Shown: positions 1-64,000 of the stretch, piece after piece | Layout: each line of letters starts with the position of its first letter | Position numbering within the stretch: position 1 is the stretch's first letter | Origin: Maylandia zebra | Lineage: Eukaryota; Chordata; Actinopteri; Cichliformes; Cichlidae | Direction of reading: 5' to 3' | Length of the DNA: 64,000 nucleotides | NCBI RefSeq assembly: GCF_041146795.1 | Contig: NC_135186.1 | Coordinates: 37,492,354-37,556,353 of the forward strand | The notes under the pieces: model-generated | Told to the model about the DNA's origin: nothing | The model's input: only the letters and a program-made list of their open reading frames with translations | Databases searched by the model: none | Program-made: the position numbers and the translations under genes

Positions 1-28
1 GATGGCAGAGCTTCAGTTCATCCTTTGT

Positions 29-66
<38 letters not shown>

Positions 67-493
67 AATAGGACAGGGGGAATGAATGAGAGAGAGAGGG
101 GGAGAGAAAGAAAGAAAACCAAAGGGGAGAAGAGACGGTGAGAAGGGGGGGGAAGAGAGACAAAAAAAAAACAAAAAACTCCTGGGTCACCTGTATGGAG
201 AAAAAAAACAAACAAACAAACAAACAAAAACAAACAGAGGAGACAGCAAACAACAAAGAGCAACATAATAATAGAGAAAACAAAGCACCATACCATCACA
301 ATAAACTAGCTAGTCATAGATATCAGTATTTACTAAGTAATAAACGATATTGTGCAGCACGCAAGATAGACAGCGCACAGTGTGCTTTGAGGCAGCAGCC
401 AAGAAAGCTTTAGTCCGCGTCTGTGAATACCCATGTGTGCATACCTGTGTGGATCAGCATGCTTGCATTCCAAAGGTTTCTCCATGTAATGAT
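1..493 (-). mobile_element. LINE-type retroelement 3' end, cut by window edge
   Basis: This stretch is the reverse complement of most of 27260-27736, with only small length differences in the A/T and GA/CT runs. The copy at 27 kb has a poly(A) tail and a perfect target duplication, so this is a retroposed element in minus orientation. Its 3' end is cut by the window start and its 5' truncation lies near 493, where similarity to the other copy ends. Small reading frames here are low-complexity. The family was not identified. Confidence 0.75.
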
Positions 494-970
494 CTGAATA
501 TTTTCCATAACAATTATTTTCCCAGCTGGACCCTGTTTATGACTATTCATCTTTTCAACCTGTTTTTTGTTCTTATTGTTTGATCATTGAAAAATGTGAA
601 CTCTATCACTAAAAAGGTGACTGCTTCATTTAACCAGGGGTATGTTGAGGAATGGGATGGGTCCGGGCAGCTCATGGTGAGTGTGTTTCCCAATTTTATT
701 TCTTATTAAATATTCTGGTTTCCTGTGGCGCTGCTTTGTTCTTGCAGTAATTTGCATCATGTCAAGATCAGCTGAGCCAGGTTTACGTAACCTTTCATTT
801 ATAGTAGTTTTAGTTGCACCATATAAGGAAGATATTCTGCTTTTCGAATTTTATGTGTTTTGCATATCAGATCACAGGTTTGATTAAAACTATTCAAATC
901 AGTCACAGCTGATGACTGATAACTTTTTCTAAACACTTCAAATTTTTCTTGGAACCCAGCTTTGGTTACT
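494..970. other. No gene recognised
   Basis: AT-rich sequence without splice-bounded exons, recognisable protein similarity or clear repeat ends. It is the flank into which the solo LTR at 976 inserted. Confidence 0.5.
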
Positions 971-975
971 GATGT

Positions 976-1479
976 TGTCAGGCTCTGACGGCGCCCTGAC
1001 CGGTGGACCTGCCAGTGTGTATATTTGTGTGCGTGTGTATGTGTCTCTCCGCTCTTATGTGTTAGGAGGTAAGCTAGCAACAGGCTACCTCCGACCCGGA
1101 AGTGCTGTCGCCCGGAGCTGCCGCACCTGCAATCAATCCACCGGCTGTTGCCAATCTACTACCACCTTCGGCAGGGCTACTTGATGGTGTGGCTGAGCGA
1201 CAGACAGCGCTGGAGTATTGCACTAAGCCTGGTAGTGTTTTCGAGCCGCTAGCGTGTCTGAGCTACGTACTCATTCTGCTGTCGTGTGTGTGTTCACCCA
1301 GGGATTGACGGAGGATTCACGGACACAAAGGAAGCACTCACTACCACGCACGGGCTTACACGGAAGGAGGGACGCACTATCACCATTGTTGCACATTTGA
1401 ACTGTTGTCACCTTGCTGCACTGTAAATAAACGCACTGTCTTTATTTCTGAGCTCCGCGCCTGAGTCCACTCTTTAACA
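976..1479 (+). mobile_element. Solo LTR with 5-bp target duplication GATGT
   Basis: A 504-bp segment starts TGTCAGG and ends TTTAACA. It is flanked by a perfect direct repeat GATGT (971-975 and 1480-1484). The TG...CA ends plus a 5-bp duplication are the signature of a retroviral or Gypsy/BEL-type LTR. An AATAAA signal sits near 1425, which fits plus orientation. No internal retroelement DNA adjoins either side, so it is a solo LTR left by LTR-LTR recombination. The superfamily cannot be told by eye. Confidence 0.85.
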
Positions 1480-1719
1480 GATGTTTGCATATGTTTGCAC
1501 TCAGGAAGGTCACCTTTCGACCCATGGACCGAAACACTTTCACCTTTGTGAGTTAGAACAAAGATTTTCAATGCAAATCAGAATATTTTCCATATAAATG
1601 TGTTCCCAGCTGTACTCCTGCCGCACCCTGTCTATTACCGTCAGCTGGCAATGGGTTTGCATGTAGATCACAGGATTTAAACATTGCACGACAACTAAAA
1701 GGAGTCTTGGAAAAAGCTG

Positions 1720-1925
1720 CACAGGAAATGGCATCTCACTCATTTAGAAGATCATCATTTAACCAGGAAAAATAATCCCTCCAAGTGACTTTGTGGGTCC
1801 TGAATAATCTGGCCCCATCTTATCCTAATGACCTTACAGTGCCGTATGACAAATAGAGCACTTCGCTCTCAGACTGCTGGTTCACATGTGATTGCTCCAT
1901 ACAATGGGAAGCAGAGCCTTCAGCT
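1720..1925 (+). mobile_element. L2-like LINE fragments (ORF2 linker and C-terminal end)
   Basis: Around 1795-1925 the plus strand translates, with one stop, to a stretch resembling the C-terminal end of fish L2/Rex-type ORF2 (NNLAPSYPNDL...). It runs into the GGGAAGCAGAGCCTTCAGC block also seen at 40952. The block 1720-1790 recurs at 3190-3262. Decayed. Confidence 0.55.
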
Positions 1926-2870
1926 TTCAATTCAGTTGAGTTTGAATACATTTTATTTATACAGCGCCAAATCACAACAGCAGTCGTCTCAAGGCAATTT
2001 ATATTGTAAAGTAGATCCTATGGTAAAAAGAGAAAATCCCAAGAATCATATGACCCCCTATGAGCAAGCACATTGGCGACAGTGGGAAGGAAAAACTCCC
2101 TTTTAACAGGAAGAAACCTCTGGCAGAGTGTCAATACAAAATTGTACTTAGTAGTCAGTATAATCTTTTAATTATATAAGTTTGCATATGGTAGTGATAG
2201 GATGTGCGATCCTTAATAGTCTGCAAAGGCCCTATGTGCATTCCAGAGTGCTCTGGCATTCACACCCACACCCTGGGAGTATGGGAGAGGTCGTACCTTG
2301 TCTTATTGTTTTATGGTAGGATAAACGTAGCTATGTCAAGTTTTAGTCTAAGTGCTTAGATGAACTGTTGGACTTCCAGACCAGCACATTTAGGGAAGTC
2401 GGTTATGGGGTCACACTCTGACTCCACACCTACACACACACACACACACACATAAACATCCACATTCCAATGTAAGGAACAAACACCCACTGATGTATAA
2501 ATAAAGACCAGGGCAGTCTCAGAGCTGCGAGTCCCTGAGCGCTCACTCTCGTCCGAGAGCTCAGAGCTGCCCTTGCTAAGCAACAAGAAGTGTTTTAGAA
2601 TACATCTCTTGACACAGAGCCAGGCTCAGGGAGGGGCGGGGCCATCTGCTGCGACCGGTTGGGGTGAGAGAAGGAAGACGGGATAAAGACATGCTGTGGA
2701 AGAGAGACAGAGATTAATAACACCTAATAAAGAGAGGTGTACAAACACATAGTGACTGAAGAAGAAACATTCAGTGCAGCATCATCCTCCCTTAGATAAG
2801 CAATCCCTATTGCAGCTTATCTAAGGGAGGATTCAGGGTCACGTGATCCAACCGTGGGTGTGTTTGGTGA
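1926..2870 (-). mobile_element. L2-like LINE 3' end, split by a solo LTR
   Basis: This is the reverse complement of the 3' end at 41060-41480: the AAATACATTTTATTTATACAG region, the reverse of GGGAGTTTTTCCTTCCC, then the block around AGGCTCAGGGAGGGGCGGGG. The two halves (1926-2128 and 2615-2870) join perfectly once the LTR at 2129-2614 is removed, so the LINE was here first. Confidence 0.75.
2129..2614 (+). mobile_element. Solo LTR with 5-bp target duplication CAGAG
   Basis: A 486-bp segment starts TGTCAATAC and ends CTCTTGACA. It is flanked by CAGAG on both sides (2124-2128 and 2615-2619). The inverted ends TGTCAA/TTGACA fit an LTR. A TATA-like GTATAAATAAAG near 2494 would mark the U3/R promoter in plus orientation, and a (CA)n run lies inside. 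The empty site is reconstructed by the intact LINE copy at 41.3 kb. Confidence 0.87.
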
Positions 2871-3343
2871 AGGGGGATGTGGGCACATCATGGCCGGCGT
2901 GTCCCTGATTTCATTTCTGGTGAAATATTCTGGTTTGCTGTAAGGCTCTGCTTCAGGCTGAGCAGCACAGGATACGGTTGCAACACACATTGCCTAATTT
3001 CATTTCATTTCTTAATTCCGTGTTGTCCCTCAATACTGTTCTCTCCTCTGTGTGGTCTCAGACAGTCCTCGTATTCGGTTTGCTTCACTCCTGCCCTGTT
3101 ACGTGATTGTCATGCTTAACATGTGAGTTTCCAACAATAGAAGATGAGTCTTCAGTTCAAGCCTGACATCCTGGATTCTGGGTTTTAATGGTGAAAGGAA
3201 ATGGCATCTTACTAATTTAGATGATCATCATTTATCCTGGAAAAATAATCACTCCAAGTGACTCTATTAAAAAAGGCTCTCAGTAAAGCTAGAACATTTC
3301 ACTATTCATCACTGATTTTTAAGAAAATAAGAACAAACTTGAG
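2871..3343 (+). other. No gene; LINE-linker remnant at the right
   Basis: 2871-3185 shows nothing recognisable. About 3190-3343 repeats the block at 1720-1790 and continues as an L2-like ORF2 linker (KARTFHYSSLI...). That remnant resumes at about 5629 after the hAT insertion. Confidence 0.45.
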
Positions 3344-4057
3344 TTGGGATGGGTCCCGGTATCGGTTCTGACATAAACGGTAGTAACCAGACCGAAAAGC
3401 AGCGCACATTTCGGTGCTTTTTTCCCCCCTGAGATGTCAGACACTTTAGATTCTAGCCAATCATTTTACCTTTGCGAGCGTAGTAGGCGGGCCCAGGTAC
3501 GAACGTTCTTTTAGAGCAGAGCTACAGATTAAAAATGACCAAGGCGAAGCGGTCAAAGTCTGGCTGTACTTCACAACAAAAGATGCAAACTCAGCAGCAA
3601 CAAGTGCTTTAAGCTGATACTGTGATACTGTCAAAGGAGGTAACTCCTCAAATCCGATGAAACACCTGGCGACGCATAGCGTTTTGTTAAAAGCCAAGAA
3701 ATGAACCGTATTTGGTAGCTTGCTGCGAGACCTCACACCGAGCACATCTACTGCGGGTGTGGTGCCTGTTATTGGACCTGGAGTTAGAACATCCCCCAAA
3801 AACATGAAGAGGAGAGTCCTGGCCCCTAGCCCTGCCAGTGTAGCAGAAATGATGAGGATGATGATGCAGCAGCAGCCGTTCTTCTCTGCGTGAGTAGCTT
3901 CATGTTGTTCGTGTGTAATTTACGTTGAGTAGGCTAACCACGTTATTACATTAATGCATGTAAGGTGAACTAGCAAACATCATCATAGCTACATGCGGCT
4001 GTCCTCTTGTTTGATGGCAGATACTCCCTTCACCCTGGCCAAAAAGGCTAAAATGAC

Positions 4058-5473
4058 TAGAGCAGGGCGATATGGCCAAAAATATTTATCACGATATATA
4101 TTTGAAAATTTGCAATAACGATATAACTGACGATATAATTGATGCGTGACAAAATACAACTCCACAACATTACTAGCGCAAAAAGACAACCTATCATTTA
4201 TTTTCACTTAAACAAGAAGCTGGTTTTTATGTACATTAAAGCTTTATAAAAATGCAACAGTGCAAATGCAAATTCCTTGCTGAAAGTTTAACCAAAAGGC
4301 ATTTCCAGTAGAAATGGGCTGACATATCCTGAGCATAACCATGTATAATATCCACTGAAGTTAAAAAGAGGTGCTTTGCAACATTAAACTGCAGTGTGCA
4401 GTACGTATTTTTCGGACCATAAGGTGCACGGGATTATAAGGCACATTAGCAGTCAGATAAATCAAACTTTATTAAACTCATTCTTCTTGCTTCCTCCACT
4501 TCTGTACCATTGATTCATTAATGTTGAATTCTCTGGCAGCTGCTCTATTCCCATGTTGCTGCAGTATATTAATGACTAACCTCGTATTGTGGATGGATTA
4601 TCTCAGTTGTTCTCCTGACTGAAGATTGGTCCTTTTACAGCATCCTGCCATGCGATTGCATTTGTCTCTAACCATGAGGAACCTTAACGTTAACTTTTAT
4701 AAGTGGAAAAGTGTTAGTGTTCGTCCTTCAGCTTCACTGTTTATGTTATGCTAACATAGCTGTGTCGCTAGCGATCACGTAGCACATGATTATATACCAG
4801 CTAGCCCAACTTCAGTAACCCTACAAACGTCACTGCTGTTTAGTTTCCTGTCTTCATTTATGTTGGAAGTGATAGCAGAGCTGTACGTTTGATTTTTTTC
4901 AGAAATCTCTCAGTCAGAACATGCTATATCATGCTTAGGTAACTAGCGAAACTAGCGAGCTAACTTCCGCTAGCTTCCTGCTAGCTTCTAACTCCGTTAA
5001 ATGTAATACATTTTGTTTTCATGGATGCCTGGAAGTTAAACTTCATAGTTACACCTGGTAAAGCAGCAACGCTGATCGTTTTTATTAAAGATGAAAGAAT
5101 TTAGACAGTTTTTAACTCTCAGTGATGCTGCAGTTTTCGTTTGACCTGAAGTATACGGAGTTTAGGACCCAGATTACTCCCAGATTTAAGGGCATCTTAG
5201 TCCGACGGCCGCTTGCATGTTCTGCAAAAAAATGTGCTTTGTCGTGTATCTGACAGACAAACACCAAACCAGTTCCACATCACTGAAGTTGCACCATTTT
5301 TACAAACCAATTCTGGTTCATCTGTTTCACTCAACAATCGGCCATGTGCGTATGAAAACAAAGGCACTGCGCATGCGTGTTTTACTCATATTCTATCGCG
5401 ATATTTCATTTTCCTATCGTTGCCTAACATTATACCGGTATTACCATGAACGGTATAATATGGCCCAGCCCTA
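4058..5473. mobile_element. Second-level nested hAT-type element, TSD AAAATGAC
   Basis: Ends TAGAGCAGGGCGATATGGCC and ...GGCCCAGCCCTA are imperfect inverted repeats. The 8-bp direct repeat AAAATGAC lies at 4050-4057 and 5474-5481. The subterminal DNA is rich in CGATAT. A related right end (ATATCGAACAGCCCTAA) is at 47505-47525. It carries a third element inside. Confidence 0.82.
4390..5215 (-). mobile_element. Third-level nested pogo/Tigger-like remnant
   Basis: The left part has a TTCGGACCATAAGGTGCAC-type terminus and the right part a degenerate matching end (ATCTTAGTCCGAC, near 5198-5210). On the minus strand 4485-4555 translates to HGNRAAAREFNINESMVQKW, which resembles the CENP-B/pogo-type helix-turn-helix of fish Tigger-like transposases. 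The rest of the transposase is absent. Confidence 0.6.
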
Positions 5474-5629
5474 AAAATGACCAAAGAAAAAGTGGGAAAC
5501 AGCTGAACATGAGAGGTTTAGGACAAAGTTTGTGTTCTCCATTCTTTAAGCACCGGCACCGTTTCAAAAGTACCGGTTTGGCACTGGTATCGGATAAAAC
5601 CTAAACGATACCCATCCCTAAACTTGAGT

Positions 5630-6396
5630 CTGTAGCCAGGATGACAAACAGAGCTCCAAACATTCCTTTAATCTCAGCTATTAATGAATTCATGAAACCT
5701 CTTGATATCAATCTTTTGTGATACACCGTCATATTTACATTATTTGTACAGTACCAATGATTTGCTTTGGTAGCTGCTCAAATTTCACTGCTTATATGTT
5801 TAAACTTAATTGATTAAAGTGGTTGTTTTCTTTTGGATCTTTTATTAGAATAGGCTCTTATAATGATTTTCTTGTGAAAGGTGACTTTAGATCAGAGTGG
5901 AGGAACTTGCAGCAGCGACAGTTTTGTGTACAGGATGTTGATGATCAGATAAGACGACAGGAAACGTATGCAGGGACGTGAAAGCAGCGCTTTAAGAGTT
6001 TTAAAATGATGAGTAACGTTGAAGAATTTATATAAATACAAGTCAATGAGTCAAGGACATAATTAGGATCATGTTTTTGATTAAAGAGTCCCAAACATGA
6101 TAAGTTAGGGAGGTGCAGGAAAAGGTGTTTTGTTTCCTTTGCAGAAGATCTCGGCGACCACAGGGGGGTGAGGATGATGGAGGCCTGAGGCCTGATGGAC
6201 CACAAGAGAGGGACCCAGAAAAACCTAATCTTACGCATGGAGTGTTCTCGAGTGGGAGCTGGCATTTTATTATTGGACCACTTAGATGACATGAGGTTGT
6301 TGTCTGATTTGCTGAGCCAGAGGATGGGTGTCAAAGAAATGGAACAAGTAAAGTGTAGTGACCCTCTTTTTAGCAAAAGAGGGTCAAAAGGGGAAG
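5630..6396 (+). other. Putative internal 3' part of an LTR retroelement, with polypurine tract
   Basis: The DNA just before the LTR at 6397 ends in AAAAGAGGG...AAAAGGGGAAG (6376-6396). This is a polypurine tract abutting TG, as expected upstream of a 3' LTR. No gag, pol or env motif was recognised upstream, and no 5' LTR was found in the window. 5630-5720 is LINE remnant. Confidence 0.45.
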
Positions 6397-6903
6397 TGTG
6401 GAGATCAGGGAAATTATTTTACTGCTATTGTTAATAATCATCATCATTACCATTGCACTAATAATATAATCTACAGTATTGATATTGCATTCAGAGGTTT
6501 AAACAGTGTGTGTCTTTCAGACAGACTAAGTGGCAGGCTGACAGGAAGTTGCAGGTTTGCAGAGTGTGCCTATTGCAGAACTGAAACCGAAAGCAGAGTC
6601 TAAATGCAGGTTGACAGGAAACAGCTGCCATGAAGATAGAGACAATGTTCCTTTTCAAACTGTGTTAAAAGTCATTGTGGTTTTGAATTGACGTATGCAT
6701 ATATTGTATCTGATGACGCATGAGATACAAGCCCTGATGGTATGAAATATCTGTTTATGCTTTGATTAAGTCGGAGATCAGCCCTGTCTGCGAACGGAGC
6801 TGGTCTTCCCACGCGTGTATTTCATTAAAATCAATTGTCTGACCAAGCTCTTGTTGGACCATGGTTGTTTGTACTCTCCTTCCTCAATATTTGAACCTTA
6901 ACA
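6397..6903 (+). mobile_element. Probable 3' LTR
   Basis: 507 bp from TGTGGAGATC to TTGAACCTTAACA, preceded by a polypurine tract. A diverged antisense copy with the same CCTCAATATTTGAACCTTAACA end lies at 11699 onward, confirming the right boundary. The conserved GATTAAGTCGGAGATCA and CACGCGTGTATT blocks are shared by both copies. Confidence 0.75.
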
Positions 6904-6932
6904 AGGGCAACCTGCACGTGGCGAATAAAGCC

Positions 6933-6997
<65 letters not shown>
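6904..6997 (+). repeat. LINE tail ending in a (GATT)n microsatellite
   Basis: GCGAATAAAGCCTTGATTGATTGA: an AATAAA signal runs into about 16 TTGA/GATT repeats, as at the 3' end of a non-LTR retrotransposon with a simple-repeat tail. Confidence 0.7.
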
Positions 6998-7215
6998 ACC
7001 AAAATTAGGGGGAATTTACGACTGTGCGCTATGTGCTTCGAATATTGTGTGTGGTTTTTGTTTTATACAGTTGTCAGTCAGGCCTCTAACTATGAAACAA
7101 ATTACACTCCAAAAGACCCCGGGCTTCTGAAAAGATGACCCGGGCTTAAACCTAGCATTTATTTTACATTATACATTTACATTATTACATTATTATACAT
7201 TTATTTTTATTTCAG

Positions 7216-10200
7216 GCTTTATCAGAGCTCAAGTTCCTCCTCCTGTGACCCCCATATCCACAGGGAGAGTGGTCACCTCTAACGGCCTCAGTGTTCATCG
7301 CCTGAGCTGTGGTAAGATGGAAAATAGTGTCCAAGAATTCACTGCAGATCAAATTCAGACTCTCAGGCTAAATTCAACAAACTTAACAAGTATTGGATGA
7401 ACTGTTTATAGTTTACAGCCTTTTTATGCACAGCTGCTTATTTTCAGTTTAAATTGTATTTTCCTGATCAACAAACCAACAGTGCATTTATTCTTTAAAA
7501 AAGCTCTGAGGATGTTGGACTGTGTATAAAAGTTCAGAAACATTTGATGTAGATTAGAAACAAAAACACTGACTTAAAGTTTCCTCCTTGATCAGAGTTA
7601 ATGTAATATCCACTGTGGTGGTGTACAGAGGTACAATCCTCATTATTTATGGATCTGCAGCATCTGAGTCTGAAACTGAAGCCTGAAACCTGGATTATTG
7701 CATGTTGTGTTGAGTTGTTCCTTTTCTCTCATACTGTGTCTGTATAACAGTGGGTGGAATGATCATTGTGAGGTCAGCTGAGTACAGATGTGGAGGTGAA
7801 GTAACCTGCTCTCACGGTGACGCTGTGAACAACGTGAGGAACAGGTGAGCACTGTGGGATGGTAGAAGTGAGCCTTTGATTCAAAAGAAGAAACAAACTA
7901 AAACCTGTTGAACAGCTTTACTCAAACTAACAGGAAGTAAATGATTACCTGAAAGTAACTTGTTTCATATCTTTGAGCTGAAAACCAGCTGTTTCTGTCT
8001 CCCTGCAGCTGTGATGGAAAAACCGAGTGTGACATAAAGTCAAACATTACTTATGATCCTGGAGTCTGCAAATACCTGGAGACCACCTACGACTGCTTCC
8101 CACGTAACGACTCTGTTAAACCTGTGATTAGAAATGACTGATGAACCCAATCTGTACATGAATGATTACAGTTTCTATGGGATCTGTGTCTGTTTCAGGC
8201 CGCAATGTAACATGTGAAGCATCTCAGGCAAACCTTCAGTGTGGTGAGAACACAGCTTCTATGTCTTTGTACGTTTCCTGCAGTAAAAATATCACCATGG
8301 TTACAGTTTGACTCTATGAACTCTTCCTCAGATGAAGGACAGGTTATAGTCGTCTCCTGGGCGAATTATGGTCGCCGTGACACGACCACGTGCCCTGGCA
8401 AATATACTATCGAAAATCTCTACAATGTTAACTGCTCCTGGTCAGGAAGCACGAACTATGTAACTACCAGGTACAGATGCTGACTCTGATTCTTCAGCTC
8501 TCCATCTTCTCTCAGATGATGCAGTGAATTTTTGCTGATTCACCTTTGACCTGCGTTCACAGGTGCAATGGGACAAACAACTGTACTGTTGATGCAAATA
8601 TCTCAGAAGACCCGTGTTATGGCATTTATAAGTACCTGGAGGTGTTTTACACTTGTAAGGGTAAGTAACTCAAATAATAAACTTCTAAAGAAAATCTTTT
8701 AGGGTCGGTACATTCAGACTTGTTTTTGAAGTGAATGAAAATGAAAATTCTTCATCATTTTTAAAAGATGAACCTTTCTGTGCTGAAAAGAATCAACAGA
8801 AAAATCATCAGTCACGAAGATTTCGTCAGTTTGTTTTAGATCCTGAGTGAACACCTCGTGATTTTATCATCAAATAAATACAAATATTATAAAATAATGA
8901 TAAAATAAAAATAAAACCAGTCAAAGTGACATTTAAAATTAAAATCAGCTGACATTTAAAAACAGAATTCAAAAAGTGTTTACAAAGTCATTTGAATGAA
9001 CAAAAGGTACTTTTATTCGTACTTCGTACTTTCGTAATATTTCCTCTGAATGCGAGACGATTGGCAACTCTACTAACTAACCTTATGAACAAAATAAAGT
9101 TCACTATCAGTAACATCATAGCACCCACCCAGCTGTATAGAAACCCCGTCATGCTAGCTAGTACACAGTACGAGTTATTGTAACTGACTGTAAAAAGTCA
9201 GCACAGCTAAAATAAACTCCACCTAAACTTGGTTTATATCTGACCCAGATACACTGCAGGTCATAACTTCTTACCTGAAGTTCAGTTCACCTGACACTCA
9301 GACCGGCGGCCTCCTCGGGTCTCTCCTCCTCCTGCCTCCCCTTCCCTCATCCACCTGGTGGAAGCTCTGCCACAGCCACCACCAAACAACTGAGTTATTT
9401 TTACAAATCTGCCAATCCACCAGCTTTCATTGTTTATACTGTTACAACAAAAAAACAAACAAAAAAAACCACCCATCGGCCCATAAAAACGAAAAATCCC
9501 CATCGGGCATACCGGATGGCCAGTCCAGCTCTGATTGTAGGGTAGCAAACATCGTCGGAAAACACGTTTTCAACACTGCAGGTTACCTGGTGTAATGCTT
9601 TACTGAAACATGGTCTGACTCCTATCTAACTATATAAAGAGTAACTGAAGGTTAAGCCAGGCGCTCACACCTCCGCTCTGCTGCGTCTCAGCCACCATCT
9701 CTCTGGCAGAAAGGGCGCTAGAGCAGAGCAGGGGAGAGGCGAGCTGGAACAAACCATTTCTTTTGGGGGGGGGGATCTATACGTTTGTCTTTAGAATATT
9801 ACGTCTCAACCAAGTACTGTATGGTTTTTCTATTTTTAGTAGTGTGTCACACAAACAGCAAATATTGTCAAAAAAAGTAAGACATCTTTGGGGTGCTTTG
9901 ATTCCTTTGGGCTATATATGAGCTAAAAACGCCCGTGTTTAAAACTAAATATGTTCCCTAAAACGGTGACAGCGCTACAGACCCATGACAGCCTTACCCA
10001 GTCAGCCAGTAGCTATGACCAGCACTACTTGTGCAGTTAATAAGAGGACAGGTAATGTTTGTCGCATTGTTACGCTCATTTGTTTCAATTCGTCAGTTGC
10101 CACAAGACAACTGACCAACGTGTACGTAATAAGCTAATACTCCTGGGTGCTATAGAGTACAGTGTACGCTGTTCACCATACTTCATGGTTTTGCTGCATC

Positions 10201-13200
10201 AGTCTGCCTCTCTGAGTTAATTTGTAGTTTCTCCTACAGCTCTGGACCGCCCAGGTCTGATGCAAGCCAGATCCTTTTATTTAGTAAAAATGGGATTAAT
10301 AGTTAAACATTATTGTTGAGGGGCACAGACAGGACTCCGCACGCACACAAACATTACAAACAAAAGGGCACTTTGGGCACCCATCAGGAAAGGGGGGGTG
10401 CTCAAGCCCCTCCCGCCCCCCCTCTGCACGTGCCTGGTGAAAGGGGACAATCTGGGGATCCGTGGGTCCAAGGGGAAACTCACACGTCCATATAGTGGGG
10501 AAGTCACACAACTGTCACACAGGAGAGGAAAATTACTCACAGTCTGAAAAACAAGCACAAATTCACGGAGCTGAGAGAATCACTAACGTGTCTCGCACAA
10601 TCGTCCAGTGACCAGAAGCACAGCGTCCCGGCCTTAAATGGTGGGAAGATAATGGCAGCTTAATTGCGAACAGGTGTGTGGGCCAAGGGTGGGAGCCCAC
10701 AGTGAGCTCCGCCCAGGCAGAGCGGTGAGGAGAGAGTGAGAGAGAAACAATACACATGTAGCCTTGCGGGGCCGGCTGGGTAGACACGGGGACGTGACAT
10801 GTTCACTCCGTCAGCTGTTGAACACCTGCTGCTGATTTAAGAAACACGCCCATGTTAACTGGTGACAGTCACAGTTTAACGTTTTCAGCTGTGTGCGCCC
10901 TGTAAAGTAACACCATCAGGATGTTCTACATTTAATGACGCACATCGATGGATTGGTGCAGGCGTATCTCAATAAGTTCTGCTCAAATAACTGGATTATG
11001 GATTCCTCATAACCAGGTGTGTTATGAGGAATGTTGTCACAGTTTATTTATAATGTGTTGTTATAAGCTGATTAAAAAACAGAGCCATCCAGTTACTATG
11101 TTACAGCGCCACTGTCAGGGTTCCTGGGCCGCTGACCCAGCGTTTTCAGTTTGGACTTTTGTCAGTGTTTAGTTTTCATGTTGGTTTCCTGTTTTATTGT
11201 GTTAGCCTTTTGTCTGTGTGTACTTTGTTCATTTCTACTTCCCAGTTTCTCATTAGTTAGTTCAGCTGTGTTCTTACCGGTTTCTAATCATCCTCATCAT
11301 CCAGTCGGTTTCCCTGAGTTCCTGGTATTGTTCTCACCTATTCTGCGTGTGGGCTTCCGTGCTGGCTCTTTAACTGGCCAGCATGTCGTGGAGTGGGTGG
11401 GAGGTGTCGTCCAACATCGTCCTTCTCTTGGACAACATCCACGTCTCAGACACCACCTTAAGGGAGTCCGGCTCCATCCCCACAACATTACTGGCCTTGC
11501 AGATCAGTTTATTTAGTCTGTTAGCATCTGTGAACCTCAACCTGTTGTCCCAGCATGCAAGAGCATAGAGGACAGGACTGGCCACAACAGACTGATAGAA
11601 AATCCTGAGCACTGTCCAAAACACGCTAAAAGACGCAGAAAATACAGATATCTCTGGCCTTACTGTAGAGTACCCAGTCTAGTTTATTTAATGTGTACTG
11701 TTAAGGTTCAAATATTGAGGAAGGAGAGTACAAACCACCAGGTCCAGAAGATTTTGGTCAAACAATTGATTTTAATGAATACACGCGTGGGAAGACCAGT
11801 CTGTACACAGACAGGGATTGATCTCCGACTTAATCAAAGCATACACAGATTTTTATAGCATCAGGGTTTGAATTAATGACGCCCCTTCATACGTCACAGA
11901 CAGACACAGACATACGTCAAATCAAAACCACAATAACTTTTAACACGGTTTAAAAGAACATTATCTCTGTCTCGTCTGGAACACGATAACCTAATATAAT
12001 AATAATAACCTAACTGAAACTACATGTACTATGTTGAATAAATGTATTAATCAAGAACCTCTACTAAAAGCTTAGTAAAAGAACATAAAAGTATAAAAGA
12101 CAATTTGAATACCCTAGTTATTCACATAGCCTCGTCTAACCTGCTCCTCAGAATAACCTGCGCTTAGATTCTGCTTTCGGTTTCAGTTCTGCAAACGCTC
12201 TGCAAGCCTGCAGTTTCCTGTCACTCTGACTCTGTACAGGGTGCACTCAAAATCAACAGAATCAGCACATACACACTTAAGATTATAACAAGCATTCAAA
12301 AGCATTTAAGATTATAGATTCAACTCAACAATTCAAAGTGGTTATGGGTTTAAAGTGGCTCAGGTGCAATGAGAAGAAAGAGGGAGAGAGAGTGGTGTGG
12401 CTTTGGACTGTAGGCTGACTACAGTTAAGTCAGTCGGGGGGTGAGCGTTAGCTGCAGTGTCAAATCTGTAGAAGAACAAATTCAACCTGTTGGCCCTCAG
12501 CTCTGCTTTTGAATGGCGTGAGTCCAGTGACGCTTTTCAGGACTTTTCAAGCTCCTTAGACTACCGTGACCTGGGTGACTGAGAACCTACAAAGACATAT
12601 CTTCATGCCACTCCAGAGCTTTCTCATGTTGTTCTGCTGGAGTTCCCACTCCAGCTTTCTCCTGCAACTGTCCATAGCCTCTCTGATCGTGCCCTTCAAT
12701 AAAAACGAAACCCTTTCCACCTCCTCTCTGTGGCCCTCTTTTTATCGTTGAGGAGAGCTGTGATGTTCTTTCACCCACGGCTTGTTATCCGAATAACAAT
12801 GTATAGTCCGAGCTGAGATAATGGAGTCTGAGCAGATGGTTATGTAATCACTGATACACTCAGTGTCCTGTGGGGCTCACAACGTATCTGCCTGTTGCCT
12901 CATAACAAGTTCTCTCTCAGCTGGTAAAACAGACGACATACTGTGTGAAAGTTGGAAGTATAGCATTCAAAGTGATGTAGTGGAAGTCATCCAAGGTGGC
13001 TATGAAGGCATAGAGTGCTGAGTCTGTAACCAGGTATCGCAGAAGGAATAATGTCAAATGAACCTCATCAGCTTAAATTCAAATAGACTCAGTAGTGGAA
13101 CACGGCTAGGTATTTTCTTTGTCTTTTGAGGAATTATTAATCTGATTATCGACCTTCTACCTTTACAATTATTTTGCAGCTCCTTCCTGCCCTGCTGGTT

Positions 13201-14165
13201 GGACTTGGTTTGGAGGTCGCCGTTTCCTCTTTAAAAGCAGCATGAAGACCTGGACTGATGCTGAGGTACATCAGAAATAACAGCAGCTGTCGCTGCATCA
13301 CTGATGACATAAAGACTTTCTGTCTTTGACTGATTTTAAATGCATTCTCACACTTTTCATCTTCTGTGCACCTCATCTTCCTCCTCAGTGTTCCTGTCAG
13401 ACACTCGGTGGAAATCTGGCCTCATTCCACAGCACAGCTGAGTACACCTTCATCAGAAAGCTCATTTACACAGCAGCAGGGTCGTATCCAACAGCTTGGG
13501 TTGGAGGCAACGACAGAGAGACTGTAAGTGTTTCACAGATAAAGAGGATGAGCTGCAGCTGTTTCTGATATTTCATATGTTTCTCTTCATATTCATCAGT
13601 TTGATTCAAAGGTCAACATGTGACAGACTGATTAATCAGGACTTTGTTCCTGGAGACAGATGTTGCTGTTGACTTGACTTTTCTTTTCATTTTTTACCTG
13701 CACAAACAAAATGAACCTTCGTTGTGTTCGAGTGGTGTAAGAGGTCTCATGTCTGCACTCTCAGCATAGATGCATCAAAGTACATCAGAACAAACTGAAC
13801 TTTATTCTTCCAGGAAACTGTGTGGAAGTGGAGTGATGGTTCCCAGTTTGACTTCACAAACTGGGCCAAAGAACAACCAAACAACTCTGGAGGAGGAGAA
13901 GATTGTATGGAGATAAACTTTAATGGTACAAACTGAAAGTGGGCCTGTTGATGAAATGTGTTTGGTTTTTATATTGACTGAAGTCATGTGATCTTAGGTC
14001 TTTATAAGAACTGTGTTTGTTCTTTTTACATTAGAGAAGAAGAAAACATTTACTGCACAGACCTCTGATTTTATTTCTTTGTTTTGATTCTTTACAGGAC
14101 GAGATTATGTCAACGACTCAGGATGTAACTCACAGAGAGGGTTTGTTTGTGTCAGAGGTCCATAA
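7216..14165 (+). CDS. Gene A: chimeric lectin, SUEL-SUEL-C-type lectin domain (5' end missing)
   Basis: Ten exons with AG/GT borders and compatible phases give 321 codons without a stop: 7216-7311, 7751-7844, 8009-8103, 8199-8243, 8332-8470, 8563-8660 (two SUEL domains), 13180-13265, 13389-13523, 13814-13925, 14098-14165 (CTLD; stop 14163-14165). The last SUEL exon ends in phase 1 (YTCK+g) and the first CTLD exon opens in phase 1 ([13 protein letters not shown]), so the domains read through. SUEL2 keeps YGRRD and DPC. SUEL1 has YRCG instead of YGR, DPGVC instead of DPC, and VTS instead of the first VTC cysteine. The CTLD shows [29 protein letters not shown] (QPN at the usual EPN/QPD place), EDC and VND...FVC. 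RBLs and CTLDs bind sugars outside the cell (family knowledge). No signal-peptide exon was found upstream in 1-7200, so the start lies off-window or is lost. Two adjacent genes remain possible, but the CTLD part has no start or signal peptide of its own. Confidence 0.8.
11112..11365 (+). mobile_element. LTR-family fragment (TGTCAGGGTTCCTGGG...)
   Basis: It starts TGTCAGGGTTCCTGGGCC and resembles the left part of the 19173-19709 element. The right end is missing and it abuts the LINE piece at 11370. Confidence 0.45.
11370..11690 (-). mobile_element. LINE reverse transcriptase C-terminal fragment
   Basis: The minus strand codes about 84 residues ([43 protein letters not shown]). This is the typical C-terminal end of jockey/CR1-type LINE ORF2 in fishes. 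It is truncated at both ends; the antisense LTR at 11699 interrupts or bounds it. Confidence 0.75.
11699..12440 (-). mobile_element. Antisense copy of the 6397 LTR family (far end uncertain)
   Basis: Begins TGTTAAGGTTCAAATATTGA, the reverse complement of the end of the LTR at 6397-6903. Similarity runs to about 12230 with indels. The outer end and a target duplication could not be fixed by eye. Confidence 0.6.
12441..13080. repeat. Non-coding repeat debris with a foldback-family fragment
   Basis: 12518-12595 matches the multi-copy block AGCTCCTTAGACTAC...TGACTGAGAACC also present near 45700, 51180 and 58920. The flanking DNA looks like non-coding LINE remnant. No coding exon was recognised. 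Confidence 0.5.
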
Positions 14166-14296
14166 CTGCTCCTTCGTGTCCTGACACGTCTGACATGATG
14201 ATGTCACAGCCTCACTGCTGATGTCACTTCCAGCAGGATGTCAAGCCTCGATGACATCACTGCTGGATTCTGTTGATAAATATGATTTCATATCAC

Positions 14297-14302
14297 AATA
14301 AA
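14297..14302 (+). promoter_or_regulatory. Candidate poly(A) signal of gene A
   Basis: AATAAA about 130 bases after the stop codon of gene A. Confidence 0.5.
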
Positions 14303-14425
14303 CAGGAAAATAAATTCAATAAAATTTAAAGGAACTGAAATGTTGACCTGAAAGTGAGTCATTCATGCTTCAAATCATCATCTGATCATTTTAATAAACC
14401 TCAAAATGCTTTCTGTCTCCCTGCA

Positions 14426-15240
14426 GCTGTGATGGAAAAATAGGTGTGACATAAATATACCATCAGTGTCATGTTTCGGCTGTGTACAGGCAGGAGAAAG
14501 ACCCAAACGCAAAACTCACGACAACGAAATGAAACTCAAAAAGCTGCTTTATTGCAGAATGGCATGGAAAACTAAACTGAAACGCAAGGAAACACAGCCA
14601 TGAGGGAGACTACAACACTGACAAAGAGAAACACAGAGCTCAAATACACAAAGGGATAACGAGGGAACGAGACACAGAAGGAGAGCACAGCTGGGAGTAA
14701 TCAGGCTGGACGAGACAAGGGAAGCAAAACTAGAAACACTGACATGAGACACGGACCTTCAAAGTAAAACAGGAAACACACTGACTGAACTCTAGACATG
14801 TAAACTTAACAGCAACTGGGGAGACAGAACATAGGAACCTGAAACATGGTACAAAAACGTCACAGTAGACATAACATGGAACACAGGGAAGCCATATTAC
14901 AAAGCCAAAGAGCTAAGCCTATGATAACCATAACTCAGACCTAGGGAAACAAGAAACAGTACAACAAAGGACTCAAAACATAAACCATAATATAAAAACA
15001 CGAGATCTCTTCAAAATAAAATAGGAAACATAATGAGACGCAGACATGAAACACATGAAGAGCAGGGGAGACTTAACATGGGTTGGAAACACAAGGGGTA
15101 ACTAATAAGCAAATGAACATAGGAGACCTAATGAGCTTAAACATACTATAAACATCAAAATGAACTAAAACTCAAAACACTGGGTCATAAGACCCAGGAC
15201 CGTGACAATCAGTACTTCTGATCCTGGGATCTCATCACCT
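14426..15240 (+). pseudogene. Remnant of a SUEL exon split by an LTR
   Basis: CCCTGCAG is followed by CTGTGATGGAAAAATAGGTG. This is the third-exon start of a SUEL domain (CDGK...), but the frame is broken and a stop follows. After the LTR (14467-15207) the exon continues as ATCAGTACTTCTGATCCTGG, which matches the ...SASDPG part of gene D's exon. The DPG end then decays. It is a relic of another A/D-type lectin copy. Confidence 0.75.
14467..15207 (-). mobile_element. LTR-like element inside a SUEL exon, TSD ATCAG
   Basis: 741 bp from TGTCATGTTTCGG to GGACCGTGACA, with a perfect 5-bp duplication ATCAG (14462-14466, 15208-15212). Its left end is the reverse complement of the right end of the element at 19173-19709, so it lies in the opposite orientation. 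TG...CA ends and a 5-bp TSD fit a solo LTR. Confidence 0.8.
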
Positions 15241-15299
15241 GATGCTGATAACGCAGTTATGTTTAAATCTGAAGAAAAGAATAAGCTTAATCGTATTTG

Positions 15300-16145
15300 T
15301 GTAAAATTATATATTTATCTTTTTTTTGCAACTTTACCAGCTTTACTTATAAAGCACTTTAACACAAAACCAGAGATCACAAAGTGCTGCACATATACAA
15401 ACAACAACAACAAATGAAATGATTAAATAAAATAATACAACATGTTAAAAAGTCCTATTGAGTCAGCCCCTTACAAGAGCAAATAAATGTGTCTTAAGAA
15501 GAGTTTTAAACTCAGAAAGAGAAGAGGCCTGTCTTACATGCACGCTCACGTCTGCATCTACTGACTGAAACCAGCCCACTGAGGAACAATGGGCTGGGGG
15601 GTCAGTTCCTTAATCTTAATTATGCAAATTCTCATGACCACTGATCAATAAGCATGAGTCCCATTCACAGAGAGCTGAGGAATGGCTGCAATCACAGCAT
15701 GTAAGATGGTGACAGATGTACCCTTAGGCCCCTCCTCCATTCAGAGATGGTCTTTCCCTTTTCACGTAAATGGCCTCCTTGACTCCGCCCTCAAACCAGC
15801 GTTCCTCCCTGTCCAGGATGTGAACATCATAGCCAGTGGTGTAATGTGATTATTTTGTTCCAGTTAAAAGACGCGCTGCAGCAGTTTGCACCACCTGCAG
15901 ACATCTAATGGATGCATCACTAACCCCACAGTAAAGTGCGTTACAGTAATCCAGCCTAGATGTAACAAAGGCAGGATTACAGTCTCAAAAAGCTGCTTTG
16001 ATAAGATGGGCTTTATTTTGGCTGTCACAGATGAAAGAAGCTTGATGTCAGGTTTATATAGTGGATTGTCATTTATGCTTAGAAATATCTTCTCATATAT
16101 GCTCAGAGTTTTATAATCAATGTCATGTTGGTCATGCACACCCAC
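15300..16145 (-). repeat. LINE 3' non-coding remnants
   Basis: 15340-15540 (AAAGCACTTT...ACAAAGTGCTGCACAT) and 15860-16110 (GTAATCCAGCCTAGATGTAAC) resemble common fish LINE 3' ends in minus orientation. No coding exon was seen. Confidence 0.45.
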
Positions 16146-16397
16146 ACCCTGGGGGGTTGAAGAGTTGAAGTCAAACTGTCAACACAAATAAGTTTATTGA
16201 CAAAAGTTGGAAAGATGAAGAGAATAAATGTGTCATTGAAATCTGCTGTTTAGAAAGAGTTTCCAAAGAATCCAGGTGTGAATGAAAGCAGCAGCTTTCT
16301 CCTGTTTGCTTTTCATTTCTGTTTCATGTTTTGAGGTGAATTCAACTTGATATCAAACACACAGTCTGACACTGAGCTTTCTTTCTGTCTCTTTCAG

Positions 16398-16430
16398 TGC
16401 TGGCAGCAACCTGTTCACTCATCACTTCAG
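16398..16430 (+). pseudogene. Orphan RBL signal-peptide exon
   Basis: A 33-bp exon with TTTCAG before it and GTAAAT after it. With the usual phase-1 carry-over it reads L-L-A-A-T-C-S-L-I-T-S. This is almost the same as exon 2 of genes B and C ([22 protein letters not shown]), with the same length and phase. No first exon and no SUEL exon lie nearby. It may be a relic, or an alternative 5' exon spliced far downstream. Confidence 0.7.
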
Positions 16431-16779
16431 GTAAATGCTGTTTTACTGCTTCTTATATTTCTCAGCCTTGCTGTTAACTTTATACTTCCATCATGCTAAT
16501 CATGCTAATGCCTCGTTACTCCCTGGTGTATTTAAGCCCTGTGTTTTCCTCTGTCTGTTGTTGTCTTACACCCTCTGTGTTTCCAGCCATTTTCTAGTCG
16601 CGGTTCCTGGTTTGCTCCCCTCTTGTCTTTTTAGTGCTCGTTTATTTTGAGTTATTGCCATGTTTATAAAAATTACATTTTCATTTGGAAAAATGTTTAA
16701 CATGTGGTCATTTTTCATACATGTATTATGAAATACGCAACAACTACATACTAGTTTGTTTGTTTTTTTAGACTTAGAC

Positions 16780-17042
16780 TACCAGTGGCTCAAGAGTTGG
16801 CAGTTTGTATTGTAATCGGAAGGTTGCCGGTTCGAGCCCCGGCACCGACAGTCTCGGTTGCCTACTGGTGGTGGTCAGAGGTGGCGCCAGTGTCCGGCAG
16901 CCTCGCCTCTGTCAGTGCGCCCCAGGGTGGCTGTGGCTACAATGTAGCATCACCAGTGTGTGAATGGGTGGATGACTGGATATGTAAAGCGCTTTGGGGT
17001 CCTTAGGGACGAGTAAAGTGCTATATAAATACAGGCCATTTA
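16780..17042 (+). mobile_element. tRNA-derived V-SINE-type SINE
   Basis: The tRNA-like head has an A-box-like TGGCTCAAGAGTTGG and B box GGTTCGAGCCC (16829-16839). The central block GGCTGTGGCTACAATGTAGC...CACCAGTGTGTGAATG is the conserved core of V-SINEs. The tail is TATATAAATACAGGCCATTTA. A second copy without a head lies at 44265-44494. Confidence 0.85.
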
Positions 17043-17499
17043 TAATGTTAAGTACAATTTTGATTGCGTTCCGTTTACAATATTAAGTAAATGGAACAAC
17101 ATTTTGGATTACCTGACCGTCTATATTTCAGTTACATGACCAAGCATGTCAGTGTTACTTACTCAATTTTTTCACGTTTGTGTAAAACTACAGTTATTTA
17201 TTTCAGCTTAATATGTTTAAGCTTTAGTTATTCAATTGATTAAGTATATTGAACAGATTTGACTGGTTTCCAATCTACTCAATATTTTTAAGTGTAAAAG
17301 TGTTGCCTCAAACATTTTAAGTAAATGTCAGTTTTAGTTTTTGGAGTGCGCATCCACATTTTTATCGATATCTGCAGGTCAGGCATTGCATCCAATCACA
17401 GTTTAAAGACTTGCAACTCTTCTGTCAGAGCATGGCCTCTATGAAATACTCAAGAGCCAATCTGATTCCATGTAAAAACTGTACACTTTCTTGGTGATT
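17043..17499. other. No gene recognised
   Basis: AT-rich intergenic DNA with repeated TTTAAGTA motifs. No exon or repeat boundary could be supported. Confidence 0.4.
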
Positions 17500-18990
17500 C
17501 TATGGTGGTGTATACTGCTGGGATTAGGCAGGCTTGGGAGAAAGAGTTGGGGAGGAAGGTGCCTGAATGTATGTGGAGTAAGTGTCTGTCTAAAATCCAT
17601 TCTTGCTCTATAAACAGCAGTTAATTCAATTTAAAACCCTCCACCGGTTACACTATTCTAAGGTCAGACTGCACAAGATTTATCCTTTATCTTCCCAATG
17701 TGTGACAGGTGCAGATTGGCAGAAGCTACGTTGTTCCATGCCTTTTGGTCTTGTCCCTCATTAACAGACGTTGGTCTAAGATATTTGACTGGTCTTCCGA
17801 GGGATAAATGAAGCCCCTACAGCGTGAACCTGAACTTGTCATTTTTGGATGTTCTCAGACATCAGAGCTACTCCCGGTTACAGTGCAGTGGCCGTTAGAA
17901 TTAGGTTTGATTGCCGCCAACAGGCTAATCCTGAGGGGATGGAAGTCGCCCACTCCTCCTTCCTTTCAGTTAAGGGTAAAAGATATGATGTCCATAATAC
18001 AAATGGAAAAGTTCAGCAAAGACTCAAAGGATTCTCCTCTGAATGTGTGGAACCTCTTCTTGGAACAATTTGCGAAGGCCAGATTTGTAAACTCTCATCG
18101 ACTCCAGCATTTGGTTTTCTACCCTGTGGTGTTTTGTGAAGTGCATGTTTGTCAGGGTCTGGGTGGGTACCTGCAGGTCTCCAACAGCGGCCCCTCCTCC
18201 TTAGGCGGAGTTCGGTTGCTCCTCCCTGGCTGACCACCTGTGAGCAATTATTCCGGCAGTATATCAGACCTGCGCTCTCAACCATTCATCGCCTGAGTAT
18301 CTGCTATCTCCATGTTAGTCAAGTGGAGCATCATAACTCTGTCCAGAATCCGTGGATTTACTTACTTGTTCTTCTTGTTCTCAGAGGTAGCACCTGGAGT
18401 GGAGGTCTTGTCTCCCTCACTCCCGCCTTCCTGGACCTGGGCCGCTTGCTGCTGATACGACGTGGCCTGCCGGCCCACCACTCACTTGCCTGCCTCCCCA
18501 CGTCTCAACCACTTCCGGGCCTTCCGCCCCACCTGTCCCCTCCACCTGAAACCCAGTAAGGCAACTCAAATCAACTGTGGAGGATCGTTGATTGTCTGCT
18601 GGATCCCACTGACCGTGATCTCCTCTTATTCCAGTGCCCCGGCCCCTACCTAGTCCTGTTTCCACCTCCCCGCTGCCTCTGCTGTTCAGCCGTCTCCTAG
18701 AGGTGTCTAGGTCACCCTCCGTTATCTTAGATTATCCTACGCGCCACTAGTGCGGTGGCGTCGTTTTGTTTTTTTGCTTGTGTTTGCCTGTGGGCGGAAA
18801 TAAATCCTTTGTTCCCTTATCGTCTCGCTTCCGGGTTGGTTTCTGCACCTGTGTCCATCTCTGTTCCCTGGTGCCGCTGGGCCGTGACAATGTTTATTTG
18901 AATGAATTGTTTTTCCTGTAATGCATCTGAGCCTGTTTGTTTTTGTTTTATATTTTGATAATCTAAAATAAAATGATCAAAAAAAGAACA
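17500..18990 (+). mobile_element. L1/Tx1-like LINE 3' end, split by an LTR
   Basis: The plus strand codes a zf-RVT-type segment (HYSKVRLHKIYP..., then Cys-x2-Cys and CRLAEATLFHAFWSCPSL), typical of L1/Tx1 ORF2 C-termini. A stop and frame changes occur. After the LTR (18150-18889) the LINE 3' UTR resumes and ends in AATAAAATGATCAAAAAAAG near 18990. Confidence 0.75.
18150..18889 (+). mobile_element. Solo LTR, TSD ATGTT
   Basis: 740 bp from TGTCAGGGTCTGGG to GGGCCGTGACA, with duplication ATGTT (18145-18149, 18890-18894). An AATAAA lies near 18800. It is inserted in a LINE 3' end. The plus-strand frame near 18149-18559 is inside the LTR and is not a gene. Confidence 0.83.
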
Positions 18991-19172
18991 CAACACTTTG
19001 TGGTGTTGCACACATCTTGTTCACAGTTTGCTGACTATCCTGCTTTGTTTCTGTCAGAGAACTGAAGCCAAGTGGCCTCATTTTATTTACTGATCTTTTG
19101 TTTTTTGTTTTTTGAAATTGTACTTTTACAATGACCAATATTGTTTTATCATTGAAGCCTACAAAGGGTAAC

Positions 19173-19709
19173 TGTCATGGTCCTGGGTCGTTTAAGTTCC
19201 CTGTGTTTTCTGTCATATTTTGCATTATGTTGAGGACTCCAGGTTTCCTAGGTTGTTCTGTACAGTGTTGTTGCCTTCTGTGTCTCCCACTGTGTGGCTG
19301 TCTATATAGTGATGTGAGTTACTGTGCTTTGCTCCCACTCCTTGTGTTCCATGATTTCCTCTTCCCTTCATGTTCTCCCTCTCTCTCTCCAGGCTGTCTC
19401 ACTGCACTTCCTGCAGTTGTGTGTCCTCCCCGTGCTGTCAAGTGTAATTGTCCTCAGCTGTGTTCCTTGTGTGCTTCAACTTCCTCATTACCTGCTGTGT
19501 ATTTATGTCAGAGTCTCCCTCTGCTCCATGTCGCATCGTCCCTCATGCTGTGTGTTTCTTTGTTAAGGTTAGTTTATATTTTCCAGTTTACTTTAGTTCT
19601 GTATCATTTCCGTGTGTCAGCAATGAAGCTGCATTTTGAGTTATTCCCGTGTGTTGTGAGTTCTGCACTTTGGGTCCTCTTCCTGCCTGCACACAGCCGA
19701 AACATGACA
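19173..19709 (+). mobile_element. Solo LTR-like element, TSD GTAAC
   Basis: 537 bp from TGTCATGGTCCTGGG to CGAAACATGACA, with duplication GTAAC (19168-19172, 19710-19714). Ends are perfect 7-bp inverted repeats TGTCATG/CATGACA. The 231-residue open frame over 19131-19826 lies across it and shows no protein family, so I treat it as spurious. Confidence 0.82.
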
Positions 19710-20172
19710 GTAACAGGACAAGGATACGTAAAAGATTGCCTGCCTCCAACAACAGGTCACCGATCAAAGAAAGAAAGACAGAGCAAAAATGTGGTGCCGC
19801 CTGAGGATAGCGAGGAAAGCAAATGAACATGAAACGTAACACACATACTGCCTGTAGGAAGGCGTTTGAAGGAAACCTGCACATGAAAGAAAATGTTTCT
19901 AGACTAAAAAGCTGCAACATTTTTACATTTGCTGAAGTGAATGCAGGCACAGAGAGCGTAAATATATGCAGGACCGGTCTATATAAACCTGTTCTGTCCG
20001 TGTGGAGCCTGGACTGCTGTTGGCATGCTGTGTAGCAGGAGGTTTCTCCTGCAACAATGTAAGGGATGTAGACCAGCATGATCTGATCATCACACAACAC
20101 ACCAAACCCTAACCCCCAACTCCACCCCTAACCTAATCACATCCTAAACTTCACAACACTAACCCCCTAAGA

Positions 20173-20730
20173 CATAGGTGTCAAACTCTGGCCCACGGGC
20201 CAAATTTGGCTCGCAGCCTAATTACATTTGGCCCGCAAAGCCATACAAATTTACTATTAGAGCTGACCTGCCAGTATCATACAGTGCATGTACTGCTAAT
20301 ACTACAATTCCCAGAATGTTCTGTTGGTGTTTTGGCACGTCAGTCATGACAGGACCATTAGCACCCTCTCCTCTGTTGACCATAGTCATAGCAACCACGC
20401 AAATACTGCCATGCTACCGATCCCAAAATGGAAAAAAGAAGGGCAGAAAACAGGAGCTTTCTGGACAGGTGGGAGAATATGATGGAAATTTGATAAATGA
20501 TCAAATTTAATTCAGAAGGCTGCAAATACATTTTTTATTTAAGAAATGAATTCCACTGATGTGTTATTTAATTAATTATTTGATTTCAGCAAAACTTGTT
20601 TGAGTCCATAAGAAAAGATTCCTTGTTATATTTGGAGGAAGATGTTTTTTCAATGAATATTAATGTTAGCCCGCGACTTTGATCCAGTTTTGAATTTTGG
20701 CCCACTGTGTATTTGAGTTTGACAGCCCTG
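20173..20730. mobile_element. hAT-type MITE, 558 bp, TSD CCCTAAGA
   Basis: Starts CATAGGTGTCAAACTC and ends GAGTTTGACAGCCCTG, with 8-bp duplication CCCTAAGA (20165-20172, 20731-20738). The subterminal TGGCCC(A/G)CGGGCCAAATTTGGC motif is shared with the shorter copy at 49886-50191. No transposase. Confidence 0.9.
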
Positions 20731-20738
20731 CCCTAAGA

Positions 20739-21118
20739 CGTTTGGAAATAAAAACAAATCTCTGGCAGAACCAGGCTCAGGGACGGGCGGCCGCATGTGA
20801 CGGTTTGCCAAGTAAACATTTACTGGCATAGCGTCTGTTCCTGCGCGTCCTCAAAGTCCTAAAGTCCGTCTACAAGCACGTTTAAAGCTCACTCACATGA
20901 ACACCGACATTCTTTGAAAACAAATTTTAAGTGTATGATGAATTCTGGTCTCCTTCCTTTGGAGAGCCTTGGAGCACACACTGGACGTTGTTCTGTTTTA
21001 TCATCTTTTGCACCCACTAATCAAAGATTCTTGCTTTAAATTGAGTTTCCAGTTAATGCGTCTGGGTAGGATCCAACAGGGTCAAACTACTGTTTAAAAT
21101 AAAGTTCCTTATCAAACT
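20739..21118. other. Upstream region of gene B
   Basis: Partial L2-like block (CCAGGCTCAGGGACGGGCGG) near 20770, then unique DNA leading to the gene B promoter. No other feature recognised. Confidence 0.4.
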
Positions 21119-21128
21119 GAATAAATAG
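21119..21128 (+). promoter_or_regulatory. TATA-like box of gene B
   Basis: GAATAAATAG about 55-60 bases before the start codon. Gene C has a similar TACAAATAGAC at a similar distance, so the motif looks conserved between paralogs. Confidence 0.35.
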
Positions 21129-21181
21129 AGGTGTGTTTGAGTCAGGTACCAACAGTACCAGTACTCACCAGCACTGGCACC

Positions 21182-24100
21182 ATGCTCCGTGTAAGGCTCA
21201 GCTGCACACTGTGTGAGTACACGAATGATTTTCTATATTTATGTTTAATGACTGAATTCTAAAATGTTTGTTTCCGTCTGAATATTATTTTATATGTATG
21301 TGGGTTTTCTGTTGGATGAGTCCAGATGTATCACTTGTTGACAGCTCTGCGAGGCTGTAAGCAGCGATCTCTGAGCTGAATGTAAATGCTGAGCACATTT
21401 TGTGGTTAACATGAAAGGCGACAGACACTTGGATGAGGCTGTGATTTTATGACACATGTGACACTCGCTGCTAAAGGTGTGACTTAGATACCTCACAGAA
21501 AAGTATGTTCAAAGCTGGTAGTAGATAACAATGTGAGGGTGAAGCAACATTATTGTGAAAATAATTTTATTTCAGTTACAGACGCAGGAAAATAGGTAAA
21601 ACATCAAAGCCTTAATATTAATATACACCACGCATGTTTGAGAAGTTCTGCTTTTTCAAAAAGATGATCAAATCATTTTCGTTTAAATCTTTTCTCTTGC
21701 TCAATGAATAAAACACTGATGTTTGTTTTCAGTGCTGGCAGCGACCTGTTTGCTCAGCGGAGCAGGTAAACAGCATCTAGTGCAAGATCCAGTTTATCAT
21801 TACACAGCTCACCTCATGTCACATTTTCATATCTGTTCTTCAGATGCTTCCATGGAGAAAGCCGTCAGCTGTCACATGGGCGGTGTCCAGAGGCTGAGCT
21901 GTGGTACGATGCATGTTTACATCTGCACAACCAAAGCGACTCGGCGGGGATGTGAAAAATCGGCTTGTACATTTCACTCAGCCAATGAAACTCTTGGAAT
22001 TCATGAATTGAGAAAAAATATTTTGGTTTGATTTTTACATTTTTTCATCTGAAGGTTCATCGTCCTAAATTGGAGACATTTTTTAAACAAATACATAAAT
22101 TGGGCCTGTTCTACACTGGGGCAAGAGGGGGCAATGCCCCCTTAAACAAACTTCCTGCCCCCTTAAGTCAAACTTTTGGAAGTTGAGAAAAAAAAACAGA
22201 TTCTCCACAAACTGATTTTGGACAAGATTTACTGCAGTAGCTGAAAAGATCTGCTGGAAAATGTACAAATGAGATGATAGGGTTTAAGTCTTGTTTGCTT
22301 TCCCTCTGTGTTCTCTTTGTGTGCAGGCTCACACACTCACCCTCCCCCCAGCTAAACATCCAATCACTTTAAGTATGCAAATGATCCGGTGTCAGGTTTC
22401 TCAGCAGTGTTGCCAATTTAGCGACTTTGTTGCTATATTTAGCAAGCTGTCCGACGCCCTTAACTACTTTTTATCTAAAACAACTTCTAAAAGTAGCAAC
22501 TTCTCACTACTTTTAGGACAGCCAATAGTGATTTTTCTTACTGAGGAGTTGGCAACACTGTTTCTCAGTAGGCAGGACAGAGCAGCTAATCTGTGTGTGG
22601 TGTAACCAGAGGTGGGTAGTAACGAGTTACATTTACTCCGTTACATTTAATGAAAAAAATGTACTTTTAAAGTACCTTTTTACTTTTACTTGAGTACATT
22701 TGTGAAGAAAAACGGTACTTTTACTCCGCTACATTTGCAAAATTAGACTCGTTACTTTAAAAAAAATAATTCGTTTAACACATTAGATAACATGCCACCA
22801 GTGGAGTTTCCAGTGACTTTTTTACCAATCAGATATGGCCATGCAGTCACATGACCAGTTTGAAACTGACCCCCTTAGCGACTTTTTTCTAAAAAGCGAC
22901 TAGCGACAAATCTGGCACCTTTTTCTGGTATTATTGGAGACTTATTTATGAAATGAAAATGCATATCACTCTCAACAAGCAGCGGTGCTGCCGTGGGCAC
23001 CTCACCCGTGCCAAAGTGCTCACAGGCGGAGGATAGTCCTCCCCCGGCTGCTATAAGGGCAGGAGACGTTCCTACCTACCTATGCGTCCAAACACACACA
23101 CACACAAAGTAAATCCACCAGAGTGCCAATTTCGGGTCACTTTTGCCGGTCCAAGCCCGGGACCCACCTCTGGGTGTAACAACCCTTTTGGGTTATAGCA
23201 CCACTAGGGGGGGTTGCCCTACTATTGTAATAGCTGTGGGAGTCTCCTAGTGGGTGTGTGTTGTTAGCTCGTGTTCCATTCGAAAAGGAAAACCTTACCG
23301 TTGTGACGGCCTGGCGCCGGTGTTGTGCCAAAAAGTGATTGTCTGCCAAAAACTGATTTCCAGTGTTTCTGTGTATTTTTTATGTGTAATATCTTTACGT
23401 ATGTTCGTAAATAGACTTCGGTGAACAGGGGATACAAAGGGGTTACATAAAGAATTAAAACATTATCTGTTTTTTAAGTATCTTTACAACTTGTACTTAC
23501 ATTATAACCAATCCGGTCCTTTATCCCCACTTAAAATATTTTTACAGAACTATTGTAATATTTGCTGCCATTTCTGCTGTCCTGTTGGGCAACTTACTCT
23601 TACAAAATACATTTTTAATGTTAATGAGACTTTTTTTACTGCATAAATAAAGGTTATATAAAAGTCGCTGCCAAAAACTGATTGCGGCTTGTATCTTGCT
23701 ACACGAATGTTGTTTGTGGCTCAAGATGACTTTATGTCATCCATAAGGGATGCATTTGACATATGTTTAACATATTATAGCCCAACAAGTTACTTATAGC
23801 ACTTTAAATATGAGCAATCGCTTTTTGGCAAATACCGGAAATCAGTTTTTGGCAGACAATCACTTTTTGGCACAACACCGGCGTTACCAATCTGTGCGCA
23901 TGTATGCATGGACGAGTACAGCCGTGGAGACCTGGCTCAGAAGGTGTAATGTTGCTGACAGTGAATAAAGGTCTGTTATTGGATTTAACCGACTGGCTTC
24001 GGGTTTTTAACCCCCACACCACACGCTCGCTCGACCTGCTAGCCGCTCCTTCCTCGCCATACTGCTGTTACAGTGGGTTACAGTGACTGTAACTGACAGT

Positions 24101-27100
24101 GTATTTGAACTCTTTCATGCACAGTGGTCACTACAGCTATTCATAGGTTGTTTTTAGGGGTGGGTTTTTATAATCGATTTATCGATTAAAATCGATTCTG
24201 GCTTGGATAATGTAAAATCGATTCATTAAAATCCTGAATCGATTTTTTTAATATAAATTTATTTTGCCCGAAATGCCAGAATCTCAGGCGAGAGATCACA
24301 AAATTTCAACAACCACCAAACAGCTAAGACAGTAAATGAGAGCAGGTACATGGCTCCTGCACAAAGACGTAAACACACAGCGCGGACCCGCGGATCAGAA
24401 TCACTGAGATGTCGCCTTTCTCAGCTGACGGTCGGGGCTGAAAGCCGACAGCTCGCTGATTCTGATCCGCGGGTCCGCGCTGGGTGTTTACGCCCTTTTT
24501 GCGCTGATCATATGGCTGTTAGTTTTATCTCTCTCCAAACAATATTGACCGAACCAGCAGCAAAAGAAGATCCAAACTATGCTTCACATAAACATCGTCA
24601 TGAATTCCCTCTGACTTTTGCTGACTTTTCAGGATAAAAATCACACTTCATGCACAGCTCTCTCTCTCTCTCTCTCTCTGTACTTCAAGAACAGTTTCCC
24701 TTTCTTCATTATTCGCTTGCTTGTTACGCACAAGTCTACCGTTGTTTACAGGCTGTCGGCCGACGTTTTTTTTTTCCCCTTTTACTTACTTCCGAAAAGT
24801 AAACCTAATTTCTGCCGTTCAATATTGAACAAATTTAAACTTTTTAAAACCGCTGTAACTTCAGAGGTGATGTTCATGTGTTGATTAATGGTTTTCTTTC
24901 GTTTTTGATGTACTGCAGATTATTTTTATAAAATCCCAGGCCAGGAAAATCAACTTCATGTTTTTCTGTGTTTTATCTTCAGCTACTTTGACACAAAGGC
25001 CTCTACTGTGATGCTCACACCTTTGATAAAGTCTTGCGTGTGTCAGCTTCCTTTTTATAGATACAAAAATATGTAAATGTACTGATCTGAATTATAATAT
25101 TTCTGACTGTCAAAATTTCCCAGATTCAAATCGAATCGAATCGAATCGAATTAAATCGAATCGTGGATCGAATCGATTCGGGACCTTGTGAATTGGAATT
25201 GAATCGATTCTAGAAATCAGTGACGATACCCAGCCCTAGTTGTTTTCTTGTATTTGTGTCAGTGTTGATGGTATACTTGCACATAAACCACTACATTGGT
25301 GTCACTCCACACCCTGCCACCCAAAGGTCGTGTAATGTCACTATAGATGTATGACATGTTTCATTGTAATTATTGTTATTTAATCCTGTCATCCATGAAT
25401 TATGAGTATAAGTGTTTTTATTCATCTTTTACTGCCCAAAGACGAATAAAAATACTTAAGAAAGAAACTCCGGATTGAGGTAGTCATAATTCATGCAGGT
25501 TTAATGTTCGTCACTGTATTTGTTAGAAACAGTTTTGTAATTTTCCTTTAATTTAATTTATTCATTCGTTTATATATGATCATGTATAAACTACATCATC
25601 AACTCAGTCAATAAATATACTTAGATGTATCTCATAAATGAAATAACAGTGTAGTAATTATTTTAGTAAACCTTTTACAGTTAATGAAAATGTAGTGCAA
25701 AATAAAATACCTACGATTATTATTGTTATTATTGTTATTCAAGTTCTAACCTCTCAGCTGCTTGCAGTGATGTGTTACTGTAGGGTCTTTAACTTACAAA
25801 ATAAAGCGCCTTGAGACAACGATGCAGAAATAAAAATCGCAGTGAACTCTGATTTTTACGCTGCTTTTAAATGAAATGCTCTCGTTTCTGATCCACTCGA
25901 TGTGACAGAAAATGGAGTGATCAGTGTGGTAGCAGCTCTGTACGGACGTGCAGACAGAGAGACCTGCAGTGAGGGCAGACCTCAACAACAGCTTAACAAC
26001 ACTGAGTGCTCTCAGCAGGGAACCGTGGACGTCCTCAGGAGGAGGTACAAGAGAAAGGATCCTAAACTTCTGTTGTGAATGTGGCAGCTTACAGTCAGCT
26101 ACATGTGAGCGTCCATGAGGTTGAGCTAATTATAGCTAGCTATAATTAGCTAGCTATAATTATTCTCTATGGGCTAACCGAGCCTTTGCTGTTCATCTTT
26201 CAATTACAGCCGCTACATGAGCAAAGAAAGTAAAGAAATATGTGTAAATATGTTTTGGAAAAAGCAGCACAGTTAAACAATAACCAACATCCAGCACTGC
26301 TTTTTTATGTATGTGTTTCCTTCAGGTGTGATGGGAAGAAAGTGTGTGAACTGAGCGTGACTGACGTCGAAAGTCCTGACCCTTGTGTCGACACCTACAA
26401 ATATCTGGAGACCAGCTACACCTGCTTACCTGCAAGTCAGTATCACATGACCATGAAACTATGAAGGAAGCAGAGCTCAGAAAGAAGGTCAGAGAGTTTG
26501 TGACTGATTTATGTGAGCATGCTAACGCTAAGTCAAGTCAGTCAACACATTTAAACACAGCAGATGTTCAACAAATCATCAAAACCAAGTAATACGTTGA
26601 TAATAATGACTTTTTCATTATAATTTAGTAAAACATAAAATCTGCTTTGATGACATTATGTGAAAGCTCATGAAAACATTTTGAGCTGGGATGTGAACAC
26701 TGTTCCTGAGGTAGATGATGTCATCTGAGGAGGGAGCCAGTGAGTGAGAACGCACCAATCAGATGAATCATGAGAAGACCCTGATTAACAAACCCAAGTG
26801 AGCAGCAGGAGACAGAGCATGTGGAACATCTGCTAGAGAACATGAAGTTCATGTAGGCGGGTATATGTGAGCAACAATATTTCTGATCCGGTACTTCACA
26901 AATATGATTACACTTCTGTGCACGCAGACGTTCAGGATCCTTTCATTCATGCAGCAAACATTTAGGTTATTAACAGAAAGAAAGAGTTCATCTTTCTGAA
27001 GAAAAGTGGGTAACAACTGCTTTGATCTGTGAGTCAGACTGAAGAGAGGTACAAACATGACACCAAGATATTTTCCCCCTGAGGGTTAAGAAGGGACGGT

Positions 27101-28684
27101 GGAAAGCAAGGAATCTCTTCTGGGACAGTGGCGCGGCTGCCCCTCTGTTGGTCTTCCATGGTCTCTTGTGTTCTGGGGGCCTCTGGATGTCTGGAGTTTT
27201 GATCTCCTCCATACCCGCTTCACACCCTGGAGGACGGGGCTGTGGCCCCCCCACACTCCCTAGCAGATCATTACATGGAGAAACCTTTGGAATGCAAGCA
27301 TGCTGATCCACACAGGTATGCACACATGGGTATTCACAGACGCGGACTAAAGCTTTCTTGGCTGCTGCCTCAAAGCACACTGTGCGCTGTCTATCTTGCG
27401 TGCTGCACAATATCGTTTATTATTTAGTAAATATTGATATCTATGACTAGCTAGTTTATTGTGATGGTGCTTTGTTTTCTCTATTATTATGTTGCTCTTT
27501 GTTGTTTGCTGTCTCCTCTGTTTGTTTTTTTTGTTTGTTTTTTTTTTCTCCATACAGGTGACCCAGGAGTTCTTTTTTTTTTTTTCTCTCTCTCTCTTCC
27601 CCCCCCCTCTCACCGTCTCTTCTCCCCTTTGGTTTTCTTTCTTTCTCTCCCCCTCTTTCTCTCATTCATTCCCCCTGTCCTATTTATAAAAAAAAAAAAA
27701 AAATGACAAAGGATGAACTGAAGCTCTGCCATCACGTAATGTCGCATACTGCTGTTTCTGATGTCATTTAAAAAAAAAAAAAAAAAAAAAAAAAGGAAAG
27801 CAAGGAATCTCTAAACTTCCAGCTTCATTTACATTGAGGCTGCCAAACAGCAGCTTCAACATGTCGCTGAGAGCCAATGTTCTTCAATGCTTTCATATCT
27901 AATCTGACCTGCTTCCACAGGTCACCTGGTCACATGCGAGCACTCGTTTGCACACCTGCACTGTGGTAAGAGTCATTATCTCTGTTGTGTCTCAGCTCTG
28001 ATCATTTTCAGGTGAAGATTTTCTACTTTTATTGCAGTTCTTTTTGTTTTTATTTTATTTACATTTTAATTTCTTATTAGTGTTTATTAAGTCAATCCAT
28101 CTGTTACTGTCAATGTGTTATTTTGTTATGTTCATGAATTCGACCCGTGTTAAATGATTTATATGACTTGAATCAAATTTAAATTTGATTAAACTGAAAA
28201 AACGTTGCTGGGTTGTTTTCTGCTCGTCTTCTCTCGTCAGATGAAGGGCAGGCTATCCTCGTGTACGGGGCTCACTATGGACGCCACGATCAGACCACAT
28301 GCTCCTACAGAATTCTGGCCTCTGAGGTCCAAAATGTTTACTGCTCCCGTCCCACCAGCAAAGTCGCTGAGAGGTACCGTTTTCCTCCTGTTACTGCTTT
28401 AAACTGTGGCTGCAGGTATTACTTTCATATTTCTCAGTGCACATCAATGCCTGCGCTCACTCACATTGCTCTGCATCTCCAGCTGCGACGGGAAGAGCAG
28501 CTGCACCATCAGAGCGAGTAACTCGGTGTTTGGAGACCCCTGTGTTGGCACATACAAATACCTCGAGGTGGCTTACATCTGCCAGTGTAAGCAGCCTAAA
28601 TGATCACGTTGATGTTCTCACACTACAAAGACTGACATGATCTGACGTGGAGATGTTGTCTGTTCTTTTGCAGATCTAACATGA
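21182..28684 (+). CDS. Gene B: two-domain rhamnose-binding lectin, complete
   Basis: Nine exons with AG/GT borders and consistent phases total 663 nt, giving 220 residues: 21182-21212, 21733-21765, 21844-21903, 25909-26044, 26326-26435, 27921-27965, 28241-28373, 28483-28586, 28674-28684 (stop TGA). Exons 1-2 code a signal peptide ([16 protein letters not shown]...). Each SUEL domain has three exons (VTC...LxCG; YGR; CDGK...DPC...KYLE). SUEL1 has [14 protein letters not shown] and [20 protein letters not shown]2 has [17 protein letters not shown] and [16 protein letters not shown], followed by the short tail QYLT. Both domains keep the YGR and DPC motifs that form the L-rhamnose/D-galactose site in known RBLs, so a secreted sugar-binding lectin is the likely product (family knowledge). 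Intron 3 (4 kb) holds several transposons. Gene C is a tandem paralog 1 kb downstream. Confidence 0.92.
22605..22760. repeat. Repeat block AGAGGTGGGTAGTAACGAGTTAC
   Basis: A run of ACTTTTAC/TACTTTAA-rich DNA starting CAGAGGTGGGTAGTAACG, of the common fish hAT-like non-autonomous type. Ends not fixed. The neighbouring 22405-22560 and 22860-22915 share a TTAGCGACTTT motif. Confidence 0.45.
23174..24073 (+). mobile_element. Possible LTR, interrupted by a MITE
   Basis: TGTAACAACCC at the left and CTGTTACA at the right could be LTR ends, with an AATAAA near 23963. The flanks CTGGG/GTGGG match only imperfectly as a duplication. The MITE at 23315-23883 sits inside. Confidence 0.35.
23315..23883. 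mobile_element. MITE with ~46-bp terminal inverted repeats
   Basis: The left end CGCCGGTGTTGTGCCAAAAA continues as AGTGATTGTCTGCCAAAAAC. Its almost perfect reverse complement forms the right end (...GGCAGACAATCACTTTTTGG, CACAACACCGGCG). Length 569 bp. No transposase. No clear target duplication, so the superfamily is open. Confidence 0.8.
24155..25238. mobile_element. Non-autonomous hAT-type element, TSD GTTGTTTT
   Basis: 1084 bp starting TAGGGGTGGGT and ending ATACCCAGCCCTA, with duplication GTTGTTTT (24147-24154, 25239-25246). The subterminal DNA carries ATCGATT and TCGAA arrays. An inner foldback of ~36-bp arms (24367-24403 against 24457-24493) holds the GCGCGGACCCGCGGATCAG motif. A truncated minus-strand relative lies at 60547. 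Confidence 0.85.
26124..26160. repeat. TAGCTA palindrome cluster
   Basis: CTAATTATAGCTAGCTATAATTAG followed by another AGCTATAATTA: overlapping perfect palindromes in gene B intron 4. Confidence 0.6.
27119..27794 (+). mobile_element. 5'-truncated LINE-type insertion with poly(A) and 18-bp TSD
   Basis: The insertion is flanked by a perfect 18-bp direct repeat GGAAAGCAAGGAATCTCT (27101-27118, 27795-27812) and ends in a run of A at 27768-27794. This is the footprint of target-primed reverse transcription in plus orientation. The inner poly-A block near 27690 and pyrimidine-rich stretch 27575-27680 are shared with the minus copy at 1-493. It lies in intron 5 of gene B. Confidence 0.9.
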
Positions 28685-28978
28685 ACGGATTAAAATGCAG
28701 TTTTATGACAATTTATTGGGAGTTGATCAGCAAAACCATTTCGTGGGTCTCTCAGTAGCTTCAGTGCTTTTGATGACTTTTCCTATGATGCAGTAAATCA
28801 GTGAAGCTGAGTCAGTTTCAAACACCTGTGATTGTTTTTTTCCTGTCCAGGATTAGATGGAGATTATCTGACTGTTTTAAAAATTACAAAAATAAACATC
28901 TATCAAATAATTATATGTTTTTGCTTTTTTTATTTATAAAAAACAACATTGGTCTCTGTATTTGTAATGTGAAATGGA

Positions 28979-28984
28979 AATAAA
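28979..28984 (+). promoter_or_regulatory. Candidate poly(A) signal of gene B
   Basis: AATAAA about 295 bases after the stop codon. Confidence 0.5.
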
Positions 28985-29660
28985 CCTGCCTGCCAGTGTC
29001 TGGCTTTGGCTGATGTGACCACGACATTAAAGCTCCGTCCTGGTGTCAAACATCTGTTTTATTATCACTGAATAAAGGATGTTCCTTCAGATCATGGCAT
29101 CAAAGACAAATCTTGTCTGGACTGTGCAAAACAGCAACATTCACATATGATAAATGATCATTTTAAACTAAAAACGTTATCCTACAGTCGGCATTAGGGT
29201 GAAGAGAGGATGATGATAGGCAGAGCTGGCACACCTAAATGTGGCGTGAGGACCTGACAGAGGCTTCGGTCTGTGAGGTCTTCATCTCCCACCTCCAGCA
29301 GAGCTTCACCACTCAGAGGCTGGACTATGCTCTGCACCTCCAGCACTGAGCTGCAGCTGCAGCGTGGTTGGTGCCTGCATGGAGCCATCAAGGTGACACA
29401 TTCCCCACATCAAGCTGAGCATACATCCAAAACCTTCCAAGCAGGTCAAGTTGCATGTCTGTTTTTATCTTCTGGTTTCTCTCGAGGATACACACCTTTC
29501 CATCAGATATGTTTCTCTCGGTGTGTGTCTGTGTGTGTGTGCCCTGCGGGCTTTATCTAAGGTCAAATTCTATTGTCTGTTTCAGTTTGTTGCACATCAT
29601 GAGGGAAGGTTTCTGATTGGCTGCTTGCCTGGTGTGCAGATAGATTCTTAGAGAAACAGT

Positions 29661-29670
29661 ACAAATAGAC
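29661..29670 (+). promoter_or_regulatory. TATA-like box of gene C
   Basis: ACAAATAGAC about 45 bases upstream of the start codon, matching the position and AAATAG core seen before gene B. Confidence 0.3.
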
Positions 29671-29709
29671 CAGGTTCCTGTGCTCCACCATCAGCTCTGC
29701 TCTAACAGC

Positions 29710-32700
29710 ATGCAGTGCTCCGGACTCAGCAGCACACTGTGTGAGTACAGGAAAGGCTTTGCACACTAAAAGTTGCTCCTTTAATGTGTCATTTACATGA
29801 CTTTGTTGTCTTTTACCAGTAAGTTGTGTATCCAGTTTTTCTCTGTTTGTTATTCATTTTCATTTCATGTGTTAAAGTCCATGTGGAACACTGTTAACTT
29901 ACAGTAACACAGAAGACAAACGAGTAAATCAGCTGTAGGTCGCACGCCGGCTAACACCCAGGTTTCTCTTTTTATGTTTCAGTGCTCGCAGCAACGTGTG
30001 TACTCATGACTTCAGGTAATCACTGAATGTTTGATACGTTTTATGCTAACGTCCTTTTAACCTCTTACTCTAGCACGTAGATGAGTTAGTGAAACCCGAT
30101 CGGCTCTGATTGTGTCTGTGATACGACATCCGTCCTCTTTACTGCACGAGCCTGTAACCATCGCCTTCCTTACGTCGGCCTATCCAGTTTCTTCTTTTCT
30201 CTCAGAATAAACAATATTTTTCTGGCTCTAACACGCCTTCATACTCAAAGAGATAGCCTAGATTTGCATAGCAGTTTTGCTTCATGCCTGTACACTATAG
30301 TGCTATTTGATTTTACTACACCACTCACTACAAGAGCCTCCGATAAGTTTTCAGTCCCACCACCACTAAGGAAAAATCCCTCAGGTAAACTCTGGAAACT
30401 CGGACTCATTGAAGCACTGACTGAAAGCAGTTCAGTAACAGAGAACAGTGTCCTGTGAAACTGATGTTAAACTAGTGGTGGGAACACTTTTAGATAATTG
30501 GAATTATGGGGACTGGCCTTCGTTGTCCCTACCAGAACTTACGGCTGATTCGCTTCCATCATGCTCAGCCAGTCAGGTTACATATCGGACCCCAGGAACG
30601 ACACTGTTCAACATTCTTACATTATCTGAATAGCATCACTTCATTATTGTGCATGAGTCACCCAGCAGGAGGCTTCAGTGACTGAAAACCAGTCAGACCT
30701 GTCGCGGCAGAGAGACCGGTGTGTTTGCGGTGTGGACCCAAAAGCAGACACGACAGAAAAACAAAGCAAAGTGAAACAAGGGTGGGACTAACCTAAGCTG
30801 GGAAAAACTAAACTATGACAACAACGATACAAAACCAGAACATAACGCTGAACGGGGACATGCAAAACGCACCCATGAAATAAACCAAACATGAACCTGA
30901 GCAGTTGAAGAAAAACTCTATGATGCGACGTGACACAAGGTAAACAGATGATCCGACACTGAACCGAAGAAGACCGAAGGGCAATGAAGGAAGTGGAAAC
31001 ACCTGGAGAGACACAGCTGACACAAATGAACATGACGCCACAGGGGAAGTAAAACTGAACATGGAAACATCGAACCCTTCAAAGTAAAACAGGAAGCATA
31101 ATGGAACGTAGACATGACAACACAGACTTGACAACGTGTGCACACAGACATGAGACACATGCCAGACTGGGGAGAGACAGAACGCAAGGACAGACACGTG
31201 GGAACAGAGAGGGGAGACGAAAGCACGGGCATAGCTACAACACAAAATAACACAAAATTGCTGGGTGACAGACCATCAGCGACTGATGTGGAGGAAATCC
31301 TTCCTCAGCCGGTTCAGAGGAGTGTTACAAAATACAAATACATATAATGAAGGTGACATTAAGTCGACTGGGATTATTTCCCACTTGTCCTGTGTTTTCT
31401 ATATTTCAAATCCATTCATGTTTGTTTATGATGACCCTGCTGTAGCATAATAAATTTATCCAAGACTCACTAATTATGGACTTTTTACATTTTTCATTTC
31501 AGGCTTTTTGGCCCCAGGTGGACCTATGGGCCCAGGTGGACCTATGGCCCCAGGTGGACCTCTGGGCCCAGGTGGACCTCTGGGCCAGAGTGGACCTATG
31601 GCCCCAGGTGGACCTACGGGCCCAGGTGGACCTATGGGCCCAGGTGGACCTATGGCCCCAGGTGGACCTCTGGGCCCAGGTGGACCTCTGGGCCAGAGTG
31701 GACCTATGGGCCCATTCCCGCCGACCTTCATGTCCACAGCGAGGGTGATCACCTGTGACAGCCTTGACAATGTGCAACGCCTGAGCTGTGGTAACATAAA
31801 AATGTTTTTTATAGCTCCTAGCTCTCACTCAAAAGTGAAGTTCTGATGTAATGTGCATTCTTTCTAATGTCCTGCAGGGGGCGACTCCTCAGGTTGTAAA
31901 TAGAAGTCTGACTCTGTGTTTATGAGAAACTGAGCTCAGTCTCACCCGAGGAGCAAAAAAACCTGTTAAGGTTTAGGTTCTTTTTGTGCTTTATTCAGTG
32001 AAACTACAGTTTATGCTTGTGACTGATGTGACCTTTCAGACTTCCTGTAACACCACAGAACTACAGGAGGACATTTTCTGATTATTGAAAACATAAAAAG
32101 CCTCAGTTTGTTTCTCTTGTGCTGCACACCTTATGCATTCCTTGTGATTCCCTCCGTTTGAACGTCATCGTTCTCTGTGTAACAGATAATGGAGTGATCA
32201 TCGTGCAGGCAGCTATGTACGGGCGGACAGATGCACAAATCTGCAGTGATGGCATTCCTGCAGATCAGCTTGCAAATACACAGTGTTTCCAGATAGACAC
32301 TCTAAAAGACGTCAAGAGCAGGTAAACAAGTCTGAGGAATCATGGATGAATCGATCACTTTAACTCACCTGAAAAGACGAGAGCTCCTCTTTGTCTCCCT
32401 GCAGGTGTGATGGCAAGAAGGTGTGTGAAATAAGTACAAACTCCTTCCGTACTTCTGATCCGTGCTCCGGCATTTACAAATACTTGGACACCACCTACAC
32501 CTGCTTCCCAGCAAGTACATTACAACTGTGATTAGAAACTAATATTCAGTGTATTCAAATTTGTGAATGTGCATGTCTCTAATGTGCTTTATTTCTCTGT
32601 CAGTCCACAGTGTAACTTGTGACGATTCGCTGGCAAACCTTCAGTGCGGTGAGAGCACAGTTCCTCCTTCTTTGTGAGTCTTTGGATTCATGCGGTAAAA

Positions 32701-33256
32701 ATACAAATGAGGTTAACGTTTGCTCTTCTTCAGGTGAAGGACAGGTTTTACTCATCCACGGAGCTGATTACGGGCGCCGTGACTCGACCACATGCTCTTT
32801 GAATCTTCCAGCCTCTCAGCTCCAAAATGTCCAATGCTCAAAGCCCATAAGCAATTTAGCTGACAGGTAAAGATGCAGACTCTCTTCCTTCAGCCTTTTG
32901 TCTTCTCACACAACATATTTCAACTCACCTTTACCTGAATCTGCAGCTGTAACGGGAAAAGCAACTGTACTGTCAAAGTGAGCAGCTCTGTGTTTGGAGA
33001 CCCGTGTTTTGGCACCTACAAGTACCTGGAGATGGCTTATAGCTGTCACTGTAAGTGCCTCAGACTTCTCTTTAATTAGAGCATTTATAACAACAAAAAA
33101 TTTAGCTCATGTAACAGTTAGAGAGAAATGTGAATCTGCCCTTACACACTGTGCTTTTAGGTGGTTCAGCACTGATCCTGTTTCCTAAGACGTTGGGGTT
33201 CAGTAATGAAACTCTCTGACATAAATTTTCTTTCAGTTGGTTTTCCAGATCACTGA
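29710..33256 (+). CDS. Gene C: rhamnose-binding lectin with a collagen-like N-terminal tract
   Basis: Nine exons in consistent phase total 900 nt, giving 299 residues: 29710-29740, 29983-30015, 31503-31790, 32186-32321, 32405-32514, 32604-32648, 32734-32866, 32947-33050, 33237-33256 (stop TGA). Exons 1-2 code a signal peptide ([21 protein letters not shown]). Exon 3 is 288 nt against 60 in gene B, because it codes 22 Gly-Pro-rich triplets ([12 protein letters not shown] type) before [13 protein letters not shown]...RLSCG. Two full SUEL domains follow: [11 protein letters not shown] and [27 protein letters not shown] and [16 protein letters not shown]. Both keep YGR and DPC. The tail is HFGFPDH. 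The layout mimics collectins and ficolins (collagen stalk plus lectin head), so oligomerisation is an inference, not shown. Intron 2 holds an LTR-family remnant. No stop or frameshift was seen. Confidence 0.9.
30690..31155 (-). mobile_element. LTR-family remnant
   Basis: GACCCAAAAGCAGACACGACAG...AAACAAGG resembles the left part of the 14467-15207 element. The open frames on the minus strand here are C- and V-rich shadows. Ends not resolved. Confidence 0.45.
31520..31717 (+). repeat. Collagen-like tandem repeat in gene C exon 3
   Basis: Eleven 18-bp units (GGACCT-x-x-x-GGCCCAGGT type) code 22 triplets. 19 begin with Gly and three read APG. A higher-order 108-bp period is visible: the [24 protein letters not shown] block occurs twice. 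Pro is always at X, never at Y, and GPG puts Gly at Y. The same exon in gene A has only RAQVPPPV at this place, which points to local repeat expansion. Confidence 0.9.
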
Positions 33257-33478
33257 ATGGAGGAAATCGCTGACATCCAAATAGCATCAGCGTCTATGTT
33301 CTTTGAAGAAAATGTGCGATGAATCAATTATGAATCAAAAAGAAAAAGATCATTCAACATCCTGTGCAACGTCTGGTCAAAAATACGAAGATACTGATTT
33401 TATATCAGATTCTTTCCAGACCTGTTAAGTTGTGGTCTGTGGTGTCCATATACACTTGGCCTTTAAGACGTTTCAGAA

Positions 33479-33484
33479 AATAAA
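33479..33484 (+). promoter_or_regulatory. Candidate poly(A) signal of gene C
   Basis: AATAAA about 220 bases after the stop codon. Confidence 0.5.
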
Positions 33485-33761
33485 TGATTCTAAATGTAAA
33501 ACTGATTTAACACTGATTGTCTTAAATGTTTTCTTCTTTTTCCCTTGTATTCTTACGCCTGCTTCACTCTTAAATTTGCCTTCAATATTAAAATAATGAA
33601 ACGTATCAACTGGATGGTGTGAGTTAAATGTGACAGGGATCTGACTAATTTCTGATGTGACTCTGTTGAAACGGTCGGATGTGAAGAGGAGCTTTTTATC
33701 ATTAAGGACACCAAGGTCATTGACTTGTGGTACTTCTCTAACAGTACTCATAGTTTGATAG

Positions 33762-33898
33762 TACAAATAATAATAATGATAATGGATTGCATTTGTACAG
33801 CGCTTTTCGGGGCCCTCAAAGCGCTGTACAATTCCACTATTCAGTCACTCTCACATTCACACACTGGTGGAGGCAGCTGCAGTTGTAGCCACAGCTGC
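33762..33898 (-). mobile_element. V-SINE-type 3' half, antisense
   Basis: The reverse complement reads TGGCAGCTGTGGCTACAAC...CACCAGTGTGTGAATG and then TACAGCGCTTTGAGGG. This is the core and tail of the same SINE class as at 16780. The core is cut at 33898 by the following repeat. Confidence 0.65.
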
Positions 33899-34678
33899 CA
33901 AAACACACTGTCGCGGGCTCCTTCTCCTAAACTTCCTCCGAACAAATACAGGCGTAGTCGGGAAGCATTCAGTGTGGATAATTTATTTATTTTGCCGGCC
34001 TCCCAGGTGCACAAAAAGTTATTTACAAAGAAATAGAACTGACTTAAGTCAGCACAAACAAATATCTATATACAAAACACAGTCTGCATGTTACCCTCTC
34101 TGTAACAGCTCACTGGAAAGAAAGCAAAAGCAACAGGTGGGCCCTGACCGCCTTCTCTTATACCCCATAGCCCCTCCCACTAGGCGTAATAGTCATCTCT
34201 TTATTATTATCAAACCGTCTTTCCCCCTCAGCTTATTTCCTGCTGTAGTCCTACAATACATATATGTATATACAGACATTTATGGCCACTTCCCGGCAGC
34301 CTACAGTGTTTCACAATAACACCAAACAAACCAAAAGAATAATGCAGTTCACGTGACTCTTCAAGCGCGCGCGAACCCACTATTTAAACCCCGGAACCCC
34401 ATACCATCGGCTTGCATAACCCCTGTATAATTCGGCGATCATAGCGAGTCTCCGCGACCGGCTTTATGGAAGGTAAGTGGGAAAATACGTTGGCCACCTT
34501 CTGCGCTGCTCAAACTATACCTCTCACCCCTTTTTGTTTATCTGCCCGGTCGCCGAAAAGCCGCGCAGCCCCGGTAATTGTCAAAACTAATGGTGGTGCG
34601 TGTATGCGCCCAGATCAGCTGTCGGCGGCTCGGGACGGGGTGACTCCGTCACACACACATTGCATGAAATTTGAAGTT
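33899..34678. other. Unresolved repeat-like DNA
   Basis: CTGTCGCGGGCTCC... starts where the SINE core breaks, and GTTTCACAATAACA near 34320 could be an LTR-like end. The rest (34340-34678) is GC-rich with a CGCGCGCG run. No exons were recognised; open frames have no family resemblance. Confidence 0.35.
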
Positions 34679-34893
34679 CTGGGCCCTGTTTCAGGAAGCC
34701 GGTTTAGAAAACTCAGAGTGAAAAACGATACTCAGGGTTGAGTAACCCCGAACTGTCCAACTCGGAATATTCGGTTTCAGAAAGGCTGATAACAAGTAGT
34801 TCAGTCAACGCGGAGTTGCTTTAACCCCAAGTGAAGCGCGCGCACGAGGATACATAAAGCCCTGATCAGTGGAGCACAGATTAAGCGAGTCAC

Positions 34894-36063
34894 CATGGAG
34901 ACGGAGGGAAAGAAGGCGTGGTCAATGTATTTTACAGCGCTTGAGGCCGAAATTCTGATGGCAGCATATGCCGATAACATGCAAATTCCGCGGAAAAAAG
35001 TAACACAGCCTCAGCTGCAAAAGAAAGTGAGCATGCATGGCAAAACATAGCCGACAGAGTCAATGCGTGAGTGTTAATTTAAACATTGATCTAGGGATTT
35101 CCACCCATTTAACACGTTATTTTATCATATGTTATTTTATTTGTTATTTTATACATTTTATTTTGTGACGTGATGTGAGCACAGGTGCAACCCAACAGGC
35201 CCCAAACGTTCCTGGCAGCAAGTAAAAATGAAATATAAAAATATAGTCCAAACAGGTAAGGTGTAATTGTATTATGAGCCATAGTGCTTGGTCTGTTTGT
35301 CCGATGTAAATCAATTGCAGTTAGAGGCTACATTAATTTTCTTTCTGTAAGCACTTATTGAAATTATCTGAGCACATTACAAGTACATATTTGCTTACTC
35401 TGTATGCTCAAATGTGACCCGTTATAGCCAACAGAAAAAAAGCGGAGGCCCGAAAAACAGGTGGGGGTCCTCCACCACCACCACTCACAGAGGCTGAGCA
35501 GTTGGCCCTCAGCCAAAACAGTGGGCGCCCTGTGGCTGAAGGCATCTCTGCGGGGACATCCTCTGAGTCAATAACCCCGCAAGACACAAGTGCCTACATA
35601 AGGGGTAAATCCAAAATAATACATGATGTGCATACATCCTTTCTTCACAGTCACCTTTGCAGTGCTACTCATTCATTTGATAAACTCTTTACCATAATGG
35701 ATTATTTTGTAGTGAAGTTATTTTCCGACTGATTTTGCCTTCCCTCAGTCTTGGTTGTCTTTGAGAGCATAATGACAATGAAGTGTAAGGTGATTGGTAT
35801 ATGTTTGTTAATTGCCATTTGGTCCCTTGTAAGTTATAAGTGACCTGTATAAACCTCATATTCTATCAGTTGATGGTGATGGTGTACTGCATCTGGTGCA
35901 GCCTCCTGTTGAGCCAGACCAACATGCAGTTGTGAGTAATACTCCACAGATTATATGAGTTTACAGTAGAACAGCAATGTTGTCTATTTCTTTACTACAG
36001 GAAAATAATGAAGAAACATTGACAGCTGTTACAGAGGAGGAAGCAACAGAGACACTTTATGAG
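34894..36063 (+). pseudogene. Harbinger Myb/SANT-like DNA-binding protein, frameshifted
   Basis: Exon 1 opens METEGKKAWSMYFTALEAEI and codes the SANT-type helix region. The frame then hits a stop at about 35047, while the next frame reads ASAAKESEHAWQNIADRVNA, the expected continuation. One indel near 34997-35012 therefore breaks it. Further exons look sound: 35185-35256 (CNPTGPKRSWQQVKMKYKNI), about 35430-35600 (ANRKKAEARKTGGGPPPPPL), about 35870-35930 and about 36001-36063. In the family this protein escorts the transposase to the nucleus and to the TIRs. Confidence 0.75.
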
Positions 36064-36167
36064 GTTTACATCTTTTAATACTTTGTGTACAGGAAACACA
36101 GGCGACCAATAAAGCCAGTTGAACAAAAAATCTGTTTATTCTTCTTTCAACATGTTGAGGTGATGGG

Positions 36168-37458
36168 TCAAAAGAAATGATTGTGACATATGGTGTCTCT
36201 GACTGCGCTTCCATCTTGTATGTCCGTGGGAGGGTCAGGATGTTCATGGTTTGGATCACTGCTGATGTTTGGTTCAGAAGGACAGTGTTCTCCTCTAATT
36301 GTGGCAATGTTGTGAAGAATCACACATGCCACAATAATGTCACATGCCCTTTCTGGGGTGACCCTGAGTCTTTGCAGGCACTGGAACCGGGCCTTAAGCA
36401 TTCCGATAGTCATTTCAATTCTGGCTCTTGTCCTGCAATTAGCCAGATTATATCGCTGCTGTGGGCCCGGTTCAGGGTCAGAGTAAGGGGTAAGCAAATA
36501 GGGTAAACATGGATACCCCCTATCACCAAGCAAGTAGCCAGTGAACTCTCCTAAGACAGAAGGGTACACTTCAGTTCAAATGTCCCTGAAGCAATTGGTC
36601 TTTATATATTTTAAAGTATTCTCAACTCACCATGTCCAAATTTTGTGCTCAGTGTACATTCACGGAATATTTGTGAGTCATGGACAGAGCCTGGCCACTT
36701 GGCTTCCACATTTGTGATAATGTTGGCAGCATCACATATGATCTTCACAGTGCAGAGAACACAAATTAGCATCCATTACTATGATGAAATAATTTGTTAG
36801 TTTGAAATGCTACAGGGAACTATGTACCTGTACATTAATGCTGTGGAAAGACTTCCTGTTCACATAGTCTCCTTCATTTACTGAAGGAGCAATGATTGGA
36901 ATGTGAGTGCCATCTGTACAGCCAATCACGCCTGGGAACCGTGAAAATAAATGTAAAATTTAAGTAGTAGTTCAAGTAGCACCACATCATAAATTAAGTT
37001 TCGTTCATCCTGATACCTGCAATTTTGTGGCATCCCTCTTTGATAAATCTTGTGGGTCTGTGACCGGGGAACACCACAAACGAGTACAGGAGACGTTTCA
37101 GTGCAACTGTAACATTCCTGACTGCCCGACAGACGGTAGCCTTGGAAACGTGCTCAGCGTCACCAATATTATACAGAAAGCTCCCGTTTGCAAAAAACCG
37201 AAGTGCAATACAAATAATATGTACAGAAGTGAGAGAATGTCCGCGATGTGTCACATGCGTAATATATGGCCTGAGGATGTTATCCAAATAACTTATAGAT
37301 TGTGCTGAGAAACGGTAACGTTCACACAGGAAATCATCAGGAAATGATAAAATGTCCAAACGCGCTCTAATCACTCTCTCCCGGCGGAGAGCTCTGCGGA
37401 GAATTTGGGCTTCACGATCTACTGGCTCTTCAAGGAAGGGACACGCCATGTCTGACAC
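36168..37458 (-). CDS. Harbinger (HARBI1-like) DDE transposase, apparently intact
   Basis: Four exons join without stop or frameshift: 37458-37017, 36931-36828, 36742-36631, 36568-36168. They total 1059 nt, or 352 residues, close to the ~350 usual for HARBI1-like proteins. All introns have GT/AG ends and matching phases. The catalytic DDE residues are visible: Asp in GCTDGTHI (codon 36912-36914), Asp in GSVHDSQIF (36677-36679) and Glu in [10 protein letters not shown] (36414-36416). The N-terminal helical part ([29 protein letters not shown]) is also typical. In the family the enzyme cuts at the TIRs and leaves a 3-bp duplication. The partner Myb gene in the same element is broken, so self-mobility is doubtful. 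Confidence 0.85.
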
Positions 37459-37678
37459 TTCCTACAGTCAGGTTTCTGACAAAGAGGCGGAGACAGTCAG
37501 GGTTAGTTGTAGTAAACCTGCTAGGGGGCAGGTTAGCTTCACGGCGTGTGTCGTCATAGTGACTCACTCAGGCTTCAGCTGAACTCGCTTTGTGAAACCG
37601 AAAACCCAGAGTTTTCGTTAACTCAGGGTATACTTACTCAGTTTTTCCACTAAACCGGCTTCCTGAAACAGGGCCCTG

Positions 37679-38300
37679 TTCAGTTCAATTGTATTTATAC
37701 AGCAGCAAACACAACAATGGCCTCAAGGCGCTTTGTGAGGGAAAGACCCCACAACACATTACAACAGAACAGTAGGACTTTGCACAGCGTCTTTCAGAAA
37801 GACAGACTTATGAAGTAAGATTAAGATAAGACTGTATTGATCCTACGGCGGGGAAATCTGTGCGTTACCTCAGCTCAGGAACAGATAGCAGAAGAAAAAT
37901 ACAAACAAATACCAAATAAGTAATACACTTTTACAACAGTAGCACACATGTGACTATGACAGAGGGTTTTGGAAATATGCAAGACGTAAATGTAACTATT
38001 CTACCATCACTATTAGTAAGTAAGTAACAAATATCTGCAAGTATCTATAAGTACAGACATGTACACACACACGTACACACTAAATATACATTGTTATACA
38101 TATACACACACATATACCTGCACACGTCCGTACATATAAAAAGTGCATTATGCATGAAGTGTGACTGTGGACGTCCACAATGTCCAGTAGTGTATTTACA
38201 GCATATGCACTCCAGATTTATGCAATGTTATAGTATAGTGTACAGTACTGCAAGAGCAGTAACTGCAAGTACTAACCTACAGTAACAGCAGGCCTCTGAG
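37679..38300 (-). repeat. Two LINE 3' tails, antisense
   Basis: 37679-37760 (CAATTGTATTTATACAGCAG...CAAGGCGCTTTG) is an L2-like tail. 37815-37930 (AAGATAAGACTGTATTGATCC) looks like a Rex1/jockey-type tail. 38060-38180 is rich in CACAC/TACAC. No gene. Confidence 0.55.
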
Positions 38301-38940
38301 CGTAGACTTGTACTGGAAGCTCGCTGCTGAAAGTGTGTGTAGGTCACACTTACTTCACATACTGATGTCGTAGATCTTTAACTCTTCCACAGAGTCGGTC
38401 TGATCATGTTATTAGAAACTAGAGATGGACCGATCCGATGTTACGTATCGGCATCGGTCCGATACTGACCTAAATTACTGGATCGGATATCGGAGAGAAA
38501 TAAAAAATGTAATCCGAAGTATCACAAAATCACCTCTCAAAACGCTACTTGGCGTAACCCAGCTCGGCGCAGTGTGTGTCACGTGATAGAGCGGCTGTTG
38601 TCTGCGAGACCTGTCGGCGTCTGTCGGAGCATTTGGAGCCTCGCTACATGCTTCCAAACCGCGACATTTCATCTCGGCGAAAACTATCCCAGAGAAGTAA
38701 AGCAAGTGTGTAAGTTCATCCCTGAATGTTTGCAGAGTATTTCCACGTTAAGCTTAACAACTGATATATTGAGCCACAGCTGGACTGGCCATTGGAACTC
38801 CATACTGAGGTGAAAAGGAAGCGATTTGTCCCGGACTTCAGCTAGAGTTAAAAAATAGACACAAAGCTGGAGTTATTCTGTCTTTGCTGCACAGTTGCAT
38901 CTACTTCTCTCATTCTCTCCCCCTCCCTCTCCTCTTATTA

Positions 38941-39661
38941 TGCTGGGCAGACACTGTGCGATTTTTTTCAGTCACGTTATTCAGCTCCTGCTCAAACTGT
39001 ACAATTGACTCGCAGGGGTTAGAAGTTCATAGGTCACGATGCAGGTCTCACACTATACCACCCGATGCTCTGATGCGACCTGAGTGCTCACACTGTGCGT
39101 CCATAAAATTAAGGTTATAACAGAAAATCTGTCGCTCTCCCTCTCTGTCTTTCACTCACACAGACACACCGCCACCATCAGCTTTGCTAAATTGCTAATG
39201 AAAAACATGATCAGGCAGCTGTGATTGAGCAGCAGTGTCGATCCAACTGTTTTCACGGTTGTTGTGGTCGTGATAATTTTGTGAGTCCACATCGAAAAGG
39301 CTCGGATGAGCCAAAGTTCTACAAGTTGTGCCTCCATCGCTTGTGTCCAGATCACACGCTGCACTGCCGTGCTGCTCCGTCTTTTTCACTGACATTTGTG
39401 TTTGCGCGTGCGCAGTGTGACAAACTGCGGTGACACCCTCACGACGGTCGTGAGGATTTCAAACCTGTTTGAAATCCTCACGACCAAGCGATTGATGATC
39501 GGGAGCTGGTCGTGAGGTGTTAATCGCTTCTCGTTACCCCACGTATACTACACGATGCACGACGCACGATGAAGGCCAAAATCGGGCCGATCGCCAAAAC
39601 GGTCGCACGACTCAAAAATCGGCTCAAAATGGGCCAAAAATTGCACAGTGTGAGCCCAGCA
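38941..39661. mobile_element. Nested MITE with TIR TGCTGGGC...GCCCAGCA, TSD TTA
   Basis: Left TGCTGGGCAGACACTGTGCG and right TTGCACAGTGTGAGCCCAGCA are inverted repeats. TTA flanks both sides (38938-38940, 39662-39664), which suits a PIF/Harbinger- or ISL2EU-like element of 721 bp. It includes the palindrome at 39446-39485. Confidence 0.75.
39446..39485. repeat. Perfect palindrome, 19-bp arms and 2-bp spacer
   Basis: Arms GGTCGTGAGGATTTCAAAC and GTTTGAAATCCTCACGACC are exact reverse complements around CT. Confidence 0.95.
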
Positions 39662-40803
39662 TTACTTCAAACAGGAAACTGATCAGTGATCAGCTGATCG
39701 GCTTTTCTGCCACAAGTCCATATTTCTTGTTTGTTTATCGCCCACTTTGCGCTAGAAAGAGGAGACCAGCAGATAAACAACAGCAGCACGTTTAAGCTTG
39801 ATCAGCTGTTGTTAGGATTTATTTAATATTAATTTCTAGTATCAGCTGATGTTTGCTGGAGCCACAGCTGTAAAGCTGCTGGTCATGATGTCGGTTTGGT
39901 TATGTGGTGAGAGGGAAACATGAAGATGAAACCAGGAGATGTCCTTACTGAACCATCAGAACTGAACAGGTGATGGAGGAACAGGTTTACCTTTTAGGTG
40001 ACATGGATGAGTTGAAGTTATGAACTGTTTCTGAGAGACAAATAACACCAGGATCCTTTTCTAAGCAGCTGACAGCTGGTAACTGTGCAGGGGCGGGTCT
40101 ACCAAAGTGTTGCCAGGGGGCAGGTAGGGCATTAACAGGGAGAGGGGGGCACAAGGAAATACTTTTCTTTGTTATGTCATTTAAAAACGTTGAATAAATA
40201 ATTATCTGAATCTTACAACAAAAGTGGTCACCTGATGAAATGTATAGAAATCCATTACTGTATATAGTAACTAATAAGTCTAATATATACCCTAGTAAGC
40301 TATAGTACCATCTGTGCAGTCTGCAATTCTGTTGAAGAAAGATGTTGAATCTATTTAAATATTGTAGAAAAATAATTGATTTCTGTTCATTTGTTTTACA
40401 CTTGCATTAAATTAAAGTTGATTACATCGATTACGGGTGGGGGTGGTTCCCTAATATTTTTGCTGGGAGTTGGCAACCTTATTAGTTAGGTAGGTAAGTA
40501 CTCTTTAAAATACCAGAATAGGGAGGATGGTGTAGGTTTAAATTTATTAGTTGATCAGTGTTGCTGAACTATAAGATGTTTTGGGTGCAGTGTATTTTTT
40601 GCATACAGGTACAACAGAATAGCTTCAGTCTCTTGTTTTTTTTAAACTCAAGTGTGAACTTATACAAAATGCAGCAAGATATTTATAAAAAACAGTTTTA
40701 TTGATTACAAAATACGCTATATTGGATTCATATCGGTATCGTAGATATCCAAATTTATGATATCGGAATCGGACATTAAAAAGTGGTATCGTGCCATCTC
40801 TGG

Positions 40804-40944
40804 TATATACGAACTTTGGTTGCTTATGTTTATAGGACCACCCTGTGTCTTCCTTTTATATTTTATTTTCCTTTGCTGTAAGAGCTCTGTAACACCGAAA
40901 TTTCTCATCCATGGCATAATAAGGGTTTATTCTGTTCTATTCTA
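40804..40944. other. Short unique stretch
   Basis: Spacer between the large TIR element and an L2-like LINE end. Nothing recognised. Confidence 0.4.
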
Positions 40945-41481
40945 AAAGTAGAATGGGAGGCAGAGCCTTCAGTTTTCAGGCCCCTCTTCTGTGGAACCAG
41001 CTTCCAGTTTGGATTCAAACTTTCCTTTTTGCTAAAGCATATAGTTAGGGCTGGACCAGGTGATCCTGAATCCTCCCTTAGTTATGCTGCAATAGACGTA
41101 GGCTGCCGGGGATTCCCATGATGCATTGAGTTTTTCCTTTCCAGTCACCTTTCTCACTCACTATGTGTTAACAGACCTCTCTGCATTGAATCATATCTGT
41201 TATTAATCTCTGTCTCTCTTCCACAGCATGTCTTTATCCTGTCTTCCTTCTGTCACCCCAACCAATCACAGCAGATGGCCCCGCCCCTCCCTGAGCCTGG
41301 TTCTGCCGGAGGTTTCTTCCTGTTAAAAGGGAGTTTTTCCTTCCCACTGTCGCCAAAGTGCTGCTCATAAGGGGTCATATGATTGTTGGGTTTTTCTCTG
41401 TATCTATGAAGCGCCTTGAGGCGACTTTTATTGTGCTTTGGCGCTACATAAATAAAATTGAATTGAATTGAATTGAATTGA
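40945..41481 (+). mobile_element. L2-like LINE 3' end with (ATTGA)n tail
   Basis: GGGAGGCAGAGCCTTCAG (ORF2 end) runs through TTCTTCCTGTTAAAAGGGAG and GAAGCGCCTTGAGGCGAC to CTACATAAATAAAATTGAAT, then repeated ATTGA. Antisense copies at 1926-2870 and 37679 share it. Confidence 0.8.
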
Positions 41482-41593
41482 AGAACAGGTAGTTTAAGAT
41501 CTTCAATAACAAATGACTGTTTGAATAAAAACAGCAGCAGCTCTGAAACACTTTAATAAAGCTGAAAACGAGCTGCTTTCTGTGTCCCTGCAG

Positions 41594-42257
41594 CTGTGAT
41601 GGAAGAAAAGTGTGTGACATAAATATGAACATCATCAGTGCTTCTGATCCCGGCGTCTGCACCTACCTGGACATCACCTACACCTGCGTCCCAGAGAGTC
41701 TGTTACATGTGTGATTATCAGCTAAAAATCAGTCACATCTGTACATGAATCATTACAGTTTCTAATGTGATGCGTTTCTTTGTCAGTCCACAATGTAACA
41801 TGTGAAGGATCTCAGGCGAACCTTCAGTGTGGTCAGATTTATTTTTCTCATTTATTGTAACTTTAGTGGATTCATTTGATAGAACTACAAACATGGTTAC
41901 AGTTCATGAACTCTTCCTCAGGTGAAGGACAGGTTATAGTCGTCTCCTGGGTGAATTATGGTCGCCGTGACAACACCACATGCCCTGATGGAAATCCTGA
42001 TCACGTCAAAAATGTTCTCTGTTCGAGTCCCAATAGTACAGAATATGTAACTAACAGGTAGAGATGCTGACTCTCTTTCCATCTTCTCTCAGATGACACG
42101 GCGTACTTCAGTCCTCTGCTGACTCACCTTTGACCTGCATTCACAGGTGTAACAGGCAGAACAACTGTACTGTTGGAGCATCAAACACAGTGTTTGGAGA
42201 CCCCTGTGGCGGCACCTACAAGTGTAAAACACCTCCAGGTGTTTTACACTTGTCAGG
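41594..42257 (+). pseudogene. Gene D: broken A-type rhamnose-binding lectin copy
   Basis: Four SUEL exons are seen: 41594-41697 (CDGRKVCDI...DPGVCTYLDITYTC), 41787-41831 ([15 protein letters not shown]), 41922-42057 ([21 protein letters not shown]) and 42147-42257 (CNRQNNCTVGASNTVFGDPC...). The first three are open. The DPGVC motif and VIVVSWxNYGRRD make it the closest relative of genes A and E. The final exon should read [13 protein letters not shown], but a 7-bp net change that creates a 36-bp palindrome (42218-42253) shifts the frame after GGTYK. No signal peptide, first two SUEL1 exons or CTLD were found next to it. Intron DNA after 42258 still matches gene A to about 42530. Confidence 0.85.
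42218..42253. repeat. Perfect palindrome that destroys gene D's last exon
   Basis: Arms ACAAGTGTAAAACACCT and AGGTGTTTTACACTTGT are exact reverse complements around CC. The right arm is ancestral exon sequence (EVFYTC in gene A). The left arm is an inverted copy of it. Confidence 0.95.
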
Positions 42258-42589
42258 GTAAGTAACTCAAACAATAAAGTTATAAAAATAATATTTTAGG
42301 GTGTGTACATTCAGATTAATTTTTGAAGTAAATAGAAATGATAATCGTTCATCATTTTTGAAAGTTTAACCTGTCTCTGCTGAAAACACTGAAATCCTCA
42401 GACACAAAGTTGAAATGAGTTTTTTTGCAGATCCTAAATGATTGAAATCACATTTATGAAAAAAGATCTTGAGCATCATCTTTTATTAGCTTATCATAAT
42501 ATTTAGTTATTAAAATGTGATTTAACCTCCTAAGACCCGAACTCTTCCACAGCATGTATTTTTAACTAATTATTAACATTTCAGGTCAC

Positions 42590-43150
<561 letters not shown>

Positions 43151-43153
43151 TGA

Positions 43154-44029
<876 letters not shown>

Positions 44030-44264
44030 CTGGTAGTCAGGCTGTACATGTGTCCTTGTGGAGTTGAAAATAATCCACTTGTACTTGAAAAAACAAACAA
44101 ACATGCAAACATTTGTTTCCACAGTCTTGAATTACAGTAATCCGTCTGAATGTTCCTGTACACTGACATATTGTGGTGGACCACTAGAGGGCTCCACTCA
44201 CACCCAGTGTCGAGAAAGTGTGTTGTTGTGTTTTTTGGCGCAATGTATGGAGCTGACCTCTGAC

Positions 44265-44494
44265 CACCACCCGTTGCCTACTGGTGGTGGTCAGAGGGCC
44301 CGGTGGCGCCAGTGTCCGGCAGCCTCGCCTCTGTCAGTGCGCCCCAGGGTGGCTGTGGTTACAATGTAGCTGCCATCACCAGTGTGTGAATGAGTGTGTG
44401 AATGGGTGAATGTAGTGTAAAGCAGTTTGGGGTCCATAGGGACTAAGTAAAGCACTATACATACTAATACAGGCCATTTACCATTTTACCATAT
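44265..44494 (+). mobile_element. V-SINE-type SINE, headless copy
   Basis: Starts at CCACCCGTTGCCTACTGG and carries the core GGCTGTGGTTACAATGTAGC and a tail AATACAGGCCATTTACCATT. Compared with the 16780 copy it lacks the tRNA head and A/B boxes. Confidence 0.8.
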
Positions 44495-45222
44495 ACAGGT
44501 GGAGTCAAAGTAGTGAAAAACAGCCAGTTCTACCAATAAATCATGAAAAGTAAGGTTTAAATTTTTGGTGAAAAATGTGTTCATGACAATGCAGACTGTA
44601 CGTTGCTAGTATGTAGCTTCCTAGATTTTATACTTAAGGCACATAATTATTCATTTTACAGGCTGTACAGCACATGAAAAAATTTTTATTTGACTGTAAT
44701 ATTTAATTATGTGGGATAAATAGGGTTAGATAGGGTTAAATAAGAAATTTAAAGAGTATGCTTATATAAAACAAATTCATACTTACTCCATTTTATGTAT
44801 TTTAAACATATTTAATAGATATTACAGAATGCAGATGGATATGTGAAAAGAAATGGCTTTGATTTTGCCTTCTTAAGTAAATTTCTCTAGATCAGCCCCT
44901 GCAGCACAAACCAGGGCAAAGTTCAAGCATTACGGAAGTTTCATTTCTCATATATTATATTGATTATACTCATATTTGATTAGAAGTTTATATATAATGA
45001 ACTATTAGCAGAATCGCATAGAGATATATTGTTATAGCACTCTGTGTTACTTTAACCATGAAAAGGCTGGATAGTTGTCCGTTATTTCACTCTTGGATGG
45101 AGATAAGCTGGGGGATGTCAATCTCTTTGACATGTTATATGAAACCATATTTGTCAATACATCCACCAGCAGTGATGGAAGTGACATCATCAATTCAGAT
45201 CTGTCAGCACACGAAGAAGCAG
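44495..45222. other. No gene recognised
   Basis: AT-rich intergenic DNA between a SINE and the 3' end of gene E. The 3' UTR of gene E should lie here on the minus strand, but no clear poly(A) signal stands out. Confidence 0.4.
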
Positions 45223-48200
45223 TTACGGATCTCTGACACAAACAAAAGGTGTGTTCGTGTTACACCATGCATCGTTGACATAATCCTGTCCTGTAAAAAC
45301 GGTTCAAAATAAAGAAGAATAGAAATAAAATCAGAGGTCTGTGCAGTAAATGTTTTCTTCTTTTCTAATGTAAAAGAAAAAAACAGTTCTGTTAAAGACC
45401 TAAGATTACATGATTTTAATTTGAATTAAAATAAAAATGGATTTCAAAAATGAACCCAGATTCAGTTTGTACCTCCATTGTTTATCGTCATACAATCTTC
45501 TCTTCCTTTATAATCATTTGGCTCTCCTTTGGCCCAGTTTGGGAAGTCAAACTGGGAACCATCACTCCACATCCACATAGTTTCCTGAAAGAATAAAGTT
45601 TGAGGTCTAGGGAGCTTGGAAAGAAAAGCATTTAAGTTGCTTAAATGCTTGAAAGAAAGCAACTTAAAGAAGTCCAAACACTTTTCTTTCCAAGCTCCTT
45701 AGACTACGATGACCGGGATGACTGAGAACCCTCACAGAAATAAAATTAGAGGTTCACTTTGTTCTGATGTACTTTGGTGCATTTATGCTGAGAGTGCAGA
45801 CAAGAGACCTCTACACTTCATGTCTGCTGCCAGCAGATACTCACTAGTAGCTCAAAGACAAATCTCAGTTAACACAAAGAAGAACACGACTAAGTCTTAT
45901 ATACAAAACACAGACCTGGATTTGACAAAATTATAAAATTTGAATCAAACTGATGAATATGAAGAGAAACATATGAAATATCAGAAACAGCTGCAGCTCA
46001 TCCTCTTTATCTGTGAAACACTTACAGTCTCTCTGTCGTTGCCTCCAACCCAAGCTGTCGGATACGACCCTGCTGCTGTGCGAGTGAGCTCTCTGATGAA
46101 GGTGTACTCAGCTGTGCTGTGGAATGAGGCCAGATTTCCACCGAGTGTCTGACAGGAACTCTGAGGAGGAAGATGAGGTGCACAGAAGATGAAAAGTGTG
46201 AGAATGCATTTAAAATCAGTCAAAGACAGAAAGTCTTTATATCATCAGTGATGCAGCGACAGCTGCTGTTATTTCCTGATGTACCTCAGCATCAGTCCAG
46301 GTCTTCATGCTGCTGTTAAAGATGAAACAGCGACCTCCAAACCAAGTCCAACCAGATGGGCAGGAAGCATCTTCAAAATGATTGCAAAGTTAAAAGGTCG
46401 GTGAACAGATTAATGGTTCCTCAAAAGAAAGTAATTTCTCCCCATAAACTTCAGAACAGAATATGAAGAATTTCATAACAGACATCTGTTTCATTATTTT
46501 TCATGTGTTCCTAATAAACTGTCAGTTGAGTACATGCCAAAGCAAAGCAGTCGATCATCTCATGTTAGAAGGCGCTGAGCTTTAACAATGACTTTCATAT
46601 TAACAGCTGGTTAATTATGTAACTGACTAACTACATCAGTACGACACTGCCTGGGTCTTTCTAAGGCCTCAGGTTTGTACAGCTTGTTGTACTTGTTAGG
46701 CGTCCCATCACACTTCTCTGCAGTTCTGATAGTTGGGTAACTTCCCTCCTTTCTGCCTCTAGTTTTCGTCTCCACTGAGGCTTCTGTTCTTGTGTTCATC
46801 TGATATTCAAGGATCCCTGTTGCTGTGTAGATCAGCTGGCTGTTTGCAGTGATGGTCACAGAAGGGATTTTATTAGTGTGCGCTCAAATATAGGACTTTG
46901 TAGGAATGCTTCAGTGTTTTCACATTTAATTAGCAAATACAAGCACATTTTTGCTTTGCACACTGCAGAGTGAAGGCAAAGGACCAACAAGCGCTCAGCA
47001 TCTCTGGGAACTCCTTCAAGACTGTTGGAAAACCATTTCAGGAGACGACCTCATGGAGCTCATGGAGACAAGGCCAAGAGTGTGCAAAGCAGAAATCAAA
47101 GCAAAGGGTGGCTGTTACCAAGAATCTAAAATATGAAACATATTTTTACACAACTCTTTTTTAATTCTCATCCATAAATAATGTGCATCTTTCACGTGAT
47201 TCAGTTTATTTTGAAAAGTCTCAACAGGATCTTGAGCTTTATTGTGAAAGGTTTATGTGGAACAAGCGGACACGCGATGCTGTTACCGTCGTTGTTGCTA
47301 ACGACAACGCATAAAAACAGGCGCTTGTCCATCCGTAGTGTGGTTATATTAAATATAAGAGAAAGAGAGAACTTTAAGAAATGAATATAGCCACTACAGT
47401 GACCATCAAACCATGAACAAATATTGCCGTAAACCGTAACCACGAAACAAACGATAGCGTAAAATGAAACGATCGACATTTTTACATCTTCATCCGATAT
47501 ATATCGTTATATCGAACAGCCCTAATTCTGTCTGTTTGATTTTTACTTGTATGTGTCTTTAATTTGGTCAGAGGACTTTATAAACTCTCCCTTTTAATGT
47601 ACTTTTATTGCAAAATGTGTTCATCTCTCAACTTCAGATTGTTATTAAAGAACTGTTACACTGATTTACTGCACCATCTTGTGGTATAAAGCGGTATCTC
47701 TGCCTTATCTTCAGTTGGTAAACACAACAGATGTTCTGTTCTCCACATTCTGTCGATGTTCAGGAAACATCAGCGAATAAAACAGAGACATTTTTTATTT
47801 ACGATGTCATTTTCATTAGCTTACTTGATAAGCTTATGAAAAAAAAATTCAAATTCAAAATTTATTTGTATGGCACATTTAAGAACAACAGAGTTGACCA
47901 AAGTGCTTCACAATCAGTTAAAAACAAGAAAAAACTGTAGAGAAACAAATAAAGATAAATAAGAAGACAATGAATTAAATATAAAAACATAAAACAGGCC
48001 TGATTGTACTCATACTGAACTCTAACACTGCCTATGAATGCAGAGTTCATAAGGTTGAGATTTTTTAATGAAGCGATTCAGTTTTCACAAAGTGGAAAGG
48101 AAGCCTGCATAGTAACAGTGGCACAGGGGTTAATAACAGAATTAAAACTAGAAAATGCATTTTCTGAAGAAACTGCAGCTTGGATGCTGATAGTTGAATG

Positions 48201-51200
48201 TTTTGAGTTGAAATGAAGCTGTTAAGTTAAAAATGTTGAAGGGGGCGCAGTATGAAAAGAAAAACAATAAAAGAACGCTTGGACACTGCTAGCATCGTGG
48301 ACAGGTTTTTGACGGGGCTCCCGCACAAATGCAAAGCAGGAGATGAAGCATCGCTGAATATGTTTCCAAACCAACTTCCTTCCAAGCCAAAGACTAGAAA
48401 ATATGGTGAAGCAAATCTTCCCTTTGGCTTCACCTGCACAGGTGCTGAGGTAGGTCTCCGCTGCAGAACTGGTTTTCCCTGCGTCGGGAGCAGCGCTGGG
48501 CTCTTCAAATCACGGACAAACAGGATCCCACATTCTTGATCTTTAGTTCAAACACTTGTTGTAATGACTAACTGCTCCTGACATGTTGGAGATGTTTGCT
48601 CTTTATACAGTAAAGTTACAGCGGGATACAAATAACATCAGGCTGATCCTGCCACAATTTGTTCCCTCGGTTCAAATCACAGACAAACAGGATCCCACAG
48701 CTGTTTATGTTTTTGAACACCGTTATGCACAGAGAGGCATTTTTTGAAAAAAATAAATTGATAGCAATGTTGAATATTATTACACAGGAAAAAAACAGCT
48801 ACATGTAAAATAATCACACTGTGACACCTCTGCCTTTGTAAATGAAGGGACAGTTACTGCGTGTGTGTATGTAAGCATGTAAAACCTGAAGATAGTCAGA
48901 TTAACAGTATTTCGTCTCTATCAGCCAGGGCTGGCCCGTGGCATAGGCCGTATAGGCAAATGCTAAGGGCGCCGTCCATCAGGGGGCGCCACGCCAGTGC
49001 CACAAATGTTGAAAAAAAAAAAGAAAAAAAGTTGGTACTATTATTTCTAAATACAAAAAATAATCCCACGTTAATTAAAATGCAAAGTAAAGCTTATTTA
49101 ATAGAAATATTATTTGTTACAACATTACACTACACTGCTGATGTAGGGAGGCGCCACCTAAAATCTTGCCTAGGGCGCCAGATTGGTTAGGGCCGTTTCT
49201 GCTATCAGCCATTGTAGAAATGAACCTCATGTAAACAATAATGTTATTTATGTGTGGACGAAAGGCCCAAACGCATAGAAACAGCTGCGTGTAGGTGTGG
49301 ACGCAGCGTAAAATTACTACCTGTAATTTATTGCAGTTTACTTTTATTTGTTTAATTGTTTACTAAATGTTTGAGGTGTGAATTAAACCGCAATGGAGTT
49401 TGATAACAAAATATGTGTGTGTGGTTGGAGAATTTTTTTGTGCGGGGGGGTTCATGTAAAACAAAGGGGGGCCTAGCAAGAAAAGATTGGGAACCACTGA
49501 CCTAGAGTGACCAAACTTTAAAACGAAGCCAAGACACTGAACTATTCAACTTGTATTTATCTTTTCAATATCTATTATACTTTTTCTTCAGTTCCAGTTT
49601 AAGTTTCAGAGTTTCAGAAGTACAGGCTGTCTTTACACTGTTACATGTCTATTTAATAAACTCCACAGCCATGAAAAGTGAGAATTCGGTAGACTGGACA
49701 TTGCTGGTGCTCGCAGTGAAAGAATTTTGTCAATATGACTTGTAGTTTTCTCTTGGGAAGCATTTGTTTTGGGGTCACTTTTCTGTTTATTTAAAGCAGC
49801 AGAAGAGAGGCGCAAATCAAATCAAAATTTATTTACATTCCAAGGTTCCTTACAGTGAGCGAGAGGCTGGCGAGAGGGCCTAAGGCATAGGTGTCAAACT
49901 CTGGCCCGCGGGCCAAATTTGGCCCTCAGCCTTATTACATTTGGCCCGCGAAGCCATACCAAATTACTATTAGAGCTGGCCTACTGGTATTATACAGCTA
50001 ATATATATATTGTTTAGTATTAAGCTTTGCTTGTTCCATATTCAGTTTTCCAGCAAAACTTGAGTCCATAAGAAAAGATTCATTCTTATATCTGGAGGAA
50101 GTTTTTTTTTTCAATAAATATTAATGTTAGCCCGCGACTTTGTTCCAGTTTTGAATTTTGGCCCACTATGTATTTGAGTTTGACACCCCTGGCCTAAGGC
50201 ATCAGCTAACTGGTCTGGCGGAGTGTGACTATCAAAAACTATGATTTCAGTCTTATTCTCATTCAGTGTAAGAAAATTATGTGGTAACCAAATTTTAACT
50301 TCATGCAGACAGTTTAACAGAGTTTGCAAAGAAGCAGACACATCAGATGTCAAAGGTGAATAAATCTGGATATCATCAGCATAACAGTGAAAGGAGATGC
50401 TATATTTTTTAAAAATTAATCCAAACGGCAACATGTACAAGGAAAAGAGCAGGACCGAGCATGGACCCTTGAGGCACACCACAGTAAATAGGGGCAGAGG
50501 CCGAGGAGTGTTGCCCCATAGCAACAGAGAACGACCTCTCTGAGAGGTAGGATTTAAACCAGGATAAAACCGTACCTTTGAGACCAACAACATGTTCCAC
50601 TCTTGATAGAAGAATGTTGTGGTTAACCGTGTCAAAGCAGCGGAAACCACGGAATAGCCAGAGTCAACGGTTAAAAGAAGATCATTAAAAACTCTAAGGC
50701 TGTCTCTGTGCTGTGGCGAGGTTTCAAACCAGACTGAAACTTTCTGTTAATACCATTTGCATCTAAAAAGGCCTGAAGTTGTTTTAGAACTACCTTTTCC
50801 AATATTTTGGAAATAAAGGGAGTTTGGAGATCGGCCTGTAGTTACTGAGACCATTAGGGTAAAGATTTTTCTTTTTCATAGTAGTCAAAGGAGCTTGCAG
50901 AGAAAAGCGTCTGGACTTCTTTAAGTTGCTTGAATCCTCTAATCGCCTGAGCCAAGGTGTGAAACTGGGTGTGGGTCCCAGTTTCCCACCTTGGCTCAGG
51001 CGATTAGAGGATCATCAGGGGGTCCTTTTGTCCCTCTGTGGGGGGATACTCCCACTAGGTTTATATCTGGGACTCTCCACCATTTGACCTTAGAACTGAA
51101 GAAGCTTCTCGGATGAGAGGTGAAACGTCTTCAAGCAACTTAAAGAAGTCCAGACGCTTTTCTTTGCAAACTCCTTTGACTACGATGACCTGGATGACTG

Positions 51201-54200
51201 AGAACCTTCACAGACACTTTTTCATAGTAGGTTGCACAACAGCATGCTTAAAGACAGACGGTACACAACCTGATGACAATGATGCATTCAGCAGAAGTAA
51301 GATACAAGGACCAATGACATGTAAAGCTTCCTTAAAGAAACGAGAAGGAAGAATATCGTGCGGGGAACCAGAGATTTTGAGACGATCAATTATATCTTTT
51401 AAAGCAGAATAAGACACTGGCTCAAACTGTTGAAAGACAGGCAAGCATTCAGAGGCTGGAACTGGGTCTAAAACTGACGATGAATGAGATGGATGAGAAG
51501 CCCTTAGAGCTGAGATTTTTTCAGAGAAATACTTTAAGAATACTTTAACAGACTTTTGATACTTAGATAAAGAATTATGGAGGATATCCAGAGAGACGTG
51601 GAGTTTGTCTTTCCTCCATTTTCTCTCAGCGCAACAACATTCACGCCTAAGGGCACGAGTAGCATCATTTAGCCAGGGTTGGCGTGAGGATTTGGCACGT
51701 TTAATCCTCAGAGGTGCAACAGAGTTAAGAATGTCAGCGCATGTAGTATAAAATAGTTTAGCAAGCTCATCCGCTGATAAAACCCCATTACAGTTAGCAT
51801 CAGAGAGGGGAGAGTCAAGGAAAGCATCAGTGAAGTGAGCAATTGACTGGGAGTTAATCGTGCATGTTTGCCGCACAGGACCATCACTGTTCAATTCCAC
51901 ATTGCTCACTACAGTATTAAACAAAACCGGGAAGTGATCTGAAATCCCAGTGTCCTTAATGTCTGTGATACAAATGTCCGTGGTCGTGTCCAAATTCATG
52001 GGCTGCATCCTCCTGAAGACCCAGCCTTAGCGGTCTACGTGGGCCGGGTCCTCAGAAGGTCGGGTAGGCCGGAAGTAAACGGCTGTGAAATGGGACAGTC
52101 TAGAACATAAAGAACACACTGTTGTGTAGAACAAGTCCTTCGGATCCTCAAGGTTTGAACATGATTTTGATAGGAGTTAGGGTCTTGGATTTAGAAGCAG
52201 TTTTTTAACACGTGCATCAAGGCAGATTTAAAAGCGTTTTGATTGGCCCATGAAATTCAGGCTTCCGTTCGATTGGTGGATTTCTCTTCAGCAGACAGGT
52301 GGTTCAGATCTGGGCGTTTGGAGTTAGTTGATGACTTTTAGAATCATCTTTTTTGACTGGATGATTAAAACTTAAAGCATTTACCTTTCTGTCGTGGATT
52401 CTCCCACATTTCAGCGATTTTGATGATTAAAAGAATATAAACTTTTAATATTCATTCAGATGTTTTGTGATTCTAAATTTTCTTTAGTCATTACTCAGCT
52501 TTTGTACATTTTAAGGATGTTCAGCTACTTTCCAACTTTGAAACTTTTTCTGTGTGAACTTTAGATTTAAACAGTTTTACACTTTAGCCTTCAGCCTATT
52601 TCAGCTCATTCAACATTTGTTGAATGAGCTGAATGAGCTTGTTTTTTATCCAGTTTCTCTCTGCACCTCGACATTCGCATCTGAGAGCACAGGTGGCATC
52701 ATTAAGCCAAGGTTGACGTGTAGATTTGGTGCGTTTAGTCCTTAGTGGAGCAACATTGGCCCGAGGAGAGCTGAAAAATGAACAATCGAGGGATTTAGGA
52801 TGAAAGTCCTTAGTGACCTGGTGCCCATCCGAAGAGTGATCGTTCCTAACAGGAGCACTTCCCAGCGGACGAAGGTTACTGAGATTCATGCCACCTCTGT
52901 AGGTCCACACCCATCGCCAGACAGGTAAAGGCTTCGCTGGCAGGTCAGAGGGAGCAGGAAGTCCAACAGGCCGGATCCAGCGATGGCAGCTGAATCTGTA
53001 ACTGGACTGGTCCCAGAGGGCTTGAAAAGATGGTAGCACACCTGTAAGAGTACGAGGTTTCTTTACTCCATGTGATTTCAGGTAAGCCTTGAAGCGTAAA
53101 AGGATGCCACCTCGCTTTCCCTGTCTTCTAGAGCGCTTCCTGCGAGGCAGGGCAAATGGTGAGTGATGTAGGCAGTCAGATATGTCCGTCAAAAGTGGAG
53201 GAAGACTTTGTGGCTCACTTTCCAAATCAAGCATTCAGTGTTTTAGTGGCCGACGGTTCAGAAGAGTTTGGCGATCATAGACAAGTAAAGCAGAACCATC
53301 AGGGCAACATAGAAAAAGAAAGGTAACAACCAGCAGACACAACCCAAAGAGACGTCTCGCCGTGCACACTGGTGCCATCTTGGATGCTGCCAGCATAACT
53401 AAGGGATGTTGCTGACATATTCTTGAGATAATTTTCATAAATATATAAAATGATTTCAATCTTTTAGGGTCTGCAAAAAACTGACAATGTTTTGGCGTGA
53501 TTTCAGTCTTTTCAGCACATAAAGGTTAATCTTTCAAAAATGAGGAACAATTATAATTTTCATTCAAACAAATATGAATGTACAGACCCTAAAAGATTAT
53601 TTTTATAGGTTTATTGTTTGAGTAACTTACCCTGACAAGTGAAAAACACCTCCAGGTACTCGTAGGTGCCATGACATGGGTCTACTAAGCTTGGTGCTTC
53701 AACAGTACAGCTGTTCTGCCAGTTACACCTGTGAATGCAGGTAAAAGGTGAGTCAGCAGAAGCTGAGAGAAGATGGAGGGCTGAAGGAAGAGTCAGCGTC
53801 CGTACATTTTAGTAAAATATTCCATGCTTGCGGACCAGGAGCATTTAACATTTTGGAGCTCAGAATCAGAACGTCCATCAGGGCACGTGGTTTTGTCACG
53901 GCGACCATAATTCGCCCAGGAGACGACTATAACCTGTCTTTCACCTGACGAAGAGTTCATAGAGTCAAACTGTAACCATGGTGATATTTTTTTTACATGA
54001 ATGCTCAAACGTACAAAGACATAGAAGCTGTGTTCTCACCACACTGAAGGTTTGACTGAGATCCTTCACATGTTACACTGTGGCCTGAAACAGACACAGA
54101 TCCCATAGAAACTGTAATCATTCATGTACAGATTGGGTTCATCAGTCATTTCTAATCACAGGTTTAACAGAGTCGTTACGTGTGAAGCAGGCGTAGGTGG

Positions 54201-57200
54201 TCTCCAGGTATTTGCAGACTCCAGGATCATAAGTAATGTTTGACTTTATGTCACACTTGGTTTTTCCATCACAGCTGCAGGGAAACAGAAACATATGGTG
54301 GCCCTGAGGGGTCAAACGGACTGCAACTTAAGAAAACACCAGCAAACAGAAAAACGCAGCAAAAGCACACAAAACACCACAGAAGGGAAAAAAAGAAAAA
54401 AGTTCATGAAAACGTTAAATTTGGCTGACTGTCGGCAAAGTTATGTGATAGTTACGTGATAGTTACGTGATAGTTACGTGATAGTTACGTGGGCTCACTG
54501 ACTGCAGCACAGATAAGATCTTGGAGAAGCTTGCGGCTGCCGTGAACACTCAGAATAAGACCTCTGAGTGTAAATTGGATCACATCTTGGAGAAGCTCAC
54601 TGTGGTCGTGAGCAGAGATGAGCAGAGATGGGCAGTAACGCGTTACTTGTAACGCGTTAATCTGATTACTTTTTTCAGGTAACGAGTAAAGTAAGGGATT
54701 ACTATTGCCAAAACGGTAATTAGATTACCGTTACTTCCCGTAGGAACGCTGCGTTACTGCGTTACTAAAACCGTGATTTTTTTGCGAGAATGTCTCATGA
54801 CAGTGACGTAAGCGAGTGCGAAGTTCGCGACAACAGCTGTGTGCAGATCAACAGTGGATCATATATCGAGTGCAGAGAGAGTATGAGCGTGCAGCGTTTA
54901 AAGTGTGGAAGTACTGACCTTACTTTGAGTTTGATTCCATAAAAAGTGACAAAAACATTAGTGTCCGCTGTGCGTGGGAAGAAAACTTCTTTTTACAGCG
55001 AAAAAACCCCTAAACTTCCAACAAGCACCGAGTAGCTACGACGTAATGGGAAACTCACAGAGAAACTCGCGGATTCTTCCACTGACCGCGGCACACCTGC
55101 ACCAGGGTAAACCTCCGCCTGCCCCACTCCTGCTTTACAGGTGAAAATAGAGCAACAGGACCGCTGAGTCTTTGACTTTATTTATTTTCTGCTGTGTTTT
55201 ACTTGCATCTATTTGAAAGACTGAGTGTAAACACAAAAAATATTTTATTTTATGTGCTGGAATGTGCAGAAAATAGGTTTAAATGTTAAACTAATTTCTT
55301 CCAGTCAGAGAATGTTGCAGATAATTAAGTTTTTGCTTGATGCATAAAGTTAAAAGATTAAAACTAATAAAACAAGTTTTAAAAAGAGACTTTTCCATTT
55401 GATTACATTTTGTATGATGGATTATGTAGAAAAAGTAAGTTGATCTATAGTGTTACATCATATTCTATAAGGATGTTATGTGTTTGTAGACTTTCTGCCC
55501 AGTTTGACCCATTTAGCAGACGTCAGCCTGTTTAAGGCTCTGATATCTATTCTGTGTGACTTAAAGCAGTTATGACATGGTCTGATTTTCTCACCCAATA
55601 AAGGAATATTTCATATATCAATGTGCTTATTTTACCAAATCAAATCAAATCAAATCACTTTTATTGTCACATCACATGTGCAGATACATTGGTACAGCAC
55701 ATGTGAGTGAAATTCTTGTGTGCGAGCTTCACAAGCAACAGAGTTGTGCAAAATACAATAATGTAAACAAGCAAAATACAAGAATGGCTACATCTGAAAC
55801 TAATAAATATATGTACAATATATAATAGTATATGCATTTCTATACATGCATATACTATGCATGTATGTACTATGTATATACTATATAGATACATGCTACT
55901 GATGAAATTTTGTGATTTTTCTTTTTTTACCCATTTAAGTAAGCTTTCGGACAAATGTAGTGGTGCAAATACAGTGGAACCCCGACTTACGAATACCCCA
56001 TTTAACGAAAAATTTAAGTTACGAAGGCACTGAACGGAAATATTGCAAAATGCCCATGTAACGAAATCCGCTGGCTCTGATTGGCTGAGCCTACAATGCC
56101 CACAATGCCTTGTGACAAATGTGACAAACCCTAATTGCGCTTCGCTGTTCCCCTTGAATGACATATTGTTGTTCTAGTTAGCAATTAGCCTATAGCCTAT
56201 CGTTCAGCATCGCCTCACTCAAAACGCGCGATGGGTGCTTCGACTTACGAAAGACCCTCGGGAACGAATTAATTTCGTAAGTTGGGGTTCCACTGTATAT
56301 TAAAAGAACAATATCTCTTTCATAGATAACGCATCCTTATATACAGTGTCACACATATTCGTCTTTGAGATAAAATAGATATAAAGTGATATGAAATAGT
56401 TGCACCTTGAATGTTTGCTGAAGTTCAGTATTTGAAACAGAGTTACATTTCACTGTTGTAATTTTCTAATTAAATACATTTAATTTATTAATACAATAAA
56501 TGTAATGTTGGACATATTATATTTACATTATATTACCAAACTTTGGTAGTTATTGGTCTCATGAAGTATATTAGCTCACTGGTTACTAGCTAATCTCTAG
56601 CCTCTCCACACAGCAAAAGTAAAAATAAAATAAAAGCAAGACTTTTGCCTTCATTTCTGTCAAACTATGCGGTTTAAAATGTTTCCAGTGCATAATGTCA
56701 TTGTTGCTAGGCAAACTGGGCGGCGCATTGAGGGCTAGATCAGTGTTTTTCAACCTTTTTTGAGTCGCGGCACATTTTATAGATTACAAATATCCTGTGG
56801 CACACCACCAACCAAACATGTTCCAAAATGACACATTGTAGCCTAATACAGTACATATAATGGCAAGTTAGTCTTTCAGTTTGTTTATACTCACTCAGTG
56901 TGAAACCTGGGCCTGTCTAGATGAACACAAAGATGATATTCTGGCAGGAATTGAAGAAAGGCATACACAAAGCTCTTCCTCAATAGCTCTTAATCTCTCT
57001 CTGTTTCTAGTTTTTATAGCAGCCATGCTCAAAAAGCTTTGCTCACATAGATATGTTTTTGAAAATGGGAGCAATGTCAAAATGGCTCTGTTTGCCAGAG
57101 TGGGGAACGATAGATCAGCAAAGCTCAGCTTTAAACCACAGTCTTGTCTCAGTTCAGTTAGTTCCTCCTGCTCCTGCAAAGTCATATCCTTTCCGATGTC

Positions 57201-59824
57201 CTGTCCCTTACCCAGTCAAGGCATTCAGTGGAGACTGAGGGGAAATAAATTTACAACTTCTCCTCAAGCGTTTTCAAATGTTTACCTATTATTTCACACA
57301 GTGTGGCAGCTTTGATATCGCCTTGCCATTTCTGAGCAAGTGGGAACGTGTCAAGGTTGGCATTTTCCAGATGTTGTTGCCAGAGATGCACCTTTGAACG
57401 GAATCCATTTATTTTATCTGTGCTTGTGAGCAGGTTTTCATCTCAGCCTTGTATTCGTGTGTTCAGTTCATTCAAATGCAGAAATATATCTGCCATGTAA
57501 GCCAGCCTTAGACACCACTCATCACTTGCAAACAGCTTTGCATCATTGTACCTCCCCTCACTCAAAAACACTTTTAGCTCTTCTCGCAGCTCATACACAG
57601 ACCATTGGACCTCTGTGTGAAGCAATAAGGCTGTATGCTCCGCTCCCATTTCCTCGCACAGAGATGCAAATATGCGCCTTTTCAGAGGTCTTGACTTGAC
57701 AAAGTTCACCACGCGCACGACATCATCCAACACAGGAGCTAGGTCTGCTGGTAAAGTCTTGGCAACGAGCACCTCATGGTGCAGAAAACAGTGAGTAAGA
57801 ATATCATCGGGGTGTATCGCTTTCACTCTGCTAACGAAACCTTTGGTGCGCCCGACCATGGCTGCTGCTCCGTCACTGCAGACACGTGTGCAGTTTTCCC
57901 ACTTAAGTCGCCCTTGTTCAAGATATTTGGATGTAACCCGAAAAATTTCCTCTCCTGTTGTTTTTTCTGGCAGTGCCTTGCAAAATAGAAAGTTTTCTCT
58001 GATGGAGTCTCCATCCACAAAACGCTCATTGGCCAAGAGTTGGGAATGTCCACTAATGTCTGTAGACTCATCAAGTTGCAATGCAAACTTCCCACTGAAG
58101 CAATCTTCTCCAAAACCAGAGCAGGACTTTGGCTGTTTCTTTAACCGTGCCAGGGCCCAGCATCTTATTCACAACGGCTTTGCAGGCAGGTAGTATTAAT
58201 GTCTCTGCTACAGTGTGTGGTTTTGTTGGATTTGGCTATAAGTTCAGCCACTAAGTAGTTAGCTTTGAGAGCTCTTTTAGACACCTTTGTGTTTTTTCTC
58301 ATTAACGTTACCTGTTTCTCAGCGTGTTCACGCAGGCGAACAAAATAGTCTGTGTTCTTGTTTTGAAGTGAGGGACGTTTGTGTGGAGATGGCGTTTAAG
58401 CTTGCTTGGGACCATGGCACTGTTTGAGAATTTTTCTCCACACACCAAACATAACAGAGTCGGTGCAGTGAAAGTAAAGCTCACCGTTTTTGATTTCTTT
58501 TGACCACCACTCGTAAAGGGCTCTTCTGGATTAGAATTTTGTCCAGGGCCCAGTTCGGAGGCCGCAGTTTTTCTTTTCAAATATTTATCCATCTTTGTTG
58601 TACGACTTGCAGCTGCCACGTACCGCGCGCATCACTAACGCTAATGTCTTAACTTAACAAGGTGATATTGCGCTACCCACTGACATGAAAGAGTAATGAC
58701 TCTACCAGTCACTGCATTGAAAGCACAGATGCTCAACAATGATTTTATTACTTTTATTATTATAATTATTAAATTGTATTTTTTTGGACCAATGAATGAA
58801 GATAAAATAATTTCCCACGGCACACCTGACGATCTCTCACGGCACACCTATGTGTACTTTTTTAAGTTGCTTGAAAAGCAACTTAAAGAAGTCCAGACGC
58901 TTTTCTTTCCAAGCTCCTTAGACTACGATGACCTGGATGACTGAGAACCTTCACAGACAGGGTTCATTACTGTTGTGAGGGAAATCGATTCAATGTGTAT
59001 TTTAATCACATATAATAGATGCTTGCTATCAGCTGTTTAGTATTAGCTTGTCACATCCGGATCTAGTTCTTCAAGTCATTATATCCCCCAGAAACAATCC
59101 AGTTTTTGTTTTCTATTTCCGTTGTGTTTTTCTGCTGCTCATGTTTTCTTAAGGTGCAGTCTGTTTTGCCCCTCAGGGCCACCGTAGGGGAAACAGCTGG
59201 TTTTCAGCTGATCATTTCCAACACGTTCTCATCCCAAAGCGTAAGCCACCCAACCAGTCTGTATGTTATGCATTCGGAAACCGTTTGGAATCAATCTACA
59301 AATGTACATTTCTTTAATTTCTCATCATTAATCGCTTTGAAAAAATACTATTCAATACGATTAAAAGTGTGGTTATGGTGAGGGCTGGAATACACGGCTG
59401 GAACGTGTGTTACCGCCGGGAGCGTCATTCCATTGGAAGCCACAATCCGGCACATATCATAAGGACATGGAAGGTTACCTTTCGCGTTCGTATGGGAGGT
59501 GTCAGGATGAGACAAATCAGATCAGTTGGTGCATGCACACTCATATCAGACAGATATGAGTGTGCATGCACCAACCAGCATGCTGTCTGCTGTAACCCAT
59601 AATTTCCTTTGGAATTAATAAAGTATTTCTGATTCTGAAACAAATTACTTTCAGGTAATCATTTAATTCCTGATAGTTTCATTAAAGATGTTGACAGGTT
59701 TTTGTTTGTTTGTTCTCCAACAGTGCTCACCTGTTCCTGACGTTGTCCAGAGTGTCACTCTGAGGGCAGATTGCTTTATCTCCACATCTGTACCCAGCTG
59801 ACTGCACAATGATCATTCCACGCA
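45223..59824 (-). CDS. Gene E: inverted paralog of gene A, SUEL-SUEL-CTLD lectin (5' end missing)
   Basis: Nine minus-strand exons match gene A exon by exon in length and phase: 59824-59731, 54274-54180, 54084-54040, 53944-53806, 53728-53631 (SUEL part), 46370-46285, 46160-46026, 45584-45473, 45290-45223 (CTLD; stop 45225-45223). All stay open, 872 nt. SUEL1 has YRCG and DPGVC; SUEL2 has YGRRD and DPC. The CTLD keeps features that gene A lost: [18 protein letters not shown] (EPN) and VNDAWC...FVC. One weak spot is the donor after 53806 (AT|GTACGG instead of AG|GTACAG). The first SUEL1 exon and signal peptide were not found; intron similarity to gene A stops near 60100 at a LINE piece, so the 5' end is lost or beyond 64000. 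Introns of 5.4 and 7.3 kb are full of transposons. A secreted sugar-binding product is inferred. Confidence 0.77.
45605..45740. repeat. Foldback-family repeat in gene E intron
   Basis: GAGCTTGGAAAGAAAAGC and its inverse GCTTTTCTTTCCAAGCTCC-type arm (as ACTTTTCTTTCCAAGCTCC) flank AAGCAACTTAAAGAAGTCC. The same block ending TGACTGAGAACC occurs near 12560, 51160 and 58900. Confidence 0.7.
46450..47849. other. Gene E intron DNA without coding content
   Basis: Includes a hAT-like right end ATATATCGTTATATCGAACAGCCCTAA at about 47498-47525, related to the 4058-5473 element. Small open frames show no family. Confidence 0.4.
47850..48030 (-). repeat. LINE 3' tail, antisense
   Basis: AAATTCAAATTCAAAATTTA...CAAAGTGCTTCACAATCAG is a common L2-like tail with a simple repeat at its end. 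Confidence 0.5.
48925..49205. mobile_element. MITE with GGGCTGGCCC / AGGGCCG ends
   Basis: CCAGGGCTGGCCCGTGGCAT...AAGGGCGCC on the left and TAGGGCGCCAGATTGGTTAG...GCCGTTTCTGC on the right are partial inverted repeats, about 280 bp. Family not fixed. Confidence 0.5.
49886..50191. mobile_element. hAT-type MITE, 306 bp, TSD GCCTAAGG
   Basis: Starts CATAGGTGTCAAACTCTGGC and ends GAGTTTGACACCCCTG, with duplication GCCTAAGG (49878-49885, 50192-50199). It is an internally deleted relative of the 20173-20730 element. Confidence 0.9.
50200..52008 (-). mobile_element. L2-like LINE: end of endonuclease, linker and reverse transcriptase
   Basis: From 52008 leftwards the minus strand codes ...[15 protein letters not shown] (endonuclease end), a linker ([20 protein letters not shown]), [12 protein letters not shown], then after the foldback insertion an RT region in broken frames with [24 protein letters not shown] (catalytic YADD) and [11 protein letters not shown]. 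Frame changes and the insertion at 50882-51216 make it inactive. It fills gene E's large intron. Confidence 0.8.
50882..51216. mobile_element. Foldback element inserted in the LINE, 11-bp TSD
   Basis: 335 bp flanked by CTTTTTCATAG on both sides (50871-50881, 51217-51227). It is almost one long inverted repeat: outer arms AAAGCGTCTGGACTTCTTTA against TAAAGAAGTCCAGACGCTTT, and an inner hairpin 50933-51013 with arms ATCCTCTAATCGCCTGAGCC / GGCTCAGGCGATTAGAGGAT. No coding content. Partial copies occur at 12518, 45605 and 58855. Confidence 0.8.
52009..52595. other. No gene; repeat-like DNA
   Basis: AAGACCCAGCCTTAGCGGTC...GTGGGCCGGGTCC begins a repeat of unknown type. The rest is AT-rich and unremarkable. 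Confidence 0.4.
52600..52633. repeat. Perfect palindrome, 16-bp arms and 2-bp spacer
   Basis: TTCAGCTCATTCAACA and TGTTGAATGAGCTGAA are exact reverse complements around TT. It lies at the truncated end of a LINE copy. Confidence 0.95.
52634..53459 (-). mobile_element. Second L2-like LINE copy, ORF2 5' part
   Basis: From 53459 the minus strand reads ...LLNRRPLKH, a TGA (53237-53235), then [31 protein letters not shown] and [20 protein letters not shown]. The last segment matches the linker in the neighbouring copy (51600-51760), so two copies lie back to back and this one has an internal deletion of the endonuclease. Confidence 0.7.
54605..54790. repeat. Repeat block GGGCAGTAACGCGTTAC
   Basis: GAGATGGGCAGTAACGCGTT and GCGTTACTGCGTTACTAAAA mark a common fish hAT-like repeat start. 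Related blocks occur at 22605 and 61025. The right end was not found. (GTGATAGTTAC)n tandem units lie just before, at 54447-54490. Confidence 0.5.
55635..55900 (-). repeat. LINE 3' tail with (CAAAT)n, antisense
   Basis: ACCAAATCAAATCAAATC followed by ACTTTTATTGTCACATCACA and a conserved GTGAAATTCTTGTGTGCGAG block, as in jockey/Rex1-type LINE 3' ends. Confidence 0.55.
55972..56295. mobile_element. pogo/Tigger-like MITE, TA target duplication
   Basis: 324 bp starting CAGTGGAACCCCGACTTACG and ending CGTAAGTTGGGGTTCCACTG. TA lies on both sides (55970-55971, 56296-56297). TIRs are about 22 bp with one mismatch. It sits in intron DNA of gene E. Confidence 0.9.
56740..58850 (-). pseudogene. hAT transposase gene, ZBED5/Buster-like, decayed
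   Basis: The left end CAGTGTTTTTCAACC is a hAT/Buster-type terminus; the right end is lost at about 58850. Minus-strand pieces in order are: 58619-58308, Met start, basic segment and a BED-like finger ([23 protein letters not shown]); 58081-57443, core with [19 protein letters not shown] and [13 protein letters not shown]; 57185-56895, C-terminal dimerisation region ([19 protein letters not shown]). The pieces lie in different frames, so at least two frameshifts exist. Some ZBED genes are domesticated, but this copy looks dead. It lies in intron 1 (as visible) of gene E. Confidence 0.8.
58855..58965. repeat. Foldback-family repeat fragment
   Basis: TTTTTAAGTTGCTTGAAAAGCAACTTAAAGAAGTCC...TGACTGAGAACCTTCACAGACAG, the half-element also seen inside 50882-51216. 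It truncates the hAT gene's end. Confidence 0.7.
59525..59575. repeat. Perfect palindrome, 23-bp arms and 5-bp spacer
   Basis: The arm 59525-59547 (GTTGGTGCATGC...CATATC) is exactly inverted at 59553-59575 around AGACA. A LINE-like 3' end (AATTTCCTTTGGAATTAATA AAGTATTTCTGATTCTGA) follows at 59600-59640. Confidence 0.95.
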
Positions 59825-60125
59825 CTGTTATACACACACAGTATGAAAGAAAAGGTACAATTCAACACAATAATTGCAATAATCCAGGTCTAAGGATTCA
59901 ATTTCAGACTCAGATGCTGCAGTCAGATCCATTAAAATTAGACGATGACAGTTGTTGTAGTTTTACCTCTGTACACCACCACAGTAAATGTGACATCAAA
60001 CAAAAAAGTTAAAGTGCAGTTTTTTACTTCTAAAATGAGTAATTCTGTACAAAAATGACACATATTTATAAACAGTTAATCCAAAACTTTTGTTACGTTT
60101 GTTGAATTCAACCTGAGAACTGTAA

Positions 60126-60389
60126 TCACATCATCACTGTCTGATTAAAACCTTGAGGTTGATTTAACGAGTTTGAGTTAGTGACCTGTAACTGGGTGTC
60201 ATTACTGCCGACGTGAATTATGATTTTACTGTATTTACGTTTACCCTTAGCCAGCAGTTTTAAATTTCCCTCAGTGTCGCCTGCTCTGGCCCCTGGAAGA
60301 CACTTGACTATGCTTGCCGGTGTCTCTAGCTTCACATGTCTGAGAACAGAATCACCAATTACCAGAGTTTGGGGAAAACAGTTAGACAC
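60126..60389 (-). mobile_element. LINE ORF1 SGNH/esterase-like domain, N-terminal part
   Basis: Minus-strand 87 residues with [14 protein letters not shown] (GDS motif), [10 protein letters not shown] and [12 protein letters not shown] (GSND block): three SGNH hydrolase motifs as in ORF1 of CR1/L2-type LINEs. It marks where similarity between the introns of genes E and A ends. Confidence 0.75.
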
Positions 60390-60546
60390 ATGAACAGGTT
60401 GGTGGTGTACATGCTAATGGATACCCGCCATAACTACGCAGTTACTGCGGTGACACTCACATTAGCTGTAGAGGAAATGGATGAGCTCACGCCTCTCCCT
60501 GTTACACCTTTTAAATCACCAGCTCCGAAGAAGGTGATGTACGAAC

Positions 60547-60990
60547 TAGGGCCGGGTATCGTCACTGATTTCTAGAATCGATTCGATCCACGATTCGTTT
60601 CGATTTGAATCGGGGAAATTTTGCCTCAGACAGTCAGAAATATTATAACTTTGATCACTTATCAGTACATATCTATATTTTTATATCTATAAAAAGAAAG
60701 CTGACACTTGCCAGACTTAATCAAAGGTGTGAGCAGCACAGCAGACGCCTTTGTGTCAAAGTAACTGAGGATAAAACAGAAAAACATGAAGGTGATTTTC
60801 CTGGTCTGTGTTTTTATAGCAGATGACCTTAAAAATATTGTCAAAAACGAAGTGAAGCAGAGCAAAGTTACAGAGGTTTGATTAGAGACAAAGCTCAGCG
60901 TTTTGCAGTTTTGCAAAATTTAAAAAGTTTCAATTTGTTCAGTATCGAACAGCAGAAATGAGGCTTTCTGTCGGAAGTAAGTAAAAAACA
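60547..60990 (-). mobile_element. Truncated copy of the 24155 hAT-type family
   Basis: TAGGGCCGGGTATCGTCACTGATTTCTAG equals the reversed right end of 24155-25238, and similarity runs on through the GATTTGAATCGGGG and ATAACTTTGATCACT region. The other terminus is missing. Confidence 0.65.
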
Positions 60991-61024
60991 AAAAAAACAG
61001 CAGCCAACAATGTGGACTGGTGGG

Positions 61025-61180
61025 TAATAAGCAGTGTTGGCCAAGTTACTTTGAAAAAGTAATTAATTATAGTTACTAGTTACTTCTTCAAAAAAGTAAC
61101 TGAGTTAGTAACTGAGTTACAAGATTCAAAAAGTAATTAATTACTTGAAAAGTAACTATTGCGTTACTTTAAAAAACATT
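61025..61180. repeat. Repeat block GTGTTGGCCAAGTTACTTTG
   Basis: AAGTAATTAATTA and GTAACTGAGTTA rich block of the common fish hAT-like type. Boundaries not fixed. Confidence 0.5.
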
Positions 61181-61194
61181 TTAACCCTCTGGGG

Positions 61195-62220
61195 TCCAGG
61201 GTGTAATCGGCCATTTTTAACTACTTCTGATGTTTCCTCCACATTTCACCTTTAAAAACGATTTACTTTGTCTTGTTTGGTCTCATCAGCACAACCTCAC
61301 GTGTCTGAATCTGCAGTCATGCTTTCATTTTGACTACTGTAGTAACACAACTGATCTAAAATCAGACAAAAAACATAAAATCAGAGTAGATAATGTTATA
61401 TTTTTACTGTAACAACCACAAACATGTTTATTGAATCATATGTCATAACCTTAAATGTAAATATAAATTGTCAATTTTAAAATCCTATGCACAAGTTTTG
61501 CAAACAACAAGTTATTTGCAGCCATTTACCTTTGACCTTGATCTTTTAAATAACCATTTCAAACTGTTTACACAACAATCAGCTGTTCTTCAATAAGATG
61601 CCACAAATTATTTGTGCCACTGCAAATATTTCTGTCCACTATAAAGGAAACATCACAGCCTGATACCTGCAGGTCTGACAGCAGCAGGTGTGTCACTCCT
61701 GTTTCTACCTGGAGACAGCAGTCGCCTCATTGTTCTGACACACAACACAACACTATCCACAACACTACACACTAACTACACAACACATTAACTACACACT
61801 CCAAACACGCTGAACGTCACAAATCTCTCACATCTCAAAACTCCACAGCTCCTGAAACTTCCACTGTTTTAGGAGCTGTGTTGTTGTTTTTGCTCATAAG
61901 CAGAGAGCGTCGCTGCTGTCCTTAGACAGACGTGACGAAACTATTGAGGAAGAACACGCGTATATCTTGTTTATCATCACTCTGGTTTTACTGGCCTATC
62001 AGTTTATAAACTGGTATATGTCACCTTGTTGCTTTGTCTGTAAGTGGTCATGTGATTGACCACGACTACTTTACTCTTCCTCAGTCAAACAGCAGCACTC
62101 GTGCGATTGTTTTGCCCCCTGAGCTCCAGCTGTTGTGGCAGACAGAGATCGTCATCACCGTCGGCGGGAGCACAGCTGCTCAAATCTCCTGCCTCCGTTT
62201 TTACTGCTTGCTTTCATAGA
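61195..62220. other. No gene recognised
   Basis: ACCCTCTGGGGTCCAGGG at 61194 starts a common fish repeat. The rest shows no exon with splice context. Confidence 0.4.
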
Positions 62221-62224
62221 GAGT

Positions 62225-62460
62225 ATCGAGAATAACACCCTCCATCCTGCTCTTACTCAAGGTCTCATAACACTTATTCCAAAACCAACCAAAGACTTAC
62301 TTTTGTGATAATTGGAGACCCATCTGTCTGCTCAATAATGAGTATAAGATTATGCCTTTAATATTTGCTAACAGAACTAAAGAGGTCCCGGACACAATTA
62401 TCGATGAGACACAGTCAGACTTTATGAGAAACAGACACCTTTCTAATAACATTACACTGA
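62225..62460 (+). mobile_element. L1/Tx1-like reverse transcriptase fragment
   Basis: The plus strand codes, with a frame break, LITLIPKPTKD, DNWRPICLLNNEYKIMPLIF and IIDETQSDFMRNRHLSNNI, the conserved RT motif 1-2 region of L1/Tx1 LINEs. It is cut by the piggyBac insertion at a TTAA. Confidence 0.75.
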
Positions 62461-62464
62461 TTAA

Positions 62465-63875
62465 CCCTTGGTAGCACCTAAAAAACGTACCCCTTATGAG
62501 GTCCTAGAGCCAAAAATCGACCACGCCATAAAAAGTGCTATAAAAAGATTATACATTAATATTTTATTCCACTTTAAATTAGCCAATCTTTCAGACCTAC
62601 TTCTCCTTGAAATATTCATGTCAAGTTTTAATTACATTTCGCGGATTTTAACCCTTTATATCCCGGTTTTGTCACATGAGCGCACGGCCGTTTTTGGCGA
62701 AAAAAATGAAAAAATGAAATATTTTCCATAAAATACATTTGAAAGTTATATTTTATTGTACTTTTAATTAGGCCTTTGGGTGGACCAAAGATTGATACCA
62801 ACAGTCATTTCGATCGCCTTTTATTTTTTTTGCAGGAGCGCATTTCATAAAATGCACACACTATCGGTCCCAATCGACCACGCCCAAAAAAGTGCTATAA
62901 AAAATTTATATATTAATATTTTATTCCACTTTAAATTAGCCAATCTTTTAGACCTACTTCTCCTTGAAATATTCATGTCAAGTTTTAATTACATTTCGCG
63001 GATTTTAACCCTTTATATCCCGGTTTCGTCACATGAGCGCACTGCTTTTTTGCCCCAAAAAACATAAAACTTGAATATTTTCCAAAAAAAACATTTGAGG
63101 TAATATTCAATTGTTATTATAATTAGGCCTTTAGATGGACTAAAGATCAGCACCAAAATTAATTTCGATCAACTTACAATTTTCTTTTCCGAAGCGAATT
63201 ATGTCCTCCAGGCGGTCCCTCGTCGTTGTCTAACCCGGGATCCATGCCTCCTCCCGGGTAACGTGCAGACGATTTCTCCGGTCATGTTTCGTCGGACGCC
63301 TTTCACCAGCACACACGTCGATACCACGTGACAACAAATACGTCATTTCCGGTTGAGTCAAAAAAAAAATTCCCGCTTGAGTGACCCTGGGACTGAGACA
63401 TCGCTCCAGACGATCGGCGGGGGAATCCTGTTTTCCAAGCCGCGATCGAATCCTGATTTCCGGGTAGTGTTTTACGGCGGCTCGCTGATTTCGAGCCCCG
63501 GGTCAAATGTGAAGCAAGGGAGCCACCCGGTGGCCAAATAAAAAAATTACAATTCTAAGGCCTTGAGTCCAGAATGAAAACGAAACCTAAGCCATCACAC
63601 AGATATTAACGGTAATAATTGTGCAGTGAAAAATAGCGAAAAATAGCGTTTATAAAGGGTTTCAATGGGGCGATTTATGGCTCTAGGACCTCATGTGGAT
63701 GGCGGTTTTTAGCTTAGCCACCTTAAGCTAATCGAATAAACGGAGACGGCAATTCTAAAGAAAAATGAAAAAAAAAAGGGTTGGAAGGTTTGGCTATATT
63801 CTATTCAACACAGTGAAAATGGCCTAATATTAAAAAACGCTGTGGATGATAAATGGCCGTAGGTACTACCAAGGG
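62465..63875. mobile_element. Non-autonomous piggyBac-type element, 1.4 kb, TTAA target
   Basis: CCCTTGGTAGCACCT at the left and AGGTACTACCAAGGG at the right are terminal inverted repeats. They are flanked by TTAA (62461-62464, 63876-63879), the piggyBac hallmark. A subterminal ATGAGGTCCTAGAGCC is inverted at about 63677-63692. Inside, a ~225-bp unit is repeated in direct order (about 62515-62690 and 62873-63045). No transposase. Confidence 0.85.
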
Positions 63876-64000
63876 TTAATTAATAATAGTAAAGATCAAT
63901 CAAGTGGACCAATAATGATCCACTTGGAAAAATAAATCCACTGGACAATAACTCTGCCTGCAACAGTGGCGAAGGCGAAGAAGAAGAACTTTTCATTTGT

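Follow-up and report, generated by a model that had tools for sequence, protein, structure and literature searches.

The gene described here lies at 29710-33256 on the plus strand of the window, a stretch of 64,000 nucleotides of Maylandia zebra DNA, and is predicted to code for a rhamnose-binding lectin (RBL). Its nine exons join to a coding sequence of 900 nt and a product of 299 aa, in which a signal-peptide-like start is followed by a Gly-Pro tract and two SUEL domains, SUEL1 and SUEL2. The frame is open with its sole stop at the terminus, the intron phases are consistent and all eight introns are of the GT-AG type, which bears out the complete nine-exon gene with good splice sites proposed in a preliminary description of this DNA. 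The gene comprises the following features:

29710..29740, plus strand, exon 1: beginning of the signal-peptide-like N-terminus, with an in-frame ATG and a GT donor
29983..30015, plus strand, exon 2 (33 nt): remainder of the signal-peptide-like part
31503..31790, plus strand, exon 3 (288 nt; both ends in phase 1): Gly-Pro tract, then the start of SUEL1 including its first two Cys
31509..31714, plus strand, 18-bp coding minisatellite (TRF, period 18, 11.4 copies, score 317)
31718..31790, plus strand, 3' portion of exon 3: linker end PPTFMSTAR, then the start of SUEL1
32186..32321, plus strand, exon 4: SUEL1 with the YGR motif
32405..32514, plus strand, exon 5: SUEL1 with the DPC...KYL motif
32604..32648, plus strand, exon 6: start of SUEL2
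32734..32866, plus strand, exon 7: SUEL2 with the YGR motif
32947..33050, plus strand, exon 8: SUEL2 with the DPC...KYL motif
33237..33256, plus strand, exon 9: C-terminus FGFPDH and stop

Classification and features

Pfam SUEL_Lectin (PF02140) matches two stretches of the protein (E 3.3e-36; score 123.9 bits, cut-off 31.4) and is the only Pfam family above its cut-off. RBL domains are defined by eight Cys (four disulphides) together with YGR and DPC-KYL motifs (PMC3269628, in excerpt). Both SUEL domains of the product contain eight Cys and, as read from the translation, the YGR (including YGRTD) and DPC-KYL motifs. Judged by its sequence the gene is a two-domain (type III) RBL, otherwise plain, with a product that is predicted to be secreted. 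The closest solved relative is CSL2 (9vwi, E 1.1e-70, residues 102-292), followed by CSL3 (2zx0, E 2.3e-45). A structure search also delivered CSL3 2zx0 with an E of 1.7e-16, yet with TM values of 0.36/0.47 and an rmsd of 12.5 across both domains; single latrophilin lectin domains reached a TM of up to 0.87 by target length (8djg_F). The structure search supports the SUEL fold only and is uninformative on the N-terminal tail.

Further RBL exon-like pieces occur at 7182-8659 (plus), 41592-42222 (plus), 54300-53632 (minus) and 59819-59715 (minus), so that the window contains an RBL cluster. A putative upstream RBL paralogue at 21733-28585 (plus) consists of an exon-2-like piece at 21733-21765, which has 33 nt as in exon 2 of the RBL gene, an exon-3-like piece at 21844-21903 and, after a gap of about 4 kb, SUEL exon pieces at 25908-28585. 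C-type-lectin-like exons at 13146-14162 (plus) and 46386-45226 (minus) resemble the end of protein P0066 from Oreochromis aureus, in which SUEL and C-type lectin domains are joined (PF02140 plus PF00059). Open reading frames at 36168-37458 (minus) are presumably those of a Harbinger-type transposase, which they look like.

Repeat array in exon 3

The Gly-Pro tract comprises 22 in-frame triplets at 31520-31717. The 22 Gly-Pro-rich triplets reported earlier between signal peptide and SUEL1 are thus in frame and form a real tandem array. Minisatellites have units of about 10-60 bp, a range that includes the exon 3 array with its 11.4 copies of 18 bp in a coding exon. When as many as three mismatches are tolerated, the unit pattern occurs 11 times in the 64-kb window, always within exon 3, whereas 100 shuffled sequences gave 0.13 matches on average; together with the TRF score of 317 these counts rule out a chance origin of the array. 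The units are arranged in the order A-B-C-D-B-E-A-B-C-D-F, the 72-bp block A-B-C-D occurring twice at an offset of 108 bp, and GGA CCT is common to all 11 of them. Codon differences between units are all nonsynonymous and none is synonymous. The absence of synonymous differences fits recent copying, since copying yields identical codons; that all differences are nonsynonymous is a hint, given by few events and no test, of no constraint on the tract.

The first position of the triplets is occupied by Gly in 19 and by Ala in three of the 22. Pro is found at position X in 20 triplets and at Y in none (0/22), whereas Gly occupies Y in eight; Y sites able to carry hydroxyproline (Hyp) number 0/22. 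Two triplets read Gly-Gln-Ser. The tract of 66 residues contains 27 Gly and 20 Pro, no charged residue and no Cys, and its unbroken Gly-X-Y runs are 3, 5, 5 and 6 triplets long, 6 being the maximum. That Pro never occupies Y had been stated as a caveat before and agrees with this census; the Ala at the head of three triplets, the eight Gly at Y and the pair of Gly-Gln-Ser triplets are additions to it.

Related proteins

Protein P0004 (UniRef A0A3P9D..., 257 aa) is a SUEL protein of M. zebra, the organism name being that given by UniRef. It shares the signal peptide, the linker ends and the SUEL part with the window protein: the first 22 and the last 204 residues are identical, with 100% identity across residues 96-299. 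P0004 is a record of the same gene. Its tract is shorter, with four units (A-B-D-F) versus 11 in the window, which leaves 257 versus 299 aa (42 residues fewer) and Gly-X-Y runs of three and four triplets. An intronic repeat mistaken for an exon is unlikely, because P0004 has the same exon product.

A search with residues 4-122 of the RBL protein retrieved 11 proteins, namely P0004 (E 4.6e-35), two paralogues and eight Gly-Pro-rich proteins (P0122-P0129). These eight have 15-18 Gly or Pro among the 24 residues of their best stretch, none has both YGR and DPC, and they were excluded from the SUEL count, as was the exon-3 piece P0001. The pool counted comprises 153 SUEL proteins (P0002-P0121 and P0130-P0162) that are similar to the lectin and have 0.55-1.75 times its length, drawn from the best 120 of 192 and the best 120 of 228 matches. 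With a cut-off of our own choice (Gly plus Pro at least half of the residues over 24 positions), a Gly-Pro tract was found in one of these 153 listed proteins, P0004; the runner-up among them is P0023 from Menidia (0.46), with a Pro-rich stretch. The preliminary description knew of no described RBL of this kind, and the tract is indeed rare among the 153 proteins listed, the single carrier being the same-gene record. From Met to the first SUEL Cys the window protein has 105 residues, compared with a median of 30 and a maximum of 76 in the 120 of the 153 listed proteins in which the distance could be placed by a regular expression, which mis-set it for at least one protein (P0037). Two SUEL proteins, P0036 and P0047, bear the name Oreochromis niloticus in one source and, in a truncated label, Mustela putorius in a second one, probably owing to mislabelling or contamination in the public record.

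At the position of the tract, the short linker GFPRTGPLAHFP is found in P0045 (Pundamilia) and in P0049 (M. zebra), which are the nearest paralogues from cichlids, and GFATAEPSIPGSGTP in P0048 (Archocentrus). Exon 3 of the upstream paralogue in the window (21844-21903) has 60 nt versus 288 nt, and here the seven residues DASMEKA precede the Val-Ser-Cys of the SUEL domain.

Among the listed matches from the open-licence literature, titles and abstract openings name no collagen-bearing RBL, and collagen is not named in the list of RBL superfamily domains in the excerpt of PMC3269628. Within the open-licence literature surveyed, as far as titles, abstract openings and excerpts extend, the Gly-Pro tail is an RBL variant for which no description was found.

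Interpretation of the Gly-Pro tail

We interpret the gene as a SUEL-SUEL RBL with an 18-bp minisatellite that is probably young and has likely expanded through tandem duplication among African cichlids. On this reading, whose probability is about 0.68, the tail is predicted to be disordered and variable in length and not to form a triple helix. That the growth took place in the African cichlid lineage is suggested by the protein records, the window being the one DNA compared. High Pro and Gly contents maintain disorder in elastin-like chains (PMC5703643, in excerpt), and the composition of the tract appears to lie within the range of such chains. In the AlphaFold2 model of P0004 residues 1-49, which include the signal peptide, have a pLDDT below 50, while 125 residues have values of at least 90 and 69 have values of 70-90; the low values do not separate disorder from collagen, as a helix of three chains is beyond the reach of a single-chain AlphaFold2 model.

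A short Gly-Pro seed in the linker would have given rise to the array by slippage or unequal exchange, and the length of the tail would drift through the gain and loss of units. The tail may act as a flexible tether of elastin-like composition with its length under weak constraint; it would lengthen the N-terminus, with a slight effect on spacing, mucus retention or protease exposure, or with none. The SUEL domains would most likely mediate both sugar binding and assembly, as they do in lectins of the CSL type. The salmon relatives CSL1, CSL2 and CSL3 have 4, 18 and 2 subunits, respectively, in noncovalent association, and a stalk goes unmentioned in the excerpt of PMC3269628.

That the tract is instead a true collagen-like stalk, trimerizing the lectin in the style of collectins and ficolins, is improbable. 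Such a stalk would agree with the 22 triplets, most of them with Gly first and Pro at X, and with the N-terminal position of the tract, which is that of the collectins. Matches of the N-terminal part to 1wck, an entry for BclA (E 4.5e-5, residues 22-93), and to 9d2f (E 4.2e-4, residues 25-96) point the same way, but are probably compositional. A precedent for a Gly-X-Y domain on a different lectin fold is given by nematogalectin (PMC3269628, in excerpt), and helices of the bacterial protein Scl2 form without Hyp (PMC7824840, in excerpt).

Against these points, Pfam Collagen (PF01391) does not match the full RBL protein at E values up to 1, and the search was equally negative for exon 3, for the tract and for P0004 with values as high as 10 admitted. 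The search is able to detect such repeats, since an antisense frame of 107 aa (31474-31797, minus strand) matches Pfam Collagen with an E of 1.6e-9. Unbroken Gly-X-Y with Pro or Hyp at Y or with charge pairs, taken here as the mark of collagen, is absent from the tract; it is interrupted by Ala at three Gly sites, has no Pro and frequent Gly at Y, carries neither charge nor Cys and has no run above six triplets, and P0004 has runs of just three and four. Host-guest peptides have a Tm of 47.3 C for (Gly-Pro-Hyp)8, and replacement of Hyp at Y lowers it by 0-21 C, additively (PMC7824840, in excerpt). Hyp-free Scl2 constructs have Tm values of 23.5-35.6 C, for which Pro at X is credited together with charge (same excerpt); the tract shares the Pro at X with Scl2, but is without charge. 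The collectin-like collagen architecture favored in the preliminary description, disfavored by the triplet census and the missing Pfam Collagen match, is set back as the leading interpretation, and the tract as a collectin analogue is weakly supported.

The length of the tail, in place of its fold, is the subject of another explanation, which is compatible with a disordered tail: splicing inside the exon 3 array at CAG|GT units would produce in-frame tails of several lengths, P0004 being one such product or reflecting an intron set by a gene builder. We consider this explanation improbable. It draws on the following stretch:

31554..31679, plus strand, 126-nt stretch whose excision yields the N-terminus of P0004, the sole GT...AG among 21 equivalent placements

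Given this placement, an intron in the array could be the work of a gene builder or of a spliced-read aligner, and a genuine internal splice is conceivable. Nine AG|GT sites are spaced by multiples of 18 bp, and the internal donors agree with the consensus in six of nine positions, equal to three of the eight real donors (the others have one five and four seven). Internal acceptors compare less well, since eight of the nine have 6-7 pyrimidines in 16 positions (the ninth has 11) versus 10-15 at the eight real acceptors. Whole units can be deleted from the array in 168 distinct ways, 37 of which allow a GT...AG placement, so that the fit of the 126-nt gap is neither automatic, which speaks for internal splicing, nor rare, which speaks against it. 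The copy numbers of 11 and four compare the window DNA with one protein record, whose sequence would be the same with a GT-AG gap. Splicing or annotation could account for the shortness of this M. zebra record, but we take a shorter allele to be the likelier origin of the 126-nt difference.

Two further explanations are very improbable. According to the first, the array is a piece of a collagen gene captured in reverse, with the antisense frame as the original code, in accordance with the Pfam Collagen match of that frame, its Gly in first position in 21 of 23 triplets and its nine Pro at Y; this capture is set back by the sharing of codons wherever units share residues, as expected of a copied 18-mer and not of a collagen gene stretch, and a local Gly-Pro seed is available in the paralogue linker. 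GGN-CCN reads Gly-Pro on either strand, and the antisense collagen frame is probably the mirror of this near-palindromic repeat and no gene. According to the second, exon 3 is skipped in the mature transcript or the RBL gene is a decaying copy, as could be read from P0042 (Oreochromis niloticus) and P0046 (Haplochromis burtoni), which are without exon 3 and start in intron 3 sequence (60% identity to the window intron over 25 aa at 31912-31986 and 96% over the stretch from 32098); against it stand the open frame of nine exons with GT-AG introns, eight Cys per SUEL domain, the presence of the exon 1-3 product in P0004 and the loss of the first two Cys of SUEL1 that omission of exon 3 would entail. 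Since P0042 and P0046 begin in intron 3 residues, they are uninformative on the tract in their species.

The gene may be an example of a repeat within a lectin gene giving rise to a new stretch of protein, in a fast-radiating group of fishes. If the repeat number varies among cichlids, these would provide a natural series on the effect, if any, that the length of the tail has on a lectin; if the tail trimerizes, it would show a collagen-type stalk arising from nothing. A wider scenario, to which we give little credence, is that a vertebrate RBL gained a collagen-like stalk de novo in the African cichlid radiation, starting with a Gly-Pro seed that its linker supplied, with the length of the stalk set via repeat number or in-frame splicing at CAG|GT, so that one gene would tune the reach or valency of a mucosal lectin among close species.

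Comparison with known systems

The two-SUEL RBLs of fishes (CSL2, CSL3 and SML; type III) resemble the window protein in the signal-peptide-like start, the tandem SUEL domains and the YGR and DPC motifs (PMC3269628, in excerpt). The window protein differs from them by the 66-residue Gly-Pro tract before SUEL1.

Collectins and ficolins consist of a collagen stalk and a CTLD or fibrinogen head. The likeness lies in a secreted lectin (here predicted) with an N-terminal Gly-X-Y-like region. The window protein differs from both groups by its SUEL head and by a tract that is broken by Ala, free of charge and Cys and without Pro at Y; no C-type lectin or fibrinogen head was found by Pfam, SUEL_Lectin alone being above the cut-off.

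Cnidarian nematogalectins likewise combine a Gly-X-Y domain with a lectin domain of another fold, so that a Gly-X-Y region outside the collectin and ficolin folds is not new in itself (PMC3269628, in excerpt). Their lectin domain has the galectin fold, their Gly-X-Y domain can, according to the same excerpt, adopt a triple helix, and the likeness is not one of homology.
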